This document shows, piece after piece, positions 1 to 64,000 of a stretch of DNA of 64,000 nucleotides. A program made the translations under genes and the position numbers. Position 1 is the first letter of the stretch. Each line of letters begins with the position of its first letter. Below the pieces are notes generated by a model. It was not told the origin of the DNA, did no database searches, and saw only the letters and a program-made list of their open reading frames with translations. The DNA comes from Frateuria hangzhouensis (lineage in GTDB: Bacteria > Pseudomonadota > Gammaproteobacteria > Xanthomonadales > Rhodanobacteraceae), in the NCBI RefSeq assembly GCF_026410505.1, contig NZ_JAPMIU010000011.1, forward strand, positions 62,001-126,000, given 5' to 3'.

Positions 1-3000
1 CGACGCGCCCGGCAGCGTCTCGACGGGCAGCAGGCGCACCTTCAGCGTCTCGTGGATGCGCTGCACGGCCGCGCTGTCATCCTGCTCGATCGACGTGCGC
101 AGGATGGCCTGGCGATCGACCACCTGCTGTAGCGCACGCTCGAACGCGGCCTCGTCCATCGGCCCGCGCAGGCGATGCGCCGAGGGCGTGTTGTAGACCA
201 CCCGCCCCGGGTGCAGTTGTTCCAGGTACCAGAGCCGCTGCTGCATCAACGACAGCGGGGCGCGTTGGCGGTCGGGCAGCCGCGGGATGCGCCTGCGATC
301 GGTGGCCGCGCCGCCCTGCCCTGCGGCGCGGATGGCCTCGGCCAACCGCGCCGCGGTCTGCGCTTCGAACACCGTGCGCATCGGCAGTGCCAGCTCCAGC
401 TCGCGATTGAGCCGGGCGACCAGTTGCGCCGCCAGCAGCGAATGCCCGCCGCGTTCGAAGAAGTTGTCTTCGACGCCCGGCTCGCTGCCGAGGACGGCCG
501 CCATGGCCGTCACCACGCGCTGCTCGAGCGCGTCGCGCGGGGCGACGCGGCCGGCTTCTGCGGGAGATCCCTCCTCCGGGACCGGCAGCCGTGCGCGGTC
601 GATCTTGCCGTTGGGCAGCCGCGGCAGCGCCGCCAGCACGACGAGGTGCTGCGGGATCATGTAATCGGGCAACGCCTCGCGCAGGTGTGCGCGGAGCGCC
701 GCTTCGTCGACGGTGGCACCGGGGGCCGCCACCACGTGCGCGAGCAGGCGCACGTCGCCGGGACGGAGTTCGCGCGTGGTGGCCAGGGCATCGGCGACGC
801 CGGGCAGGCTCAGCAGGCGCGCCTCGATCTCGCCCAGTTCGATGCGAAAACCGCGCAGCTTGACCTGGAAATCGAGCCGGCCCAGGTGCTCAAGCGTGCC
901 GTCCGGACGCCAGCGGCCGCGATCGCCGGTGCGGTACATGCGGGCATCCGGCGTTGACGCGAACGGATCGGCGAGGAAGCGTTCGGCGGTCAGTTCCGGC
1001 CGATGGCGATAGCCCAGTGCGACGCCGGTTCCGCCAATCCAGATCTCGCCCGGCACCCCCAACGGGCAAAGCTGGCGCTGCTCGTCGAGGATCCACACCA
1101 CCGTGTTGGCGACCGGCGTGCCGATGGCGATGCCCTCGCGCGGATGCTCGACGCGCCAGCAGGTCGACCACACCGTGGTTTCGGTCGGGCCGTACAGGTT
1201 CCACACCTCGCCGCAACGGGCAAGCAATTGCTCCGCCAGGTCCGGCGCCAGCGCCTCGCCGCCACACAGTGCGCGGAAGCCGGGCGCCGGCGCCCAGCCG
1301 GTTTCCAGCAGCATGCGCCAGGTGGCCGGCGTGGCCTGCATCACGGTGGCCTGGCTCGACTCGAGCAGGCGTTTGAGTGCTTCGCCGTCCATCGCCTGCT
1401 CGCGTCGGGCCATCACCACCTCGCCACCGACGGCGAGCGGCCCGAACAGTTCCAGCACCGCGATGTCGAAGGACAGCGTGGTGACGGCCAGCAGCCGGTC
1501 GTCCGCGTGCAGCCCCGGTCGCCCCGCCATGCTGGCGAGGAAGTTCGCCGCCGCCCGATGGGGAATCTCCACGCCCTTGGGCTGGCCGGTGGAACCGGAG
1601 GTGTAGATCACGTAGGCGACCGCCGTGGCATCCACATCGGCATCGTCAGGGCGGGACGCCGGTGCTGCCGCGAGCGCATCGCCGGCCTGGTCAAGCGCCA
1701 GCACCGGGCGACCGCGCAGATCGAAGCGCCCGGCATGCCGCGCCTGGGTGACCAGCACGGCCAGGCTGGCATCGCTGACCATGTAGTTGAGCCGCTCGGT
1801 GGGAAAGCCCGGATCGAGCGGCACGTAGCCTGCACCGGCCTTGAGCACGCCGAGCACGGCCGCGAGCATGCCCACGCCCCGGTCCAGCGCGATGCCGACC
1901 AGCGCGCCGGCACGCACGCCATGGCCGCGCAGCACGTGCGCGATGCGATTGGCAAGCGCGTCCAGTTCGGCGTAGGTCAATGCCTGTTTGCCGAAGTGCA
2001 CGGCGGTCCGCCCGGGATGGCGATCGCACTGCGCTTCGAACAGTTCGTGCATCCGCTGCGTCGCGACCGGCGTGGGCGCCGGCTGCAGCGCGAGCAGGGC
2101 GCGGCGCGCGGCCTCGTCGACCAGCGGCAATGCGCCCAGCAGCGCTTCCGGTTGCTCGGCCGCGGCACGCAGCAGCGTTTCGTAGGCGCCCAGCCAACGC
2201 GCCACCGTGGCCCGGTCGAACAGGTCGCGGTTGTACTGGCACTCCAGCCGCAGCCGGCCTTGCTCCTGCACCGCGTTGATGAACAGCTCGAAGTTCTCGA
2301 AGCTGCGCGGCGTGCTGGCGAAATCCATCGCCAGGCCCGGGAAGGCGGTGGCCTCGTGGTCGAGCGCCTGGTCGATGTTGAACAGCACGCTGACCAGCGG
2401 CAGCCGGCTGGGGTCACGCGGCACGCCGAGCTTCTTGAGCAGGGTGCCGAAGGTGTAGCGCTGGTGGTCCAGTGCGTCCAGCAGAGTGGCTTGGGTGGCG
2501 TCGAGCAGTTGCGCCAGGGGCGCGGCCGGGTCCGGCGCGCAGCGCAACGGCAGCAGGTTGACGCAGTGGCCGACCAGGCCGTCGTGGCCGTCGACCGATT
2601 GCGCGGCGGCCGGGATACCCACGACCACCTCGTGCTGCCCGGCGAGCCGGGCCAGCACCGCGGCAAAACCGCCAAGCAGGGTCGCGAACAGGCTGGCGCC
2701 GCGTTGCGCGCCCAGGCGCTTGATGGCGCTCACCAGCGTGGCGTCCAGGACGTGGTCGATCCGCGCCGAGGCGAAACTGCGCCGCAGGGGGCGGGCGCGG
2801 TCGGTCGGCAGATCCAGCGGTGCCGGCGGGTCCGCAAAGCGCGCCAGCCAGTACGACTCGTCGGCGGCGAGTGTCTTGCGGTCGGGCTGGCGTGCCGCCG
2901 CCAGGGCGTAGTCGGCAAACGATTCGGCCGGCGGCAGCGGCTCGCCCTGCGCGCCGGTGCGCGCGCCGTAAAGCGCCGCCAGTTCGCGCACCATCACCCA

Positions 3001-3504
3001 CCACGACCAGCCGTCGCAGATGATGTGGTGCGCGGTCAGCAGCAGGCGGTGGTCGTCCATGCCAAGCCGTAACAGTTCGGCGCGCAACAGCGGCCCCTGT
3101 TCCAGTTCGAAGGGCATTTCCACCACCGCGCGCAGCCGCTGGGCCAGGGCCGCCTCGCGCACGGCATCGTCCAGCGTGCCGAGGTCGGCCAGCGGCAGCG
3201 GCAACTCGAGCCGCTCCTGCACGCACAGGGTCTCGCCATCGGGCCCGAAGGTCGCGCGCAAGGCATCGTGGCGCCCGGCCAGGTCGCGCAGTGCGCCATG
3301 CAGCGCGTCGACGTCGAGCGGGCCGCGCAGGTGCAGGCTGACCGACTCGTTGTAGGCCAGCGAGGCATCGCTGCCCAGCTGCGCGGCGAGCCAGATTTCG
3401 CGCTGCGCTTCGGTGCTGGGCACCACGCGCGACAGCGCCACGGTCGCGAACGGATCGTAATCGACGGCCGTCAAGGCGGCCGGCGCGTGCAGGTCAGTGT
3501 TCAT
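1..3504 (-). CDS. Non-ribosomal peptide synthetase, C-A-PCP-C... (partial, runs off left edge)
   Basis: Extension module of a peptide assembly line; about 1168 residues are visible from the ATG at 3504. Domains in order: condensation (HHIICDG motif near residue 160, catalytic His and Asp intact), adenylation (YTSGSTGQPKG near 635, then YGPTETTVWS, YRTGD and LPNGKIDR), peptidyl carrier (GGHSL, phosphopantetheine Ser near 1021) and the opening of a second condensation domain (SLMQQRLWYLEQL near 1075). Pocket residues aligned by eye on GrsA read D-I-L-T-L-G-L-V-W, most like glycine-type codes; this is a weak inference. The ATG overlaps the stop of the upstream synthase (ATGA), so the two proteins are coupled and this module is the expected acceptor of the beta-amino acyl chain. 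No thioesterase is in view; the rest of the cluster lies left of the window. Confidence 0.95.
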   Translation of the reverse strand, partial: MNTDLHAPAALTAVDYDPFATVALSRVVPSTEAQREIWLAAQLGSDASLAYNESVSLHLRGPLDVDALHGALRDLAGRHDALRATFGPDGETLCVQERLELPLPLADLGTLDDAVREAALAQRLRAVVEMPFELEQGPLLRAELLRLGMDDHRLLLTAHHIICDGWSWWVMVRELAALYGARTGAQGEPLPPAESFADYALAAARQPDRKTLAADESYWLARFADPPAPLDLPTDRARPLRRSFASARIDHVLDATLVSAIKRLGAQRGASLFATLLGGFAAVLARLAGQHEVVVGIPAAAQSVDGHDGLVGHCVNLLPLRCAPDPAAPLAQLLDATQATLLDALDHQRYTFGTLLKKLGVPRDPSRLPLVSVLFNIDQALDHEATAFPGLAMDFASTPRSFENFELFINAVQEQGRLRLECQYNRDLFDRATVARWLGAYETLLRAAAEQPEALLGALPLVDEAARRALLALQPAPTPVATQRMHELFEAQCDRHPGRTAVHFGKQALTYAELDALANRIAHVLRGHGVRAGALVGIALDRGVGMLAAVLGVLKAGAGYVPLDPGFPTERLNYMVSDASLAVLVTQARHAGRFDLRGRPVLALDQAGDALAAAPASRPDDADVDATAVAYVIYTSGSTGQPKGVEIPHRAAANFLASMAGRPGLHADDRLLAVTTLSFDIAVLELFGPLAVGGEVVMARREQAMDGEALKRLLESSQATVMQATPATWRMLLETGWAPAPGFRALCGGEALAPDLAEQLLARCGEVWNLYGPTETTVWSTCWRVEHPREGIAIGTPVANTVVWILDEQRQLCPLGVPGEIWIGGTGVALGYRHRPELTAERFLADPFASTPDARMYRTGDRGRWRPDGTLEHLGRLDFQVKLRGFRIELGEIEARLLSLPGVADALATTRELRPGDVRLLAHVVAAPGATVDEAALRAHLREALPDYMIPQHLVVLAALPRLPNGKIDRARLPVPEEGSPAEAGRVAPRDALEQRVVTAMAAVLGSEPGVEDNFFERGGHSLLAAQLVARLNRELELALPMRTVFEAQTAARLAEAIRAAGQGGAATDRRRIPRLPDRQRAPLSLMQQRLWYLEQLHPGRVVYNTPSAHRLRGPMDEAAFERALQQVVDRQAILRTSIEQDDSAAVQRIHETLKVRLLPVETLPGAS

Positions 3505-6500
3505 GCGCCCACCTTCAGGTACTTGCCCGGTTGCTCGGGGTTGGGCACGAACCAGCACGGGTTGCCCTGGGGATCGCGGCCCAGCCGCGCGTCGGGGCGC
3601 GGCGGGCGACCGGCCTCCATCACCGTGCGCGAGGTCGCCGCGCGGCGCGGCAGGAAATCGCACTCCTGAAGCTCGACCACCGATTCCTTGTAGGCCTGGG
3701 CGATCGCCGCGAAATCCGCTTCGCTGTGCGCGCTGGTGAAGAAGCAGGGGAAGTTGTCCAGGATGTGGATGCCGCGGCTGCGCATCATCGCGAACAGCAG
3801 GTCCTGCAGCGGATGGTCCTCGAGGAACTGGGTCTTCCACACCGAGGCGAACTGCTTGACCAGGATCGGCGCGCCGCGCTCGTCGCAGAACGCGTTGAGT
3901 TCGGCCGCCAGCGCCGCGGTGCGCTGGTTGAGGCGCTCCTGCAACGCGGGTCCTTCGCGTTTCATGTGTTCCAGCGCCGCCTTGGCCGCGGCCAGGGCGA
4001 GGGGATGGCGCACGAAGGTGCCGGCGAAATAGGTCACGCCCACGGTCGGCTGCGAATCGTCGCCGAACTGCCACGCGCCGCCATCCAGGGCGTCCATGTA
4101 CGGGCGCTTGCCGGCGATCACGCCGATTGGATAACCGCCACCGACCACCTTGCCGTAGGTGGCGATGTCCGCCTGGATGCCGAACAGGCCCTGCACGCCG
4201 GCCGGATGGGCACGGAAGCCGGTGACGATCTCGTCGAAGATGCACAGCGTGCCGGAAGCGGCGGTGATCGCTCGGACCTCCTTGAGGAAGTCGACGGGCT
4301 GGAAGTCCGGGCGCCGGCTCTGCACCGGCTCGATCAGCACGGCGGCCAGCTCGTGCGCGCGCTCGCGGATGATCTGCAGCGATTCAGGCGTACCGTAGTC
4401 CAGCACCAGCACGTTCTCGGCGGTGTTGCGCAGGATTCCCGGCGCCGCCGGCACTGCCTTGAGCTTGCGCGTGCCGCGCACGATCACCTCGTCGATGATG
4501 CCGTGGTAGGAACCGGAGAACAGCACCACCGTCTCGCGCCCGGTGACGGTGCGTGCGATGCGCAGGGCACCCAGCACGGCTTCCGAGCCGGTATTGCACA
4601 GCGCCGCGCGACCGTGTCCGGTGAGCTCGCAGACCAGCCTGGCCACTTCGCCGGCCAGCGGATGTTGCGGGCCGATCTCGTAGCCCAGGTCGAGCTGCTC
4701 GCGCACCGCGTCCAGCACGAAGTCCGGTTGCCAACCGAACAGGCTCATGCCGAAGCCGTTGAGCGCATCGACGTACTCGTTGCCGTCCAGGTCCCACAGG
4801 TGCGCGCCCTTGGAGCGGCCGATCACGATCTGATAGACGATTTCCTTGAGCATTGGCCGGAAGCCGTTGACCACGCGCGGGTCGGCCATGTGCGGCCGGT
4901 GCGCCTCGGTGTACTCCTTCGATTTGCGCGTGCGCGCCACGTAGCGCTGCGCGAAGCGGTCGAGCCGGGCCTGCTGGTGCGCCGACAGTTCGCAGGCGCC
5001 GGTGTCGATGCGGGCGATCGCACCGAAGGCCTTCTTGACGTCGTAGCGGGTGTGGGCGAGCGCGGCCTCTTCATCCGTGGCCGCCACGCTTGCCGCCGCC
5101 GGGCTGGCCGGCGAGGAGGACGCCGGCGATGGCGCGGCGGGCGCGACGGCGGGGATGGCCGCCACCGGTGCCGGGGCGACGGCCTGCCCGGAGAGCAACG
5201 CCAGTTGCTGCGCCATCAGCTGCATCTGCTGCGCGATCACCTGCTGCATGTAGCCGCCCGTAGTGGAGGCCTGCGGCGCCATCGCCGTCAGCGAGGTCGC
5301 CGCGGGCACCGGCGCCGGAACGGGGACGACCGTGGCGAGGGCGACCGTGGCCGCTGCCGCCGGCGGCGCCTCGGCCGGCAGTTGCCCGTCGATCAGTTCG
5401 GCCAGCCGGTCCAGCGTCGAGTAGTCGGCCATCAACTGGCGGAAGGTGACCTTGACCGGGAATACCTTGGACAGGTGCAGCGCCATCTGCGTCAGCATCA
5501 GACTGTCCAGCCCCAGTTCCATGAAATGGGTGGTGCCGTCGGCATCGGCCAGGTCCATGCCTGCGACGTCCTCGAAAGCGCTCTTCAGTTGCTCGACGAT
5601 GGCCGGCCGGCGGTCGGCGCTGGGGGCTGCAACGGTCGACATCGGAAGCTCCTCGTTCTGGGATGGGGCGATCGGTTGAATGACGGATGGAACAGGCGCG
5701 GCCTCGGCCGCCGCCGGTGCATCGGCGGCGCGCGCCTCGACCCAGTAGCGCTGGCGTTCGAACGGATAGGTCGGCAACCGCAGGCGGCGACGCACGCTGC
5801 GCCGGTCGAAACGGGCCGGGTCGATGGCGATGCCGCGGCACCACAGCTGGCCCACGGCAAGGCGCACCGCCGCCGGTTCTGCCGCTGGCGTGTCCGAGAG
5901 CGAGGCCAGTGCGACGGTGTGGCTGCGTTGCGCGCCCGGATGCTGGCGTGCCAGCGTGCCCAGCGTTGCGCGCGGCCCCACTTCCAGCAGCACCCGCGCC
6001 GGCGCGTCGAGCACCCGGCCGAGCGCGGTGGAGAAGCGCACCGGACGGCGCATGTGCTCGCTCCAGTAATCCGCGGAAGTGGCTTGCGCCTCATCGAGCC
6101 AGTCGCCGGTGGCGGTCGACACCAGCGGCAGCCGCGGCGCCCGCAAGGCGATCTTCTCGACCTCGGCGTGGAACGGCGCCAGAGCCGGATCCATCATGGC
6201 CGAGTGGAACGCATGCGAGGTACGCAGCGGCCGGCAGGCGGTTCCCTCGGCCTCGAGCCGGGCCCGGAACCGCTCGATGGCCGCATGCGTGCCGGCCACG
6301 ACGCAGGCGCCCGGCGCGTTCTCCGCGGCCAGCGACAGGTCCGACGGCAGGCGCGGCCCCAGCGCGGCCAGCGGCAGGCGCACCGACAGCATGCCGCCCG
6401 AGGGCAACGCCTGCATCAGCGCGCCGCGCCGGGCCACCAGCCGCAGGGCGTCGTCGAGCTCGAACACCCCGGCCAGCGTGGCGGCCACGAACTCGCCCAC

Positions 6501-9500
6501 GCTGTGGCCAATCATCGCCGCGGGCACGATACCCGTGTCCATCCACAGTCGCGCCAGCGCGTACTCCAGCGCGAATGTGGCCGGCTGCGTCACCGCGGTC
6601 TGCCGCAGCGCCTCGGCATCGTCGGCGAAGACCTTTTCGCGCAGGTCGAAACCCAGCGTCGCGCGCAGCGTCTCGGCGCAGGCATCGAATGTCTCGCGGA
6701 ACACCGGCTCGCCGGCGTACAGCGCCCGTCCCATGCCCGGGTACTGTGCGCCCTGGCCGGGAAACAGGAAGACCACGTCGCCCGGGCGGGCGGGATGGCT
6801 GCGCGCGGTCGCCGCGGCGGTCTCCAGGCTGGCCAGCTTTGCAACGGCCTCCGGCACGTCGCTGGCGACCACCGCGATCCGGTGGGCGAAGGCCTTGCGT
6901 CCGGCCGCCAGCGTCCAGCCGACATCAGCCAGGTTGATCTGCGGCTGGACGGCCAGGTGTTCGGCCAGGCGGGTGGCGGCGGCGCCGAGCGCGCTCGACG
7001 TGCGCGCCGACAGCACCAGCAGTTGCGGTCCCTCGGCCGGTTCCGACGGCGCGCGCGGCGGCGGCTCCTCCATCACCACGTGCGCGTTGGTGCCACCGAC
7101 GCCGAACGAACTCACCCCGGCGCGCAGCGGCGCCTCGCCGGCGGTCCAGTCGCACAATCGGTCGTTGACCACGAACGGCGAGTTGGCCAGGTCGATCGAC
7201 GGGTTGGGCGCGCGGTAGTGCAGCGTCGCCGGCAAGCGCCGCTCGGCCAGCGCCAGCGCGGTCTTGATCACCCCCGCCGCACCGGCGGCCATCACCGTGT
7301 GGCCGAGGTTGCTCTTGACCGAACCGAGGCGGCAGAAGCCGACGTCGGTGGTGGTGTGGCGGAAGGCCCGGGTCAGCCCCTCCAGCTCGATCGGATCGCC
7401 GATCGGGGTGGCAGTGCCGTGCGCTTCCACGTAGGAAATGCTGCGCGCCTCGACGCCCGCGTCGGCGTGCGCCATCGCGATCACCGCGGCCTGGCCGGCG
7501 CTGCTGGGCGCCATGAAGCTGGCCTTGGTGCCGCCGTCGTTGTTGACCGCGCCGCCGCGGATCAGCGCGTACACCGGGTCGCCGTCGGCCAGCGCGTCGG
7601 ACAGGCGCTTGAGCAGCACCACCGCCGCGCCGTCGCTGAACACCGTGCCGCTGGCATCATCGCTGAAGCTACGCGTGTGCCCGTCGGCCGAGAGCATGGT
7701 GCCTTCCTGCGCCAGGTAGCCGCTGCGCGGCGGGCAGGTGATCGACGCGCCGCCGGCCAGCGCCATGTGGCAACGTCCCGCGCGCAGTGCGTCGAGCGCC
7801 TGGCAGATCGCCACCAGCGAGGTCGAGCAGGCGGTGTTGAGACTCACCGCCGGGCCGGTCAGGTTGAGTTTGTGCGCCACGCGGGTGGCGAGGAAATCCT
7901 TCTCGTTGGCGAGCATCACCTGGAACGCGCCGAGCTTGTCGATCAGGTCCGGCCGCGGCTGCAGGTGGTGCTGGAAATAGGTGGCGTTGTACATGCCGCC
8001 GAACACGCCCACCGGCATCGCGTGCGCATCCGGCACGTGCCCGGCGCGCTCCATGCACTCCCAGCACAGCTCGAGGAAGATGCGCTGCTGCGGATCCATC
8101 AGTTCGGCTTCGCGCGGCGGGATGCCGAAGAACGCCGCGTCGAACTGTTCGGCTCCGTCGATCACTCCGCGCGCCGGCACGTAGGCCGGATCGTCGCGCT
8201 GCAGCGCCGGGATCGAGCGGTCCAGTTCCTCCGGCGCGAAGAACGTGATCGAGTCCTGGCCGGCACAGAGGTTGCGCCAGAAGGTCTCGACGTCGCCGGC
8301 GCCGGGGAAGCGCCCGGCCATGGCGATGATCGCTACCGGTTCCTGCGCGGCGTTCGGGTCGCGCGGCCGGACGAGGCGCTCGGCCGCGAGCGCATGGCTG
8401 GGGCCGCCCTCGATGCCGGCGGCCACCGCGGCAGGCGTCGGGTCGCCGAAAAAGCCGGTGATGGTCGGCAGCGGCGAGAGTTCGGCATGGATGCGCGCGA
8501 CCAGCTGCATCGCCAGCAGCGAGTTGCCGCCCAGCTCGAAGAAGTTGTCAGCACGGCCGATCTGGTCGAGTCCCAGCAGGTTGGCGAACAGATCGCAGAC
8601 GGTCTGCTCGAGCGCGCCCACGGGCGCGGCGTAGGGATGGGCCAGCTCCGGCCGGCGGCGGTCCGGCGCCGGCAACGCGCGGCGGTCGAGCTTGCCGTTG
8701 GCGGTCACCGGCAGCGCGTCCAGCTGCAGGTAGCTCACCGGTACCATGAATTCGGGCAGGTGCCGCGCAAGCCGGGCACGCAGCGACTTCGGCGTCGGTG
8801 CCGGCTCGTCGGCCACGTAGTAGGCGACCAGGCGCTTCTGGCCCGGCCGATCCTCGCGCGCCAGCACCGCGCAGGCGCGGATGCCCTCGATACGCTGCAG
8901 GGCGGCAGCGATCTCGCCGAGCTCGATGCGGTAGCCGCGGATCTTCACCTGGTCGTCCAGCCGGCCGACGAAATCGATCCGGCCGTCGGGCAACCGGTGT
9001 ACCAGGTCGCCAGTGCGGTACAGCCGCGCGGCGGAATCGTCCCAAGGATGGACGACGAAACGCTCGGCCGTCAGTTGCGGCTGCCCCAGGTAGCCGCGGG
9101 CCAGGCCCAGGCCGCCGATATACAGTTCGCCGATCACGCCGGCCGGCACCGGCTCGCCGCGCGCGTTGAGCACCTCGAGCGTGGTATTGGCGATCGGCCG
9201 ACCGATCGGAATCGAGCGCTGCGTTGCGGGCAGGTCGCGCGGGATCGGGTAATGGGTGGCGAAGGTGGTGCATTCGGTCGGGCCGTAGACGCTGCTGAGC
9301 GCCAGTTCCGGCAGCGCCGCCTGCGCCCGGCGCACATGCGGCACCGACAGCGCTTCGCCGCCGGTCAGCAATTGCCGCAGGCCGCCAAGATGGCGCGCGT
9401 CGTCATCGACGATGGCGTTGAACAGGGCCGTTGTGAGAAAGGCGACGCGGACCTCGTGCCGGTCGATGGTGCGGGCCAGGCCCTTGCCGCTGGGAATGCG

Positions 9501-10790
9501 CTCGTCGTGCACCACGCAGGTACCGCCGTTGAGCAGCGCGCCCCAGATTTCGAAGGTCGCCGCGTCGAAGCCCAGCGGGGCGGTATGCAGCACGCGCGGG
9601 CTCGCCAACAGGTCGACGTAGTCCACCTCGCGCACGAGCCGGATGATCGCCTGGTGCGCGATCTCCACGCCCTTGGGCGTGCCGGTCGAGCCTGAGGTGT
9701 ACATGACGTAGGCCAGCGCATGGCCGTCCACCGACGAGGGTGCCGGCCCGGCGGCGTCGCCGGCGCCTTCCAGTTGCGCGAGCCCGACCACGGGCGCGGC
9801 GATGCCCGGCAGCGCGGGTGTACCGGCCGTCGCGACCACCAGCGCCGCGTGGGCGTCGTTGATCGCGAAGGCCAGCCGCTCCGGCGGGTGGGTGGGATCC
9901 AGCGGCAGGTAGGCGGCACCGGCCTTCAGGATGCCCAGCAGCGCCACGATGGCGTCGGCCGAGCGTTCCAGCAGCATGGCCACCGCCGCGCCAGCGCCCA
10001 CGCCGGCGGCCTGCAGTGCCGCGGCCACCCGGTTGGCGCGCGCATCGAGCGCCGCATAGGACAGCCGTCCATCCGCCCATTCGACCGCGACTTCCTGCGG
10101 GTGCTGGCGGGCGACCTGGTCGAACAGGCCATGCACGGTATCGTGCACGTTGCGGGCGATGTCCGTGGCGTTCCATTCGCGCACCCGGCGCCGGTGTTCG
10201 GCCATGTCCATCGCCTGCACCTGCGCCAGGCGGGAGGCGCAGGCCAGCCCGCGCAGCACCTGCGCCAATCCGTTCGCCAGCACCGCGGCCATCGCCTCGT
10301 CCACCACTGGCGACAGGTAGTCCAGCTGCAGCGCGTCGCCGCCGGGCGTGATCGCCCACAGCAAAGGCCGTTCCGGCGAAGACGCCTGTGCCGGATCGAC
10401 CGTCCATTGGCCGATCACGCTGCACGCGGGCGGCGACGGCAGGCCGGCGTCACTGTCCGGCGCTGGATGGGTCAGCCAATGGTCGAGCGGCCCATCCTGA
10501 GGCACCTCGAAGACCGCCATGCCATCGGGCTGGCCGGGCGCGGCGATCGCGATGCGCGGTTTGCCGGTCAGGCGCGCCTCGAGCACGGCCAGCGCGGCGG
10601 TCATGATCGATGCGGGCGGAATGCCCAGCCGCGCCGCGCGCTGCGCGATCGAGTCCTGCAGGGCGGGTTCCAGCGGGCAGGCGAAGCGCCGCCGAGCCGG
10701 CTCGCCTCTGGCCGGAGGCATGCGCACCAGCGCGTCCAGCAGCGAAGCATCCACCTGCGCAGCGCGGCAACTTTCCAGAGAGATGGTCAT
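3501..10790 (-). CDS. Hybrid NRPS-PKS-aminotransferase (partial C, A, PCP, KS, AT, ACP, AMT)
   Basis: A 2429-residue megasynthase that should start the assembly line. Residues 1-190 look like the C-terminal half of a condensation domain without HHxxxDG. Then come an A domain (YTSGSTGTPKG near 362; pocket Asp kept in GFDAATFE; code by eye D-A-F-A-L-G-V-T-F, hydrophobic), PCP (ELGGNSL, Ser near 754), ketosynthase (815-1240; TACSTS Cys near 987, then EAHGTATPIGDPIE and SNLGHT), acyltransferase (GHSVG Ser near 1430; HAFHS indicates malonyl-CoA), ACP (LGLDSL near 1763), a long Ala/Pro/Gln linker, and a class III PLP aminotransferase (1920-2400; Lys in TYGKVVGGG near 2213). I see no ketoreductase or dehydratase. 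AMT after a PKS module is known from mycosubtilin and microcystin synthases, where it converts a beta-keto into a beta-amino group. Start 10790 (GGGAAG 8 nt upstream) is preferred to the in-frame ATG at 10910. Confidence 0.95.
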   Translation of the reverse strand: MTISLESCRAAQVDASLLDALVRMPPARGEPARRRFACPLEPALQDSIAQRAARLGIPPASIMTAALAVLEARLTGKPRIAIAAPGQPDGMAVFEVPQDGPLDHWLTHPAPDSDAGLPSPPACSVIGQWTVDPAQASSPERPLLWAITPGGDALQLDYLSPVVDEAMAAVLANGLAQVLRGLACASRLAQVQAMDMAEHRRRVREWNATDIARNVHDTVHGLFDQVARQHPQEVAVEWADGRLSYAALDARANRVAAALQAAGVGAGAAVAMLLERSADAIVALLGILKAGAAYLPLDPTHPPERLAFAINDAHAALVVATAGTPALPGIAAPVVGLAQLEGAGDAAGPAPSSVDGHALAYVMYTSGSTGTPKGVEIAHQAIIRLVREVDYVDLLASPRVLHTAPLGFDAATFEIWGALLNGGTCVVHDERIPSGKGLARTIDRHEVRVAFLTTALFNAIVDDDARHLGGLRQLLTGGEALSVPHVRRAQAALPELALSSVYGPTECTTFATHYPIPRDLPATQRSIPIGRPIANTTLEVLNARGEPVPAGVIGELYIGGLGLARGYLGQPQLTAERFVVHPWDDSAARLYRTGDLVHRLPDGRIDFVGRLDDQVKIRGYRIELGEIAAALQRIEGIRACAVLAREDRPGQKRLVAYYVADEPAPTPKSLRARLARHLPEFMVPVSYLQLDALPVTANGKLDRRALPAPDRRRPELAHPYAAPVGALEQTVCDLFANLLGLDQIGRADNFFELGGNSLLAMQLVARIHAELSPLPTITGFFGDPTPAAVAAGIEGGPSHALAAERLVRPRDPNAAQEPVAIIAMAGRFPGAGDVETFWRNLCAGQDSITFFAPEELDRSIPALQRDDPAYVPARGVIDGAEQFDAAFFGIPPREAELMDPQQRIFLELCWECMERAGHVPDAHAMPVGVFGGMYNATYFQHHLQPRPDLIDKLGAFQVMLANEKDFLATRVAHKLNLTGPAVSLNTACSTSLVAICQALDALRAGRCHMALAGGASITCPPRSGYLAQEGTMLSADGHTRSFSDDASGTVFSDGAAVVLLKRLSDALADGDPVYALIRGGAVNNDGGTKASFMAPSSAGQAAVIAMAHADAGVEARSISYVEAHGTATPIGDPIELEGLTRAFRHTTTDVGFCRLGSVKSNLGHTVMAAGAAGVIKTALALAERRLPATLHYRAPNPSIDLANSPFVVNDRLCDWTAGEAPLRAGVSSFGVGGTNAHVVMEEPPPRAPSEPAEGPQLLVLSARTSSALGAAATRLAEHLAVQPQINLADVGWTLAAGRKAFAHRIAVVASDVPEAVAKLASLETAAATARSHPARPGDVVFLFPGQGAQYPGMGRALYAGEPVFRETFDACAETLRATLGFDLREKVFADDAEALRQTAVTQPATFALEYALARLWMDTGIVPAAMIGHSVGEFVAATLAGVFELDDALRLVARRGALMQALPSGGMLSVRLPLAALGPRLPSDLSLAAENAPGACVVAGTHAAIERFRARLEAEGTACRPLRTSHAFHSAMMDPALAPFHAEVEKIALRAPRLPLVSTATGDWLDEAQATSADYWSEHMRRPVRFSTALGRVLDAPARVLLEVGPRATLGTLARQHPGAQRSHTVALASLSDTPAAEPAAVRLAVGQLWCRGIAIDPARFDRRSVRRRLRLPTYPFERQRYWVEARAADAPAAAEAAPVPSVIQPIAPSQNEELPMSTVAAPSADRRPAIVEQLKSAFEDVAGMDLADADGTTHFMELGLDSLMLTQMALHLSKVFPVKVTFRQLMADYSTLDRLAELIDGQLPAEAPPAAAATVALATVVPVPAPVPAATSLTAMAPQASTTGGYMQQVIAQQMQLMAQQLALLSGQAVAPAPVAAIPAVAPAAPSPASSSPASPAAASVAATDEEAALAHTRYDVKKAFGAIARIDTGACELSAHQQARLDRFAQRYVARTRKSKEYTEAHRPHMADPRVVNGFRPMLKEIVYQIVIGRSKGAHLWDLDGNEYVDALNGFGMSLFGWQPDFVLDAVREQLDLGYEIGPQHPLAGEVARLVCELTGHGRAALCNTGSEAVLGALRIARTVTGRETVVLFSGSYHGIIDEVIVRGTRKLKAVPAAPGILRNTAENVLVLDYGTPESLQIIRERAHELAAVLIEPVQSRRPDFQPVDFLKEVRAITAASGTLCIFDEIVTGFRAHPAGVQGLFGIQADIATYGKVVGGGYPIGVIAGKRPYMDALDGGAWQFGDDSQPTVGVTYFAGTFVRHPLALAAAKAALEHMKREGPALQERLNQRTAALAAELNAFCDERGAPILVKQFASVWKTQFLEDHPLQDLLFAMMRSRGIHILDNFPCFFTSAHSEADFAAIAQAYKESVVELQECDFLPRRAATSRTVMEAGRPPRPDARLGRDPQGNPCWFVPNPEQPGKYLKVGA

Positions 10791-11012
10791 GTCCGTGGCT
10801 TCCCGATCAGTAGCTGAGGGAATATCAGTGGCGTCCTGCGCAGACAGGTGGCGGCGCGGCGCGCGAACCGGCGCCGGCCACGGCATGCCAGCACTCCGAA
10901 CTCTGCCCATCGGCGTCGATGCAGGCCTGCGTGCATGTCCATGTCCTTCCGCCCCTTGCTGCTTGTCCCCTTGATCCCGATGGCGCCTTGGCCCGCCGCC
11001 GCAACCGCCCGC

Positions 11013-11840
11013 CTAGCTCCCGGCCTGGAAGGCGAACAACCACAGAATGGCCCCCTGCGCCGGCGCGCCGCGCCATGTCACCCGCCAGGTACCGGCGCGA
11101 TCGACCTGCCTTACCGCCACGGCACACTGCACACCGCTGCTGGGCGGCAGGTCGAGGAACCGTTCGATCACCTTGAAGCCCTGGTCGGGCACGGCGGTCA
11201 TGCGGTAGACGTAGGCGTCGCCCCACCACACGGCTACCAGCGTCGCCGGCCCGGTGGTGGTGACCTCGCCGCTGGTCAGTCCGGCTCCCGGCCAATTCCG
11301 GCCCAGCTTCCTGCCGATCCGGGCGACGGTGCCGGGAGCGGGGTAACTGGTGGCGACGTCCTGCAAGACGCCGGCATTGCGGATTTCGACGAAGGGCGCG
11401 CTTATCTCGCCGGCTGGCACGCCGGGCTTGGCCAGGCTGACCCGATGGTCGCTGCCGCCCTTTGCCGGGAGCGCGACATAGGCGGCCGTACCGAACCTGC
11501 CGCTGTATCCGCGATAGGTGATGCGCGGCCCCTGCTGCACCCAGGTGTTGCCGTAGTTGTCCGACGGAAGCGCAGCGTTGCCGTTATAGCCGCCCACCAG
11601 CACGAGCAGCGCGCTGCCCGACGCCTGCGTCCGGACCGGCCCGGCGATGGCCGGGGCGCTCCCCTGACCATCCGGCTGCGCCAGCAGTGTGTGGGCCCCC
11701 AGCGACGGGCCCTGCGCGTGCTTGGGCGCCGCCGTGGCGGCGTCCACGCACGTGCTGCCGGTTGCGATGGCCATCGTCACGGCGACGGCAACCGTCGCGC
11801 CGAAGCTGCTTGCCCTGGGCCGCCGGCGATTCTCGTACAC
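11013..11840 (-). CDS. Secreted protein of unknown family within the NRPS region
   Basis: A 275-residue protein starting at GTG 11840, chosen because a strong ribosome site (GGGAAGGGAGGGG) lies 5 nt upstream. The N-terminus has several Arg followed by a hydrophobic stretch ending near CVDAATAA, a plausible export signal. The mature part is rich in Gly, Ala, Val and Trp and looks like an all-beta secreted fold, but I recognise no family or catalytic motif. It lies on the same strand as the sugar genes and the synthase and about 220 bp before the synthase start, so it may be co-transcribed. A role in export, self-protection or surface attachment of the product is only a guess from position. Confidence 0.75.
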   Translation of the reverse strand: MYENRRRPRASSFGATVAVAVTMAIATGSTCVDAATAAPKHAQGPSLGAHTLLAQPDGQGSAPAIAGPVRTQASGSALLVLVGGYNGNAALPSDNYGNTWVQQGPRITYRGYSGRFGTAAYVALPAKGGSDHRVSLAKPGVPAGEISAPFVEIRNAGVLQDVATSYPAPGTVARIGRKLGRNWPGAGLTSGEVTTTGPATLVAVWWGDAYVYRMTAVPDQGFKVIERFLDLPPSSGVQCAVAVRQVDRAGTWRVTWRGAPAQGAILWLFAFQAGS

Positions 11841-11940
11841 GGGTACCCCTCCCTTCCCCTGGGTTGCCGCCTCGCTAGACCGGCGGCAACGTTGGCAACG
11901 TCAATGTTCTCCAGCGCGCTTTCCACGACGGTCCGCGCCA

Positions 11941-12768
11941 TCAGCTGAGCTGGAAATGGAACCCGTAATAGCGGTCGATCGAGTGATCGCTTTCGAACGG
12001 AATGCGCATGTAGCGTTCGAACGATTCCCAGCGATCGATCGCGGTGTAACCGGCCGCTTCCATCTCGGCCAGGAACCCCGGCAAGGCCATGACCCGATAG
12101 GGGCAGCTGCTGAAGCCGATCTGCTGCAAGGTGAAGAAGCTGCGGCTCGGATGCAGGGGCGTCACGTTGATCAGCACGTGGCGCGGCGGTTCGCGCAACG
12201 CGCGCAACATCTCCGGCAACGGGAAGCCCAGGTACTGCAGCACGCCGCTGGCCAGCAGGATGTCGCAGCCGTCGGCATCACCGCGCGACAGGGTGAACTT
12301 CAGCCTGCCGCCCGCGTCGTGCTCGCTGGCCCACGCGCGCCCGGCAGAAACCACCTCGGGCAGGTCGTACACCGTCCATTGCAGGTCGTCGGGATAGTTC
12401 AGGTACGACTGGAAGCCGTAATAGCTGATGCCGATATGGCCGCCCAGGTCGAACACCGTCCGGTGGCCGGACATCAACAACTGGGACAGCCAGAAGACCA
12501 CCGGGTAATCGCCGACCAGGATGGTGTCCAGGCGGTCGCGGTAGAGTGCTGCGGCACGCGGAAGGTCGAAGCCGGTGGGCATGGTCTTCGGCGCCTGGGC
12601 AAGCGCCTGCTCGAAGCTGGCATATACGCCGAAATAGCTGTTGTTGGGCAGCGTCCCGCGGTCGAACAACTTGCGGTACATCGGCTTGGCCAGCAACCGC
12701 AGGCCGGGCAGTTCCGCGCCGTCGTGCGCCATGCGCCGGAGGTTCCCGGAAAGGCCTTTCATCGGCAT
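11941..12768 (-). CDS. Putative methyltransferase, TIGR04325/LIC12133-like
   Basis: About 275 residues. The glycine motif FDLGGHIGISYYGF, then WTVYDLPEVV and LLASGVLQYLGFPLPEML, fit the SAM-binding region of the TIGR04325 putative methyltransferases that recur in surface-polysaccharide clusters; the family call is from memory. It probably methylates a sugar or a nascent carbohydrate, and tailoring of the peptide is an alternative. Three starts are possible (ATG 12786, 12768, 12762). I prefer 12768 because GGGGGA lies 8 nt upstream. It follows the EpsB-like transferase by about 100 nt on the same strand. Confidence 0.75.
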   Translation of the reverse strand: MPMKGLSGNLRRMAHDGAELPGLRLLAKPMYRKLFDRGTLPNNSYFGVYASFEQALAQAPKTMPTGFDLPRAAALYRDRLDTILVGDYPVVFWLSQLLMSGHRTVFDLGGHIGISYYGFQSYLNYPDDLQWTVYDLPEVVSAGRAWASEHDAGGRLKFTLSRGDADGCDILLASGVLQYLGFPLPEMLRALREPPRHVLINVTPLHPSRSFFTLQQIGFSSCPYRVMALPGFLAEMEAAGYTAIDRWESFERYMRIPFESDHSIDRYYGFHFQLS

Positions 12769-12872
12769 AAGCGTGGTCCCCCGCATGGGTTTCGGTTCAC
12801 CGGCCCGGAAGCGCTTCGCTGGCGGGCTCCCGCAATCTCGAACATGGCGCTCGAAACGAACGGACTGCCGTC

Positions 12873-14270
12873 CTAGCGCGCACCCTTCCCGAACAGCACC
12901 ACTTCCACGGTCTGGATCAGGATCAGCATGTCGAACAGCAGGTTGTGGTTCTTGACGTAGTACAGGTCGTACTTGAGCTTCTCGGCCGCGTCCTCCTCGG
13001 ACGCGCCGTACGGGTAGCGCAGTTGCGCCCAGCCGGCCAGGCCCGGCTTGAGGCAATGGCGCAGGTTGTAATAGGTGATCTTCTTGCCGAGGTCGGCGAC
13101 GAACTGCGGGCGCTCCGGACGCGGACCGATGAAGCTCATCTCGCCCTTGAACACGTTCCAGATCTGCGGCAGCTCGTCGAGCCGCACCTTGCGGATCAGC
13201 CGGCCCACGCGGGTGACACGGTCGTCGCCGGCCTTGGCCCAGCGCGCCACGCCGTCCATCTCGGCATCGGTGCGCATGCTGCGGAACTTCACCAGCCAGA
13301 ACGTGCGGCCGCGCGCGCCGACGCGCTCCTGCCGGTAGAACACCGGCTGGCCGGGGCCTGATTCGATGCGGATGGCCAGCATCACCAGCAGCATCAGCGG
13401 CCAGGTCAGCAGCAATACCCAGAACGAGGCGATGAGATCGAAGCTGCGCTTGGTGAACAGGCGCACGGGGGTGGCGTTGAAGCCGCCCGAGTACACCAAC
13501 CACGAGGGGTGGGTCAGTGACAGCTGCACGCGGCCGGCCTCGCGCTCGAAGAAAGTGGTCAGGTCGGTGACCAGGATGCCGAGCTGGCGGCACTCGAGCA
13601 GTTCCTCCATCAGCACGCTGCCGCGACGGTCCTCGACGCCGACCACGATCTCGTCCACTTCGTGCTGCTCGGCCCATTCGCACAGCGAAGGGCCCGGCGA
13701 CACCAGCAGGCCGGCCGGTAACGCGACCGTCTCGCCCGGGCAGGGCACGAAACCGACCAGCGAAAAGCCCCGCCGATCGGACCGGCGGCGCAGGCGGCCG
13801 TGGATCTGCGCCGCCCGTTCACCGGCTCCGAGCACGAGGATGCGGCGCTTGAAGGCCTCCACTTCCACCAGCCGCAGGAACCCGGCGCGGAAGGCAGTCA
13901 CGACGGCGAAGCCAAGCACCAGCGCAATGCCGAGCACGCCGCGGCCCACATACGCCTGCGGTACTACGTAGTAGGTCACGATCAGGGCGAAGCCGCCCAG
14001 CGCAAAGCCGATCGCCTGGCGCGCCAGCAGGCCGAACCAGTTGGCGCGCATGTAGGTCTGGTATTGGCCCAGGGCACCCAGGCCCAGCATGATCAGGACG
14101 GCGAAGACCACCGCCTGGGCGGGCAGGTACCGGATGAATTCGTCGACTTCCTCCGGTTCGCTGAAGCGCAGGTAGGTCGCCGCGTACATCGAGGCGACCA
14201 GCAGCAGCAGTTCGGCGATCCCCAGCAGAAGCAGCCAGCGTACGGTCTGTCGGTGCAGGAAACGAAGCAT
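12873..14270 (-). CDS. Undecaprenyl-phosphate sugar-1-phosphate transferase, EpsB_2/TIGR03013-like
   Basis: A 465-residue polyprenyl glycosylphosphotransferase expected in the inner membrane, where it would load the first sugar phosphate onto undecaprenyl phosphate. Four N-terminal membrane segments (about 10-135) lead into a Rossmann-like region (ILVLGAGERAAQIHGRL), a further membrane segment near residue 290, and a C-terminal bacterial sugar transferase domain with VFYRQERVGARGR, FRSMRTDAE, KVRLDELPQIWNVFKGEMS and GPRPERP. The architecture matches the TIGR03013 type often found in EPS loci. A candidate promoter lies at 14335-14363, so this gene may head a transcript that continues into the methyltransferase and possibly the synthases. 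Confidence 0.9.
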   Translation of the reverse strand: MLRFLHRQTVRWLLLLGIAELLLLVASMYAATYLRFSEPEEVDEFIRYLPAQAVVFAVLIMLGLGALGQYQTYMRANWFGLLARQAIGFALGGFALIVTYYVVPQAYVGRGVLGIALVLGFAVVTAFRAGFLRLVEVEAFKRRILVLGAGERAAQIHGRLRRRSDRRGFSLVGFVPCPGETVALPAGLLVSPGPSLCEWAEQHEVDEIVVGVEDRRGSVLMEELLECRQLGILVTDLTTFFEREAGRVQLSLTHPSWLVYSGGFNATPVRLFTKRSFDLIASFWVLLLTWPLMLLVMLAIRIESGPGQPVFYRQERVGARGRTFWLVKFRSMRTDAEMDGVARWAKAGDDRVTRVGRLIRKVRLDELPQIWNVFKGEMSFIGPRPERPQFVADLGKKITYYNLRHCLKPGLAGWAQLRYPYGASEEDAAEKLKYDLYYVKNHNLLFDMLILIQTVEVVLFGKGAR

Positions 14271-14334
14271 GTCCCTATCCCCGTTCGCGTTACGTACAGC
14301 GGGGAGGGAACGCTACATCCGGTTGAGGTTGCTG

Positions 14335-14363
14335 TCCATAGCATTAAGTAAATATTTTTTCAA
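14335..14363 (-). promoter_or_regulatory. Candidate sigma-70 promoter upstream of the EpsB-like gene
   Basis: Read on the minus strand: TTGAAA (14363-14358), a 17-nt spacer and TATGGA (14340-14335), in a markedly A/T-rich island (14335-14370) within otherwise GC-rich DNA. It is about 65 nt before the start at 14270. The -35 box is good and the -10 is only a partial match. It would separate the sugar-transferase/synthase transcript from the dehydrogenase-epimerase-PPTase transcript. Confidence 0.4.
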
Positions 14364-14411
14364 TACACGAAATTGGGCATTCGTTCACGTTTTGGCAACC
14401 TCGACAATGAT

Positions 14412-15212
14412 TCACCTGCCCGGCCCGCTCCCGCCAAACCCGTCTGCGCCCGCCGCCCGGCCCGCCCCGGAGGGCAGGTAGAGCCGGTAGCGCACCGTCT
14501 CCAACGAGGTCGCGAGCGAGCCAAGCCGGTCGCCGGGAAGCGCCAGGTCGAAGGCGCGGCAGGGCGGCTCGCCGCTGTTCGACGGCGGCACCACCGGCTC
14601 CCCGGGCACCACGCCGAATGCCGCGGGCGCCTGCGCCAGCCCGGTGCCGAATGCCTTGAGCACCGCCTCCTTGCGCGTCCACAGTTGCAGCAGCGCCCGC
14701 TCACGCTGCGCGGGCGGCAGTGCGTGCATGGCTTGGGCCTCCTCCGGCGTGCAAATGGCCGGCAGCAGCCCGTCCATGGACGCCCGTGGCGGCCACCGCT
14801 CCAGATCCACGCCCAGCAACCGCGTCGCGCCCACGGCAACGAGCACGTCCGGGCCGCTGTGGCTCAGGCTGGTGGCCAGCGGCGTGCCGGGAAGGTTCGG
14901 CTGGCCGGAAGGAAGAAAGCGCAACGGGACCCCGTCCGGATTTCGCTCGAGGCAGACCGCCAGCACCACCCGCCACAGCGCATGGGCGAGCACGTAGGCG
15001 TGGCGATCGCGGTCGAAGCGGAAGCGCGCCGCACGGCTGCGCTCCCCCGGATCGAGCAGCCCGGCGGCGGCTGTTTCGAAGGCGCTCCACGCGGTGGTGT
15101 CGAAAAACACCACGCTGACGTCACTGCCCTGGCGCGGTGCCAGGCCGGAGGCCAGCAAGGCCCGCCGGGCGTGGCCGGCAAAGTCATCCGGGCCGGCGGT
15201 GGCCTGGATCAT
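14412..15212 (-). CDS. 4'-phosphopantetheinyl transferase, Sfp type
   Basis: A 266-residue enzyme that transfers phosphopantetheine from CoA to the carrier-domain Ser, converting apo- to holo-PCP/ACP. Sfp-type motifs are visible: a central LSHSGPDVLVAVG segment, GVDLERW (Mg-binding) and WTRKEAVLKAFGTGL (W-x-x-K-E-A-x-x-K). Its length is typical of the Sfp/EntD class rather than the small AcpS class. Start ATG 15212 is 16 nt downstream of the epimerase stop, so it is probably part of that transcript. It very probably activates the three carrier domains of the adjacent synthases, which ties the sugar genes and the assembly line into one locus. Confidence 0.9.
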   Translation of the reverse strand: MIQATAGPDDFAGHARRALLASGLAPRQGSDVSVVFFDTTAWSAFETAAAGLLDPGERSRAARFRFDRDRHAYVLAHALWRVVLAVCLERNPDGVPLRFLPSGQPNLPGTPLATSLSHSGPDVLVAVGATRLLGVDLERWPPRASMDGLLPAICTPEEAQAMHALPPAQRERALLQLWTRKEAVLKAFGTGLAQAPAAFGVVPGEPVVPPSNSGEPPCRAFDLALPGDRLGSLATSLETVRYRLYLPSGAGRAAGADGFGGSGPGR

Positions 15213-15228
15213 CGCCGGCAGCGTGGCG

Positions 15229-16289
<1,061 letters not shown>

Positions 16290-16290
<1 letters not shown>

Positions 16291-17567
16291 CAGAGCCTCC
16301 CGTCGACTGCCTCGCGCGGCAGCACGTACTTGACGTCATAGACCACCGACGCCGGCTTGCCGAACGCACGCACGCCCTCGGCCCCCAGCGCCACGAACTG
16401 TCTGTGTCCCACCGCCACGATGACCGCGTCGTAGCCGCCCGGCGTGGGCTGCTCCACCGGTACCAGGCCGTACTCGTGGTGGGCGTCGTCGGCGTTCACC
16501 CAGGGATCGTGCACGTCCACCTGCGCGTTGTAGCTGCGCAGCGCCTGCACGATGTCGACCACGCGCGTGTTGCGCAGGTCCGGGCAGTTCTCCTTGAACG
16601 CCAGCCCCAGCAGCAGCACCCGCGCGTTCACCGGATTGATGCCCTTGCGCACCATCAGCCGGATCACTTCGCTGGCGATGTACGGCCCCATGCCGTCGTT
16701 GGTGCGCCGGCCGGCCAGGATCACGTCCGGGTGGTGGCCGACCTCCTGCGCCTTGTGGGTGAGGTAATAGGGATCGACGCTGATGCAATGGCCGCCGACC
16801 AGCCCGGGCCGGAACGGCAGGAAGTTCCACTTGGTGCCGGCCGCCTGCAGCACCTCCAGCGTGTCGATGCCCAGTTTGTTGAACAGGATCGCCAAATCGT
16901 TGACCAACGCGATATTGAGATCGCGCTGGGTGTTCTCGATCACCTTGGCCGCCTCGGCCACCTTGATGCAACTGGCCCGATGGGTGCCGGCGGTGATGAT
17001 CGAGCCGTACAGGCGGTTGACGAAATCGGCGGCCTCCGGGGTCGAGCCGGAGGTGACCTTGAGGATGCCGGTGACGCGGTGCTGCTTGTCGCCGGGGTTG
17101 ATCCGCTCCGGGCTGTAGCCGGCGAAGAAATCGCGGTTGAAGGTCAGCCCCGACCCGCTGGCGAGGATCGGCACGCAGACCTCTTCGGTGCAGCCCGGAT
17201 ATACGGTCGACTCGTACACCACCACGTCGCCCGGCTTGAGTACCTGGCTCAGGGTCTGGCTGGCACGGATCAGCGGCGTGAGGTCGGGCCGCTTGGCCGT
17301 GTCGATCGGCGTGGGCACGGTGACGATGTAGACGTTGCACTCGCGCAGGTCGTCCAGCCGCGTGCTGAAATCCAACCGCGTGGAAGCGGCCAGCTCGGCC
17401 GCGTCCACCTCGAGCGTGCTGTCGCGGCCGGCGCGCAGCTCGTCCACCCGCGCGGCGTTGATGTCGAACCCCAGGGTCGCGTAGCGCTTGCCGAATTCCA
17501 CCGCCAGCGGCAGCCCGACATAACCCAGTCCGACGACGGCGATCTTGCTGTCTTCCAGAGTCTGCAT
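16290..17567 (-). CDS. tviB: UDP-N-acetylhexosamine 6-dehydrogenase, TviB/WbpO family
   Basis: A 425-residue UDP-sugar dehydrogenase with an N-terminal NAD site ([19 protein letters not shown]), PTPI and ESTVYPG, a middle domain with [20 protein letters not shown], the catalytic Cys in [16 protein letters not shown], and a C-terminal UDP-binding domain ([16 protein letters not shown]). It oxidises the C6 hydroxyl of UDP-GlcNAc or UDP-GalNAc to the uronic acid with two NAD+. Start ATG 17567 is preceded by AGGGACG. It is the first gene of a dehydrogenase-epimerase-PPTase string. Confidence 0.92.
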
Positions 17568-17899
17568 GCGATACGTCCCTGACGAATGCTGCACCCGACA
17601 GCCGGATGGCGTGCCGGAAAAAACGGAAGCAGGGTGATGCGATGTCCGAGGATGCGCCGGGAGCGTCCCGGCCCGGTCGCGCAAGCGCGCGACCGCTGGC
17701 GATGCGAACCCCTCGTCCCCCTGTACTGACCGCCAACGCTGGCGTCCGGTATACAGCCGCAATGAGCCGGTTATCAAGTCCTCCCGCTGACGCCGCAACG
17801 GCCCGGCTGGCATAATGGGCGGCCCGAATTCCCCCAGCGCGCCTCCGATCGACGCCGATGCGTCCGGCAGGCTGCGCTCCCAGACCGGACGGTATTTCC
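17568..17899. other. Divergent intergenic region, tviB / fpr
   Basis: This 332-bp stretch has no gene I can support. It should hold the promoters of the minus-strand sugar/NRPS locus and of the plus-strand ferredoxin reductase. I see no convincing -35/-10 pair, terminator or operator. Short open frames here have unconvincing composition. Confidence 0.5.
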
Positions 17900-18676
17900 A
17901 TGGTGGCGCTTGCAACCGAGCACGTGATCGACGTGCGGCACTGGAACGACAGCCTTTTCAGCTTCCGCACGACGCGCGACCCCGGTTTCCGCTTCGAAAG
18001 CGGCCAGTTCGTGATGATCGGCCTGGAGGTCGACGGGCGGCCGCTGATGCGCGCCTATTCCATCGCCAGCGCCAACTGGGAAGAGCACCTGGAGTTCTTC
18101 TCGATCAAGGTGCCCGACGGCCCGCTGACCTCGCGCCTGCAGCACCTGAAGGCCGGCGACCCGCTGGTAGTCAGCCGCAAGCCCACCGGCACGCTGGTGC
18201 TGGACGATCTCAAGCCCGGCAGGAACCTTTACCTGCTCGGCACCGGCACCGGCCTGGCGCCGTTCATGAGCGTGGTGCGCGACCCGGCCACCTACGAGCG
18301 CTACGAGAAGATCGTGCTGGCCCACGGCGTGCGCCGCGTCGATGACCTGGCCTACGCCCACCACATCGAGAACGAGTTGCCGCAGCACGAATACCTGGGT
18401 GAGCTGGTGCGCGAAAAACTGCTCTACTACCCCACCGTCACGCGCGAGCCGTTCCGCCATCGTGGCCGCATTACCGACGCCATCGTCGACGGCGTGATGA
18501 GCCAGGCCACCGGCCTGCCGCCGCTCAACCCCGCCACCGACCGCGTGATGCTGTGCGGCAGCCCGGCGATGCTGGACGACCTGTGCGCGCTGCTCGACGG
18601 TCGCGGGTTCCAGGCCTCGCCGCGCACGCGCGAGCCGGGGGATTACGTGATCGAGCGGGCATTCGTCGAGAAGTAG
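17900..18676 (+). CDS. fpr: Ferredoxin--NADP+ reductase
   Basis: A 258-residue bacterial FNR that moves electrons between NADPH and ferredoxin or flavodoxin in the cytoplasm. FAD-binding RAYSIASANWEE, the FFSIKVPDGPLTS loop, the NADP-binding GTGTGLAPFMSVVRD and MLCGSPAMLDD are all present, and the C-terminus FVEK is typical of the gammaproteobacterial subclass. An in-frame ATG at 17858 would add 14 atypical residues. I chose 17900, where conserved sequence begins. It is a single gene, followed by a palindromic repeat. Confidence 0.92.
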   Translation: MVALATEHVIDVRHWNDSLFSFRTTRDPGFRFESGQFVMIGLEVDGRPLMRAYSIASANWEEHLEFFSIKVPDGPLTSRLQHLKAGDPLVVSRKPTGTLVLDDLKPGRNLYLLGTGTGLAPFMSVVRDPATYERYEKIVLAHGVRRVDDLAYAHHIENELPQHEYLGELVREKLLYYPTVTREPFRHRGRITDAIVDGVMSQATGLPPLNPATDRVMLCGSPAMLDDLCALLDGRGFQASPRTREPGDYVIERAFVEK

Positions 18677-18729
18677 GCCGGCGCAGCGCGCCCCTCCGCC
18701 AGTTCGACGTCCGGACACTTCCAGCAACT

Positions 18730-18807
18730 GCAGGAGCCCGCTTGCGGGCGATGTTCCCGCTCCGGTGGACACCCTTCCAGAAGCATCGCCCGCAAGCGGG
18801 CTCCTGC
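18730..18807. repeat. REP-like inverted repeat, 24-bp perfect arms
   Basis: The left arm 18730-18753 (GCAGGAGCCCGCTTGCGGGC followed by GATG) is perfectly complementary to the right arm 18784-18807, with a 30-nt loop. Each arm contains its own small palindrome (GCCCGCTTGCGGGC). This is the form of dispersed intergenic REP/BIME elements I associate with Xanthomonadales. It lies between fpr and the DUF3182 gene and may act as an mRNA stabiliser or terminator. Confidence 0.8.
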
Positions 18808-18953
18808 AAGGATTCCGCCAGGCGGGACCGAGCGCGCTCCTGGCGGAAACGGGGGATGACCGCCGCGGCTTCAACAGCCCATCCACACCACCGCCACTAG
18901 CCTCCCTGGCGATCCGGCGTCGCCCGACCGACGCCCCTGTTCGGGAGACCCGT

Positions 18954-20096
18954 GTGGCATCCAGCGTCCCGCCTCATCCAACAGCAGGCCCGGCACGCGG
19001 CAATGTGGTCCTCGGTGTGGGCCGCGATGCCGCCCATTCGACGCACGAGGCCGCCACGCACGCGGCCATCGCGCGGCAACTGGCCGACCTGCTCGACTAC
19101 GATTTCGCCGGCGCCTGGGTGCCCGGGCGAAGCTATCCGGGTCCGGTCTACTTCGTGCCGGGCGACGTGCTGACCGGGTTGGACGCCGCCGATGCCTGCG
19201 GCATCCGCGGCCCGGGCGATCTGTTCGGCGGCGTGGTGCCCGATCGCGTGGTGGCCTCCAAGGCGATCACCCATCCGCTGGTCGATTCGCCCACCCGCGC
19301 GCCCGAGGGCTGGTGCGGCGACTTCGCCGAGCGCGTGCGTCCGGTGGTGTTGCCGGGCTACAGCGCCTACGCAGCGGCCGATGCGCGCCGCGCCGGCCGC
19401 GCCCTGCTCCATCTCGGTCCGGTGCGCATCAAGCCGGCGCACGGCAACGCCGGCCGCGGGCAGCGCGTGGCAACCGACATCAGCGAACTGGACGCGATCG
19501 TCGAGAGTTTCGACGAGGACCTGCTGGCCAGCGACGGCATGGTGCTGGAGGCGGACCTGCTCGACCTGACCACCTGGAGCGTGGGTCAGGTGCGCGTGGA
19601 CCATCACACCATCGCCTACTACGGCACGCAGTGGCTGACCCGCGACAACGCCGGCGACGTCGCCTATGGCGGCTCCAGCCTGCGCGTGCACCGCGGCGGC
19701 TTCGACGCGCTGCTGCGCGAGCCGCTGCCGCCGCCCGTGCGCGAAGCGGCGGCGCAGGCGCAGCTCTACGACGAAGCCGCGCGGCAGTGCTTCCCGCGGA
19801 TGTTCGCCTCGCGCCGCAACTACGACGTGGTGCAGGGCAAGGATCACCGCGGCCAGCCGCACGCCGGCGTGCTCGAGTCGTCCTGGCGCATCGGCGGCGC
19901 CAGCGGCGCCGAGGCGGCCGCGCTGCTGCGCTTCCGCGACGACCCCGGCCGCCGCTGGCTCGACGCGCGCACCGAGGAACACTACGGCGCCGACGCCACC
20001 CCGCCCGCCGGCGCCACGGTGCTGTTCCACGGTGTCGACCCGGCCTGCGGGCCGTTGCTCAAGTGCACGCTGGTGGAGGACGATGACCACACGTAG
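18954..20096 (+). CDS. DUF3182 family protein (ATP-grasp-like)
   Basis: About 380 residues. The start GTG 18954 is chosen for the GGGAG site 9 nt upstream; an open frame runs further up but covers the REP element. Segments such as LGPVRIKPAHGNAGRGQRVATD and DGMVLEADLLDLTTWSVGQV look like an ATP-grasp fold, which fits my memory of DUF3182, but function is not established. It overlaps the following hydrolase by 14 nt, so the two are co-translated and probably act together, perhaps in ligation and hydrolysis of a small metabolite (inference). Confidence 0.75.
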   Translation: MASSVPPHPTAGPARGNVVLGVGRDAAHSTHEAATHAAIARQLADLLDYDFAGAWVPGRSYPGPVYFVPGDVLTGLDAADACGIRGPGDLFGGVVPDRVVASKAITHPLVDSPTRAPEGWCGDFAERVRPVVLPGYSAYAAADARRAGRALLHLGPVRIKPAHGNAGRGQRVATDISELDAIVESFDEDLLASDGMVLEADLLDLTTWSVGQVRVDHHTIAYYGTQWLTRDNAGDVAYGGSSLRVHRGGFDALLREPLPPPVREAAAQAQLYDEAARQCFPRMFASRRNYDVVQGKDHRGQPHAGVLESSWRIGGASGAEAAALLRFRDDPGRRWLDARTEEHYGADATPPAGATVLFHGVDPACGPLLKCTLVEDDDHT

Positions 20097-20856
20097 CGAG
20101 AACATCGACATCGCCGTCGACGGCGCCCGCCTGGCCGGCACCGTGCTGGCGCCCGGCTCGACCATCCCCGGCGTGCTGTTCGTGCATGGCTGGGGCGGCT
20201 GCCAGGAACGCGACCTGGGACGCGCGCAGCAGATCGCCGCGCTGGGTTGCATCTGCCTGACCTTCGACATGCGCGGCCACGTGCGCACCGAATCCCTGCG
20301 GCAAAGCGTGACCCGCGAACAGAATCTCGCCGACGTCGTTGCCGCCTACGACCAGTTGCGCATGCAGCCGCACATCGACCCGGATTCGATCCTGGTCGTC
20401 GGCGCCAGCTACGGCGGCTACCTTGCCTCCATCCTCACCTCGCTGCGGCCGGTGAAGTGGCTCGCCCTGCGCGTGCCGGCGCTGTACCGGGACGCAAACT
20501 GGGACGAGCCCAAGCGCTCGCTGCCGCGCGAGGAACTGGACGCCTACCGCAGCCGCGTACTCGAAGCGGAAGACAACCGCGCCCTGCGCGCCTGCCGCGA
20601 TTTCGCCGGCGACGTGCTGATCGTCGAATCCGGCCACGACCACCTGGTGCCGCACCCGGCCATCGTCAGCTACCGCAATGCCTTCGGGCGCTCGCACTCG
20701 GTCACCTACCGGATCATCGACGAGGCCGACCACGCGCTTTCCAGCACCGATTGCCAGCGCGCCTATACCTCGATGCTGCTGGGCTGGACCACCGAAATGG
20801 TGTTCGGCGCGCGCGCCGGCGGCGCTCCCGGCCAGGCCCCGCCGCGCTCCCCGTAG
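20083..20856 (+). CDS. Alpha/beta hydrolase, dienelactone-hydrolase/S9-like
   Basis: A 257-residue cytoplasmic hydrolase with a full catalytic triad by motif: nucleophile Ser in GASYGG, acidic residue in VESGHDHLVP and His in DEADHAL; HGWGGCQERD forms the oxyanion region. ATG 20083 has GGAGGA just upstream and lies inside the end of the DUF3182 gene. Substrate is unknown. Its stop codon falls inside a palindromic repeat (20852-20909). Confidence 0.85.
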   Translation: MTTRSENIDIAVDGARLAGTVLAPGSTIPGVLFVHGWGGCQERDLGRAQQIAALGCICLTFDMRGHVRTESLRQSVTREQNLADVVAAYDQLRMQPHIDPDSILVVGASYGGYLASILTSLRPVKWLALRVPALYRDANWDEPKRSLPREELDAYRSRVLEAEDNRALRACRDFAGDVLIVESGHDHLVPHPAIVSYRNAFGRSHSVTYRIIDEADHALSSTDCQRAYTSMLLGWTTEMVFGARAGGAPGQAPPRSP

Positions 20857-20909
20857 GGAGGGCTTCAGCCCTCCCTGCGGCATCGGAGCCGGTGGGCTGA
20901 AGCACCCTA
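20852..20909. repeat. Palindromic repeat pair ending the hydrolase gene
   Basis: There are two adjacent palindromes. The first has perfect 9-bp arms GGGAGGGCT/AGCCCTCCC (20856-20864 and 20867-20875). The second, GGTGGGCTGAAGCACCC with TAC next (20891-20909), is an imperfect copy of the element at 27963-27980, which reads GGTGGGCT-GA-AGCCCACC followed by CTACGG. The hydrolase stop TAG lies at the left edge. It may also serve as a transcription terminator. Confidence 0.7.
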
Positions 20910-21042
20910 CGGGGAGCCACGTCGCATCCGTTCGATGCGCCCGGAGCCGCCGATCATCGCGCAAACTGACGCCCATCCGGTCCCGGCTTGCCCGCAGGCG
21001 CGTGCGACCGCACATTGTGGAGGGTCCCGAGGAGAAGGCTTG

Positions 21043-21522
21043 ATGGAAATCGCGCTCTACCTGCTCGCCGCGCTGCTCATCCTCGGCGGCCTCGCCGGTT
21101 CGGTGCTGCCGGTGCTGCCGGGCATCCCGATGATCTTCGGCGGCATCTGGCTGGCCGCCGCGGTCGATGGCTACCAGCATCTGGGCACCGGCTGGCTGTT
21201 GGTGATCGGCGCCCTGGGCGCGCTCGGCGTGCTGGTCGACTTCGTCGCCGGCGCGATGGGCGCCAAGCGGGTCGGCGCCAGTCCACGTGCGCTGTGGGGT
21301 GCCACGATCGGTACCGTGGTGGGCATGTTCCTGGGCATCCCGGGGTTGATCCTCGGACCGTTCGTGGGCGCGCTGCTGGGCGAACTCTCGGCCGGCACCA
21401 GCGTGCTGCGCTCGGCGCACGTGGGCGCCGGCACCTGGGTCGGGCTGCTCGCCGGCACACTGGTCAAGCTGGTGATCTCGTTCCTGATGGTGGGGCTGTT
21501 CGGGCTGGCGATGTTGCTCTAG
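21043..21522 (+). CDS. DUF456 family inner-membrane protein
   Basis: A 159-residue, very hydrophobic protein with about four or five membrane segments and repeated Gly-rich helices (VLPVLPGIPMIFGGIWLAA, GTVVGMFLGIPGLILGPFVGA). This pattern is typical of DUF456, for which no biochemical function is known to me. Start ATG 21043 has GAGGAGAAGG upstream. It stands alone between the hydrolase and the DUF885 gene. Confidence 0.82.
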   Translation: MEIALYLLAALLILGGLAGSVLPVLPGIPMIFGGIWLAAAVDGYQHLGTGWLLVIGALGALGVLVDFVAGAMGAKRVGASPRALWGATIGTVVGMFLGIPGLILGPFVGALLGELSAGTSVLRSAHVGAGTWVGLLAGTLVKLVISFLMVGLFGLAMLL

Positions 21523-21591
21523 ACCTCCGGCACAGGCAGGCTCCGCTGACGCCCGCGTACGCTGCGCCGGCCGCCCAAGGAGCAAGACGCC

Positions 21592-23367
21592 ATGCCCAAG
21601 TCCCTCGCCCTCGTCCTGGCCGCCGCGCTGGCCACCACCGGATCGCTGCACGCCCAGTCCGCGCCCGCCGCCTGGGTCGCGCGCAGCGACGCCGACGCCA
21701 AGGTGTTGCTGGACACCATTGCCCGCTTCAGCCCGGAGTTCGCCACCCAGGTCGGTCTGTCCGGCTACGACAGCCGCGTTTCCGATCTCAAGCCGGGCAT
21801 CGACGAACGCTCGCGCGCCGCGCTGGTGGAGGCCAAGGGCAAGCTCGAGAAGCTGCTCGCCAGGGAGCAGGACGCAAACGTGCGCGAGGACCTCGCGATC
21901 ATGATCGAGGCCACGGCCCAGCAGATCGAGGGCATCGACCTCAACCACAAGTACCTGCTGCCCTACACCGATGTCGGCTCGCTGATCTTCAGCGGCGAAT
22001 TCGCCCTGCTCAAGGACGACGTCGACGCCAAACGCCGTCCGGCCGCGCTCGAGCGCCTGCAGTGCTACGTCGGCACGGCGCCCGGCTGCACCCCGATCAC
22101 CCACCAGGCCAGGGCGCTGATGATGGCGCGGCTGGGGGACGCGGCGCTGCTGGGCCCATACAAGGGCGAGGTCGAGCAGAAGCTCGCCAATACGCCGCGC
22201 TACGTCGAGGGCATCCGCAAGCTGTTCGCCAAGTACAAGCTCGACACCGCCGAAGGCAAGGCCGCGCTCGATGCGCTCGACGCGCAACTGAAGTCCTACG
22301 ACGCCTGGGTGCGCAGCACCGTGCTGCCGCGCGCGCGCACCGACTTCCGCCTGCCCGAGCCGCTGTACGCCTACAACCTCAAGCAGGTCGGCATCGACAT
22401 CCCGCCCGAGCAGTTGATGAAGCAGGCCGAGCTCGAGTTCATGGAACTGCGCGGCATGATGCAGGCGATGGCGCCGGTGGTGGCCAAGGCCGAAGGCATC
22501 GACGCGACCGACTACCGCGACGTGCTCAAGGCACTGAAGAAGCAACAACTGACCCGCGACCAGGTGGAACCGTGGTACCACGAGGTACTCGGCCACATCG
22601 AGGACACTATCCGCGAGAAGAACATCGTCACCTTGCCCAAGCGCAAGATGCAGATGCGCCTGGCCTCCGAGGCCGAGGCCGCACAGGTGCCCGCACCGCA
22701 CATGGACCCGCCGCCGTTCCTCAACAACCACGGCGAGCGGGGCACCTTCGTGCTGACCATGGGCAACCCTGGCAACGGCAAGGACAACAGCCAGTCCTAC
22801 GACGATTTCACCTTCAAAGCCGCCGCCTGGACGCTGACCGCGCATGAGGGGCGTCCCGGCCACGAGCTGCAGTTCGCGGCGATGGTCGAGCGCGGCGTGT
22901 CGCTGGCGCGCAGCCTGTTCGCCTTCAACAGCGTCAACGTCGAAGGCTGGGCGCTTTACGCCGAATCGGAAATGCTTCCCTACGAGCCGCCGGCCGGCCA
23001 GTTCGCCGCCCTGCAGGCCCGCCTGATGCGCGCCGCCCGCGCCTACCTCGACCCGATGCTCAACCTGGGCCTGATCAGCCGCGAGCGCGCCCACGACGTG
23101 CTGACCGACGAGGTGGGCCTGTCCGAAGCGATGGCGCGGCAGGAACTGGACCGCTACACCTTCGACAGCCCCGGCCAGGCCACCGCCTACTTCTACGGCT
23201 ACCTGCGCCTGCAGCAACTGCGGCTGCAGACCGAACTGGCGCTGGGCAAGCAGTTCGACCGCAAGGCCTTCAACGACTTCGTGATCGGCCAGGGCCTGCT
23301 GCCGCCAGCCCAACTGGCCGAGGCAGTGAAGACCCAATTCGTTCCGCAACAGGAGCGGAAAGACTAA
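21592..23367 (+). CDS. DUF885 family secreted peptidase-like protein
   Basis: A 591-residue protein with a signal peptide (MPKSLALVLAAALATTGSLHAQ) and a long helical body. The C-terminal third has AHEGRPGHELQFA, the DUF885 counterpart of a metallopeptidase HExxH-like motif, then FAFNSVNVEGWALYAE with the downstream Glu, and SPGQATAYFYGYLRLQQLR near the end. This layout fits DUF885 proteins, often called zinc-peptidase-like; substrate is unknown. ATG 21592 follows AAGGAGCAAGACGCC. A 12-bp hairpin 12 nt after the stop probably ends the transcript. Confidence 0.88.
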   Translation: MPKSLALVLAAALATTGSLHAQSAPAAWVARSDADAKVLLDTIARFSPEFATQVGLSGYDSRVSDLKPGIDERSRAALVEAKGKLEKLLAREQDANVREDLAIMIEATAQQIEGIDLNHKYLLPYTDVGSLIFSGEFALLKDDVDAKRRPAALERLQCYVGTAPGCTPITHQARALMMARLGDAALLGPYKGEVEQKLANTPRYVEGIRKLFAKYKLDTAEGKAALDALDAQLKSYDAWVRSTVLPRARTDFRLPEPLYAYNLKQVGIDIPPEQLMKQAELEFMELRGMMQAMAPVVAKAEGIDATDYRDVLKALKKQQLTRDQVEPWYHEVLGHIEDTIREKNIVTLPKRKMQMRLASEAEAAQVPAPHMDPPPFLNNHGERGTFVLTMGNPGNGKDNSQSYDDFTFKAAAWTLTAHEGRPGHELQFAAMVERGVSLARSLFAFNSVNVEGWALYAESEMLPYEPPAGQFAALQARLMRAARAYLDPMLNLGLISRERAHDVLTDEVGLSEAMARQELDRYTFDSPGQATAYFYGYLRLQQLRLQTELALGKQFDRKAFNDFVIGQGLLPPAQLAEAVKTQFVPQQERKD

Positions 23368-23379
23368 CCACGCGCCGGC

Positions 23380-23406
23380 GCCCTCTCCTGCATCGCAGGG
23401 GAGGGC
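23380..23406 (+). terminator. Hairpin after the DUF885 gene
   Basis: The arms GCCCTCTCCTGC (23380-23391) and GCAGGGGAGGGC (23395-23406) pair over 12 bp with one G-U pair and a 3-nt loop. No U tract follows, so it is a terminator-like or 3'-end-stabilising hairpin rather than a perfect intrinsic terminator. Confidence 0.5.
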
Positions 23407-23589
23407 TGGCGAACGGTCGCCCCACAACGCCGGCGCAAGAAGCGCGCCGTTGGCCACAGGGGCCTCCAGTGTGCGCCGCGTAGCGCAAACAAACCCCTGC
23501 TCTTCTTCCGCGGCTCCCGAGCGACCGCGGCAAAGCGGCGGCAGCTCCTCTATGAGCCGGCGCCCACCAGACAAAGCGGGAAGGTACCT

Positions 23590-23810
23590 AGCTCTTCCCC
23601 CACCCCGCGCTCCACAGACCCTTTCTTTTGGTTACTTTTCTTTGGGTCCGCAAAGAAAAGTGACTCGAGCGCCGACAGGCGATCGAAAGCCCGCCGCAGG
23701 CGAGCCGGGTCGCGGGAAGGTCACGACCGGGAGAAGACTCCAGGAGAGTTCCCCGCGAGCCCCGACCCCTCACCCCAACCCTCTCCCCGGAGGGTAGTGG
23801 GACCCAAAGG
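23590..23810. repeat. Dispersed intergenic repeat with 11-bp hairpin
   Basis: The core is a perfect inverted repeat ACTTTTCTTTG (23634-23644) / CAAAGAAAAGT (23651-23661) with loop GGTCCG, followed by GACTCGAGCGCCGACAGGCG. I recall this string as a recurrent intergenic sequence in Xanthomonadaceae/Rhodanobacteraceae, but cannot verify copies from one window. The rest of the 452-bp gap 23368-23819 holds no gene; short frames over it are Arg/Ser/Pro-rich and not credible. Confidence 0.55.
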
Positions 23811-23819
23811 CCGGCGCGC

Positions 23820-24485
23820 TCAGTCGGGAATGACGTAGAGCAGCACGGCCAGGTAATGCAGCACGCTGCCGGCCAGCACGAAACCATGCCATACCGCATG
23901 GTGGAACGGCAGCCGGCGGCACAGATAGAACGGCACGCCCAGCGTGTAGGTGGCGCCGCCGGCGATCAGCAGCGCCAGCCCGCCCGGCGCCAGGTGTGTG
24001 CGCAACGGCTCGAACGCCACCAGCGCCACCCAGCCCATCGCCACGTAGATCGATACCGCCAGCCAGCGCGTGCGGATGCGTTGCAACAGGCCCAGCTCCA
24101 GCGCACTGCCGGCCAGTGCCAGCGCCCAGATCGTGCCGAACAGCCCCCAACCCCACGCGCCGGGCAATACGATCAGCGTAAACGGCGTATAGGTGCCGGC
24201 GATCAGCAGGAAGATCGCGATGTGGTCCAGCGTGCGCAGCACCCGCCGCGGCAGTTCGCCGGGCACCGCGTGATAGAGCGTGGAGGCGGTGTAAAGCAGG
24301 ATCAGCGTGCTGCCGAACACCGCGCAGGCGACCACCGCCCGCGCGTCGCCGCGCAAGGCGGCAAACGCCACCAGCGTGGCCAGGCCGGCAATGCTGAGCA
24401 GGATGCCCACCGCGTGGATCAGCGTGCTGGCCAGCTCATCGCCGAAGCGGTAGCGCGGCGGGCTGACGACGGAAGGCACGGACAT
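23820..24485 (-). CDS. Hemolysin III / PAQR-family membrane protein
   Basis: A 221-residue integral membrane protein with seven predicted helices. Family hallmarks are the N-terminal FGDELASTLIHAVG, TLYHAVP after the second helix, LRTLDHIAIFLLIAGTYTPF and C-terminal LPFHHAVWHGFVLAGSVLHY; these His, Asp and Ser residues form a metal site in PAQR/YqfA-like proteins. Despite the name, haemolysis is not established for most members. Start ATG 24485 has GGAG 8 nt upstream. The upstream in-frame start at 24524 lacks support. Confidence 0.88.
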   Translation of the reverse strand: MSVPSVVSPPRYRFGDELASTLIHAVGILLSIAGLATLVAFAALRGDARAVVACAVFGSTLILLYTASTLYHAVPGELPRRVLRTLDHIAIFLLIAGTYTPFTLIVLPGAWGWGLFGTIWALALAGSALELGLLQRIRTRWLAVSIYVAMGWVALVAFEPLRTHLAPGGLALLIAGGATYTLGVPFYLCRRLPFHHAVWHGFVLAGSVLHYLAVLLYVIPD

Positions 24486-24545
24486 GGCGAGGCTCCAGAC
24501 AAAGGCCTGGTGGCACCTTACCATACCCGCGCGTACTGTCCATCC

Positions 24546-24568
24546 ACGGACGTCTGGACGTCCGTTTT
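24546..24568. terminator. 8-bp hairpin between hemolysin III and the small secreted protein gene
   Basis: ACGGACGT (24546-24553), loop CTGG, ACGTCCGT (24558-24565), then TTT on the plus strand. It lies just past the 3' end of the minus-strand gene 24574-25014. The short T tract is on the opposite strand, so the orientation is unconvincing. Confidence 0.35.
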
Positions 24569-24573
24569 GGCGA

Positions 24574-25014
24574 CTACTGCTCGATGATGAACGCGCCGAA
24601 GGACACGCCCAGGTTCCAGCCCTCGCCCTTGCCGCTGAGCGCCAGCCCCACGTTGCCCTTGGTCAGCGCCTGCGCCCCGGCCGCCTTGCCCGCGCCGGCG
24701 TGCGCCTCGGCGTTGGCATAGTGGCCGAGCACCTCGTGGATGTCGTACACGCCGGTGAACTTGCCGATGCCGTTGTCGATGTGGGTCTTGCCGAAGGTGA
24801 GCCCGCCGCCCTTGGTGCGCAGCTTCACGTGCATGGTCTGGCCGTTGCTGCAGTGGACCGTGCCGCTGCCCTTGGCGGTCTTGTAGAACACCGACCAGCC
24901 CGACAGCGAGAACGTCATCTTGCAGGAGATCTCGCCCGCGTGTGCGGCGGCCGGCAGCATGGCCAGTCCGCCCACCAGCAGCGCCAGCGCGCCGAGTTTG
25001 TTCCAGATCGTCAT
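24574..25014 (-). CDS. Small secreted glycine-rich protein, unknown function
   Basis: A 146-residue protein with a clean signal peptide cleaved after AAAHA. Mature part: ISCKMTFSLSGWSVFYKTAKG and further Gly/Lys-rich beta-like segments, a central HEVLGHYANAEAHAGAGKAAGA, and a hydrophobic end. A conserved-looking Cys pair lies near residues 31 and 55. I do not recognise the family. The shape suggests a periplasmic or outer-membrane-associated beta protein. Confidence 0.7.
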   Translation of the reverse strand: MTIWNKLGALALLVGGLAMLPAAAHAGEISCKMTFSLSGWSVFYKTAKGSGTVHCSNGQTMHVKLRTKGGGLTFGKTHIDNGIGKFTGVYDIHEVLGHYANAEAHAGAGKAAGAQALTKGNVGLALSGKGEGWNLGVSFGAFIIEQ

Positions 25015-25187
25015 GACTGCCTCCCGGCGGCCGCCACGGCCGCATCGTCCGATTGTGCGGCAAACGGCACGGCGGCGGGAATGCTTGCGCCCGGTCGACC
25101 GCCGGGCCTAGGCTGGAACCGCGCCGGCACGATTCCCTCTGCGCCAAGCAGCGTGCCCGCGCCACGCCAAGCACAGGAGGATCGCCC

Positions 25188-25856
25188 ATGTCGTCCGCAA
25201 CCCTGGCTTCACCCCGCACGCACGCCCATCCCGATCTGGTCCGCATCACCGCGCTCAGCGCGGCCATGACCATCAACTTCGCCGTACTCGTCGTCGCCCT
25301 GCGGCCGCTGCCGCCGATGGCGATTCCGCACCTGGCCGCGCCGAGCCTCGGCGTGCGCCTCATCGACAAGCCCGAGCCCAAGCCACTGCCGCCGCCCCCG
25401 CCACCGATCAACGTCAGGCCGCTGGCGCACACCACTGCGGCGCCCATCCTCGCGCCGCCGGTGGCCACCACGCCCATCGTCACGGAGGAAGGCCGGCTGG
25501 CCGAGCCGCCGATCCCGTTGCCCACGATCGTGCCGCCGGTTGCGGGGACCATGCCCACGACCTTGCCGGGGCCGCCGATCGAGGCCACTCTGGCCTACCG
25601 CAGCGCGCCGTTGATCTTCCCGCGGCAGGCGATCCGCCTGCACATGCACGGCACGGTGCTGCTGCGCGTCCTGGTCGATGAGCAAGGCAAGCCGATGCAG
25701 GTGATCGTCGCGCAGAGCAGCGGCCATGCGCTGCTCGACCGCAGCGCGCGCCAGCAGGTGCTCGCCGGATGGCGTTTCCAGCCGGCCGTCGTGGATGGCC
25801 ACGCGGTACGCGCCTGGGCGCAGGTGCCGGTGAATTTCGAGCTGCGCCAGCTTTAG
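25188..25856 (+). CDS. TonB-family energy transducer
   Basis: A 222-residue protein with a short cytoplasmic N-terminus, one membrane anchor (about 20-42), a proline-rich periplasmic spacer (KPEPKPLPPPPPPINVRP) and a C-terminal TonB domain (GTVLLRVLVDEQGKPMQVIV, then VLAGWRFQPAVVDG). It would couple ExbB/ExbD energy to outer-membrane receptors, but no exbBD or receptor gene is adjacent, so it is probably an accessory TonB. ATG 25188 is preceded by AGGAGG at good spacing. A terminator follows at 25899. Confidence 0.88.
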   Translation: MSSATLASPRTHAHPDLVRITALSAAMTINFAVLVVALRPLPPMAIPHLAAPSLGVRLIDKPEPKPLPPPPPPINVRPLAHTTAAPILAPPVATTPIVTEEGRLAEPPIPLPTIVPPVAGTMPTTLPGPPIEATLAYRSAPLIFPRQAIRLHMHGTVLLRVLVDEQGKPMQVIVAQSSGHALLDRSARQQVLAGWRFQPAVVDGHAVRAWAQVPVNFELRQL

Positions 25857-25898
25857 AAAGCCCTCAAGCATCTCCCATCGTCGGGTTACGGATGCTTA

Positions 25899-25926
25899 AC
25901 GGCGCCCATGATCCACTGGGCGCCGT
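25899..25926 (+). terminator. Terminator hairpin after the tonB-like gene
   Basis: Perfect 10-bp stem: ACGGCGCCCA (25899-25908), loop TGATCCAC, TGGGCGCCGT (25917-25926), followed by CTTTCG. Its place 43 nt after the TonB stop argues that the next gene starts at 25946 rather than at the in-frame ATG 25892, which lies before the hairpin. Confidence 0.6.
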
Positions 25927-25945
25927 CTTTCGTACGGTTTCGCGC

Positions 25946-26518
25946 ATGGCCAATCACAGGCAAAGCTTGAAGGCGCTGCGCCACATCGCGCTGGCGCACT
26001 GCCGCGGGGGCCACCCCGACCTGGCCGCCCTCGCCCGCGAACTGGGCAGCGCGGTGCGCTGCCATGCGGACGGCCTCGATGCACTCGCCGCGCGGGCACG
26101 CGTCGGCGGCACCCCGCGGGTCCGGCCGCTGCGCACCGGCGCTGCGGACCTGCAACTGTTGCTGATCGCCTGGCCGGCCAATCACGTCTCCGCGCTGCAT
26201 GACCACGGTGCGCGCTGGGGGCTCGAAATTCCCCTGCACGGTGCGCTGCAGATCGAGGCCTGGCGCCGCCAGGTCGATGGCGGTGATCCGCTGGCGCACG
26301 GGCGCCACTGGCTCGGTCCGGGCGACGCACTGTGGTTCGACGCCGACCAGTCGCGCCTGCATCGCTGCCGCAACCTTTCCGGTCGCGAAGCGGCGCTCAG
26401 CCTGCATCTGTTCGGCGGCACACCTTGCCAGGGCCTGGCCTATGCGCCGGCCGCATCCTCCCCCCGGCAGCGGATGCCCCCATCGCGCCCGGCGATCGCC
26501 GGACCGCTGCCGGGCTGA
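25946..26518 (+). CDS. Cysteine-dioxygenase-like cupin protein
   Basis: About 190 residues. The cupin core is visible: ALHDHGARWGLEIPLHG (two His of an iron site), then HWLGPGDALWFDADQSRLHRCRN with the third His. This pattern matches the cysteine dioxygenase family, which oxidises thiols such as cysteine or 3-mercaptopropionate with O2. The N-terminal helix bundle is short. Start 25946 was chosen because a terminator precedes it; ATG 25892 is possible. It is followed after 23 nt by an FAD/NAD(P) oxidoreductase, probably the same operon. Confidence 0.72.
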   Translation: MANHRQSLKALRHIALAHCRGGHPDLAALARELGSAVRCHADGLDALAARARVGGTPRVRPLRTGAADLQLLLIAWPANHVSALHDHGARWGLEIPLHGALQIEAWRRQVDGGDPLAHGRHWLGPGDALWFDADQSRLHRCRNLSGREAALSLHLFGGTPCQGLAYAPAASSPRQRMPPSRPAIAGPLPG

Positions 26519-26541
26519 CTACCCGACGCTGGAGAACCGCC

Positions 26542-27945
26542 ATGTTTCGACGGGTCGCCATCATAGGCGGCGGCGCGGCCGCCGTCGCTTTGCTCAGCGA
26601 ACTGGTCGAGCGCGCGCACGCGCCGCTGCACCTTGACTGGTACACCGGCGGCGTCGCCCGCCCGGGCCGCGGCACCGCCTACGGCACGTCCTCGCCGCGG
26701 CATCTGCTGAACGTGCGCGCGGCCACCATGGGCATGTTTTCGCGCCGGCCGCACGGCTTTCTCGACTTCGCCCAGCGCGCCGACCCGCAGGCGGCCGGCA
26801 CTGACTTCCTGCCGCGCCGACTGTACGGCGATTACCTGGAAGACGAAGCGACGCGCGCGCTGGCGCAGTCGCGCAGCCGCGGCGTCGACGTGCGCATGGT
26901 GCCGTTCGCGGCCGATGCGCTGGTACCGGAAACCGACGGCGCCACGGTGATCCAGGGCGAACGCGCCAGCCGCGTGGATGCCGCGGTGCTGGCGCTCGGC
27001 GCATTACCGGTACGGCCGCTCGCCGGTGTCGACGCGACCGTGCTGGGCGATGGCCGTTACGTGATCGATCCGTGGTCACTGCTGGCGGGCGCGACATCCG
27101 ACGACGCCGCTCGCGAGGTCGCCCTGGTCGGCCTGGGGCTGACCGCCGTGGACGTGCTGCTGGAACTGGCCGAGCGCTGGCCCCATGCGCACTTCACCGC
27201 CGTCTCGCGCCATGGCCGGCTGCCCGCCTCGCACCTGCCCGCATCGGCGGTGCCGGACGATGACGGCGGCGCGCTGGTCGAGGCCATGCACGATGCCCCG
27301 GAAACGCGCCGCTGGCTGCGCCTGCTGCGCGAGGCGATCGATGCCAGCGACGACTGGCGCGTGGTGATCGACAGCCTGCGCCCGTACACGCCGGAGCTCT
27401 GGGACGCCCTGCCCGCGCCGGAGCGGGCCCGCTTCCTGCGGCATGCGCGCTGGGCGTGGGAGCGTGCGCGCCATCGCATGCCGCCACAGGTCGAGCGCCA
27501 GGTGCAGGCGCTCGAGCGCGACGGCCGGCTGCAGCGCGTGAGCGGACGCGTCACCGGCGCGGGCGCGGCGCAGCAGCGCGTGCAACTGTCGGTATGCCGC
27601 GCCGGCCACTGCGCGCCGCTCGTGGCCGATCTGGCGATCCAGACCATCGGCCTGGATACCGACGTGCGCGGCACCGCGCACCCGCTGATGCGCCAACTGG
27701 TCACCAATGGCCACGTCACGCCCGATCCCTTCGGCCTCGGCTGCCAGGCCACGCTGGACGGCCATCTGTGCCGCGACGGCGTGCCGTGGCCCAGCCTGTA
27801 CGGCGTCGGCAGCCTGTTGCGCGGCGCGCGCTGGGAATCGGTGGCCATGCCCGAGATTCGCCTGCAGGCGCGCATGCTCGCCAAGCGGTTGCTGGATGCG
27901 ACTGGGCCCTCGGCGCGCCGGCGGCTGGCTTCGCAGGCGGGCTGA
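26542..27945 (+). CDS. FAD/NAD(P)-binding oxidoreductase
   Basis: A 467-residue protein. VAIIGGGAAAVALLSEL at the N-terminus is a dinucleotide fold, and GRGTAYGTSSPRHLLNVRA is the second FAD motif of the FAD-NAD(P)-binding family (PF13454-like). An inner Rossmann motif (VALVGLGLTAVDVLLELAER) and a C-terminal GVGSLLRGARWESVAMPEIR segment follow. ATG 26542 has GGAG 8 nt upstream. The adjacent thiol-dioxygenase-like gene suggests a joint role in organic sulfur oxidation (inference). Confidence 0.8.
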   Translation: MFRRVAIIGGGAAAVALLSELVERAHAPLHLDWYTGGVARPGRGTAYGTSSPRHLLNVRAATMGMFSRRPHGFLDFAQRADPQAAGTDFLPRRLYGDYLEDEATRALAQSRSRGVDVRMVPFAADALVPETDGATVIQGERASRVDAAVLALGALPVRPLAGVDATVLGDGRYVIDPWSLLAGATSDDAAREVALVGLGLTAVDVLLELAERWPHAHFTAVSRHGRLPASHLPASAVPDDDGGALVEAMHDAPETRRWLRLLREAIDASDDWRVVIDSLRPYTPELWDALPAPERARFLRHARWAWERARHRMPPQVERQVQALERDGRLQRVSGRVTGAGAAQQRVQLSVCRAGHCAPLVADLAIQTIGLDTDVRGTAHPLMRQLVTNGHVTPDPFGLGCQATLDGHLCRDGVPWPSLYGVGSLLRGARWESVAMPEIRLQARMLAKRLLDATGPSARRRLASQAG

Positions 27946-27962
27946 GCGGCGCGGAAAAGGCC

Positions 27963-27980
27963 GGTGGGCTGAAGCCCACC
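27963..27980. repeat. Short palindromic repeat (GGTGGGCT-GA-AGCCCACC)
   Basis: Perfect 8-bp arms with a 2-nt centre, followed by CTACGG. It is the intact version of the element seen at 20891-20909. It sits between convergent genes and may terminate both. Confidence 0.7.
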
Positions 27981-27994
27981 CTACGGCCCGCCGG

Positions 27995-28363
27995 TTATTT
28001 CCGTCGCGTGGCCCACTCGGTGGCGAACCAGGCCACGCCGATGCCGACCGCCACCCCGGCCAGCTCGCACAGCACACGCGTGCCCAGGCCATCGGGGTCG
28101 TGCACTTCGGCCAGCTTGGCGCGTAGCAGCTGCAACGACTGCAGCCGCGCGTAGTTGAAATAGAACAGGTCCGCCAGGTCGCCGCTGGCGGCCAGGATCA
28201 CGCCCAGCACGTAGGACCAGGCCATCTGCGCGCCATGGCTCCAGACCTTGCGCGTGCGCCAGTGGAACAGCAGGAACAGCAATCCGCCCGCCAGCGCCGC
28301 GATCAACCCGGCCTGCAGCCCGCCGATCCAGCCGTAGCCCATCCAGGTTTGGTCGTAGTGCAT
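27995..28363 (-). CDS. Small inner-membrane protein, unknown family
   Basis: A 122-residue protein with three predicted membrane helices (about 12-34, 46-66 and 98-115) joined by short charged loops and a basic C-terminus. I recognise no family motif. It is convergent to the FAD oxidoreductase and divergent from nicotinamidase. Composition and codon use look like a real gene. Confidence 0.65.
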   Translation of the reverse strand: MHYDQTWMGYGWIGGLQAGLIAALAGGLLFLLFHWRTRKVWSHGAQMAWSYVLGVILAASGDLADLFYFNYARLQSLQLLRAKLAEVHDPDGLGTRVLCELAGVAVGIGVAWFATEWATRRK

Positions 28364-28456
28364 GCAATCATCCGTCAGGGTGACGGCGCATTATGCCCGG
28401 CATCGGTCGGTGCAGCGGCAAGCGCCCGGCGGCACCATCGCTTTTAGACTGTGCCG

Positions 28457-29071
28457 ATGAACGAACTCCCCTCCGACACCGCCCTCATCCTCGTCGACGT
28501 GCAGCCGGATTTCATGCCCGGCGGCCCGCTGGCCTGCCACGAGGGCGATGCGATCGTGCCCGGCATCCAGGCGCTGCTGCGCACGCGCGCCTACCGCCAC
28601 GTGGTGGCCACGCAGGACTGGCATCCGCGCGCGCACGTGTCCTTCGCCGCCAACCATGCCGGCCAGGCGCCGTTTGCGCAGATCACCCTGCACGGCCAAC
28701 CGCAGACGCTGTGGCCGGTGCACTGCGTCGCCGGCACGCCGGGTGCGGCGTTGCACCCGGCGATCGACTGGACAGCGCTGGACCTGATCGTGCGCAAGGG
28801 TGCCGACCCGGCGGTCGATTCCTACAGCGCCTTCCGCGAGAACCATGGCCCCCACGGCACGCGCCCGCCCACCGGCCTGGCCGGCTGGCTGCGCGAACGC
28901 GGCGTCGTCGAGGTGCACGTGTGCGGGCTGGCGCGCGACGTGTGCGTGTTGTGGACCGTGCAGGACGCGCGGGCGCTCGGGTTTCGGGCACGCATGCTGT
29001 GGGAGCTCACGCGGCCGGTGACGCCGGAAAGCGACGAGGCCACCCGCTCGGCGCTGGCAGCGCTGGGGTAA
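28457..29071 (+). CDS. pncA: Nicotinamidase
   Basis: A 204-residue isochorismatase-fold amidase that converts nicotinamide to nicotinate for NAD salvage. The catalytic triad is visible: Asp in LILVDVQPDFMPGG, Lys in VRKGADP and Cys in GLARDVCVLW. The metal-binding Asp/His are in TQDWHP; WPVHCVAGTPGA and DSYSAFREN are also typical. ATG 28457 is taken rather than GTG 28451 two codons upstream; neither has a strong ribosome site. Confidence 0.93.
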   Translation: MNELPSDTALILVDVQPDFMPGGPLACHEGDAIVPGIQALLRTRAYRHVVATQDWHPRAHVSFAANHAGQAPFAQITLHGQPQTLWPVHCVAGTPGAALHPAIDWTALDLIVRKGADPAVDSYSAFRENHGPHGTRPPTGLAGWLRERGVVEVHVCGLARDVCVLWTVQDARALGFRARMLWELTRPVTPESDEATRSALAALG

Positions 29072-29156
29072 GCCGCCAACGCTCGAAGGTCCGCCGCCGC
29101 GAATCCGCTCCCCGGCGTCCTTTCCCAGGCGTGGACGGTTCAGCGGCGCGGGCCGC

Positions 29157-29345
29157 TCAGGCCTCGTTCTCGCCCGCGACGTTCGCCTGCGCGTGACCTC
29201 GATCGTCCACGGTTACCGTCACGCTGATCGGCCGGCAACACACCTGGCAGTCTTCGATGTAGTGCTGGTCGCCCGCCGAGGCGTCGAGCAAGAGCTCGAT
29301 CGACTCGCCGCAGTACGGGCAGTGCGTGGTTCGGGATGTGAGCAC
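29157..29345 (-). CDS. CPXCG-motif cysteine-rich protein
   Basis: A 62-residue protein starting at GTG 29345 (GGAG 9 nt upstream). CPYCGE near the N-terminus and CQVCCRP in the middle form a small zinc ribbon, matching the CPXCG family common in gammaproteobacteria. Function is unknown. It is divergent from the 87-residue gene at 29436. Confidence 0.82.
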   Translation of the reverse strand: MLTSRTTHCPYCGESIELLLDASAGDQHYIEDCQVCCRPISVTVTVDDRGHAQANVAGENEA

Positions 29346-29435
29346 GGTTTGTCTCCGGTTCGGCCCGAGCCGAAGGCGTGCGCGGACCGTGGGTGTGGGG
29401 CGGGATATACTGCCGTTCCGCTTCCAGTGACCACC

Positions 29436-29699
29436 ATGGCAGAACGCCACTTCGACCGCTATGTGATCCGCTCCGGCGCCAGCGCCGAAGGCTCGCGCTA
29501 CACCGCCTGGCTGGCGGTATCGCCGCAGGACGGGCGCGGTTTTCCGGTGTACTACGCCATCTGCGAGAACCGCAGCTTCCGCGAGCAGGCCAAGGCCGAG
29601 CAGGCCGCCGTCGACGCGCTGGCCGCCGTGCTTGCGCTGGAAGAGGACGGCACGCCGGTGTTCCCCGAGGACTACACGGGCTTCGCGGACAGCCCCTGA
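29436..29699 (+). CDS. Conserved small protein, unknown function
   Basis: An 87-residue acidic cytoplasmic protein (FDRYVIRSG, then YTAWLAVSPQDGRGFPVYYAICENRSF), probably a single small alpha/beta domain. No family is recognised. ATG 29436 is the first residue of the conserved-looking part; no clear ribosome site. Its last 28 nt overlap the 3' end of the convergent PIN-domain gene. Confidence 0.6.
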   Translation: MAERHFDRYVIRSGASAEGSRYTAWLAVSPQDGRGFPVYYAICENRSFREQAKAEQAAVDALAAVLALEEDGTPVFPEDYTGFADSP

Positions 29700-30196
29700 A
29701 CCGGCCGGCCGGCGTCGCGCCCGGCGGATACGCATGCATCCGGGGCGGACGCGATCCACGCCTGCGGCGTGAGCACGCCGAAGCCGCCGTGGCGCAGGCA
29801 GCGCCGATGCAGCTCCAGCAAGGCGCTGTCGCGGCTGAGCAGCCATCGCGCGCCAGCGCGCGCCGCAAGCACGAGAAATTTCTGGTCGTCCGGATCGGCA
29901 CAGCGCGGCAGCCGGGCCGGGCCCGCCGCCGTGGGCCGCAACCGCCGTACCCGCGCCTCGAAGGCAGCCATCGCGCGGACCCTTGCTGCTTCATCCAGGG
30001 CAAGCTGCGGATAGGCGAGCACGGCCCGCCATTCCTGCTCGCAGTCGGTACAGGTCACTGCCTCGACCGTGCCCGCGCGCAGCGCTTGCTCGAGCCTGGC
30101 GCAGTGCGGGTCGGCGAACACGAACAGGTCCAGGCACACGTTGGTGTCCAGCACCACGCGCGGCGGCGACGCCCTGCGCGGGTCGCTGGCGGTCAC
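29672..30196 (-). CDS. PIN-domain protein, putative toxin component
   Basis: A 174-residue PIN-like nuclease. VVLDTNVCLDLF gives the first catalytic Asp; DCEQEWRAVL and CADPDDQKFLVLA hold further acidic residues, and LLSRDSALL the last. The length and the DPDDQKFL motif fit the TIGR00305 group. No antitoxin gene lies directly upstream: the neighbour is a HAD hydrolase 22 nt away. It could be an orphan toxin or an RNA-processing nuclease. The start GTG 30196 lacks a strong ribosome site. Confidence 0.75.
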   Translation of the reverse strand: MTASDPRRASPPRVVLDTNVCLDLFVFADPHCARLEQALRAGTVEAVTCTDCEQEWRAVLAYPQLALDEAARVRAMAAFEARVRRLRPTAAGPARLPRCADPDDQKFLVLAARAGARWLLSRDSALLELHRRCLRHGGFGVLTPQAWIASAPDACVSAGRDAGRPVQGLSAKPV

Positions 30197-30218
30197 GCGC
30201 GCACCGCGTCGACGCGGC

Positions 30219-30950
30219 TCACGACACCGCCACCGAGGCCGCGGCCAATCCGCGCAGGTGTTCCACCGCATCGGCGATGCCATCGGGCGATTCGACCGCC
30301 AGCACGCGCGGCTCCTGCCCGCTCAGGCCATTCTCGAGCTCGTGTGCCCAGGTCACGTGGTAGGGCATGTGGACGCCCCAGCCACCCATGCGCACCACCG
30401 GCTCGATGTCCGAGCGCAGCGAATTGCCGACCATCGCGAATTGCGCCGGCGCCAGGTCGAATTCACCCAGCACGCGCCGATAGGTCGCTTCGTTCTTTTC
30501 CGAGACGATCTCGATGCGGCCGAACAGGTCGGCCAACCCGGACTGGGCGACTTTCTTCTCCTGGTGCGCGAGGTCGCCCTTGGTGATCAGCACCACGGCG
30601 TGACGCGCGGCGACCGCCTCCACCGCGGCGCGGATGCCGGGCAGCAGTTCCACCGGATGCTCCAGCACGCTCTTGCCCAGCTCGACGATGCGGTGGATGT
30701 CGCGCGCTTCGATGCGCGCGTCGGTCATGGCGATGGCTGTTTCCACCATCGACAGCGTCATGCCCTTGGCGCCATAACCGAACAACCCCAGGTTGCGCCG
30801 CTCGGTGGCCAGCATGCTGTCCTGCACGTGGCGGTCGGCGACGTCGACGTAGCGGCCAAGGATGTCCTTGAACGCCGCGCCTGCCGCCTGGTAGTAGCCC
30901 TCGCTGTGCCAGAGGGTGTCGTCGCCGTCGAAGCCGATCAGTTCCAGCAT
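30219..30950 (-). CDS. HAD-superfamily hydrolase
   Basis: A 243-residue phosphatase-like protein. Motif I GFDGDDTLW carries the nucleophile Asp and the Asp two residues on; motif II is VVLITKGD; a Lys follows in QEKKVAQSG; motif IV is MVGNSLRSDIEP. A helical cap lies between motifs I and II. The substrate cannot be inferred. It precedes the PIN-domain gene by 22 nt and may be co-transcribed with it. Confidence 0.85.
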   Translation of the reverse strand: MLELIGFDGDDTLWHSEGYYQAAGAAFKDILGRYVDVADRHVQDSMLATERRNLGLFGYGAKGMTLSMVETAIAMTDARIEARDIHRIVELGKSVLEHPVELLPGIRAAVEAVAARHAVVLITKGDLAHQEKKVAQSGLADLFGRIEIVSEKNEATYRRVLGEFDLAPAQFAMVGNSLRSDIEPVVRMGGWGVHMPYHVTWAHELENGLSGQEPRVLAVESPDGIADAVEHLRGLAAASVAVS

Positions 30951-31037
30951 GGGTATGCGCCGTGGTGGGGCCGTCCATTCTCCCACGCACGGCACTCGCC
31001 CGGGCCATCGGTCGCGGCCCGTTTCCGGCACGGGTCG

Positions 31038-31193
31038 TCAGTGGAACACGCCCAGCAGCCACAGCACGATCACGATCACGATGATCAGGCCCAGGCCACC
31101 GCTCGGGCCATAGCCCCACGAACGCGAGTAGCCCCAGGTCGGCAGGCCGATCAGCGCGAGAATCACCAGAATGACAAGGATGGTAATCAGCAT
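31038..31193 (-). CDS. DUF3309 family small membrane protein
   Basis: A 51-residue protein with two hydrophobic helices around a GYSRSWGYGPSGG turn, the typical DUF3309 pattern. AAGGAG lies 7 nt before ATG 31193. Function is unknown. Confidence 0.82.
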   Translation of the reverse strand: MLITILVILVILALIGLPTWGYSRSWGYGPSGGLGLIIVIVIVLWLLGVFH

Positions 31194-31309
31194 GGGACAC
31201 TCCTTGCGGCCACTATTGGCGCTTGCCATCGTGCGCGCGGCACCCGTCTAGGGCGTGTGAGCCGGCCGAGCGCACGGCGTGCAGACGCCCGGCTGCCTGG
31301 CCGTTTCGT

Positions 31310-31582
31310 CAAGGAAGTTTGATGGGTGTGAAGCGGGCGGCAAGGTCGGTCGACGGCGCGCAAGGCTGAGACAACCCGCCCTTCGACTTTGGCCCTGCGG
31401 GCCTACGCTCAGGGCGGACGGTGGGGAGGAAGCGTCTACTTTGACGCGTGGGCGCGTCCGAATCCCTGAGACGCGCGCCGCCTATCGTGTCTGGGTCGTC
31501 GGTCCTCCGCCGCCGGCACCGATCTACTTGGCAGTGGTCGGCTTCGACTTGCCGCGCTCCGACCGGGGCGCGGCTTTTTTTC
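31310..31582 (+). ncRNA. Candidate small RNA ending in an orphan intrinsic terminator
   Basis: The 571-bp gap 31194-31764 has no credible gene, yet its plus strand carries a strong intrinsic terminator (31551-31582) with no plus-strand gene upstream for more than 1.5 kb. The 100 nt before it can fold into local hairpins (for example GTCG-GCTT-CGAC within 31531-31550). The 5' end is undefined and I see no clear promoter. I compared it mentally with 6S RNA, 4.5S RNA, tmRNA and RNase P and found no convincing match. Confidence 0.3.
31551..31582 (+). terminator. Strong intrinsic terminator without a gene
   Basis: GCCGCGCTCC (31551-31560), loop GACC, GGGGCGCGGC (31565-31574), then eight T (31575-31582). 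It is a 10-bp GC-rich stem with one G-U pair. Orientation is clearly plus strand. Confidence 0.8.
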
Positions 31583-31619
31583 ATCTCGCCTTACCGGAGA
31601 TGGGAGCCTTTCGGCTTCC

Positions 31620-31690
31620 GCAGGAGCGCACAAGTGTGCGCGACCACCATGCCGAAACGGTGCCGCACGGTCGCGAACAAGTGCGCTCCC
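31620..31690. repeat. REP-like inverted repeat (imperfect)
   Basis: GCAGGAGCGCACAAGTGTGC continuing to 31646 pairs imperfectly with 31669-31690 (GGTCGCGAACAAGTGCGCTCC). It has the same outer frame (GCAGGAGC...GCTCC) as the 24-bp element at 18730-18807, but a different core (CACAAGTG in place of CGCTTGCG). Confidence 0.6.
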
Positions 31691-31764
31691 ACATGACGCG
31701 CAGCGGTCGCGTGCGGTGCAGCAGGCCCGGTCGGCCCTTTCCAGCGAACCCGCGAAGAACTCTC

Positions 31765-32139
31765 TCAGGCGCCCACGCGGCGGCGCACGGCATCCATGTC
31801 CCTGACCGGGCGTACCTCGATGGCGCCGACGCGCGCCCAGGGAAAGGTCTGCGCGATGCGCATGGCGTGATCCAGGTCGTCGGCCTCGATCAGGTTGAAC
31901 CCGGCCAGGTACTCCTTGGTTTCCGCGAACGGGCCGTCGAAGACGGTAGTGCGCTGCTGGCGCACGCGGAAGGAACGGGCTGTGGCCGGTGGCTCGAGCT
32001 GCTGGGAGTCGAGCACGCAGCCGGCCTGATGCAACTCGTCGGCGTGCGCCAGGCATCCGCGCATCAAGGTGTCGAATTCGCCCTCGGGCAAGGCCTGCAT
32101 GAGCGCGTCATCGACATACACCATCATCAGGAATTTCAT
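31765..32139 (-). CDS. YciI-like / DGPF-domain protein
   Basis: A 124-residue protein with the opening KFLMMVYVDD and the signature TVFDGPFAETKEYLAGFNLIEADDLDHA of the DGPF/YCII family (dimeric ferredoxin-like fold). Members often sit beside ECF sigma factors, but none is present here. Function is unknown. Confidence 0.85.
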   Translation of the reverse strand: MKFLMMVYVDDALMQALPEGEFDTLMRGCLAHADELHQAGCVLDSQQLEPPATARSFRVRQQRTTVFDGPFAETKEYLAGFNLIEADDLDHAMRIAQTFPWARVGAIEVRPVRDMDAVRRRVGA

Positions 32140-32241
32140 GGAGCCTCCGGCCGGCAGGGATTCGGCCGATTATGGCTGTCCCGTCCGGCGGGCGCAGCCC
32201 GGGCGGCATGCCCTGCCACCCTCGCGGCAACTACCGCGGCA

Positions 32242-32287
32242 CCAGACAAGCGAAAGGCGGCCTGGTGGCCGCCTTTCGCTTGTCTGG
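32242..32287. terminator. 21-bp perfect hairpin with tetraloop
   Basis: The left arm 32242-32262 and right arm 32267-32287 pair perfectly over 21 bp around TGGT; the stem contains AAGCGAAAGGCGGCC. It lies 14 nt past the 3' end of the KGG-protein gene (32301, minus strand) and probably ends that transcript, although no U tract follows. Confidence 0.6.
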
Positions 32288-32300
32288 TGGTTGTACGGGG

Positions 32301-32492
32301 TCAGTCGTTCTTGTGGCTCTGCTCGCCGGCCCTTACGTGCTGCTCGTGCGTGCCGCCGCTGCTCTGTTTGCCGGCCTGCACATGCTGCTCGTGCGAGGCG
32401 TGGTCGCCGCCACCGGCCTTGCCGCCCTTGCTGGCGATCTCACGCTGCTTGTCTTCGTCCATCGAGCCGAAACCGCGCTTGTCGTTGCTCAT
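32301..32492 (-). CDS. KGG-motif stress-induced protein
   Basis: A 63-residue hydrophilic protein: RGFGSMDEDKQREIASKGGKA followed by two HEQHV-type repeats. The REIASKGG segment is the con-10/GsiB-like stress motif (KGG family). It is probably disordered. CAGGAG lies 7 nt before ATG 32492. Confidence 0.85.
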   Translation of the reverse strand: MSNDKRGFGSMDEDKQREIASKGGKAGGGDHASHEQHVQAGKQSSGGTHEQHVRAGEQSHKND

Positions 32493-33050
32493 CGTGTTCT
32501 CCTGTTGAGAGGGGGAAAGTCCGCCCAGCTGGCGAACGGTTTCCATGCTAGCGACGAGCCCATAAAGAACCCCTGATCCGACGGTCAACGGGCTCCTCTA
32601 CATCCATTCGTTCAACTTCGGGTGCGGGCATCGCTTCATGCGCGGAATGCCTTCTGGTCGCGGCCGAGCACTCGCGCATCGGCAGGCCTCCATTTCTTTC
32701 CAACGACGGCGCGCGGCCCGCGCCAATGGGTCGGCACGGGTTTCCAACAGCTGCTCCGGAGGGAGATGGTGAGCGGTCCGATGCGGGAGCTGGCAGGCGC
32801 CAGGCGGCTACAGAAGACGCTTTGCACGTGACGAAGGAATCGCTGTTGCGCCACGCGTTGCCCGAGAAACGGCGGGGCGTTTCATTCGGCACACCTTACC
32901 CGGCAAGCGGAAAGGCAGGCTCGCGCGGCGCCGATCATTACCCGCTTGCACGGACCGACAGGCGACTCATGAAAAAAGCCCCTCCTCCGTTGAGCGGAGG
33001 AGGGGCCCGAATGCGGATGGGAAAAGCGCGAGGCAGCCCGCGCTTGCGCG
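32493..33050. other. 558-bp region without a supported gene
   Basis: Apart from the OmpA-gene terminator at 32972-33006 I see nothing I can support. Short frames on both strands have poor starts and unnatural composition. A promoter for the KGG gene must lie near 32500-32600, but no clear boxes are visible. Confidence 0.5.
32972..33006 (-). terminator. Intrinsic terminator of the OmpA-like lipoprotein gene
   Basis: On the minus strand: GCCCCTCCTCCG (33006-32995), loop CTCAA, CGGAGGAGGGGC (32989-32978), then TTTTTT (32977-32972). It is a perfect 12-bp stem 45 nt past the stop. Confidence 0.9.
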
Positions 33051-33665
33051 TCAACCCGCGGCGGCACCGTTGTATGCATCGCCCGTGGACGACTGACCGG
33101 CGAAATCCACCACCAGCGTCACGCGACGGTTGGAGGCACCGGCCTCACGCGTCTGGCCACGCTCGACCTGACGATTGCTCGCCTCGCCGTAGCTGACCGC
33201 GCGCAGGTGCTCGCCCGACAGGCCATTCTGCGTCAGGTAGTCGCGTACGGCTTCGGCGCGGCGCTCGCCCAGGCGGCGGTTGTAGCTGGCCGAACCGGCC
33301 GGGTCGGCAAAGCCTTCCACGGTGATCACCGCGTCGGGGTAATGCTGGCTGATCACCTTGGCGAAGTCGTCCAGCAACGGCTTGTCCTGGTCGCGCAGGG
33401 TGGCGTCGTTGAAGGCGAAATGCGCGGCGGTATCCAGCCGGACGCGGCCCGCGAGCTGGGAGATCTGCGCGTCGTACTTGGCGAAGCGCTGCTGCATTTC
33501 CTGGGTCAGCGAATCCAGTTGCTGTTGCTGCTTCTGGTCGTTGGCGCGCAGCTCGGCAATCGCCGAATCGAAATCGGCTTTTTTGACGTAGCTGGTGCAG
33601 CCGCCCAGGGCAAGCGACGCAACCATCGCCGCTCCCGCCGTCCATCGGAATGTCGAATTGAGCAT
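33051..33665 (-). CDS. OmpA-family peptidoglycan-binding lipoprotein
   Basis: A 204-residue lipoprotein with signal and lipobox LALGGC, a short coiled-coil-like helix (ELRANDQKQQQQLDSLTQEMQQ, about 35-65), then an OmpA C-terminal domain: VEGFADPAGSASYNRRLGERR, AVRDYLTQNG and GASNRRVTLVVD. It should anchor the outer membrane to peptidoglycan. AAGGAGAAGG precedes ATG 33665. Single gene with its own terminator. Confidence 0.92.
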   Translation of the reverse strand: MLNSTFRWTAGAAMVASLALGGCTSYVKKADFDSAIAELRANDQKQQQQLDSLTQEMQQRFAKYDAQISQLAGRVRLDTAAHFAFNDATLRDQDKPLLDDFAKVISQHYPDAVITVEGFADPAGSASYNRRLGERRAEAVRDYLTQNGLSGEHLRAVSYGEASNRQVERGQTREAGASNRRVTLVVDFAGQSSTGDAYNGAAAG

Positions 33666-33909
33666 TGCACCTTCTCCTTGCTAGCTAACGGGCACTTGGC
33701 GGGTGTCTGCCCCTCGGGCGGCCACCAGCCGTGTCGGCCCAGAGGTTTGGACCCTAGCACCGCTTTTGGCCCGATACCTTGACGTTTCCTGACTCGCACG
33801 ACGGAGCGTGCGCCACGGCACGGTCCGCCACATTGCCGATTCCCTCGGGATGGCGATCCATGGCAGGCACCATCGGGGAACGCTGGCGGCAGCAAAAGCG
33901 CTTAAACGG

Positions 33910-34446
33910 CTAGATCTGCTGGTCGCGCTGGGCATCGTTGCCACTCTGGCCGCCCTGGATCACGCCCTCGTCCGTTTCCTGTCCCGGCACGTGCGCCGAC
34001 GCCGTGCGTGCCGGGCCGCCGGGCGAACCGGCCGTACCGCCGCGATTGGGCGTGTCGGCGCCGGTGGTGCGGTCGGCCGGGTCGCGTGGAAGCCCATGCA
34101 CGCGCGCGTCCTGCTGCGCGCCCAGGCCGGCCGCGGCGCCGAGGTTGCGCGAAGCCGGCACGCCGGTGCTGTCGGACGGCACATGGTCGCCATCGTCGCC
34201 GCTGAAGCCCTGCCCGGCACTGCCCTTGTCGCCCCGGCCACCCTGGTCCAGCGACATGCCCGGCGGATCGACCCTGGGCAAGCCGCCCGGCAGCCCCGCG
34301 GCGGGGTCGAAATCCTCGCGCGCGGAGCGGGCCACCTTGTGGCTGATGCCGCCCTGGCTTTGCGTGTTGGAGCCAGCGGTCTTGCCTTCGGCGTCGGGGG
34401 CCATCGGCCCGCCGATCGGTTCGCGCTTGTCGTGTTCGTTGCCCAT
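33910..34446 (-). CDS. Disordered hydrophilic protein, Gly/Asp/Gln-rich
   Basis: A 178-residue low-complexity protein with no hydrophobic core (for example REPIGGPMAPDAEGKTAGSN and PADRTTGADTPNRGG). It resembles stress- or desiccation-type hydrophilic proteins in composition only. ATG 34446 was chosen; GTG 34473 would add nine residues. Reading frame and Gly-rich composition make it likely but not certain to be translated. Confidence 0.6.
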   Translation of the reverse strand: MGNEHDKREPIGGPMAPDAEGKTAGSNTQSQGGISHKVARSAREDFDPAAGLPGGLPRVDPPGMSLDQGGRGDKGSAGQGFSGDDGDHVPSDSTGVPASRNLGAAAGLGAQQDARVHGLPRDPADRTTGADTPNRGGTAGSPGGPARTASAHVPGQETDEGVIQGGQSGNDAQRDQQI

Positions 34447-34642
34447 GGCGCCGTCCCGTTGCTGATTTGTCACAGTGTCGCGCGGGGCCCGTCAGGGCAG
34501 CGTCGATGGCGCCGGGCGGGCTCATCGCCACGGTCATAGCTTTCGCATTACGGGCAGCTAACACGGTTCGGTGCACATTCAGCGTCCGGGCAGCGAACCG
34601 CGCGCCGCCACGGCTCCCGTTTCGAGTTCCAAGGATGCGCAT

Positions 34643-34852
34643 ATGAACAGCCATGCACAGCTTCCCCACCACTCCGTGTGGCCCGCGGGCAAATGGCGCC
34701 AGCAGGCGATCCGGCTCGGGCGGTACCTGGGCCTGATTCCGAACGAAGCGCCGATCATGCCGCCGACCCGCCGCCAGCTGCTGCTTGCGGCGCAGGACCG
34801 GCGTCGCGCCGAGCAGCGCCAGGCAGCCGAACTGGCGCGCGCGCGCCGCTGA
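34643..34852 (+). CDS. Small basic protein, unknown function
   Basis: A 69-residue protein with a basic amphipathic middle (GKWRQQAIRLGRYLGLIP) and an Arg/Ala-rich helical tail. AAGGAT lies near ATG 34643. No family is recognised. It is convergent with the small gene 34866-35087. Confidence 0.5.
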   Translation: MNSHAQLPHHSVWPAGKWRQQAIRLGRYLGLIPNEAPIMPPTRRQLLLAAQDRRRAEQRQAAELARARR

Positions 34853-34865
34853 TCTTGGCCGTCCT

Positions 34866-35087
34866 TCAGGACTCGCACACCCAGTAATAGAAATCCTTCG
34901 CAATGGTCGCGTCCGCGGCATCGCCCGGATAGCCGAAGCGTGCCTGTTCGCCGCGCGCCACGATCTGGCGGGCGAAGGCATCGGCCAGGCGCCGGGTCGG
35001 GTCGCGCCCGAGCAGGAACGTGCGGAAGCCGTCGTAGCGCAACCGCTCGGTCTTGGCGTTGGCCTGGATCAGGTGGTCGGCATCCAA
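34866..35087 (-). CDS. Small hypothetical protein with TTG start
   Basis: A 73-residue frame whose C-terminal 60 residues look natural (KTERLRYDGFRTFLLGRDPT, then YPGDAADATIAKDFYYWVCES). No ATG or GTG gives a sensible start. TTG 35087 has GGGAG 7 nt upstream and trims the protein to the natural-looking part. Family unknown; divergent from the histidine kinase. Confidence 0.45.
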   Translation of the reverse strand: MDADHLIQANAKTERLRYDGFRTFLLGRDPTRRLADAFARQIVARGEQARFGYPGDAADATIAKDFYYWVCES

Positions 35088-35342
35088 ATCTGGACTCCCG
35101 CACAGTAAGGGCGGACCGGCGCAAACGCCCGGGCTCGCCACTGGTGGGGCCAGCCTACGTTGGGCACAGTGAAGTTCCCGCGCGCGTGCGGTCATCATCG
35201 TCTCGATCCGCCTGACGCGGGAAAAAGCGCGTTGAACGGAACCTACACATCGGCTTGCCGGCGGCAATCACACGCTCGGCCGGCTTGCGCATTTCTCGTG
35301 TCCGCGCGAGTGCACGCCGATGACACGCTCGCGCCCGGGGCG

Positions 35343-37490
35343 ATGACTGCGAACCGCGAACCCGATGATCCCGACCGCCCGGAACGCGAAGCCGCCCTCG
35401 AAGCTGAGAACGCGCGCCTGCGCGCCGCGCTGGTTGCCAGCCAGACCGCGTTGCAGGAAAGCCGCAAACGGCTCGATGGCCTGTTCGCCATGCGCACGCT
35501 CGGCGTGACCCTGTGGGCGCCGGACCTCACGCTTACCGACGTGAACGAAGGGTTTCTCCTGATGACCGGCCTGTCCCGCGAGGGGGCGCTGGGCCTGCCA
35601 TGGCAGCAGCTGACGCCGGAGGAATTCCACGATGTTTCGCGGCACGCCGCCAGGCAGTTGCAGGCCACCGGTGAGAGCACCCCTTACGAAAAACAGTACT
35701 TCCGCAAGGACGGCTCGCGCTGGTGGGGTCTGTTCGCCGCGCGCAAGGTCGGCGAGGAGATCATCGGCGTGGTGGTGGACGTCACCGCCCGCCGACAGGT
35801 GCAGGAGACGCTGCGCGAAAGCGAGGAGCGGCTGCGCCTGATCGTGCAGGGCGCCCGCGACTACGCCATCCTCACCATCGACGTCCAGGGGCGCATCACC
35901 GAATGGCTTCCGGGCGCAGCGGCGATCTTCGGCTGGTCGGCCGAGGAGGTGATCGGCCAATCCGGCGCGGTCATCTTCACGCCCGAGGACCGCGAAGCCG
36001 GCCGGCCCGAAAAGGAAATGGCCATAGCCCGCGAACAGGGCGTGGCGCCGGATGTGCGCTGGCACGTGCGGCGGGATGGCTCGCGCGTATTCATCGAAGG
36101 GCACCTGGTCGCGCTGCGCAACTCGCTCGGAGAGTTGAGCGGGTACTTCAAGATCGGCCAGGACATCACGCAGCGCTGGATGGCGCAGGAAAAACTCCGC
36201 GAGGGCGAAATCGCACTGCGCCACCTCAACGAAACGCTCGAGGCGCAGGTGGACGCGCGCACCGCCGAACTGCGCGACGCCGTGGATGCGCTGCACGCCG
36301 AGGCCCTCGATCGCGCACAGACGGAGGATGCACTGCGCCAGGCGCAGAAGATGGAAGCGGTGGGCCAGCTCACCGGCGGCCTGGCGCACGATTTCAACAA
36401 CCTGCTGGCGGGCATTGTCGGCAGCCTGGATCTGCTGCACCGGCGGGTGAACCAGGGCCGCTACAACGACGTGGACCGCTACCTCGCCGCCGCGCGCGGC
36501 GCGGCCGACCGCGCCACGGCGCTGACCCAGCGCCTGCTGGCGTTCTCCCGGCGGCAGACGCTCGAACCGCGGCCGACCGGCCTCGACGCGCTCGTGCACG
36601 GCATGACCGAGCTGCTCGGGCGCACCATCGGCCCACACATCGATCTGGAAGTGGCCGGCGCCGACGACCTGTGGACCATCCTGTGCGATCCCAATCAATT
36701 GGAGAACGCACTGCTCAACCTTTGCATCAACGCGCGCGACGCCATGGCCGAGGGCGGGCGGTTGACCATTGCCACGGCCAACCGCCACATCGATGCCGCG
36801 GCGGCGAAAGAGCTGGACATGGTGCCCGGGCCCTACGTGGCGCTGCACGTGACCGATACCGGCACCGGCATGCCGCCGGAGGTGGTTGCGCGCGCGCTCG
36901 ACCCGTTCTACACCACCAAACCGCAGGGCCGGGGCACCGGGCTGGGGTTGTCGATGGTGTACGGCTTCGCACGGCAGAGCGGCGGCCAGGTACGAATCGA
37001 CTCCAGCCCCGGCCGCGGCACCACGGTGACGATCTACCTGCCCCGGCACGAAGGCCGCCCGGAAATGGGCACGCGCGGAAGCGACCCGGCAGACGCGCCG
37101 CCGGCCAGCGCCGACGAGTGCGTGCTGGTGGTCGATGACGAACCGACGGTGCGCATGCTGGTCGGCGAGGTGCTGCGCGAGTTTGGCTACACGGCGATCG
37201 AAGCCGCCGACGGCGCGTCGGCGCTGCGCGCGCTCGCCTCGCAGGTGCGCGTGGACCTGCTGGTGACCGACGTGGGCCTGCCGGGCGGCATCAACGGGCG
37301 GCAGCTGGCCGACGCGGCACGCGTCACGCGCCCGGGACTGAAGGTGCTGTTCATCACCGGCTACGCCGAAAACGCCGCGCTCGGCACGCTGCAGCCGGGC
37401 ATGCAGGTGATGGCCAAGCCGTTCGCGATGGAGTCGTTGGGATCACGCATCCGCGCCATGCTGGGCGCTGGCACAGATACCGGCGGTTGA
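35343..37490 (+). CDS. Hybrid sensor histidine kinase (PAS-PAS-HisKA-HATPase-REC)
   Basis: A 715-residue, probably cytoplasmic kinase without membrane helices. An N-terminal coiled coil (20-45) is followed by a first PAS with PAC (50-165), a second PAS (175-300; GARDYAILTIDVQGRITEWLP), a second coiled coil, HisKA (GGLAHDFNNLLAG, His 349), an ATPase with N-box ENALLNLCINARDAM, DTGTGMP and GRGTGLGLSMVYG, and a C-terminal receiver (VLVVDDEP; phospho-acceptor Asp 643 in VTDVGLPGG). No response regulator or DNA-binding partner is adjacent. Start 35343 begins the likely protein; an in-frame ATG at 35160 adds atypical sequence. Confidence 0.9.
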   Translation: MTANREPDDPDRPEREAALEAENARLRAALVASQTALQESRKRLDGLFAMRTLGVTLWAPDLTLTDVNEGFLLMTGLSREGALGLPWQQLTPEEFHDVSRHAARQLQATGESTPYEKQYFRKDGSRWWGLFAARKVGEEIIGVVVDVTARRQVQETLRESEERLRLIVQGARDYAILTIDVQGRITEWLPGAAAIFGWSAEEVIGQSGAVIFTPEDREAGRPEKEMAIAREQGVAPDVRWHVRRDGSRVFIEGHLVALRNSLGELSGYFKIGQDITQRWMAQEKLREGEIALRHLNETLEAQVDARTAELRDAVDALHAEALDRAQTEDALRQAQKMEAVGQLTGGLAHDFNNLLAGIVGSLDLLHRRVNQGRYNDVDRYLAAARGAADRATALTQRLLAFSRRQTLEPRPTGLDALVHGMTELLGRTIGPHIDLEVAGADDLWTILCDPNQLENALLNLCINARDAMAEGGRLTIATANRHIDAAAAKELDMVPGPYVALHVTDTGTGMPPEVVARALDPFYTTKPQGRGTGLGLSMVYGFARQSGGQVRIDSSPGRGTTVTIYLPRHEGRPEMGTRGSDPADAPPASADECVLVVDDEPTVRMLVGEVLREFGYTAIEAADGASALRALASQVRVDLLVTDVGLPGGINGRQLADAARVTRPGLKVLFITGYAENAALGTLQPGMQVMAKPFAMESLGSRIRAMLGAGTDTGG

Positions 37491-37520
37491 GCGGTGCTGC
37501 GTTCGCCCCGCCGGCGTCGC

Positions 37521-38075
37521 TCAGGGAATGGGCCCGGCCGACGGACCGATTCCCAGCTCGAGGCTGAAACCGAACACCGCCAGATCCCCCTGCATGAAAT
37601 CCAGCGCCGGCGCACGCGCGAAACCCAGCCGCTCGTACATGCCCCAGGCGACCTGCATCGCCCGCGTCGTGTGCAGCACCACGCGCGCGTGGCCGCGCTC
37701 GCGCGCCCGAAGAATGCAGGCTTCGGTCAATGCCCGTCCCACGCCCATGCCACGCGCCGCCGGTGCCACGCCGAGCAGGCGGATGCCGGAAGCTTCGGTG
37801 AGCGTTCCGGCGATGCCGCCGGAACCGTAGTGCGCCATGTCGCCGAAATACACCACGCCGCCCAGCAGGCGGTCTTCCGTGTCGTGCGCCGCCAGCAGCT
37901 GCACCTGCGGCTTGCGGGTGAATTGGCCGATGTTCGCCAGCAGGGCGTAATAGCGCGGCTGCTCGTCCGGGCCGGGAAAACCCTCCAGCCGCGTGTAGAC
38001 GTCCACCAGCAGTTGCCCCAGCGCGTCGAACTCGTCCGCACGCGCCGCGCCGATGCGCAGCCTGCCACCGCTCAC
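37521..38075 (-). CDS. GNAT-family N-acetyltransferase
   Basis: A 184-residue acetyl-CoA-dependent transferase. The acetyl-CoA loop is in IRLLGVAPAARGMGVGRALTEACI (motif A), followed by ARVVLHTTRAMQVAWGMYERLGF (motif B). Substrate unknown. The GTG start overlaps the stop of the next upstream gene by 4 nt (GTGA), so the two are coupled. Confidence 0.87.
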   Translation of the reverse strand: MSGGRLRIGAARADEFDALGQLLVDVYTRLEGFPGPDEQPRYYALLANIGQFTRKPQVQLLAAHDTEDRLLGGVVYFGDMAHYGSGGIAGTLTEASGIRLLGVAPAARGMGVGRALTEACILRARERGHARVVLHTTRAMQVAWGMYERLGFARAPALDFMQGDLAVFGFSLELGIGPSAGPIP

Positions 38076-38272
38076 TGGTCGCTCGAGCGCACCAGCGCCA
38101 GTCCCGCGGGCGTCAGCTCCAGCACCGGCGCGCCCTCGCAGACGTGCCCGGGACGGCGCACCACGCCTGCCTGCATCAGTCGCCTCACCGCCGCCTCGGG
38201 CAGGTCGGCGCCGCGTCCTTCGGCCACGCGGGCCAGATGGACCAGGTCTTCAAGGTCGAGCGGGTCGGTCAT
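38072..38272 (-). CDS. Small winged-helix-like hypothetical protein
   Basis: A 66-residue protein: LDLEDLVHLARVAEGRG, AAVRRLMQAGVVRRPGH and VLELTPAGLALV give a helix-turn-helix/wing look, but no family is certain. GGGGAT precedes ATG 38272. It is coupled to the GNAT gene downstream and overlapped by 23 nt by the upstream gene; possibly the regulator of that pair (inference). Confidence 0.6.
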   Translation of the reverse strand: MTDPLDLEDLVHLARVAEGRGADLPEAAVRRLMQAGVVRRPGHVCEGAPVLELTPAGLALVRSSDQ

Positions 38273-38738
38273 GTTCGGCATCCCCGGGGGCAGCGCCCAG
38301 TGTGCGCCAGCGGCGTCTTTCGCGCGACGGCGCAAAGGGCCACCAGCCGCGACCGTGGCTCGCGTAGCGATCGGCCGCCCGTTCGAACCGGTTGCGCACG
38401 CTCACGCCGCCGCACAGCAGATAAAGCGGCAGGAACAGCGGACCCAGCGCCATGTACTGGTAGACGTGAGCGCGCTCGTGGTCGACGAGCGATACACACG
38501 GCTCGACGGCCCATCCCGCGCGATGAGCGTAGGTGTGGCAGGCCACGTCGAGGCTCTCGCCGGTGTGCAGGACCACGTTGCCCAGGGTCAGCGCACCTGG
38601 CGCCGGCCATCGCATCCGGGCGAACACCAGCGCCCGCGCGCGCGGTTGCCATCGCATCCGCGCGCCCATCGCCAGGCCGAAGGCGCCGGCGAACAAGCCA
38701 AGCAGGGTGTTGGGCGAGGTCCACGCGATGCCAAACAC
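38250..38738 (-). CDS. Membrane-associated hypothetical protein with HERAH motif
   Basis: A 162-residue protein starting at GTG 38738, with an N-terminal hydrophobic helix, then a segment DHERAHVYQYMALGPLFLPLY and a basic tail with FERAADRYASHGRGWW. HERAH resembles a metal-binding HExxH and the membrane helix beside it suggests a small metallopeptidase-like protein, but I recognise no family. Start is uncertain. Confidence 0.6.
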   Translation of the reverse strand: MFGIAWTSPNTLLGLFAGAFGLAMGARMRWQPRARALVFARMRWPAPGALTLGNVVLHTGESLDVACHTYAHRAGWAVEPCVSLVDHERAHVYQYMALGPLFLPLYLLCGGVSVRNRFERAADRYASHGRGWWPFAPSRERRRWRTLGAAPGDAEHDRPARP

Positions 38739-38797
38739 GAGCCATGGCCAGCCCTCGCGCGTCCGCGCGACCGCGGGCCGCTGGCGGGCATGGAAAC

Positions 38798-39007
38798 CTA
38801 GCAGGATCCCACCAGCTCGTGCGCGAACGATGTGGCCGCGGCCAGCGCCTGGTCCTCGCTGCCGAAGTGTTCGCCCGGCACCACGCGCAGGGTTCCGTCC
38901 GGAAGGCGCACGGTGGCGCTCAGCAGGCCGTCGGGCTGTTCGTTGAGGATCGCCACGAACTGCTTGCCGCTGTCCTCGAAAGTGCGCTCATGGTGAGTGT
39001 GCTGCAT
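38798..39007 (-). CDS. Small hypothetical protein
   Basis: A 69-residue protein: FEDSGKQFVAILNEQPDGLLSATVRLPDG, then an acidic helix. GGAG lies 9 nt before ATG 39007. No family is recognised; natural amino-acid composition and start support a real gene. Confidence 0.6.
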   Translation of the reverse strand: MQHTHHERTFEDSGKQFVAILNEQPDGLLSATVRLPDGTLRVVPGEHFGSEDQALAAATSFAHELVGSC

Positions 39008-39104
39008 GGAGGGGCTCCTCGTGGGTGGGGACGGTTCGATCTTGCGGCCGCGGCGCCTCAACGCAAGCAGGCGCGACCGGCCGGATCGGCGGGCACCGCG
39101 GTTG

Positions 39105-39132
39105 CGCCGGCACGGCGTGCTGCGTGCCGGCG
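39105..39132. terminator. 10-bp hairpin between two minus-strand genes
   Basis: CGCCGGCACG (39105-39114), loop GCGTGCTG, CGTGCCGGCG (39123-39132), a perfect stem without U tract. It lies downstream of the DUF1203 gene and may end its transcript. Confidence 0.4.
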
Positions 39133-39265
39133 ACGCCCATGGTGGACGCAGCAGGCATCACGCGAAGATGAATTCGCCTCGGTGTATCGGGAAACGCCAC
39201 CGGTCGAGCGTGGCCGTTCCAGCCAGCCGCGACACTCACGAGGGGACGCATCCGCGCGGCTCGGG

Positions 39266-39733
39266 CTACGCGCGTTCGATGCGCGCCGCATAACAGCCCG
39301 GCCTGGCGTAATGCGCATGCAAGTAGGCCACGGCGGGGTCGGCGAACATGCGCTCGATCGCGTCTTCCAGGTCGTCGCCCGGCACCAGCCCGGCCTCGAC
39401 CATCATGTGGTCGCTATCGAAGGCGCGCAGCGAGATCGGGCGGATGCGGATCGCCTCGGGCACCTGGTCGACCACATCGCAGGCCATCGTGGCGCCCTCG
39501 CGCACGAAGATCGCGTGGCTGGCACGGAACGGCGTGTCGGCTGGCTGGTGCGTGTAGTTCAGCAGCAGCGCCGTCTCGCCCGGTTGCAGGTCGCGTACCT
39601 CGATGCGATCGGGCACGCCCGGCGCGTGCTCGACCACGTGGCGGCGCACGCCGACGGCGGCCAACGCGGCGGCGTCCAGGCCGAACAGGTGACGGAAAGG
39701 CTCGGGCGAAAGCCCGCGGATGCGGAAAGCCAT
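39266..39733 (-). CDS. DUF1203 family protein
   Basis: A 155-residue cytoplasmic protein. FRIRGLSPEPFRHLFGLD at the start, ALLLNYTHQPADTPFRASHAIFV in the middle and YLHAHYARPGCYAARIERA at the end match DUF1203 as I know it; function unknown. GGAG lies 8 nt before ATG 39733. Confidence 0.82.
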   Translation of the reverse strand: MAFRIRGLSPEPFRHLFGLDAAALAAVGVRRHVVEHAPGVPDRIEVRDLQPGETALLLNYTHQPADTPFRASHAIFVREGATMACDVVDQVPEAIRIRPISLRAFDSDHMMVEAGLVPGDDLEDAIERMFADPAVAYLHAHYARPGCYAARIERA

Positions 39734-39915
39734 GACGTTTACTCCAACTTTCGGTGGAGCAAGCCTGGGCTGGTGGCTCCCACGGCGCCATCCGTTTGTT
39801 GCGCCACCACCGGGCGGCCGCCTGGGGCTCCGCATGGCCTGGCGCTCGACGCATCGCTCACGCGCGCTTTCGGACCCCCGGCCAGAATGGCCGCGGATTC
39901 CCGCAGGAGAAACGC

Positions 39916-40104
39916 ATGAACACATCCCACCCAGGCAAAGGCAACGGTCCCGACCATGACAAGCGCGCCGGCGGCAGCCCGGGCGAGGAAGTGCCCAAGC
40001 ATCCCGGCGACACCAATGCCAGCGGCGAGGCGAAGAACGACACCGGCGAGGACAACCAGCGCCAGAAAGGGGAGCGACCGGCCGACGATTACGTGCGCCG
40101 CTGA
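39916..40104 (+). CDS. Small disordered hydrophilic protein
   Basis: A 62-residue protein, very rich in Gly, Asp, Lys and Asn with no hydrophobic residues to speak of. CAGGAGAAACGC before ATG 39916 is a good ribosome site, which is the main support. Similar in style to the KGG and 33910-34446 proteins. Confidence 0.65.
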   Translation: MNTSHPGKGNGPDHDKRAGGSPGEEVPKHPGDTNASGEAKNDTGEDNQRQKGERPADDYVRR

Positions 40105-40142
40105 CGCCCTCCCGTTGCCGCCCGCCTGCGTTCACGCCAGTC

Positions 40143-40158
40143 TGAAGCCCAGGCTTCA
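40143..40158. terminator. Short hairpin between convergent genes
   Basis: TGAAGCC-CA-GGCTTCA, a perfect 7-bp stem, lies between the 39916 and 40225 convergent genes. No U tract; weak. Confidence 0.3.
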
Positions 40159-40224
40159 CCACCCGGCGGGCAGCCTTGGCCTTGCCCCGAACTGTCGCGA
40201 ACGGGGCGCAGCTCTCGGCCTAGG

Positions 40225-40620
40225 TCATTTTGCCTTTTTCGCATTGCGGCCCAGGAAATCGATCAGCAGTTGGTCGGCAGCCAGATAACGCTGTTCCTTG
40301 AGGGCAATCTGCATCATCTGGGCGACTTCCTGGTTGCTCTTTCCGTTCAACGACGCATGCGGCATCCGGGCGGCGCGTTCGGGATCATAGGCATCGGCGA
40401 CCAGCTTGGCGGCCTGGGGCGACATGCCCATGCCCTGCCACGCCTGTGCCAGGTTGACCCGCAGCTCGTCCAGATTGGCCATCGAGTTGATCCAGGCCTG
40501 GTGATTGCCCCAGCCAGCCTCACGCGTGTTGGTCATGGCGTCATGGCTGATGATTTGCTGGGCGAATGCCATTGGCGCGAGCAGCGCCAGCATGGGTACC
40601 AAAAACAGAGCTCTGTTCAT
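40225..40620 (-). CDS. Small secreted protein, unknown function
   Basis: A 131-residue protein with a signal peptide (MNRALFLVPMLALLAPMAFAQ) and an all-helical mature part, including LDELRVNLAQAWQGMGMSPQAAKLVADAYDPE. GGAGGG precedes ATG 40620. No family is recognised; probably periplasmic. Confidence 0.72.
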   Translation of the reverse strand: MNRALFLVPMLALLAPMAFAQQIISHDAMTNTREAGWGNHQAWINSMANLDELRVNLAQAWQGMGMSPQAAKLVADAYDPERAARMPHASLNGKSNQEVAQMMQIALKEQRYLAADQLLIDFLGRNAKKAK

Positions 40621-40841
40621 TACGCTCCCTCCGGTTGCGCCGGCCCTACCCGCCGGCCATTGAACGTCCATACCAACCTTCGCTACCGCACCCCGCAACC
40701 GAGCGTAGGCCCATCACGGATCGCTTGCAACGCTTCCCGCCGGCAGGCATCCGGTGCCCCGGCGGTGCCCGGGGCCCGCCTGCAAAACGGCACGTCGTCC
40801 GGGCAGAATCGGTAACCGATACCTGCCACAAGGGCTCATCC

Positions 40842-41717
40842 ATGAAACGCCGGGATTTCATCAAGGGCAGCCTGCTGGGCGCCCTCCTCCCCGCCTCGCT
40901 GGCGAAGGCTGCCGCAAGCACCGCACGCGAGGCGGATCCCGTCCGTCGGCTCGCCGCGCTGGAGCAGCGCCATGGCGGGCGGCTGGGCGTGGCCATCCTC
41001 GATACCGGCGACGGAGGCCGCGTCGCACACCGCGGCAGCGAGCGGTTCCTCATGTGCAGCACGTTCAAGGTGCTGGCGGTGGCCGCGGTGCTGGCGCGGG
41101 TCGACCGCGGCGACGAATCGCTCGAGCGGCGCGTCGTGTTCGGACGCGACGTGTTGCTGAGCTACGCGCCGGTGACCCGCCTGCGTACCGGCGCGCCGGG
41201 CATGCGCCTGGAGGAACTGTGCGCGGCCGCGATCACCGTCAGCGACAACACCGCAGCGAACCTGCTGCTGGCGGCGCTGGGAGGGCCCACGGCGGTCACT
41301 GGCTTCGTGCGCGGCCTGGGCGATCAGGTGACCCGGCTGGACCGCATCGAGCCGGACCTCAATGTCACCCACCCCGGTGACCTGCGCGATACCACCTCAC
41401 CCGACGCCGCGCTGGACACCCTGCACCGGCTGCTGCTCGGCAACGCGCTCTCGCCCGCGTCGCGGGCGCGGCTGCTGGACTGGATGCGCGGCTGCCTGAC
41501 CGGCACCGACAAATTGCGCGCCGGCCTGCCGCCGCTCTGGAGCGCCGGCGACAAGACCGGCAGCGGCGCCCAGGGCGAGAGCAACGACGTGGCCATCGTG
41601 TTTCCGCCCGACCGCGCGCCGCTGCTGGTTACCGCCTACTACGCCGCGCCCGATGTCGACGCGCGCGTGCGCAGCGAGGTACTCGCCGCGGTCGGCAGGA
41701 TCGCCGCCGCGAGCTAG
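40842..41717 (+). CDS. Class A beta-lactamase, Tat-exported (L2/PenA-like)
   Basis: A 291-residue serine beta-lactamase. All class A motifs are present: STFK (nucleophile Ser 73), SDN (134-136), the omega-loop E-x-x-L-N in IEPDLN, and KTG. RRDFIKGSLLGALLP at the N-terminus is a twin-arginine signal, as in L2 of Stenotrophomonas. Cys 72 before STFK matches Ambler Cys69 of L2/PenA types; the partner Cys238 of carbapenemases is absent (KTGSGAQ). No LysR-type ampR neighbour lies next to it, so expression may be constitutive. ATG 40842 has AAGGG upstream. Confidence 0.93.
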   Translation: MKRRDFIKGSLLGALLPASLAKAAASTAREADPVRRLAALEQRHGGRLGVAILDTGDGGRVAHRGSERFLMCSTFKVLAVAAVLARVDRGDESLERRVVFGRDVLLSYAPVTRLRTGAPGMRLEELCAAAITVSDNTAANLLLAALGGPTAVTGFVRGLGDQVTRLDRIEPDLNVTHPGDLRDTTSPDAALDTLHRLLLGNALSPASRARLLDWMRGCLTGTDKLRAGLPPLWSAGDKTGSGAQGESNDVAIVFPPDRAPLLVTAYYAAPDVDARVRSEVLAAVGRIAAAS

Positions 41718-42637
41718 CCGCTACTCACCAGCGCGAAATCGATCGCCGCGCAAACGGCCGCCACCTGGGCCTCGTTGCATTGCTCCGCGCTCGCGCGCGG
41801 GCTGTCCGGGTAGACCTCGGTGGTGGTCTTGAAACGCGCATTCGTGACGCTGGCGCACAGGCCCAGCTGCGTGAGCGGATAGTTGATCACGCCGGGCGCG
41901 ACCATTGGCGAGCCGATGATTTGCCCATGGGCGTCGGCCGGCGCGATGTGGGTGACCCCGGCCACAGCCGCGATCACCGCCTGCTGGAAGTCCGCCTGCG
42001 GGTTCTCGCTGTCGCCGACCAGGTAGAACCCGTCGGGGATGTCGCCCGGCTCGTAGGCCACGCCGTCGCGCGCAGCCAGCGCCGGGCGGAACTCGGACTC
42101 GTCGGTGTCGGTGGTCTCGTGCAGATCGACGTGCACCAGCACGCGGTCGCGCAGCGGCTCGACCAGGCGCATGAGCGCGGCCGATTCCTGCGCCGGGCTG
42201 TCCTGATGGAACGAGCGGTTCGGGTCGATCGCGTGCGCATTCCAGCGGTGGATCCGCTCGTAGGCCCACGGGCTGACGCACGGCACGATCATCAGATTGG
42301 CGCGACCGGCATAGCGTTGCGCATGGCTGTCGACGAACCGCAGCGCGCCATGCACGCCGCTGGTTTCGTAGCCATGCACGCCGCCGGTCACCAGCACGCA
42401 GGGCAGCTCGTCGCGCCACTGGCGGCTCTTGATCGCGAACAGCGGATAGCTGTCGGGCCGGTAATCCAGGCTGCCGTACTGCTCCACGTCGAAGCGCGAA
42501 CGCAACCCCTCGACCGCCTCCAGCACGTCGATCTGGTAACTGCGCTTGCGGCTCTGTCCGGACAACCAGGTGGCCACTTCCGCGGGCCCCCAGGGCGTGC
42601 CGGGCGTACCGATCGGGTAGGTCGCTTGGGTCGTCAT
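41714..42637 (-). CDS. M14-family zinc carboxypeptidase-like protein
   Basis: A 307-residue protein. Zinc ligands sit in GGVHGYETSG (H-x-x-E) and VHVDLHET (third His). NAHAIDPNRSF holds the substrate-binding Asn-Arg, and a Glu near TTTEVYPD is the likely general base. This fits M14 carboxypeptidases or succinylglutamate-desuccinylase-like enzymes. No signal peptide, so it is cytoplasmic. Its TAG stop shares a CTAG tetranucleotide with the convergent beta-lactamase stop. Confidence 0.86.
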   Translation of the reverse strand: MTTQATYPIGTPGTPWGPAEVATWLSGQSRKRSYQIDVLEAVEGLRSRFDVEQYGSLDYRPDSYPLFAIKSRQWRDELPCVLVTGGVHGYETSGVHGALRFVDSHAQRYAGRANLMIVPCVSPWAYERIHRWNAHAIDPNRSFHQDSPAQESAALMRLVEPLRDRVLVHVDLHETTDTDESEFRPALAARDGVAYEPGDIPDGFYLVGDSENPQADFQQAVIAAVAGVTHIAPADAHGQIIGSPMVAPGVINYPLTQLGLCASVTNARFKTTTEVYPDSPRASAEQCNEAQVAAVCAAIDFALVSSG

Positions 42638-42865
42638 CAGGTCGCTCGCTCTGCAGCCGCGGAAGGAAAGCGACGCACTGTATCACCCCGTGGGAATGCG
42701 CCCGGACCCGCGATGGCCGCTCCACAGGCGCCCGGCAGCGGGCGGCCAGATCGCGCGGCGCCTGGGCGGGGCCGTGATCGCGTTTACATGGCCGACGGCC
42801 GGCGGAGACCTTGCGTTAACCGCCAGGGCACTAACTTGGAGGCAACCGTCACAGGAGCCAAAGCC

Positions 42866-43024
42866 ATGTCCCAGGGCGACAAATCCTCGTATACCGACAA
42901 GCAGAAGCGCGAGGCTCACCACATCGAAGAGAGCGAGAAGAAGGAAGGCAAGTCGCAGGACACCGCCGAGCGCATCGCGTGGGCGACGGTGAACAAGCAG
43001 GATGGCGGCGGCAAGAAATCCTAG
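42866..43024 (+). CDS. Conserved small hydrophilic protein
   Basis: A 52-residue protein: SYTDKQKREAHHIEESEKKEG and AERIAWATVNKQDGGGKK. I recall this pattern as a widespread small protein often mislabelled plasmid stabilization protein; function unknown. AGGAG lies 9 nt before ATG 42866. Its stop shares CTAG with the convergent lipoprotein gene. Confidence 0.8.
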   Translation: MSQGDKSSYTDKQKREAHHIEESEKKEGKSQDTAERIAWATVNKQDGGGKKS

Positions 43025-43440
43025 TCCAGCGGTCCGGCCCGCCTATGCGCGGGCTGGACGTGTGGCCGATGATCCTCGGCCGTCGGTGGCAGGACCATCT
43101 GCGACATGTCGAAGTGGATCGTCAACACGTGGCCGCCGGCATCGCGCACCGGCCAGGCATGCAGGAACCTCGTGGTCAATCCCGGCAACAGCACGGTTCT
43201 GGTCTGGACGCCCTCGATGCGCGTGTACGCGTGCCCATCGAGCCACGCGAGTTCGGCCATGACGAACACCAATGGACCGCCGCGCACCGGTCCGAAGCGC
43301 ACAGCAGTCTCCGGCTGGCGGCCGTCGCCCGTTGCGTGGGCGGCAAGCGCCACCCCCGGCTCGCGTGGATGGATGGCACAGCCACCCACGAGCATCCATG
43401 CAAGCGCGACGACCACGCGTTCTGCACTGATCCAGTCCAT
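43021..43440 (-). CDS. Small lipoprotein, unknown function
   Basis: A 139-residue protein with a signal peptide and lipobox LVGGC. Mature part includes PLVFVMAELAWLDGHAYTRIEG and ends in a His/Arg/Pro-rich tail. AGGGAGTGAG directly precedes ATG 43440, so the in-frame GTG 43464 was not used. No family is recognised. Confidence 0.7.
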   Translation of the reverse strand: MDWISAERVVVALAWMLVGGCAIHPREPGVALAAHATGDGRQPETAVRFGPVRGGPLVFVMAELAWLDGHAYTRIEGVQTRTVLLPGLTTRFLHAWPVRDAGGHVLTIHFDMSQMVLPPTAEDHRPHVQPAHRRAGPLD

Positions 43441-43505
43441 CTCACTCCCTTTCGACGAACACACGCGAAACCCAGCGGCGCGGCAGTTCCCCCCGCCCCG
43501 TAGCG

Positions 43506-43904
43506 CTAGCTGCCGATGTATTCGTTGCGACGAAAGCGCAGCGCGGACCAGTCGTCGTCGATCGCCACCTGGCGCACGCTATCGAACCCCAGCCCCCGGA
43601 TGACGTCCCAGCCGCTCTCCCGGTTGAATTCGCATGCGTACCGCTTCGACGTCTTCTTGGGATAGGCAAACCACAGCACTGCGTCGCCGCGCGCCTTGGC
43701 CGCCAGGGCCTCCGATACCGCGTCGAGTTCCGCCTGCCGGGTCACGAATGCCAGCGCAAACGAAACGTCCGATGCCTGGCGCAGATCGCGCAACACAGCC
43801 ACGCCCTCGAGCGCACGCAGCTCCGTCTCGAAGCTTGCCGGTGCGTCGAGCACCAGGACGGCGGTCTGTTGTTTGAGGTTGAGCTTGGCGAAAACGGATG
43901 GCAC
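43506..43904 (-). CDS. Conserved hypothetical cytoplasmic protein (DUF3052-like)
   Basis: A 132-residue protein: SVFAKLNLKQQTAVLVLDAP, FALAFVTRQAELDAV, GDAVLWFAYPKKTSKRYACEF and DDDWSALRFRRNEYI. The KLN start and WFAYPK core recall DUF3052-like proteins; function unknown. Start GTG 43904 has GGAG 8 nt upstream. It diverges from a gene behind a Fur-like site. Confidence 0.72.
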   Translation of the reverse strand: MPSVFAKLNLKQQTAVLVLDAPASFETELRALEGVAVLRDLRQASDVSFALAFVTRQAELDAVSEALAAKARGDAVLWFAYPKKTSKRYACEFNRESGWDVIRGLGFDSVRQVAIDDDWSALRFRRNEYIGS

Positions 43905-43985
43905 GGGTTCTCCGGCTGCTTGCGCTGGAATGCAGGCGCCTGGCGAAGGTACTCCATCGAAACGAACCCGACCTGGCCACTTGCA

Positions 43986-44010
43986 GATAATGCGAATAAA
44001 TATCATTATC
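43986..44010. promoter_or_regulatory. Fur-box-like operator
   Basis: GATAATG (43986-43992) and CATTATC (44004-44010) are perfect inverted repeats around GCGAATAAATAT, in an A/T-rich island. The site fits the Fur consensus built from GATAAT hexamers. It lies 43 bp before ATG 44053 of the DUF4405-like gene and 82 bp from the divergent gene start, so it may control either. An in-frame ATG at 43990 lies inside this site and was rejected as the start. Confidence 0.6.
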
Positions 44011-44052
44011 GAAGGCTCGGCACGACACGGAAGCACTCCCTTGGGCAACTTC

Positions 44053-44568
44053 ATGCACCGCTACGGCACGCCGCTCACCGCGGGGCTGTTCCTGGTCTCC
44101 ACCGTCTCCGGCGTCGCACTCTTCTTCCATTGGGCGCCGCGCACGTTCCACGCCATGCACGAATGGCTCAGCCTCCTGCTGCTGGCGCCCTTCGCCCTGC
44201 ACCTGTGGAAGAACTGGAAGCCGTTGCTGGCCTACGCCAGGCGCAAAACCCTGCTGATTCCCCTGCTGTTGTGCGTGATCGGCGCGGTGCCGTTCGCGCT
44301 GACCGCCGGCAAGGGCCGAGGCGGCAGTCCCTCGTCGCAGACCGTGGCGCTGATGACCCGGGCCAGCCTGGCCGAGCTCGCCCCGATGCTCGGCGCGACT
44401 CCCCGGGTGCTGCTGCAGCAGTTGCAAGCGCGAGGCTACAAGGCCACATCCGTGGATCAGACGATCACGGCCATCGCCGCCGCCTCGTCGGTGCGGGCGA
44501 CCGAAGTGCTTTATTCGATGACCGCGCCTGCCTCTGCGTCCGACAGCAAGGCGTCCGGACGCAACTGA
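44053..44568 (+). CDS. DUF4405-like inner-membrane protein
   Basis: About 171 residues. Two to three membrane segments (FLVSTVSGVALFFHW, HEWLSLLLLAPFALHLWKNW, LLIPLLLCVIGAVPFAL) carry several His at helix ends, like small heme-binding membrane proteins of the DUF4405 type. The C-terminal soluble part (MTRASLAELAPMLGATPRVLLQQL) resembles a DNA-uptake or repeat helix pair. The upstream Fur-like site suggests iron-responsive expression. Confidence 0.65.
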   Translation: MHRYGTPLTAGLFLVSTVSGVALFFHWAPRTFHAMHEWLSLLLLAPFALHLWKNWKPLLAYARRKTLLIPLLLCVIGAVPFALTAGKGRGGSPSSQTVALMTRASLAELAPMLGATPRVLLQQLQARGYKATSVDQTITAIAAASSVRATEVLYSMTAPASASDSKASGRN

Positions 44569-44622
44569 CGCGCCGTGCCGCGCTGTTCATGGCGTGCGGC
44601 GCCAGGACGGCGGCGCGAATGC

Positions 44623-45411
44623 CTAGCGGCCGGGCGCCCGGCCCGCGGTAAGCGGCATGGTGGCCGCCAGATCGATCTTCGACATCGACACGGCTGCCTC
44701 CATCGCCAGGCGCAGCGCCAGGCCCGGTTCCAGCACCGGCTTGGCGGCCACGATGACTTCCTGCACCGACAGGCTCACTGCCACCGGCCAATGGCCGGGA
44801 TCGGCGCAGTACCGCGCGAGGATCGGCTGGAGCTCCGGCCACCAGCGCGTGACGTAGCGGACGGGCGTATCGTGCGGCCGGTGCTGCTCGGGCAGGCGCG
44901 GGATGCCGAAAGCCGGCGTGCCCACCGCGCCGGCCACGTATTCGAAGATCTCGTCCATGTCCGGCAGGTCGTTGCAGCCTGCCGGCTGCGCGCCGCCGGC
45001 GGCGACGCCCCAGACCGAATAGCGCGCATGCACCAGCAGACGGTTGAGCTCATCGCCAAAGAACAGGATGCCGCCCTCGGCGGTTTCGACGCGCACCAGC
45101 GCGGCCGCCCCGTCCAACCCCTGCGAAACCGCCGCCGCCCGCGTGGCCGCCTGGCAGGCGTAGCCGGCGAGCCCGCCGAGCGCACACAGCAGCGATTCGA
45201 CGTGGATGCCCTGCCCGGTCTTCATCGCATCCATGAGCCGCCGCGTGACGGCCTTGGCGGCGACCTTCGCTCCGATCAGCGGATCGGCGCCGCTTTCCTC
45301 GGCAATGACGCGCAGCAGGGCTTCTTCCGCCGGATCGGCAGCTTTCGGCGCGACGGGCGCGGCTGCCTGCGGGCTACCGCTTCTGAACCTGGCGAAGAGC
45401 TTGCCGATCAT
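44623..45411 (-). CDS. Conserved hypothetical cytoplasmic protein
   Basis: A 262-residue protein with a Pro/Ala-rich N-terminus and an alpha/beta body including GIHVESLLCALGGLAGYACQAATRA and GGILFFGDELNRLLV. No motif ties it to a known family or reaction. Codon use and a simple start (ATG 45411) make it a credible gene. It lies upstream of no obvious partner. Confidence 0.7.
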   Translation of the reverse strand: MIGKLFARFRSGSPQAAAPVAPKAADPAEEALLRVIAEESGADPLIGAKVAAKAVTRRLMDAMKTGQGIHVESLLCALGGLAGYACQAATRAAAVSQGLDGAAALVRVETAEGGILFFGDELNRLLVHARYSVWGVAAGGAQPAGCNDLPDMDEIFEYVAGAVGTPAFGIPRLPEQHRPHDTPVRYVTRWWPELQPILARYCADPGHWPVAVSLSVQEVIVAAKPVLEPGLALRLAMEAAVSMSKIDLAATMPLTAGRAPGR

Positions 45412-45437
45412 CGGCGTCCCTGCGGGGGCCGGGCAAC

Positions 45438-45467
45438 CGAAGGGGCGGGTCCCGGCCCGCCCCTTCG
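45438..45467 (-). terminator. Hairpin after the ompH-like gene
   Basis: CGAAGGGGCGGG (45438-45449), loop TCCCGG, CCCGCCCCTTCG (45456-45467), a perfect 12-bp stem 42 nt past the ompH-like stop. No U tract. Confidence 0.55.
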
Positions 45468-45509
45468 ACTACCGCCTGCCTGGTGATGCCGCGGCATCGA
45501 CCGGCGTGC

Positions 45510-46106
45510 TTACTTGCCCGAATTGCTGGGCAGCGGCTCCAGGTTGAAGCTGATCGTGGTGACCTTGCCATCCAGGCCCTTGATCACATCGGGCGTCAGG
45601 TCGTTGGTCATGTTGCCGCCCAAGACGGAATCGCGGTCCAGCAGCAGGCCGCAATGGTGGCTCTTGTAGGTGCTGGCGACGAGCGGCTCGGCATCCTGGC
45701 CGATGCGCTGCATCGCCTTGGTACGGGTCAACTGGATGCGCTGGTTGAGCTCGCCGGCCTGGCCCTGATACGTCTGCACGCGCTTCTGCAGGGCTTCGCC
45801 CTGCTGCTTGCGCTGCGCCTCGCTCAACGATTCGGCCTTCTGCTGGAAGCTCTTCAGGTCGGTATCGAGCGGCTTGCGCTGGTTGTCCAGCTGCGTGCGC
45901 GCCTGCTGCGCCAACTGGCCCAACCGCTGGCTCGCCGCCTGGCCCACCTTGGACTGTGCGAAGACCGCCTCGCGCGAAAGCAGGCACACACCCGGCACGG
46001 CGTTGCCGCCGAGGCTCTCCGCGGCTTGCGCGGCGGACATCGGGACGATGGAAAGGCCGGCCGCGGCGACCAGCGAAGCGACGAGCAGCGAACGATGCAG
46101 ATTCAT
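45510..46106 (-). CDS. OmpH/Skp-like periplasmic chaperone
   Basis: A 198-residue protein with a signal peptide (cleavage after AAQAA) and a long charged helical coiled coil (about 60-130; QQARTQLDNQRKPLDTDLKS, QQKAESLSEAQRKQQGEAL), the tentacle pattern of Skp/OmpH. VAASTYK-like and DLTPDVIKGLDGK segments form the C-terminal part. Skp holds unfolded outer-membrane proteins. It lies away from bamA, so it is probably a second, accessory paralogue. Confidence 0.8.
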   Translation of the reverse strand: MNLHRSLLVASLVAAAGLSIVPMSAAQAAESLGGNAVPGVCLLSREAVFAQSKVGQAASQRLGQLAQQARTQLDNQRKPLDTDLKSFQQKAESLSEAQRKQQGEALQKRVQTYQGQAGELNQRIQLTRTKAMQRIGQDAEPLVASTYKSHHCGLLLDRDSVLGGNMTNDLTPDVIKGLDGKVTTISFNLEPLPSNSGK

Positions 46107-46357
46107 GTCGTGGAAATCCTGTCTTGGCTGATGCACATGGTCCGTGGACCCCGGCGGCGGGCCGTCGGTTCCCCAGCATAACCAATCCTTGCCCGCGCCA
46201 CGCGCAACTCGCGAATGATCGCTACCAGGTAGCCGGCGGCCACAAGCGCGCGCCGTTGGCGCAGACCACAGAAGAGGCATCGGCGGCTACCGTGGACGAA
46301 AACCACAGGGAAACCCAGGCACGCCGGGGCTCCGGAAGACATCGTGGAGCGATCGAG

Positions 46358-46837
46358 TCAGTCCGGCTTGGCTCCCTCGGCCTCATGCACGGTGTCTATG
46401 CCAGCCTTGCCGGCCGGCCTGAACCGGCGACTGAACAGCCCCAATACATACGCGACGCCGTACACGCATGCCCACCAGGCCAGGCGCATTTCGATCACCG
46501 GCAACACTTCGGCTTTTTTCGCCTGAAAGACGGAAAGCCAAGGCACCGGCATGGGCAGGGCACTGGCACCGGAATCGACAACGGGCGTCACGACAGTGAA
46601 CACAACGAAGAGCGGAATGCCCGCCCACAGCGCCCGCCGGGGAGACCAACGGCTCTGTACGCCGGCATAGGCGGCAACCAGTGGAGTCGCCACCCATTCC
46701 AGGCCCAGGTACGCAACGATCAATAGCCCAAAGCCGAGAACGACCGTGACGACCTGCAGCATTTTCCCCAGCACCAGGCACATGACGGCATAGCCGAAAA
46801 TCGCCTTGTAGAGGGTCTTCAGCCGTGGCCTATCCAT
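46358..46837 (-). CDS. Inner-membrane protein, unknown family
   Basis: A 159-residue protein with about four hydrophobic segments (14-50, 70-92, 118-136) and a charged C-terminal tail. No family motif is recognised. Amino-acid composition is typical of a real membrane protein. It lies after the ABC transporter on the same strand group but 74 nt from it, in separate orientation of context. Confidence 0.6.
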   Translation of the reverse strand: MDRPRLKTLYKAIFGYAVMCLVLGKMLQVVTVVLGFGLLIVAYLGLEWVATPLVAAYAGVQSRWSPRRALWAGIPLFVVFTVVTPVVDSGASALPMPVPWLSVFQAKKAEVLPVIEMRLAWWACVYGVAYVLGLFSRRFRPAGKAGIDTVHEAEGAKPD

Positions 46838-46910
46838 GGAGCCGCCCTGGTTCGATCATCGGCAGGTGAGCCGAGTCCCGCATTATGGGGTGTTCGGCAG
46901 CCCGCCGGCG

Positions 46911-47672
46911 TCAGCTCTTGAGCTTGTACCCGGTGCGAAAGATCCATCCGATGGTGACCAAACAGGCGACGAGGAAACCGGTGATGGCCGCCAGGCTGGC
47001 GCCGACGCCGACGTCCGCCAGGTCGTAGAAGCTCCAGCGGAAGCCGCTGACGAGGTAGACCACCGGGTTGAGCAGGGTGATCTTCTGCCACAGCGGCGGC
47101 AGCATGTGGATGGAGTAGAAGCTGACGCCGAGGAAGGTCAGCGGCGTGATCACCAGCATCGGGATCACCTGCAGCTTCTCGAAATTGTCCGCCCAGATGC
47201 CGATGATGAAGCCGAACAGGCTGAAGGTGATCGCCGTCAGCAGCAGGAACGCGGCCATCAGGAGCGGATGGGCGATGTGGTAGTCCACGAACAGGCGCGC
47301 GGTGGCCAGGATGATCACCCCGACGATCACCGACTTGGTCGCCGCCGCCCCCACGTAGCCGGCGATGATCTCCACGAACGACACCGGCGCGGAATGGATC
47401 TCGTAGATGGTGCCGGTGAACTTGGGGAAGTAGATGCCGAACGAGGCGTTGGACACGCTCTGCATCAGCAGCGACAGCATGATCAGGCCCGGGATGATGA
47501 ACGCGCCGTAGCTGACGCCCTCGACCGAGGTGATGCGCGAGCCGATGGCCGAGCCGAACACCACGAAGTAGAGCGAGGTCGAGAGCACCGGCGAGGCGAT
47601 CGACTGCATCAGCGTGCGCCGCGTGCGGGCCATCTCGAAGTTGTAGATGGCGCGGATGGCATACCAGTTCAT
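46911..47672 (-). CDS. ABC-2 type transporter permease
   Basis: A 253-residue permease with six membrane segments; [31 protein letters not shown] and the region before the last helix, [19 protein letters not shown], are typical ABC-2 features of the YadH/NodJ type. ATG 47672 overlaps the ATPase stop by one base (TGATG), so both are coupled. Substrate unknown; exporter direction is expected for this class. Confidence 0.9.
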
Positions 47673-48634
47673 CAGCGGCTCCTCACCAGGTCGACGAAGA
47701 TTTCTTCCAGCGTGTTCTGGCGCGTGCTGATGTCGCGGAAGCGGATGCCCGCCGCGGCCAGGTCGCCAAGCAAGGCGGTGATGCCGGTGTGCTCGGCCTG
47801 GGTGTCGTAGGTGTAGGTCAGTTCGCTGCCGTCGGCGGACAACGCCAGCGCATGGGCCGAGAGCGACGGCGGAATCGCCGCCAGTGGATCGTGCAATTGC
47901 AGGGTGAGCTCCTTCTTGCCCAACTTGTGCATGAGCGTGGCGGTCTGTTCCACCAGGATCAGCTCGCCCTTGTTGATCACGCCCACGCGATCGGCCATGT
48001 CTTCGGCCTCCTCGATGTAGTGCGTGGTCAGGATGATGGTGACGCCGCTGTCGCGCAGCCGCCGCACCAGGTTCCACATGTCGCGCCGCAGTGCCACATC
48101 GACGCCGGCGGTGGGCTCGTCCAGGAACAAGACGTTCGGCTCGTGCGCCAGCGCCTTGGCGATCATCACGCGGCGCTTCATGCCGCCGGAGAGGGTCAGG
48201 ATCTTGTTGTCCCGCTTGTCCCACAGCGAAAGGTCACGCAACACCTGCTCGATGTGCGCCGGCTTGGGAGGCAGGCCGAACAGGCCGCGGCTGAAGCTGG
48301 CGGTATTCCACACCGTCTCGAAGGCGTCGGTGGTCAGCTCCTGCGGCACCAGGCCGATGCGCGAGCGGGTGGCGCGGAAATCGCGCACCACGTCGTGGCC
48401 GTCCACCGTGATCGAGCCGTTGCCGGGGTTGACGATGCCGCAGATGATGCTGATCAGCGTGGTCTTGCCCGCGCCGTTGGGGCCTAGCAGCGCGAAGATC
48501 TCGCCGCGACGGATGCTCAGATCGATCGGCTTGAGCGCCTGGAAGCCGGAGCCGTAGGTCTTGTCCACGCCTTTGACGACGATGATCGGATCGGCCGTCA
48601 CAGGCGCGGACGCCTCGGTATGCAGCAGGGTCAT
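47672..48634 (-). CDS. ABC transporter ATP-binding protein (ABC-2 exporter)
   Basis: A 320-residue ATPase with Walker [14 protein letters not shown]-loop VPQE, signature LSGGMKRR, Walker [13 protein letters not shown] and switch His in [10 protein letters not shown]. The C-terminal extension after residue 240 is the DUF4162-like domain of YadG-type ATPases. Start ATG 48634 has GGCGGGG upstream. It pairs with the downstream permease. Confidence 0.93.
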
Positions 48635-48839
48635 CGGCGGACACCCCGCCGCGTTGCGCGATGCGTGCTCATGGCGTTCCTTTGGGGATGGGGAGCGATA
48701 TCGTCCGCGGAGGCCCGCGTCGTCGGGGCATCCTAACGCGAGCTGTCGGTCGATGCAGTCCGGGCACCCGCAAAACGCCCGCCAGGCAAGCACGGCATGC
48801 GTGAAGCGGCCCGCGAGAGCCGGTCTTGGCCGGCCCGAG

Positions 48840-49778
48840 CTACGGACGATCGAAGCGCCTGAACCAGGCGACCGCATCGCCGTCCCGTTCCGCGGCACGA
48901 CCGGTCAGGACGTGGTTCGCACCGTGGAATATCTTCAGTTCGTAGGGGTTGCCCGCCCGCATGAGGGCGCGGGCCATATCCAGCGCCTGGGTCGGCGGTA
49001 CGGTTTGATCGTCCGCGCCATGCATGATCAGCACCGGCGCGTCGATGCGGTCGGCCCATCGCACCGGCGAGCGGGTCTCGACGATGCGTGCTTCCTCGCG
49101 GCCGAACTGCGGCCAGATGTTCGGAGCAAGGCTGCGACCGGGCGTGCCCGGGCCGATCAGGATCGAAAAATCCGCTGTCAGGCCATATACGGCGATGGCG
49201 CGCGCCGGGAAATGGCGACGCGCGGCGATCATGCTCATGATGGCACCGCGCGATTCGCCGTAAAGGAACAGGCGATCGGTATCGGCGTAGCCCAGCTCCT
49301 TCAGCACCGGCACGATATTGAAGATGTCATCGACGTCGGCGCCGCCCATCTCGTCATGGCCGGGCGCGCCGCCGCTGCCGCGAAGCATCGGCGCGATCAC
49401 CAGGTACCCCTGCCCGGCCAGCCGGTGCGCCGGCATCAGAAACTCCGGCGAAAAATCATCGCGGACGTAACTGCCGCGGTTGAAAACGATCACGGGCAGC
49501 TTTTGCCCCTCGGGCACCGAACGTGGGCGATACAGGTACGCGTAGACCCGCAGGCCATCGCTGCTGTAGGTGACCCGTTCCATCACGAAGCGGGGGTCGT
49601 CCCGGGCCTCTCGGTAGGACTCGACGGTGGGCGCGTAGTGCTCGATGTGTTTGTAGTCGGCATAGCGTGGCAAGGTCACCGGCGCGAATTGCAGGCGTTC
49701 GGTCGACGCCGCGCGGGCCCGGTCGCCGGGCAGCAGCGCCAGCAACAGCAAGGTGATGAGCCCGATGCGGTATGCCAT
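48840..49778 (-). CDS. Secreted S9-like alpha/beta hydrolase
   Basis: A 312-residue hydrolase with a signal peptide ([23 protein letters not shown]). The triad is visible: Ser in LYGESRGA, Asp in [13 protein letters not shown] and His in HGANHVL. The [15 protein letters not shown] segment before the nucleophile is usual in prolyl-oligopeptidase-like (S9) hydrolases. It could act as a periplasmic peptidase or esterase. GGAG precedes ATG 49778. Confidence 0.86.
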
Positions 49779-49969
49779 GGTTCGCTCCGACAGCGTGCGG
49801 GCAGGCCTCGGCGCCACATGGCTCCGGCCGTGTCTGATCTTTTAGGCTCAACCGTCGGGCGTCGCCATGCGCCGTTCGTCATGCATCGCCGTGGGTTGCG
49901 GCGCCCCCCCCCAACTTTCGCCCAATTTGATGCCCGCTGGACCCCGACCGGCTCGCCCCCGCTGCCTTC

Positions 49970-50860
49970 CTATTGCGCCAGCAACCGCTTCACTTCGGCG
50001 TCTTTCTCCGCCCACAGCGCATTGACCCATGCCTGGAAGCGCTCCCGGAAGGCCGGGTCGTTCTCGTAGTCGCCGCGCAGCCCCGAGCCGATGGCGCGCT
50101 GGCGGACATGCACGCGGATGTCGCGGATGCGTCCGGCGATGAGATCCATGAGGGACCCGGCGTCCTGCGCATAGACGATGGTGACATCGAGGATGGCGTG
50201 CAGGCCCTCGCCCATCGCGTCGAGCACGAACGCGACGCCACCGGCCTTGGGCCGCAGCAGGTGGCGATACGGCGAACCCTGCGCGTCGTGCTTGGCGCGG
50301 GTGAAACGCGTGCCCTCCACGAAGTTCATCACCGACACCGGCAGGTGGCGGAACTTTTCGCAGGCGCGGCGGGTGGTTTCACGGTCCTTGCCGGCAAGTT
50401 CCGGGCGCTTCGCCAGCGCCTCGCGGGAGTGCCGCTTCATGAAGGGAAAATCCAGCGCCCACCAGGCCGGGCCAAGCAACGGCACCCAGATCAGCTGGCT
50501 CTTGAGGAAAAAGCGCAGGAACGGGATGCGCCGGTTGAAGATCTTCTGCAGCACCGGAATGTCGACCCAGCTCTGGTGGTTGCAAAGCACCAGATAGTTG
50601 CCGTCGCGCTCGAGCCCCTCCACTCCCTCGATGTGCCAGCGGGTGCGGGTGAACAGGTCGAACAACGCGCTGTTGACCCCGATCCAGCTCTCCGCGATCG
50701 CCACCAGCGCGCGCGACAGCACCACGCGCGCGCCGTGCAACGGCAGCAACAGCTTCACGAGGGTGAGCGCGAACAGCACCACCACGTGCAGCACGGTGTT
50801 GACGATCAGCAGCAGGATGGCGAGCGGAACGCGCAGCAGCGCCGGAATCGAAGCGAACAT
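49970..50860 (-). CDS. YihG-like lysophospholipid acyltransferase
   Basis: A 296-residue membrane-bound acyltransferase of the PlsC superfamily. An N-terminal hydrophobic helix pair is followed by the catalytic CNHQSWVDIPVL (H-x-x-x-x-D) and FVEGTRFT; RRIPFLRFFLKSQLIWVPLLG is also typical of YihG/YkgC acyltransferases. It probably acylates the sn-2 position of lysophosphatidate-type lipids. ATG 50860 is preferred to TTG 50866; no clear ribosome site. Confidence 0.88.
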   Translation of the reverse strand: MFASIPALLRVPLAILLLIVNTVLHVVVLFALTLVKLLLPLHGARVVLSRALVAIAESWIGVNSALFDLFTRTRWHIEGVEGLERDGNYLVLCNHQSWVDIPVLQKIFNRRIPFLRFFLKSQLIWVPLLGPAWWALDFPFMKRHSREALAKRPELAGKDRETTRRACEKFRHLPVSVMNFVEGTRFTRAKHDAQGSPYRHLLRPKAGGVAFVLDAMGEGLHAILDVTIVYAQDAGSLMDLIAGRIRDIRVHVRQRAIGSGLRGDYENDPAFRERFQAWVNALWAEKDAEVKRLLAQ

Positions 50861-50968
50861 GGACAAGGGGGCCGTCGTGGGGAGGCCGCAGCGTAGCGCG
50901 TGGACGCGAACGCCGCTTGACGAGCGTCAGCCATACGCAGAAGTGGCGGTGCGGCTGTCCCGCGCCGA

Positions 50969-52018
50969 TCAGGCAGCGGTCGGTCCGGTCTGGCTGCCAC
51001 GCGGCTTCACCATGCCGTGCTTGCGCAACAACGCACGCATCTGGTGATAGCTGAGGCCAAGCAGGGATGCGGCTTCGGCCTGGCTGTAGCGGGCCTGCGC
51101 AAGCGCGCGCCTGAGCAGGTCGACTTCGAGGCGGGCCGTTTCCGACTTCAGGTCGCAAGGGAGAGGGGCCGGTCTTTCAGGCGGCGCCACTGCGGGATCG
51201 CCGGGCTCGACCTCGACGGGCGGCCGGTAGGCGGAGGCGAAGGGATCGAACACGATGGCGTCGACCGGTTCGTCTACAACGCTGCGATGGACCGATCGCT
51301 CGACCGCATTTTTCAGTTCGCGCACGTTGCCCGGCCACGGGTAGCGGATCAACGCCGCACTGGCCGCCTCGGTGAAGCCGGCGAACAGTTCCCTGCCGAG
51401 CTCGCGACTGATGTCGAGGGCGAAGTGCTCGGCCAATTGCATGATGTCGCCCGTGCGCGCCCGCAACGGGGGCACGGTCAATACGTCGAAAGCCAGCCGG
51501 TCGAGCAGGTCCGCACGAAACTGCCCGGCACGCACCGCTGCCGGCATGTCCCCGTTGGTGGCCCCGACAATGCGCACGTCCACCGTCAACGTCTCGCTGC
51601 CGCCGACCCGTTCGAACTGGCCATACTCGACGGCGCGCAGGATCTTCTCCTGCACGCGCATGGAGACCGTGGCCAGTTCGTCGAGAAACAGCGTGCCACC
51701 GTGAGCCTGCTCGAAACGGCCGATGTGGCGGCGGGTGGCGCCCGTGAAGGCTCCCGCCTCATGGCCGAACAACTCGGTTTCGAGCAATGCCTCGGTCAGC
51801 GTCGCGCAGTTGAGCTTGACCAGCGGCGCTTCCCAGCGCGGCGACAGGTAGTGCAGTCGCGCGGCAATCAGCTCCTTGCCGGTACCGCGCTCGCCGATGA
51901 CCAGCACGGGCTTGTTGACGGCGGCCACTCGCGAGGCATGCTCGAGCAGATCCAGGAACGCCGGCGACTCGCCCAGCATGGTCGTGGCCTGGCTGTCGAA
52001 GGACGCTGGATCTGGCAT
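50969..52018 (-). CDS. pspF: PspF, sigma-54 activator of the phage-shock operon
   Basis: A 349-residue AAA+ activator without an N-terminal receiver or sensing domain, as in PspF. Walker A GERGTGKE, the sigma-54-contacting EAGAFTGATRR loop, GGTLFLDELATVSMRVQEK (Walker B), the arginine-finger region RADLLDRLAFDV, and a C-terminal Fis-type helix-turn-helix (YSQAEAASLLGLSYHQMRALLRKHG) are present. It diverges from pspA; two PspF-like sites lie in between at 52090-52123, so it may repress its own promoter while activating pspA. Confidence 0.93.
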   Translation of the reverse strand: MPDPASFDSQATTMLGESPAFLDLLEHASRVAAVNKPVLVIGERGTGKELIAARLHYLSPRWEAPLVKLNCATLTEALLETELFGHEAGAFTGATRRHIGRFEQAHGGTLFLDELATVSMRVQEKILRAVEYGQFERVGGSETLTVDVRIVGATNGDMPAAVRAGQFRADLLDRLAFDVLTVPPLRARTGDIMQLAEHFALDISRELGRELFAGFTEAASAALIRYPWPGNVRELKNAVERSVHRSVVDEPVDAIVFDPFASAYRPPVEVEPGDPAVAPPERPAPLPCDLKSETARLEVDLLRRALAQARYSQAEAASLLGLSYHQMRALLRKHGMVKPRGSQTGPTAA

Positions 52019-52089
52019 GGGGGCGCACTTGGATTCGGCACAGCGGCCGGAGAGAGATGCCTACGGCGAGAGCTGCATTGACTCGATCT

Positions 52090-52123
52090 TAGTGTATTTC
52101 ACCAAATGTCAGTGAATTTCACT
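52090..52123. promoter_or_regulatory. Two PspF upstream activating sequences
   Basis: TAGTGTATTTCACCAAAT (52090-52107) closely matches the E. coli PspF site TAGTGTAATTCGCTAACT as I recall it. The second site, AGTGAATTTCACT (52111-52123), is a near-perfect palindrome. The two are 20 bp apart, two helical turns, and about 90 bp upstream of the sigma-54 promoter, as expected for an enhancer. Confidence 0.75.
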
Positions 52124-52201
52124 CAATAGAACGGGCCGCCATTAGACGGCTGAACGCCGTGTATTCTAGCGTATTCAATGACTTGACTCATGGAATCGCG
52201 C

Positions 52202-52218
52202 TTGGCACGCCATCTGCT
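52202..52218 (+). promoter_or_regulatory. Sigma-54 promoter of pspA
   Basis: TTGGCACG-CCAT-CTGCT: the -24 GG (52204-52205) and -12 GC (52216-52217) are exactly 10 bp apart, matching YTGGCACG-N4-TTGCW except for one base in the -12 box. It lies about 42 bp before the pspA ATG. Confidence 0.9.
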
Positions 52219-52259
52219 TTATGGACTTCGTGGCCCTTCACTCACGAGGTAAAGCAGAC

Positions 52260-52940
52260 ATGGGCGTTTTTTCGAGAATGAGCGACATCATCAACTCCAA
52301 CATCAACGCGATGCTGGACAAGGCTGAAGAGCCGGAAAAGGTGGTGCGGCTGATCATCCAGGAGATGGAAGACACGCTGGTCGAAGTCCGGTCGGCCGCG
52401 GCGCGCTCGCTCGCCGACCGCAAGGAGCTGGAGCGACGCATGGCCCACGCCGCGCGCGAGACCGATGAGTGGCAACGCCGGGCGGAGCTGGCCATCACCA
52501 AGGGGCGCGACGATCTGGCCAAGGCGGCACTTGCCGAAAAGAAGCATACGGAGAGCGCACAGGACGCCCTCAGGGAACATTACGACGAAGTCGAGCTCGG
52601 CCTGGCCAAACTCAACGACGATATCGCCGCGCTGCAAGCGAAGCTGGCCGATGCCAAGCACCGCCAGAATGCGCTCCAGGCCCGCCACCACACGGCCACT
52701 CACCGCCTGAAGGCGCGCAGCCGCACCCACGACGAGCGGATCAACAGCGCGCTGGGACGCTTCGAACACTACGAGCGCAAGCTCGAACACATGGAAGGCA
52801 AGGTCGATGCCTACGACCTGGGCAAACAGCATGACCTCCACCGCGAGTTCGCGGATCTGGAGACCGACGACCACGTCGAGGCCGAGCTGGCTGCGCTGAA
52901 GGAGCGGATGGCGTCGGCAAAGGCGGCCAACCGGGATTGA
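52260..52940 (+). CDS. pspA: Phage shock protein A
   Basis: A 226-residue ESCRT-III-like membrane-stress protein: MGVFSRMSDIINSNINAMLDKAEEPEKVVRL at the N-terminus is the amphipathic helix plus hallmark start, followed by two long coiled coils (DTLVEVRSAAARSLADRKELERRM, then EVELGLAKLNDDIAALQAKL). PspA binds PspF in unstressed cells and moves to damaged inner membrane on stress. GAGGT precedes ATG 52260; an in-frame ATG at 52221 is inferior. First gene of the operon. Confidence 0.95.
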   Translation: MGVFSRMSDIINSNINAMLDKAEEPEKVVRLIIQEMEDTLVEVRSAAARSLADRKELERRMAHAARETDEWQRRAELAITKGRDDLAKAALAEKKHTESAQDALREHYDEVELGLAKLNDDIAALQAKLADAKHRQNALQARHHTATHRLKARSRTHDERINSALGRFEHYERKLEHMEGKVDAYDLGKQHDLHREFADLETDDHVEAELAALKERMASAKAANRD

Positions 52941-53163
52941 GCGCCACGAGCGCGCTTCGGGCGCCCAACCATGGCCAGCCCAGTCGCACCGCGGTGGCTG
53001 ATTGGCCCACACACCGGGCGCTGACTGTGGACCTGACCCGCCACCGCGCGATGCGGCGAAGAGATGTTTTCGGATTTGCGAAACGCAGCCTTCCGGTGGA
53101 TTCCCGCCGCGAAACGCTGGCGACCATCGGACAGGCACAACCATTCAACGGGAGGGACAAGGC

Positions 53164-53442
53164 ATGAACGATTCACGGGACCGGTATCGCCCACGCCGGA
53201 TGTATCGCAATTCGGAACGCGGCGTGATCCTGGGTGCATGCGCAGGACTTGCCGAATGTTTCGATTGGCCCGTGTGGCTGACTCGCGTCGGCGTGCTTGC
53301 CCTGGCCTGGCTCTTCCCGGTGAGCGTCGGGGTGGCCTATATCGTTGCCGGATCGATCATGCCGGAGCGACCGCTGCGCTATTGCGGCAAGGGTGACGAA
53401 CGCAGCTTCTGGCAATCACGGCGCAACGGGGCGGGCGCATGA
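53164..53442 (+). CDS. PspC-domain protein (first of two)
   Basis: A 92-residue protein with a PspC domain: RRMYRNSERGVILGACAGLAECFDWPVWLTRVG, then a membrane helix and a Met-Pro-Glu motif (SIMPERPL). It resembles the N-terminal half of PspC. GGGAGGGACAAGG precedes ATG 53164. It is 223 bp from pspA but on the same strand, and overlaps the second PspC gene (ATGA). Confidence 0.85.
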   Translation: MNDSRDRYRPRRMYRNSERGVILGACAGLAECFDWPVWLTRVGVLALAWLFPVSVGVAYIVAGSIMPERPLRYCGKGDERSFWQSRRNGAGA

Positions 53443-53831
53443 GATACGAACAGGACGGGCGCGCGCAGCGTCTTTATCGCGACCGGCGCGGCGGCAAGCT
53501 CATGGGCGTATGCGCTGGCCTGGCCGACTATGCCGGCTGCAACGTCACCGCCATCCGGGCCCTGGCGATCATCGCGTTGATCTGGTTCGGCGGACTGGCG
53601 CTGATCGCCTACCTCGCACTCGGCTTCATGCTGCCGACCGAGCGCGACGCGCTCTGCGATCGGAACACCGAAGAGGCTTACTGGCGCGCTGCAAGGCGTA
53701 CGGCGGACGAGGTTTACTGCGACGCACGCCACCACGTTCGCGCACTGGACATGACGCGGCGTCACGGGGAAGGTTATGCCACTTCAAGTCAACACCATCT
53801 CGCCCAACAATTTCGCGATCTGGAAGATTAG
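53439..53831 (+). CDS. pspC: PspC-domain protein (second of two)
   Basis: A 130-residue protein with PspC domain RLYRDRRGGKLMGVCAGLADYAGCNVTAIRALAI, a membrane helix and GFMLPTERD, then a soluble tail (TEEAYWRAARRTADEVYCDARHHVRALD) absent from the first copy. It is closer to full-length PspC. In E. coli PspC and PspB form a membrane complex that relieves PspA-PspF inhibition. ATG overlaps the stop of the first PspC gene. Confidence 0.87.
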   Translation: MRYEQDGRAQRLYRDRRGGKLMGVCAGLADYAGCNVTAIRALAIIALIWFGGLALIAYLALGFMLPTERDALCDRNTEEAYWRAARRTADEVYCDARHHVRALDMTRRHGEGYATSSQHHLAQQFRDLED

Positions 53832-53840
53832 GAATCAACG

Positions 53841-54053
53841 ATGGAAAGCGGCCAATTCTTCATTCTCAGCATCATCATCGTCGTCTTTGGCGCCCGCATC
53901 TTCAGGGATCACCTGCGACTGAAACAGAGCCAGCCCCGCGAGAACCCGCATTACCAGGCGCGCATCGACACCCTGGAGCAGCGCGTGAGGACGCTCGAGC
54001 GCATCGTCACCGACAAGGGTTATGACCTCAAGCGGGAGTTCGACAAGCTGTAG
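53841..54053 (+). CDS. pspB: PspB-like membrane protein
   Basis: A 70-residue protein with one N-terminal membrane helix (FFILSIIIVVFGARIF) followed by a charged helix with a leucine-zipper-like pattern (ARIDTLEQRVRTLERIVTDKGYDLKREFDKL). This is the PspB plan (anchor plus cytoplasmic coiled coil). It lies 9 nt after the second PspC gene and completes the psp operon. Confidence 0.83.
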   Translation: MESGQFFILSIIIVVFGARIFRDHLRLKQSQPRENPHYQARIDTLEQRVRTLERIVTDKGYDLKREFDKL

Positions 54054-54173
54054 CCCTGCCGGCAGCCAGCCTCCCGAGGATCATGTCGCCGTGGCCGGAA
54101 CGGGCGACCTTCCGGACATCGAACCGTCATTGCGCCGGTGAGCGCCCCCGCAGCTCGGCGCGTTGCCGCGGCG

Positions 54174-55412
54174 TCAGGCCCGGCCTTCCTCCGCAGCGGC
54201 ATCGCCGGCATGAAGATCGAGCGCGCTCGCGCCCGTATTCACCAACGGCACGAAATTGTCGTCCGGGGTCACTTCGCGCTTGCGGCGCGTGAAGCGATGG
54301 AACGCGTAGGCGGCAAGCGCGCCGTCGAGCACGGCGAACCACACGAACAGCAGTTTCGGGCCGAGCAGGCTCATGAGCGTACCCGCCAGCAGGGGACCGA
54401 GCGCGGAGCCGATGCCGTTGACCAGCAGCACCGTACTGGAGGCCGACAATAGCTCGTCGGCGTGCACGTAATCGACCAGGTGCGCCACGGCGATCGGGTA
54501 CAACGTGAAGCTCATGCCGCCGAAGGCGAAGATCACCACCATCGCCGCGACGCCCTCGGCGCCGGGCAGAAACAGGTTGGTCAGCGCCGCCAGCGCGGCC
54601 ACCGCACTGATCAGCGAAAGCGCCAGGCGCCGGTCGATGCGATCGGAAAACCGCCCCAGCGGCCATTGCAACACCACGCCGCCGGCAATGCCCACGCTCA
54701 CGTACGTGCCGATGCCGCCGAGGTCCAGCCCGCGGGCCGCGGCATACACGGGCAACAACCCCCAGAACGCGCCGAGCGCCAGGCCGGAAAGCAACGCACT
54801 GACCAGCGCGGTCGGCGCCAGCCGGAACAGGTGTGCGATCTGCACCCGGGGTATCGAACGGATGTGCGGCTGCGGTTGGCGGCTCGTCACCACCGGCAGG
54901 CTGGCGGCGCAAAACAGGATCGCCACCACGCAGAACAGCACGAAGCCCTCGCCGCGGATGCGCAGCAACTGCTGCGCCGCCGCGCTGGCACCGAGATTCA
55001 CCATCATGTACACCGCGAACACCGAGCTGCGATGCGCCGGATCGGCCGACGCGTTCAACCAGCTCTCGATGATCGCGTACAGGCCGACCAGCAACAGGCC
55101 CTGCAGCACGCGCAGCACCAACCACAAACCGTACGACGGTTCGAGCGCCTGCACCAGCACCACCAGCGTCACCAGCGCCGTGCAGAACGCGAACGTGCGG
55201 ATGTGCCCGATGCGATGGGTGAGCCGCGGCACCGTGTACGTGCCGACCAGGAATCCGGCGTAATAGGCCGATGTCAGCACGCCGATCATCGCCACCGAGA
55301 AGCCGAGCGTCCGCCCCTCCAGCGCAATGTGGGTATGGAGCAGGCCGACCCCCATCAGCAGGAACACGGTGCTCAACAGCAGCGGCGTAGACGTGCGAAG
55401 GCTGGTCAGCAT
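54174..55412 (-). CDS. MFS transporter
   Basis: A 412-residue major facilitator with 12 predicted membrane helices. The N-half has GTYTVPRLTHRIGHIRTF and YAIIESWLNASADPAHRS; the C-half has GRFSDRIDRRLALS. The layout recalls YcaD/YfkF-like MFS proteins. Substrate unknown. A cytoplasmic tail of about 30 residues follows the last helix. ATG 55412 is the first Met of the natural N-terminus. Confidence 0.88.
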   Translation of the reverse strand: MLTSLRTSTPLLLSTVFLLMGVGLLHTHIALEGRTLGFSVAMIGVLTSAYYAGFLVGTYTVPRLTHRIGHIRTFAFCTALVTLVVLVQALEPSYGLWLVLRVLQGLLLVGLYAIIESWLNASADPAHRSSVFAVYMMVNLGASAAAQQLLRIRGEGFVLFCVVAILFCAASLPVVTSRQPQPHIRSIPRVQIAHLFRLAPTALVSALLSGLALGAFWGLLPVYAAARGLDLGGIGTYVSVGIAGGVVLQWPLGRFSDRIDRRLALSLISAVAALAALTNLFLPGAEGVAAMVVIFAFGGMSFTLYPIAVAHLVDYVHADELLSASSTVLLVNGIGSALGPLLAGTLMSLLGPKLLFVWFAVLDGALAAYAFHRFTRRKREVTPDDNFVPLVNTGASALDLHAGDAAAEEGRA

Positions 55413-56086
55413 CGGCAGGCAGGCGGCGAAAGGGGCAATCGAAACAGCATACTGCCCCGGCCTGCCCCGCTCCGTGACGGCTTGCGGGCCGTGGACGACG
55501 GAAGGCGATGTGCGGCTCTACAAGAACGCCTTGGTTCGCGATCATGCGAAACGAATTCGGCTACGCAACCCCGGTGGTTCGTCAAGGCAGCTTGTGGCAA
55601 CCGAGTATGGAGCCCGTCAGGCCGCGACTCGTCGCTCGAAATAGAAACCGAATGTGCTACGCCAACCAAGCGAGCCAAGCCCCTTCTTGGCGCCCGTTAT
55701 GGAAAACGGCAAAACATCTCGCGCGGCCAGATTCGCTTCGCGACAACACGGCGACCAAGCGCTGGTACGAGCCCGGAAGCACCACCTCGTCGTCCTCAAG
55801 GCGGTCGCGCACAGCTTGCTCACGCTTGCTACCACCTACTTCACGAGGGCACGCATCCTTGGATTCGGTGCGCCCCGTCGGCTGATTCCATGGCGAGCGA
55901 AGGTCGGAACGCCCGAGGTGTGGCCCTCGAGCCTGCCCCTCCCCAAATGGTCGCGTCCCGCCGGCGCCCCACGTTGCGAGCAGGAACGCGCGAACTGACC
56001 ACAACGTGTGAACCGCCGAGCCCGCGACTCCGTGCCGACTAGTTGAGAAGATGGAACCGCCTTCGGCCCGGCCCGCCACGAGCCGC
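55413..56086. other. 674-bp gene-poor region of lower GC
   Basis: No open frame here has a credible start, length and composition. The stretch 55500-56040 is visibly less GC-rich than its neighbours and has many CAA, GAA and TTG triplets. It may be a decayed insertion or gene remnant, but I can recognise no family in any frame. Confidence 0.5.
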
Positions 56087-56695
56087 TCAGCGCCGGCGAT
56101 AACGCTGCATTTTCTCGGCGGTTCCGCAGGTTTCCATGGCGCACCAGCGGCGGCGCCCATTCTTGGTGGTGTCGAGGAACAGCCAACCGCAGGAGGTGGT
56201 GTTGGCGCAGCGGCGAAGGCGCGAGACGTTCGGACCGCCGAGCAGGTCGAGTGCGTCGAGCGCGATGCGCTTGAGGGGCAGTCGTGCATCGCGCGCATCG
56301 GCGCGCCAGTGCATCTGGCCGTCCGCACCCAGCGCCTGGCTGGCCCAGGCTTCGTGCAGCCAGCGATCGAGCCCGCGCACCGCCTCGGCCGGCGGCGACA
56401 AACCGTCGATCCGTGCAGCGAACAGCGCATGCAGGCACTCGCGCAGGGCAACCACCTCGCGCATCAACGCGGCTCGCGCGTGCACGGCACGCGGCGCGTG
56501 AACGCCATCGCCCGGACCCAGCGCGCCAGCGCGCTCGCTCCATGCGATGAAGCGCTGCGCGTCCTGCACGTAGTCCTCCACGTCCACGGCATAGCGGTCG
56601 TGGATGGTATTGACGAAGTCCAGGCACAGGCGCCCGCCGTCCAGCCGGGCGGCGGCAACCGATCGTGGCGTCGAAGGCGGATGCGTGGGCGACAT
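56087..56695 (-). CDS. CGNR zinc-finger / ABATE-domain regulator
   Basis: A 202-residue protein. LCLDFVNTIHDR at the start opens the stress-response ABATE region; RRCANTTSCGWLFLDTTKN then RRRWCAMETCGTAEK forms the C-terminal CGNR-type zinc finger (here the last motif reads CGTAEK). Such proteins are taken as transcriptional regulators. It diverges from the membrane protein at 56791 with a 95-bp shared promoter region and probably controls it. Confidence 0.85.
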   Translation of the reverse strand: MSPTHPPSTPRSVAAARLDGGRLCLDFVNTIHDRYAVDVEDYVQDAQRFIAWSERAGALGPGDGVHAPRAVHARAALMREVVALRECLHALFAARIDGLSPPAEAVRGLDRWLHEAWASQALGADGQMHWRADARDARLPLKRIALDALDLLGGPNVSRLRRCANTTSCGWLFLDTTKNGRRRWCAMETCGTAEKMQRYRRR

Positions 56696-56790
56696 GCGGT
56701 CCTGCTCGATACTCCGGCCCGGATCATGATTACCGTCTAAACGATCATAACTGGTAGCATGCCTGCCGACACAGGCGACGAGGCTCACGC

Positions 56791-58152
56791 ATGATGCCCC
56801 AACCGGCTGCATCGACGGCACCAGCGAACGACCCGACACAACGCAGGTTGATGGCCGGCATCGGCATCGTGACGCTGCTGGTACTGGTGATCATGATCGC
56901 CGAGCTGGCCATCGGCGGCCGCCCCGATCCGGCGCCGCTTCGCGCCGCATCCACCTTGCTCGACGGTCCCTGGCGGTTCCACGTCGGCGACGATCCGGGC
57001 TGGGCGGCTCCGGACATGGAGGACAGCCGGTGGGAAACGATGGACATGACCGCCCCGGCAGGCAGCCATGACGGCGACGTGGGCCTGCCCGACTACGTGG
57101 GCGGGTGGATGGCGCACGGCCATCCGGGCTATCACGGCTACGCCTGGTATCGACGCACGGTCACGATTCCGGCCGGCGACGTGTCGTGGGCCATCCTCGG
57201 GCCGACGCTGGTCGAGGACGGCTACGAACTGTATTGGAACGGCCGGTTGCTGGGCGGTTCGGGTCGGCTTGGCCCCGACCCGCACCTGGTCGGCACGCGG
57301 CCGCTGCAGTTCGCCCTGCCCGCCGGCGCGGAGGGAACCACCGGCGTGCTCGCCATCCGCACCTATATGCTCCCCAGCTCCGCTACCAGCGCGGAAGGCG
57401 GCGGCATGCACACCCCGCCGATTCTCGCGCCGCAGCCCGCGGCCGATGCGCTTCACCGCGCGCAATGGCAGCGCACCATCGCCGGCTATATCGTCGACGC
57501 GGTGGAACCGGCGGCGATGCTGGCGCTCATCGGCCTGGCGCTGGTGTATGGGTCCCGCAGCCGCCACAAGGCGTTTCTGGCATTCGCCTGTGTCGCGCTG
57601 GCACTTACCGCGGCCAGGCGCCTCAACAATGCGATCGTCTCGTGGACCGACCTGCAGGATCTGACCACGTACGTCTGGCTTGCGTCGGTGATGTGGATCC
57701 CGATGATCAGCGCCTGGCTGCTGGCCTGGAACCGCTGGTGCCGGCCCGCGTGGCGGAGCATCGATGTGCTGGCCGTCGCGTTGGGCATCGCCGGCATCGT
57801 CGGCGTCCTGGGCCACCAGGCGACCTGGACGAGCGTCAGCCGCCTGGGCTCGATCGCACTGTTCGTCGTGATCGCCGTACGCATCGCCCGCAGCGGCCCG
57901 ATGCGTGTCCTAGCGCTCGCCGCGCTGGCCTCGATCGTCGCCGCACTGTTCGGCGCCGAACTGCTCGCCCCCCTCGGCGTGCCGGGCATCTGGTTCCCGT
58001 TCAACATCGGCGTGTCCCGCACGCAGTACATCTACGCGATCAGCATCCCGCTGCTGGCCTTCCTGCTCGTGCGGGACCTGTCGCCACGCGGCGCGCGGGC
58101 GCAAGAAGAGATGGCGCCAGCGGAGGCCGGCGCGCTGGCCGACCTCCGGTAG
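56791..58152 (+). CDS. Membrane protein with extracytoplasmic beta-sandwich and 7-8 helices
   Basis: A 453-residue protein: N-terminal anchor (22-42), an exported domain (about 50-200) with FHVGDDPGWAAPDMEDSRW, WYRRTVTIPAG, GYELYWNGRLLGGSG and AIRTY that looks like a galactose-binding jelly roll, then about seven helices (230-440). This is the layout of 7TMR-DISM sensors without a cytoplasmic signalling domain. Function unknown. GAGG lies near the ATG pair at 56791. Divergent from the CGNR regulator. Confidence 0.75.
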   Translation: MMPQPAASTAPANDPTQRRLMAGIGIVTLLVLVIMIAELAIGGRPDPAPLRAASTLLDGPWRFHVGDDPGWAAPDMEDSRWETMDMTAPAGSHDGDVGLPDYVGGWMAHGHPGYHGYAWYRRTVTIPAGDVSWAILGPTLVEDGYELYWNGRLLGGSGRLGPDPHLVGTRPLQFALPAGAEGTTGVLAIRTYMLPSSATSAEGGGMHTPPILAPQPAADALHRAQWQRTIAGYIVDAVEPAAMLALIGLALVYGSRSRHKAFLAFACVALALTAARRLNNAIVSWTDLQDLTTYVWLASVMWIPMISAWLLAWNRWCRPAWRSIDVLAVALGIAGIVGVLGHQATWTSVSRLGSIALFVVIAVRIARSGPMRVLALAALASIVAALFGAELLAPLGVPGIWFPFNIGVSRTQYIYAISIPLLAFLLVRDLSPRGARAQEEMAPAEAGALADLR

Positions 58153-58401
58153 GCCGCGCGGCAAGCCAACTGCACGCACGCGCCCGTCGTCGCGGATCCC
58201 GTACCGCCGATCACCATCAGGCCGGACGATCCGGGCGTGGTCGAAAGACAACTGCCACATTCTTTTCGACCCGAGCTCGATCAGGTCGACGAGGCCGGCA
58301 ACTACATGGGCAACCGTGTGTGGATCGTGGATACGCGAACCCACGCGATCACCAAGGTGGCCCGCGGCGAGCCCACGGCGACGAGCTGGTACGAACCGTA
58401 A
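58153..58401 (+). pseudogene. Possible 3' fragment of a secreted-protein gene
   Basis: Directly after the TAG at 58150 the same frame stays open for 82 codons to TAA 58399. Its second half looks like a real protein end (DEAGNYMGNRVWIVDTRTHAITKVARGE, then TSWYEP). The only start is GTG 58237 with no ribosome site, so a truncated gene is more likely than a 54-residue protein. It could alternatively be the decayed tail of the preceding gene. The remaining gap to 58533 holds nothing I can support. Confidence 0.35.
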
Positions 58402-58533
58402 CAGCGAGCACCTTGAACGGCAGGTTGCCAGGGAAGGCACCTGGCCTGCCTCTGCCGAAGGCGGCCAAAAGGCCAGATGGCGTGACCGAGCCCGGGTTCG
58501 TTCCCGCCCCTTTTTTGGATGGCCCGGTTGCGC

Positions 58534-59247
58534 TCAGGCGCGCGCCAGATACACCGACTGCGTGAACGGCCGGCCCAGCAGCGGATTGTCGAACGTCACC
58601 GACTCGGCCCAGGCCTCGGCGAACACGCCAGCCAGCCGCTCGGTGAAGGCAGGGTCGGGGCGGTCGTTGGACCACAACCCGAAGATACCGCCGGGCTTGA
58701 GATGCCGGCTTAGCGCGTGCAGACCCTCGGGCCGATAGAAGCTGGTGCTGCGCGCGTCCAGCAGCGCCTCGGGCGAATGGTCGATGTCGAGCAGGATGGC
58801 GTCGAAAAGCCGGCCCGGCCGGCGCGTGTCGAAACCCTCGGCCGACGCGGCGAGGGCAAAGAAATCGTCCTGCACGAAACTGCAGCGCGGATCACCCGTC
58901 AGCCCCGGGCCCAGCGGCAGCAAGCCGCTGCGGTGCCAGGCGATCACCGGATCGAGATACTCCACTACCGCCATCGACGCCACGCGCGCGTCCTCCAGCA
59001 CGGTGCGCGCGGTGTATCCCAGGCCCAGGCCGCCGACCACCACGTCCAGTGCGTCGCCGTCCCGTGCCGCCAGCCCCAACCGCGCCAACGCCTCTTCCGA
59101 TGCGGTGAACAGACTGGACATGAGGTATTCGTCGCCCAGCTTGATCTCGTAGACCTCGCGCTTGAGCGTCAGCTCCATGCGATGGCGCAGGCTGACCGGC
59201 CCGATCGGCGTGGGGCAGTACGCGAGTTCTTCGAACAGGGGATGCAT
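58534..59247 (-). CDS. Spermidine-synthase-like SAM-dependent protein
   Basis: A 237-residue protein with a class I Rossmann fold: DVVVGGLGLGYTARTVLED (glycine motif), MAVVEYLDPVIAWHR (acidic residue binding ribose), and FDAILLDIDHSPEALLD where spermidine synthases have their catalytic Asp. It lacks the N-terminal beta-sheet domain of true SpeE in full. It may be an aminopropyl- or methyltransferase. ATG 59247 is preferred to TTG 59259. Confidence 0.78.
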   Translation of the reverse strand: MHPLFEELAYCPTPIGPVSLRHRMELTLKREVYEIKLGDEYLMSSLFTASEEALARLGLAARDGDALDVVVGGLGLGYTARTVLEDARVASMAVVEYLDPVIAWHRSGLLPLGPGLTGDPRCSFVQDDFFALAASAEGFDTRRPGRLFDAILLDIDHSPEALLDARSTSFYRPEGLHALSRHLKPGGIFGLWSNDRPDPAFTERLAGVFAEAWAESVTFDNPLLGRPFTQSVYLARA

Positions 59248-59564
59248 GGAAGCGGCCAATGCCGTGAGCGCCTTGCAGCATAGATGATCGGTCGCGGTCG
59301 CTCACCAAGGGGGCAGCAGCGCCGGGCCAGGCTCTGAGCAGGCCGGCGGGATCAGCGTCGACTTTCCCGGCAAAGTGCATGCTGGCCTCGGCCTTTGACG
59401 GGAATTGAGTGAACCCCGCCTCGTTTCGCGCCAATGGGACACGCCACCCGTTGCTGCATTGTTGACTTGGCCATCACGCCATCGGATGGTCCGGAAACGG
59501 CAGCAGCTTGACGTCGGCGGTCCGCCGAACAGAGCGCCGTGGCCCTCCCCTTACCGGAGCATCG
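59248..59564. other. Intergenic region without a supported gene
   Basis: A 317-bp divergent region between the spermidine-synthase-like gene and a lipoprotein gene. I see no operator, terminator or credible small gene; both promoters must lie here. Confidence 0.45.
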
Positions 59565-59948
59565 ATGGTGAAGACCCGCTTCCTGATCGCCGCACCCGCC
59601 CTGCTCGCCCTTGCCGCCTGCCAGACCATCGGCAAGCTCACCGTCCACGATTACACCGCCGCCAACGGCGAACACGTGATGATCGGCCAGGCGGCACCCG
59701 ACAGCGCCTACCAGTGCAGGCCCATCACCCGCGAGAAGGAAGCCTGGGGCCTGACCGCAAACATGGACGAGGCGGCCGCGATGGAGCGCATGCGTGAGGT
59801 GGCGCTCGAGAAGATGCCCGAGAAGCACGCCAACTACGGCTACCTCATCAAGCCCGGCAACACCAGCGTCATGGGCTTCAACGTCAATGCGTTCGACGAT
59901 GCAGAGATCGCCTACTACCGCTGCGACGCACTGCCCTCGTCAAAGTAA
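59565..59948 (+). CDS. Small lipoprotein, unknown function
   Basis: A 127-residue protein with a lipobox LAAC after a hydrophobic signal. Mature part: ANGEHVMIGQAAPDSAYQCRP, a helix with MERMREVALEKMPEKHANYGYL, and AYYRCDAL at the end; two Cys (in YQCRP and YYRCD) may form a disulfide. GGAG lies 7 nt before ATG 59565. No family is recognised. Confidence 0.75.
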   Translation: MVKTRFLIAAPALLALAACQTIGKLTVHDYTAANGEHVMIGQAAPDSAYQCRPITREKEAWGLTANMDEAAAMERMREVALEKMPEKHANYGYLIKPGNTSVMGFNVNAFDDAEIAYYRCDALPSSK

Positions 59949-59990
59949 ACATCTGCCCGGCGCCGCTGCAGGCCTTCATCTGCCAGGCGC

Positions 59991-60040
59991 AAAGGGAACG
60001 GAGGGGATCAGGCCCGATTCAATTTCCTCCGTTCCCTTTT
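59991..60040. terminator. Bidirectional hairpin with a dispersed AAAGGGAACGGAGG motif
   Basis: AAAGGGAACGGAGG (59991-60004) and CCTCCGTTCCCTTT (60026-60039) are a perfect 14-bp inverted repeat followed by T, between convergent genes. A related half-site (AACTTCCTCCGTCCCCTTTA) lies at 63716-63735. It can end both transcripts. Confidence 0.7.
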
Positions 60041-60049
60041 ATCGATTCC

Positions 60050-60529
60050 TCAGTCGCAGCCGGACCGCTCCACGGACCAGGTCACGTTCTGGACCTTCCA
60101 CTGCCCGGCCTCGCGCACCAGATCGAAATGCTGGTAGCCGCAGTGCGCCACCTTGCCGTCGACCGCGAAGCTGTAGCGCCCCCAGACCACCGCCATGCCT
60201 CCCCGCACCCGCACCAGCGGATCGTGCATGCGCTCTTCGTAGCGTTCCGGCCCGGGCGTCGCCTCGGCATAGGCGCCGAGGGCAACATTGCGCACATCCA
60301 CACGGCCGTCGTCTTGGTGGAAGAGCACGGTGGCCGTTCCGCTCTGCCGCAGGTACCGGCGTGTGCCATCTTCGTCACGGGCGGAGACCGCCGCGAGCAT
60401 AGCATCCACGACATCCAGCACGGCCTGCTCGTCGATCGCGCGTGGCGCGGCAGGCGAGGGAGCAGCGACCACTTGAAGGGTCATCGCAAGGATCACGAAA
60501 GCGGAGGCAAGTACGGAGCGCGTGGGCAT
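60050..60529 (-). CDS. Secreted SnoaL/DUF4440-like protein
   Basis: A 159-residue protein with a signal peptide and an NTF2-like cone fold pattern: IDEQAVLDVVDAMLAAVSARDEDGTRRYL, DVRNVALGAYA, GGMAVVWGRYSFAVDG and VREAGQWKVQNVTWSVER. Such domains act as small-molecule-binding or isomerase units. Substrate unknown. Start ATG 60529. Confidence 0.75.
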   Translation of the reverse strand: MPTRSVLASAFVILAMTLQVVAAPSPAAPRAIDEQAVLDVVDAMLAAVSARDEDGTRRYLRQSGTATVLFHQDDGRVDVRNVALGAYAEATPGPERYEERMHDPLVRVRGGMAVVWGRYSFAVDGKVAHCGYQHFDLVREAGQWKVQNVTWSVERSGCD

Positions 60530-60581
60530 AGCGGTTACCGGGTAGGCCAAGCTCGTCGTTCGGCCGGCTTGTTTATTTCGC

Positions 60582-60983
60582 TCAGCCGGGCAGCTGATCG
60601 AACTGCGGCAGGCCGTCGGTGATGGAAAACCAGGGCGCTTTCGACCCACAGTAGATGTGCAGCTCCGGCGTACGGGTGGGCGCCTCGTCCAGTATCCCCA
60701 GGCGAACGACGTACCGGTCCAGCTGCAGCTTGTGCGAGAACAGGCTCGATCCGCACTGCCCGCAGAACGCCAGCTCGGTCTGCCCGGACTTGCGGTATCG
60801 GCTTATCCGCTCTTCGCCAGCAGTAACCTTCAAGTCGGTGGCGGCAACCATCCCGCCGGAGGCGAATGCCGACCCCGTCCACTTGCGGCACTCCGAGCAG
60901 TGGCAGTAGCCCAGGAAGGTGAAGCGGTCGGCGACCTCGATAGTGACCTCACCGCACAGGCACGAACCCTTGAGCGTTTTCAT
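60582..60983 (-). CDS. GFA (glutathione-dependent formaldehyde-activating) domain protein
   Basis: A 133-residue CENP-V/GFA zinc protein. KGSCLCGEVTIEV, YCHCSECRKWTGSAFA and FCGQCGSSLF hold the Cys ligands of two zinc sites. True Gfa condenses glutathione with formaldehyde, but most members have other or unknown roles. ATG 60983 opens the conserved motif. Confidence 0.9.
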   Translation of the reverse strand: MKTLKGSCLCGEVTIEVADRFTFLGYCHCSECRKWTGSAFASGGMVAATDLKVTAGEERISRYRKSGQTELAFCGQCGSSLFSHKLQLDRYVVRLGILDEAPTRTPELHIYCGSKAPWFSITDGLPQFDQLPG

Positions 60984-61247
60984 CCGGACCTCGAGCGCAA
61001 GAAGAAGCGGAGTCTAGCGAAGATGGGTCCGAGGGGGTTCCTGGTTGAGGGGCGCGCGCGGCGGCCGATCGCTCGGGCCGGGTTGGAAGGATCGCTGTTG
61101 CAGGCTTTGATCAACAAGGACCGACGAAAAACTCGGGCCATCTCACTCCGCCCCCTTAAGTTGTTATTCCGGCGCTCCGTCCCTTATTCCGACGCCGTCT
61201 AGTCCCGGACTTCGCCCCCTTTGGTCCGGGTTCAACGAAACGGCCGC

Positions 61248-63593
61248 TTATTTCCAGGGCAACGCGGCCGCGCCGTTCGCCGGGGCGCCGACCACGTACC
61301 AGCCGATCGGGTAGCTCCAGAGCATCGGCACAGGCATCGGGCCCGAGCCCGTGTCGCCAGGGAGCGGCACGCCGCGGGTGCCCAGCTGGTGTGCCGTCCG
61401 GTCCAGCTCGTACAGGCCCGTACCGGCATGCGTTCCGGACACGATCAGGTAGCCTGCCGAGACCGCACGCTCAGCCGCAACGTAGCCTGTCCACAACGTG
61501 TATGCAGTGCGTCCGGTCTGGCGACCCAGGCCATCGAAATTGCGATAGACGGCGCCGCCGAATGCTGCACCCGTGTCGTCGCGCCGCTCGAACTGAATGT
61601 TCGTGCCGGCGACACCGCCTCCGATCGCCCAGACGTGGCCGATATCCAGGTCGCCCCCATGGGCGAACGCCGACGTCAGGTCGTAGCTGCGAAATCCGGG
61701 CGGCGCGCTATCCCAGACGTAGAGGTCGTTCATCGGGCTGGTCCAGAGGATGCTGAGCCGTTTGCCGGGGGTGTAGTAGCCGATCCCGATCGGGTAGTAG
61801 CCGCAGGCGACGGACATGACACGGGCTGCCTTGCGCGTCGCGCCCCGCATGAGCCAATAGCCGAACTGGCAATCGGACGGATCCAGCCACAAGAGGTCGT
61901 CGTAGCCGTCCCCATCCAGATCACCTGCGCCGACCAGTTGCCAGGCATCGGGGTAACTACCGATCCGGGTCGAGCGCCACTTGCCCGCGCGATTGTTGGT
62001 CCACAGCCACAGATCGCGCGAGGCGCTGGTGAACACCAGATCGGCGTACCCGTCGCCCGTCAGGTCGCCCGCCGCGCCAACCAGATAGCCAGGCGTCACG
62101 CTGTAGGTGTGCGCGCCGACCCGACTGGCCGGTGGATCGCCGTCCGGGTTGGCCCGCATGGGCCAATACCCGACCTGGCTCGTCGTCGGGTTGAACCAGA
62201 GCAGGTCCGAGGTGCCGTCCCCGTTGAAGTCGCCCGGCACACGCGAACTGCCAGGAATCGGCGTGGTCGCCTGAAGGGCCGGCAGCGTCTCGAAGGCGAT
62301 CCTCGGCGAATAATGTCCATTGACAGGATCAACGGTGATGGTCGCGGTCGCCGTCGCCCAGACCGGGCCGTAATAGGCGCGGAACACGAACGAATCCTTG
62401 CCTGCGTAGCCCACGTCGGGAACGTAGACGGCGACATTGTCTCTCAGGGTCACATGGCCGTGCGCCGGCGGGGTCACCAGGTCGAAGTCGCTGTCCGGGA
62501 TCGTGCTGTGGAGCTGGATCCACACCTGACCACCCCCGCTGTTCGCGGTGACCGGCCCGGTCGCGATCGAATCGTACAAATGGACGAAACGCACGCCGCC
62601 TGTGACCGCCACCATCAGTATCTGGCCGTCCGGCGAGATGCGGGTCCGCCCCTGCCCGTAGGCCCAATTTCCCGTATGGTCGAAGGTGTCATTGAAGTTG
62701 TAGCTCCCGAGCAGTTGCATCGTCTGCATGTCGTAGACGCGCACGTCGCTCGATTCGGCCCAAGGAAAATAGGCCCTGGGCCTGACCGGGTCGTAGGCCA
62801 CACCCGTCGGCTGGCCCGCGGCATATTCGCCGAGCGTCGCCGTCTTCTGGTACTGCGAGTCGTACACGAACGTACCGTCGTAGGTCGGTAGGGCGAACTG
62901 GGTGCCGTACGGGTTGGCCGCGATCTCGAAGTTGAACCACGAGGTGCCGTCGGTGTAGCCCTCGCGCCGCACGATCTGGCCAGTCCCCGGGTAGTACACG
63001 CCCCACGGACCATCGGAACTGTTCGACTCGGCGAAGGCGATCGCCGAGCGGTCTGCGCTCGCCGACAGCATGGTGGCCTGATTCACCGAGGCGAGCGTCG
63101 TCCATTGCAGCGTGGCCAGGTCGAGCCGCCGCATCGACACCCACCCGGACCCCACGAACAGCGAGGTCGTCAACAACCCGCCATCCCCGGTGAAGGCGAC
63201 CGAGTAGGTGCCGACCTCGCCGACCATGTTCGTCCCGTCGACGGGGAACGTCACCTTCCTGTCAGTGAGCGTGGCGAGGTTGACCAGGTGGACCCATGCC
63301 GTCGGTGCCATGCCGGACCCATCCCCGACGGCAAGCGTGTTGCAGTCCGGCGAGATGTCGAGCCCGTAGAGTCGCCCACCCAGCACGATCGGCGCGAGCA
63401 GGCGCTGGTTTGTCACGTCGTAGCGCAACACCCGGTCGCCGTTGGCGATGTAGATGACGTTGCGCGCATGGTCGAACACCATGTCCGTGCGTTTCGCCGC
63501 GGCGATGAACGTGCCATCCGCACGGGCGACCCCGGCCCCGGCGCCGAGCGAAAGAAGAAATACCGCGACCCAGCCCCTGATCCAACGATGCAT
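61248..63593 (-). CDS. Large secreted beta-propeller / Ig-like / FG-GAP-like protein
   Basis: A 781-residue exported protein with signal MHRWIRGWVAVFLLSLGAGAGVARA. Residues 30-370 look like a YVTN/WD-type beta-propeller (VIYIANGDRVLRYDV, LYGLDISPDCNTLAVGDG). Then comes an Ig-like unit with GYAGKDSFVFRAYYG (about 400-425) as in bacterial Big_9 domains, followed by FG-GAP/VCBS-like Ca-binding repeats (GDFNGDGTSDLLWFNP, GDLTGDGYADLVFT, GDLDGDGYDDLLWLDP; about 455-580). It is probably a surface or secreted binding protein. Composition is more AT-rich than the neighbours, hinting at transfer. Confidence 0.82.
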   Translation of the reverse strand: MHRWIRGWVAVFLLSLGAGAGVARADGTFIAAAKRTDMVFDHARNVIYIANGDRVLRYDVTNQRLLAPIVLGGRLYGLDISPDCNTLAVGDGSGMAPTAWVHLVNLATLTDRKVTFPVDGTNMVGEVGTYSVAFTGDGGLLTTSLFVGSGWVSMRRLDLATLQWTTLASVNQATMLSASADRSAIAFAESNSSDGPWGVYYPGTGQIVRREGYTDGTSWFNFEIAANPYGTQFALPTYDGTFVYDSQYQKTATLGEYAAGQPTGVAYDPVRPRAYFPWAESSDVRVYDMQTMQLLGSYNFNDTFDHTGNWAYGQGRTRISPDGQILMVAVTGGVRFVHLYDSIATGPVTANSGGGQVWIQLHSTIPDSDFDLVTPPAHGHVTLRDNVAVYVPDVGYAGKDSFVFRAYYGPVWATATATITVDPVNGHYSPRIAFETLPALQATTPIPGSSRVPGDFNGDGTSDLLWFNPTTSQVGYWPMRANPDGDPPASRVGAHTYSVTPGYLVGAAGDLTGDGYADLVFTSASRDLWLWTNNRAGKWRSTRIGSYPDAWQLVGAGDLDGDGYDDLLWLDPSDCQFGYWLMRGATRKAARVMSVACGYYPIGIGYYTPGKRLSILWTSPMNDLYVWDSAPPGFRSYDLTSAFAHGGDLDIGHVWAIGGGVAGTNIQFERRDDTGAAFGGAVYRNFDGLGRQTGRTAYTLWTGYVAAERAVSAGYLIVSGTHAGTGLYELDRTAHQLGTRGVPLPGDTGSGPMPVPMLWSYPIGWYVVGAPANGAAALPWK

Positions 63594-63710
63594 GTCCCGC
63601 TCCCTGCCGCCGGAGCATCGGCGCCCCCCATGGGCGAGCTCGGCGGCGAGCCATGGTAATGCGAACTTGGGCCGGCGCCATGGGGAGGGTTAGAAAACAG
63701 GTGGCGGGAC

Positions 63711-63736
63711 GACTTAACTTCCTCCGTCCCCTTTAT
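63711..63736. repeat. Copy of the dispersed TTCCTCCGTCCCCTTT half-site
   Basis: GACTTAACTTCCTCCGTCCC followed by CTTTATC resembles the right arm of the hairpin at 60026-60039 (AATTTCCTCCGTTCCCTTTTATC). The matching left arm is not visible nearby. Confidence 0.5.
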
Positions 63737-63757
63737 CCGATGCCCCCAACTTGATCG

Positions 63758-64000
63758 TCAGCTCACGGGATCCTGTGCAGAGCAAGGGTGTCCGGCGCAA
63801 CCCGCTTCGATCTTTCCGCGAGTCACAACCCAGCACACCAGCGCCAGCAGGCTGACCATCGTGCCCAAGATACACACACCATTCCAGCCGCCATAAGCAA
63901 ATATGGCCGTGGTGCCGAGTGCCCCCAGCCCGCTTCCGGCAGCGTAGAAAAGCATGTAAAGGCCAACCAGTCGGCTGTGCGCCTCGGGCCGGGCACGGAG
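63758..64000 (-). CDS. MFS transporter (3' end only; 5' part beyond right edge)
   Basis: The last 80 residues of a transporter. The frame is open to the window end and begins ARPEAHSRLVGLYMLFYAAGSG, the usual motif before helix 11 in drug/sugar MFS proteins, then two helices (GALGTTAIFAYGGWNGVCIL, SLLALVCWVVTRG) and a short Cys-containing tail. Substrate unknown. Confidence 0.8.
   Translation of the reverse strand, partial: LRARPEAHSRLVGLYMLFYAAGSGLGALGTTAIFAYGGWNGVCILGTMVSLLALVCWVVTRGKIEAGCAGHPCSAQDPVS

Follow-up and report, generated by a model that had tools for sequence, protein, structure and literature searches.

A PKS–NRPS assembly line that sits inside a Wzx/Wzy-type exopolysaccharide locus was found in the window, i.e. 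the whole stretch of 64,000 nucleotides from Frateuria hangzhouensis analysed here. Such lines are almost always read as makers of free small molecules. The best chemical prediction for the first protein of the line (P1), made from its domains and motifs, is a β,γ-diamino acyl unit. For the line as a whole we infer substrates, products, release and attachment according to which it rather probably makes a diamino-acyl-glycyl peptide that modifies the exopolysaccharide. Since the line lies inside a surface-polysaccharide cluster, it may serve to decorate the sugar coat and not to produce an antibiotic. If the product is polymer-bound, this would be a new way of equipping the bacterial surface with positive charge and with vicinal diamines able to bind metals, as well as an enzymatic route to β,γ-diamino acids, and searches for free compounds would miss the product. 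Among the matches listed from the open-access literature, titles and abstract beginnings describe neither an AMT-containing PKS–NRPS line in a polysaccharide locus nor an AMT module that yields a vicinal diamine.

Domain architecture of P1

P1 is encoded by a single open frame (window 3501-10910, minus strand, 2469 amino acids), in which an internal start (MTISLES) at 10790, the end given in a preliminary description of this DNA, is more plausible than the one at 10910. Its domains follow the order A-PCP-KS-AT-ACP-AMT with a full set of catalytic motifs, as was seen by Pfam and motif inspection in agreement with that description:

10191..10790, minus strand: N-terminal C-domain remnant before the starter A domain (by-eye reading, residues 41-240)
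8673..10124, minus strand: adenylation domain for the starter amino acid, code DAFFLGVTF (Pfam, code, motifs SGSTGTPKG and FDAATFEIWG, the latter with Asp235)
8376..8618, minus strand: peptidyl carrier domain (Pfam, motif LGGNSLL)
7215..8342, minus strand: ketosynthase domain (Pfam, motifs TACSTS, EAHGTATPIG and NLGHTVM)
5952..6773, minus strand: acyltransferase domain, HAFHS read as malonyl-type (Pfam, motifs GHSVGE and HAFHS)
5391..5594, minus strand: acyl carrier domain (Pfam, motif LGLDSLM)
3591..4895, minus strand: PLP aminotransferase domain, MycA-type (Pfam, alignment, PDB match, fold search, motifs)

Pfam places AMP-binding at residues 263-746, KS at 857-1232, AT at 1380-1653 and Aminotran_3 at 2027-2341, together with two PP-binding stretches. 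KR, DH and ER domains, whose absence had also been claimed, were not found in P1 by Pfam (11 families in all), and no KR stands between AT and ACP, where a gap of 120 amino acids is too short for one. The corresponding gap in 50 homologous proteins has a median of 114 amino acids and measures at most 155 in 49 of them. The first 260 residues of P1 contain no HHxxxDG motif, and the N-terminal stretch was not scored as a C domain by Pfam; at this place a C domain was scored by the domain HMM in three homologues of the order (G126, G260 and G373) and also in the plasmid loci L011 and L013. The same domain order within one protein recurs in 40 of 51 loci examined in the order Xanthomonadales (40 kb were fetched per locus), and it is therefore neither a chance nor an assembly effect.

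The starter A domain keeps Asp235, and its code, which we take to be branched-aliphatic and Ile-like, is consistent with the α-amino acid starter proposed in the preliminary description. Judged from its sequence, P1 would not use the fatty or aryl starter of iturin- and microcystin-type lines. The code before the KS is readable in 39 of the 51 loci and begins with Asp in all of them. Read as predictions, 23 of these codes are Val-like, 10 Pro-like and two Thr-like; the others are DALFFGPTF (two), DSRFMGEVF (one) and the code of the window locus.

The aminotransferase domain

By both sequence and fold the AMT of P1 is MycA-type and nearer to MycA than to stand-alone glutamate-1-semialdehyde aminomutases (GSAM). 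Its best PDB match is the MycA AMT (6kfm) with 406 bits, compared with 171 bits for the best aminomutase, and the MycA AMT also ranks first in a Foldseek search with the fold model (TM 0.88, 45% identity). The PLP lysine lies in TYGKVVGGG (window 4134-4160) and is invariant in sets of eight and of 19 aligned AMTs, with its neighbours invariant in the 19; an NTGSEAV stretch is present as well. The PLP lysine described before is thus confirmed, and an aminotransferase of the mycosubtilin kind is supported. The amine donor of the MycA AMT is glutamine according to PMC3870968.

In a quick AMT tree with several long branches, from which MycA and McyE themselves were left out and in which both splits have an SH-aLRT of 89, the window falls into a group of 72 rows and the iturin-like rows into a group of 15. 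Rows with iturin-like domain order from Paenibacillus (L036, L041) and Viridibacillus (L038) stand on the other AMT branch, so that the earlier view of a line distinct from mycosubtilin-like ones holds in this tree without MycA. Rows from Leptolyngbya, Okeania, Brasilonema and Hassallia are also found on the other branch, and their flanks, partly short, contain no polysaccharide markers.

An idle AMT, or an A domain loading another substrate, would leave a γ-amino-β-keto or another acid; this we consider improbable. The codes and their readings are predictions, and no biochemistry is known to us for the AMT clade of the window, but the invariance of the PLP lysine and its neighbours in 19 AMTs and the match of the fold model to the MycA AMT speak for an active aminotransferase, and the Asp kept in 39 of 39 readable starter codes speaks for an amino acid.

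The surrounding polysaccharide genes

On the window contig the line has polysaccharide genes to its left and to its right. Around it this contig encodes a sugar transferase, a flippase, a Wzy_C protein, an export protein and an XrtA-type chain-length protein, and it also carries genes for a TviB-like enzyme, a PPTase, a deacetylase and glycosyltransferases. The following features belong to the window:

11013..11840, minus strand: conserved protein matching no family; it seems by eye to have a signal peptide, and 22 of the 51 loci encode relatives
12873..14270, minus strand: polyprenyl-phosphate sugar transferase, exopolysaccharide type (550 bits to TIGR03013 with a cut-off of 393)
14412..15215, minus strand: 4'-phosphopantetheinyl transferase of the ACPS superfamily (start chosen downstream of an overlap)
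15229..16290, minus strand: UDP-N-acetylhexosamine(uronate) 4-epimerase, TviC-like (443 bits, short of the 760 required by the TviC model)
16290..17567, minus strand: UDP-N-acetylglucosamine 6-dehydrogenase, TviB-like (624 bits with a cut-off of 592; start placed at the beginning of the model match)

For the conserved protein, AlphaFold2 on two sequences gave a mean pLDDT of 34.8, and the structure was set aside. Attachment via an exosortase or an MBOAT protein is ruled out for this genome, in which neither PF09721 nor PF03062 (the family of DltB) has a match. A hydrolase with a cysteine nucleophile, TIGR03100-like with a score below the cut-off, is encoded on the window contig at C11:41069 and is a candidate transferase. 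The GxCSx motif occurs in this copy and in all 12 TIGR03100-like members from 11 genomes; as just 11 of the 51 stretches of 40 kb contain such a hydrolase, it is only a lead.

Downstream proteins and the end of the line

Two further NRPS proteins, P2 and P3, lie downstream of P1, mostly or wholly beyond the left end of the window:

1..3504 (contig C11:59049-65504), minus strand: P2 with its first part in the window, 2151 amino acids, C-A-PCP-C-A-PCP

P2 overlaps P1 by four bases, and both of its A-domain codes are DILQLGLVW, which presumably stands for glycine. It opens with a C domain that has an intact HHxxxDG motif (HHIICDG) and is positioned to accept the acyl chain; in nearly all loci compared the AMT is likewise followed by a protein or an extension containing C-A-PCP. 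γ-Amino thioesters close readily to five-membered lactams, and an attack of the γ-amine on the thioester would give a tetramic acid if it preceded amination or a 4-amino-5-alkyl-pyrrolidinone if it came afterwards. With such acceptors behind the AMT, however, a cyclic unit seems hardly probable, and the open diamine is retained here. P3 was not found in the 40 kb fetched from the sister genome G022, and the full length of the peptide is therefore uncertain.

P2 ends with a PCP and a short cationic amphipathic tail without a thioesterase, and 38 of 51 line-ending proteins likewise stop with a carrier domain and a short cationic tail and have no thioesterase. This bears on the rather unlikely alternative of a free diamino-peptide that is secreted as a metal chelator, signal or antibiotic, in which case the line would have only its location, and perhaps export or regulation, in common with the polysaccharide genes. 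PKS–NRPS lines usually yield free metabolites, and some homologous lines end differently: G342 has a long tail reading as a thioesterase by eye, G260 and G286 possess a sugar transferase plus an extra NRPS with a thioesterase-like tail (also by eye), and G268 and G373 end in a hydrolase-like tail fused to the line. The tails of the last four make a released peptide possible, but most lines lack a thioesterase.

Recurrence in the order Xanthomonadales

A related aminotransferase is not rare in the order, with 91 positive genomes out of 398. Seven polysaccharide markers were scored per locus, and at least one of them occurs in 46 of the 51 loci. The polyprenyl-phosphate sugar transferase was found within the fetched 40 kb of 44 loci; in 12 of the 46 marker-positive loci it is the sole marker of the seven seen, and some of the epimerase matches are weak (27-32% identity). 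With a background of 42 such genes in 59 genomes from the family, a chance neighbourhood with the line was rejected. Control NRPS clusters had a marker in none of 10 cases, with short flanks that amount to only about 106 kb of non-NRPS sequence altogether and to almost nothing in some clusters.

Within the order at least one marker lies nearby in 46 of the 47 loci of the window's AMT clade (the single exception being G342, whose long tail reads as a thioesterase in place of the cationic one) versus none of three others, which together with the polysaccharide genes on either side of the window line argues against a free peptide. These 47 loci span 23 genus groups. Among the named loci markers were found in 11 of 18 clade members, the other seven having none within 10 kb, versus none of 12 others. 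Named clade relatives come from other Pseudomonadota and from Bacteroidota, where the evidence for the same neighbourhood is thinner, and only three of seven plasmid loci examined contain a full polysaccharide locus. In the plasmid homologues L011, L013 and L012 the line adjoins copper-resistance genes outside a full polysaccharide locus, which would suit a free product. When seven copper proteins of L011/L012 were compared by tblastn with 92 sequences (the 51 loci of the order and L010-L050), they matched only these three, so that a general copper role of the line is unsupported.

The commonness of the AMT, the marker neighbourhood and the missing thioesterase make it more likely that the line serves the polysaccharide. 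From the diamino-acid-containing, antibiotic-like peptide of the preliminary description the predicted vicinal diamine is retained because of domains and motifs; the picture of a rare antibiotic-like compound is not supported, given the polysaccharide context, the frequency in the order and the line ends mostly devoid of a thioesterase.

Predicted product and proposed mechanism

An amino-acid starter, one unreduced malonyl extension and a MycA-type AMT lead to the predicted vicinal diamine. The A domain of P1 would load a branched aliphatic α-amino acid onto the PCP, the KS would extend the aminoacyl chain with malonyl from the AT, and the resulting γ-amino-β-keto thioester would stay unreduced. 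The AMT would then swap the keto group for an amine, probably from glutamine as for MycA, and give a β,γ-diamino acyl-ACP. Two small residues (glycine, judged by the code) would be added by P2, and the diamino-acyl-glycyl chain would most likely be delivered onto a repeat-unit sugar, either an amino sugar or an N-acetylhexosaminuronic acid.

Tentatively, we propose an undescribed and widespread class of zwitterionic aminohexuronic-acid exopolysaccharides that may carry nonribosomal vicinal-diamine side chains (Val-, Pro-, Thr- or Ile-derived plus glycine-like). In the corresponding PKS–NRPS clade a cationic tail that seeks the membrane or the machinery may have taken the place of the thioesterase, with the product being handed to the polysaccharide machinery.

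Comparison with known systems

The line is not a member of the Dlt system of teichoic acid D-alanylation. The two are alike in principle, since there adenylation and a carrier protein also serve to decorate an envelope polymer, but Dlt works with DltA/DltC and the MBOAT protein DltB whereas the window encodes a multi-module PKS–NRPS in a genome with no MBOAT. With tviB/tviC of the Vi antigen the locus shares a TviB-like dehydrogenase over the cut-off and a TviC-like epimerase of the same family scoring below it, but the rest of the locus is of the Wzx/Wzy type. XrtA/PEP-CTERM-type loci have the TIGR03013 sugar transferase and TIGR03007 chain-length families (both over cut-off in the window) and related hydrolase and ligase families (window matches below cut-off); they differ by an exosortase, which the window genome lacks, and by what is said to be only an acyl ligase and a carrier protein in place of a full PKS–NRPS. 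Microcystin and puwainaphycin lines have, like P1, an AMT at a PKS–NRPS junction, but they start from aryl or fatty acids and their (lipo)peptides are free products. In MycA of mycosubtilin biosynthesis (iturin family), as in P1, an unreduced PKS module is followed by a class-III (GSAM-like) aminotransferase acting on a β-ketoacyl-ACP; MycA starts with a fatty acyl ligase, whereas in P1 an NRPS A domain would load an α-amino acid.

Architecture of the line

Besides the segment constituting the window (C11:62001-126000 in a genome of 3.74 Mb and 61 contigs), further stretches of contig C11 (NZ_JAPMIU010000011.1) were used to reconstruct the successive proteins P2 and P3.

Window 3501-10910, minus strand: P1, 2469 aa, probable start at 10790
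Continuation of the line past the window: P2, 2151 aa, C-A-PCP-C-A-PCP
Contig C11:53752-58752: P3, third NRPS protein, 1666 aa, A-PCP-C-A-PCP

Pfam and motif searches of P1 confirm the domain order A-PCP-KS-AT-ACP-AMT with all catalytic motifs intact, as read in the preliminary description, and the absence of KR, DH and ER, since no reductive domain is found among its 11 Pfam families. P2 shares a four-base overlap with P1 and extends beyond the window. Neither P2 nor P3 was found to contain a thioesterase, and each terminates in a short cationic tail.

The aminotransferase domain

Among PDB sequences the AMT of MycA (6kfm) is the top match of the P1 domain by a wide margin (406 bits versus 171 bits for the best glutamate-1-semialdehyde aminomutase), and a structure model (19 sequences, mean pLDDT 78.5) likewise has 6kfm as its first match (TM 0.88, 45% identity), so the proposed kinship with MycA stands. 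MycA is reported to draw the amine from Gln and to place it on an ACP-bound beta-ketothioester (PMC3870968). Because this domain is the closest in both sequence and fold, the comparison supports a predicted amination by the AMT of P1.

Distribution and starter units

With an eight-row AMT alignment as search profile (E <= 1e-90), matches were found in 91 of 398 Xanthomonadales genomes, representing 26 of 98 genera. The locus set (n = 51) comprises AMT-containing stretches of at most 40 kb from 50 of these genomes, some shorter at contig ends, and the window contig. A single protein holds the complete A-PCP-KS-AT-ACP-AMT order in 40 loci; in G035 and G271 the A-PCP forms a protein of its own immediately upstream of the rest of P1, and in the other nine the order is incomplete or different. 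The gap between AT and carrier is at most 155 aa in 49 of 50 measured proteins (exception G189) and therefore leaves these 49 no room for a ketoreductase.

A-domain codes were read at the motif positions of GrsA. That of P1 is DAFFLGVTF, which we take to be branched aliphatic (Ile-like); both P2 domains have DILQLGLVW, and P3 has DPRSTGEVF followed by DILQFGLIW, the DILQ codes being presumably glycine-like. The A domain preceding KS has a readable code in 39 of 51 loci (uncounted: G012, G189, G261, G272, G279, G281, G291, G316, G318, G334, G371 and G374), with Asp first in all 39. These are Val-like (DA[LF]W.GGTF, 23), Pro-like (DVQF.AHV, 10), Thr-like (DFWNIGMVH, two), DALFFGPTF (two), DSRFMGEVF (one) and the window code (one). 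Plasmid homologues amount to 28 records at >=80% cover, seven of which (L010-L016) were inspected; the starter code is Val-like in L010, Thr-like in L012 and DISDITGVW in L011 and L013. As judged from the codes, the starter varies between loci yet remains an amino acid wherever readable, so that each line would be predicted to give a beta,gamma-diamino unit. We regard this chemistry as likely.

P3 is possibly a second starter, because its first A domain is similar to that in the stand-alone starter A-PCP of G271 and in the third G316 protein (DSRFMGEVF), and because the 40 kb fetched from G022, the nearest sister genome, do not contain P3.

Association with polysaccharide genes

The window contig carries a TIGR03013 sugar transferase, a TviB-like dehydrogenase and an XrtA-type chain-length protein (both over cut-off), a TviC-like epimerase (under its cut-off), a flippase, a Wzy_C polymerase/ligase, a Poly_export protein, a polysaccharide deacetylase, two glycosyltransferases and also a PPTase gene. 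As the genome lacks an exosortase, it represents an XrtA-type exopolysaccharide locus without protein sorting.

A six-frame blastp survey used seven markers from the window contig and plasmid loci L010, L014 and L015: the sugar transferase, two nucleotide-sugar enzymes, the polymerase, the flippase, and the export and chain-length proteins. At least one occurs in 46 of 51 loci and the sugar transferase in 44, the latter being the sole marker in 12 of the 46 (G054, G126, G249, G260, G261, G268, G282, G286, G290, G339, G352, G374). None of the seven was detected in G012, G189, G291, G272 (nothing at all) and G342 (deacetylase only). The sugar transferase of G095 lies outside the fetched stretch, ~21 kb upstream of the AMT, and that of G342 is ~198 kb away. 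No marker was found in ten control NRPS clusters from eight genomes of the order, which have short flanks (~106 kb non-NRPS in total); as background, 59 genomes of the family contain 42 Bac_transf genes in all.

A quick tree built from 90 AMT domains separates 72 rows, including the window, from a 15-row branch with Paenibacillus and Viridibacillus lines of iturin-like domain order, cyanobacterial, Streptomyces and other sequences; L026, L033 and L045 fall outside both with weak support. The split has a support of 89 (SH-aLRT only) and several branches are long, so the topology is indicative. The marker-negative G012, G189 and G291 all belong to the 15-row branch, and G272 yielded no AMT row. 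Within the order 46 of 47 loci of the 72-row clade have a marker versus 0/3 of the smaller branch (Fisher p = 2e-4). For named loci (flanks <=10 kb) the figures are 11/18 versus 0/12 (p = 6e-4) when glycosyltransferase and deacetylase are added to the markers, with flanks incomplete in several of the 12 and in L028 and L031 among the 18; by the seven markers alone 9/18 remain, L022 and L024 having only a glycosyltransferase. Both p values are descriptive, since rows share ancestry. L026, L033, L045 and L047 (no tree row) were excluded from the named-locus count and show no marker. Full polysaccharide loci occur in three of the seven inspected plasmid records (L010, L014, L015); L011 has one glycosyltransferase near the line, none is annotated in L012 or L013, and the L016 record carries no annotation. 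A functional link between line and polysaccharide is, in our estimation, quite probable.

Other neighbours

In 22 of 51 loci, the window included, the line is accompanied by a member of the family of an apparently secreted protein (window 11013-11840, minus strand) that has no Pfam or NCBIfam match. Another family occurs in 16 of 51 loci, the window not among them, with the G039 member (locus 11234-12148) directly upstream of P1; the single scanned member is Cupin_8/JmjC_2-like and possibly a hydroxylase. In plasmids L011 and L013 a gene annotated as 2OG-Fe(II) oxygenase is located upstream of the line. Two related Variovorax plasmids, L011 (39611-42437) and L013 (35124-37952), and the Spirosoma plasmid L012 (31551-41034) carry copper-resistance genes close to the line, whose products matched none of the other loci tested.

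Line end and possible attachment

Fifty-one proteins (not loci; some loci contribute two) have a C domain and PCP as final scored domain. In 38 of them the C terminus is a short tail whose last 16 residues carry a net charge of +3 or more; this tail is often SLGxRLRRLFGRR-like and looks amphipathic, and the P2 copy lies at ~C11:59049-59141. Five have long extra tails, by eye thioesterase-like in G342, G260 and G286; that of G268 is related to TIGR03101 (72 bits versus a cut-off of 203) and that of G373 is similar by eye. Eight, including the G291 protein of the 15-row branch, follow neither rule. As cationic tails prevail, and as G342, the sole clade member of the order without any of the seven markers, bears a thioesterase-like tail, the pattern agrees with the expectation for a line whose usual product is not set free as acid.

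L008 15069-16364 (contig C11:41069-42364): alpha/beta hydrolase, TIGR03100-related (77 bits versus a cut-off of 168)

The nucleophile motif of this hydrolase holds a cysteine (GLCSGA), a feature shared by all 12 family members located close to homologous lines. It may act as an acyltransferase and is a possible lead for attachment; polysaccharide deacetylases are a second, as they could expose an acceptor amine. Covalent binding of the peptide to the polymer we put somewhat short of an even chance.

Relation to known systems

The combination of an amino-acid-fed AMT module, a thioesterase-poor line, a polysaccharide locus and wide conservation was not found among the listed matches in open-access full-text literature; each single feature belongs to known kinds.
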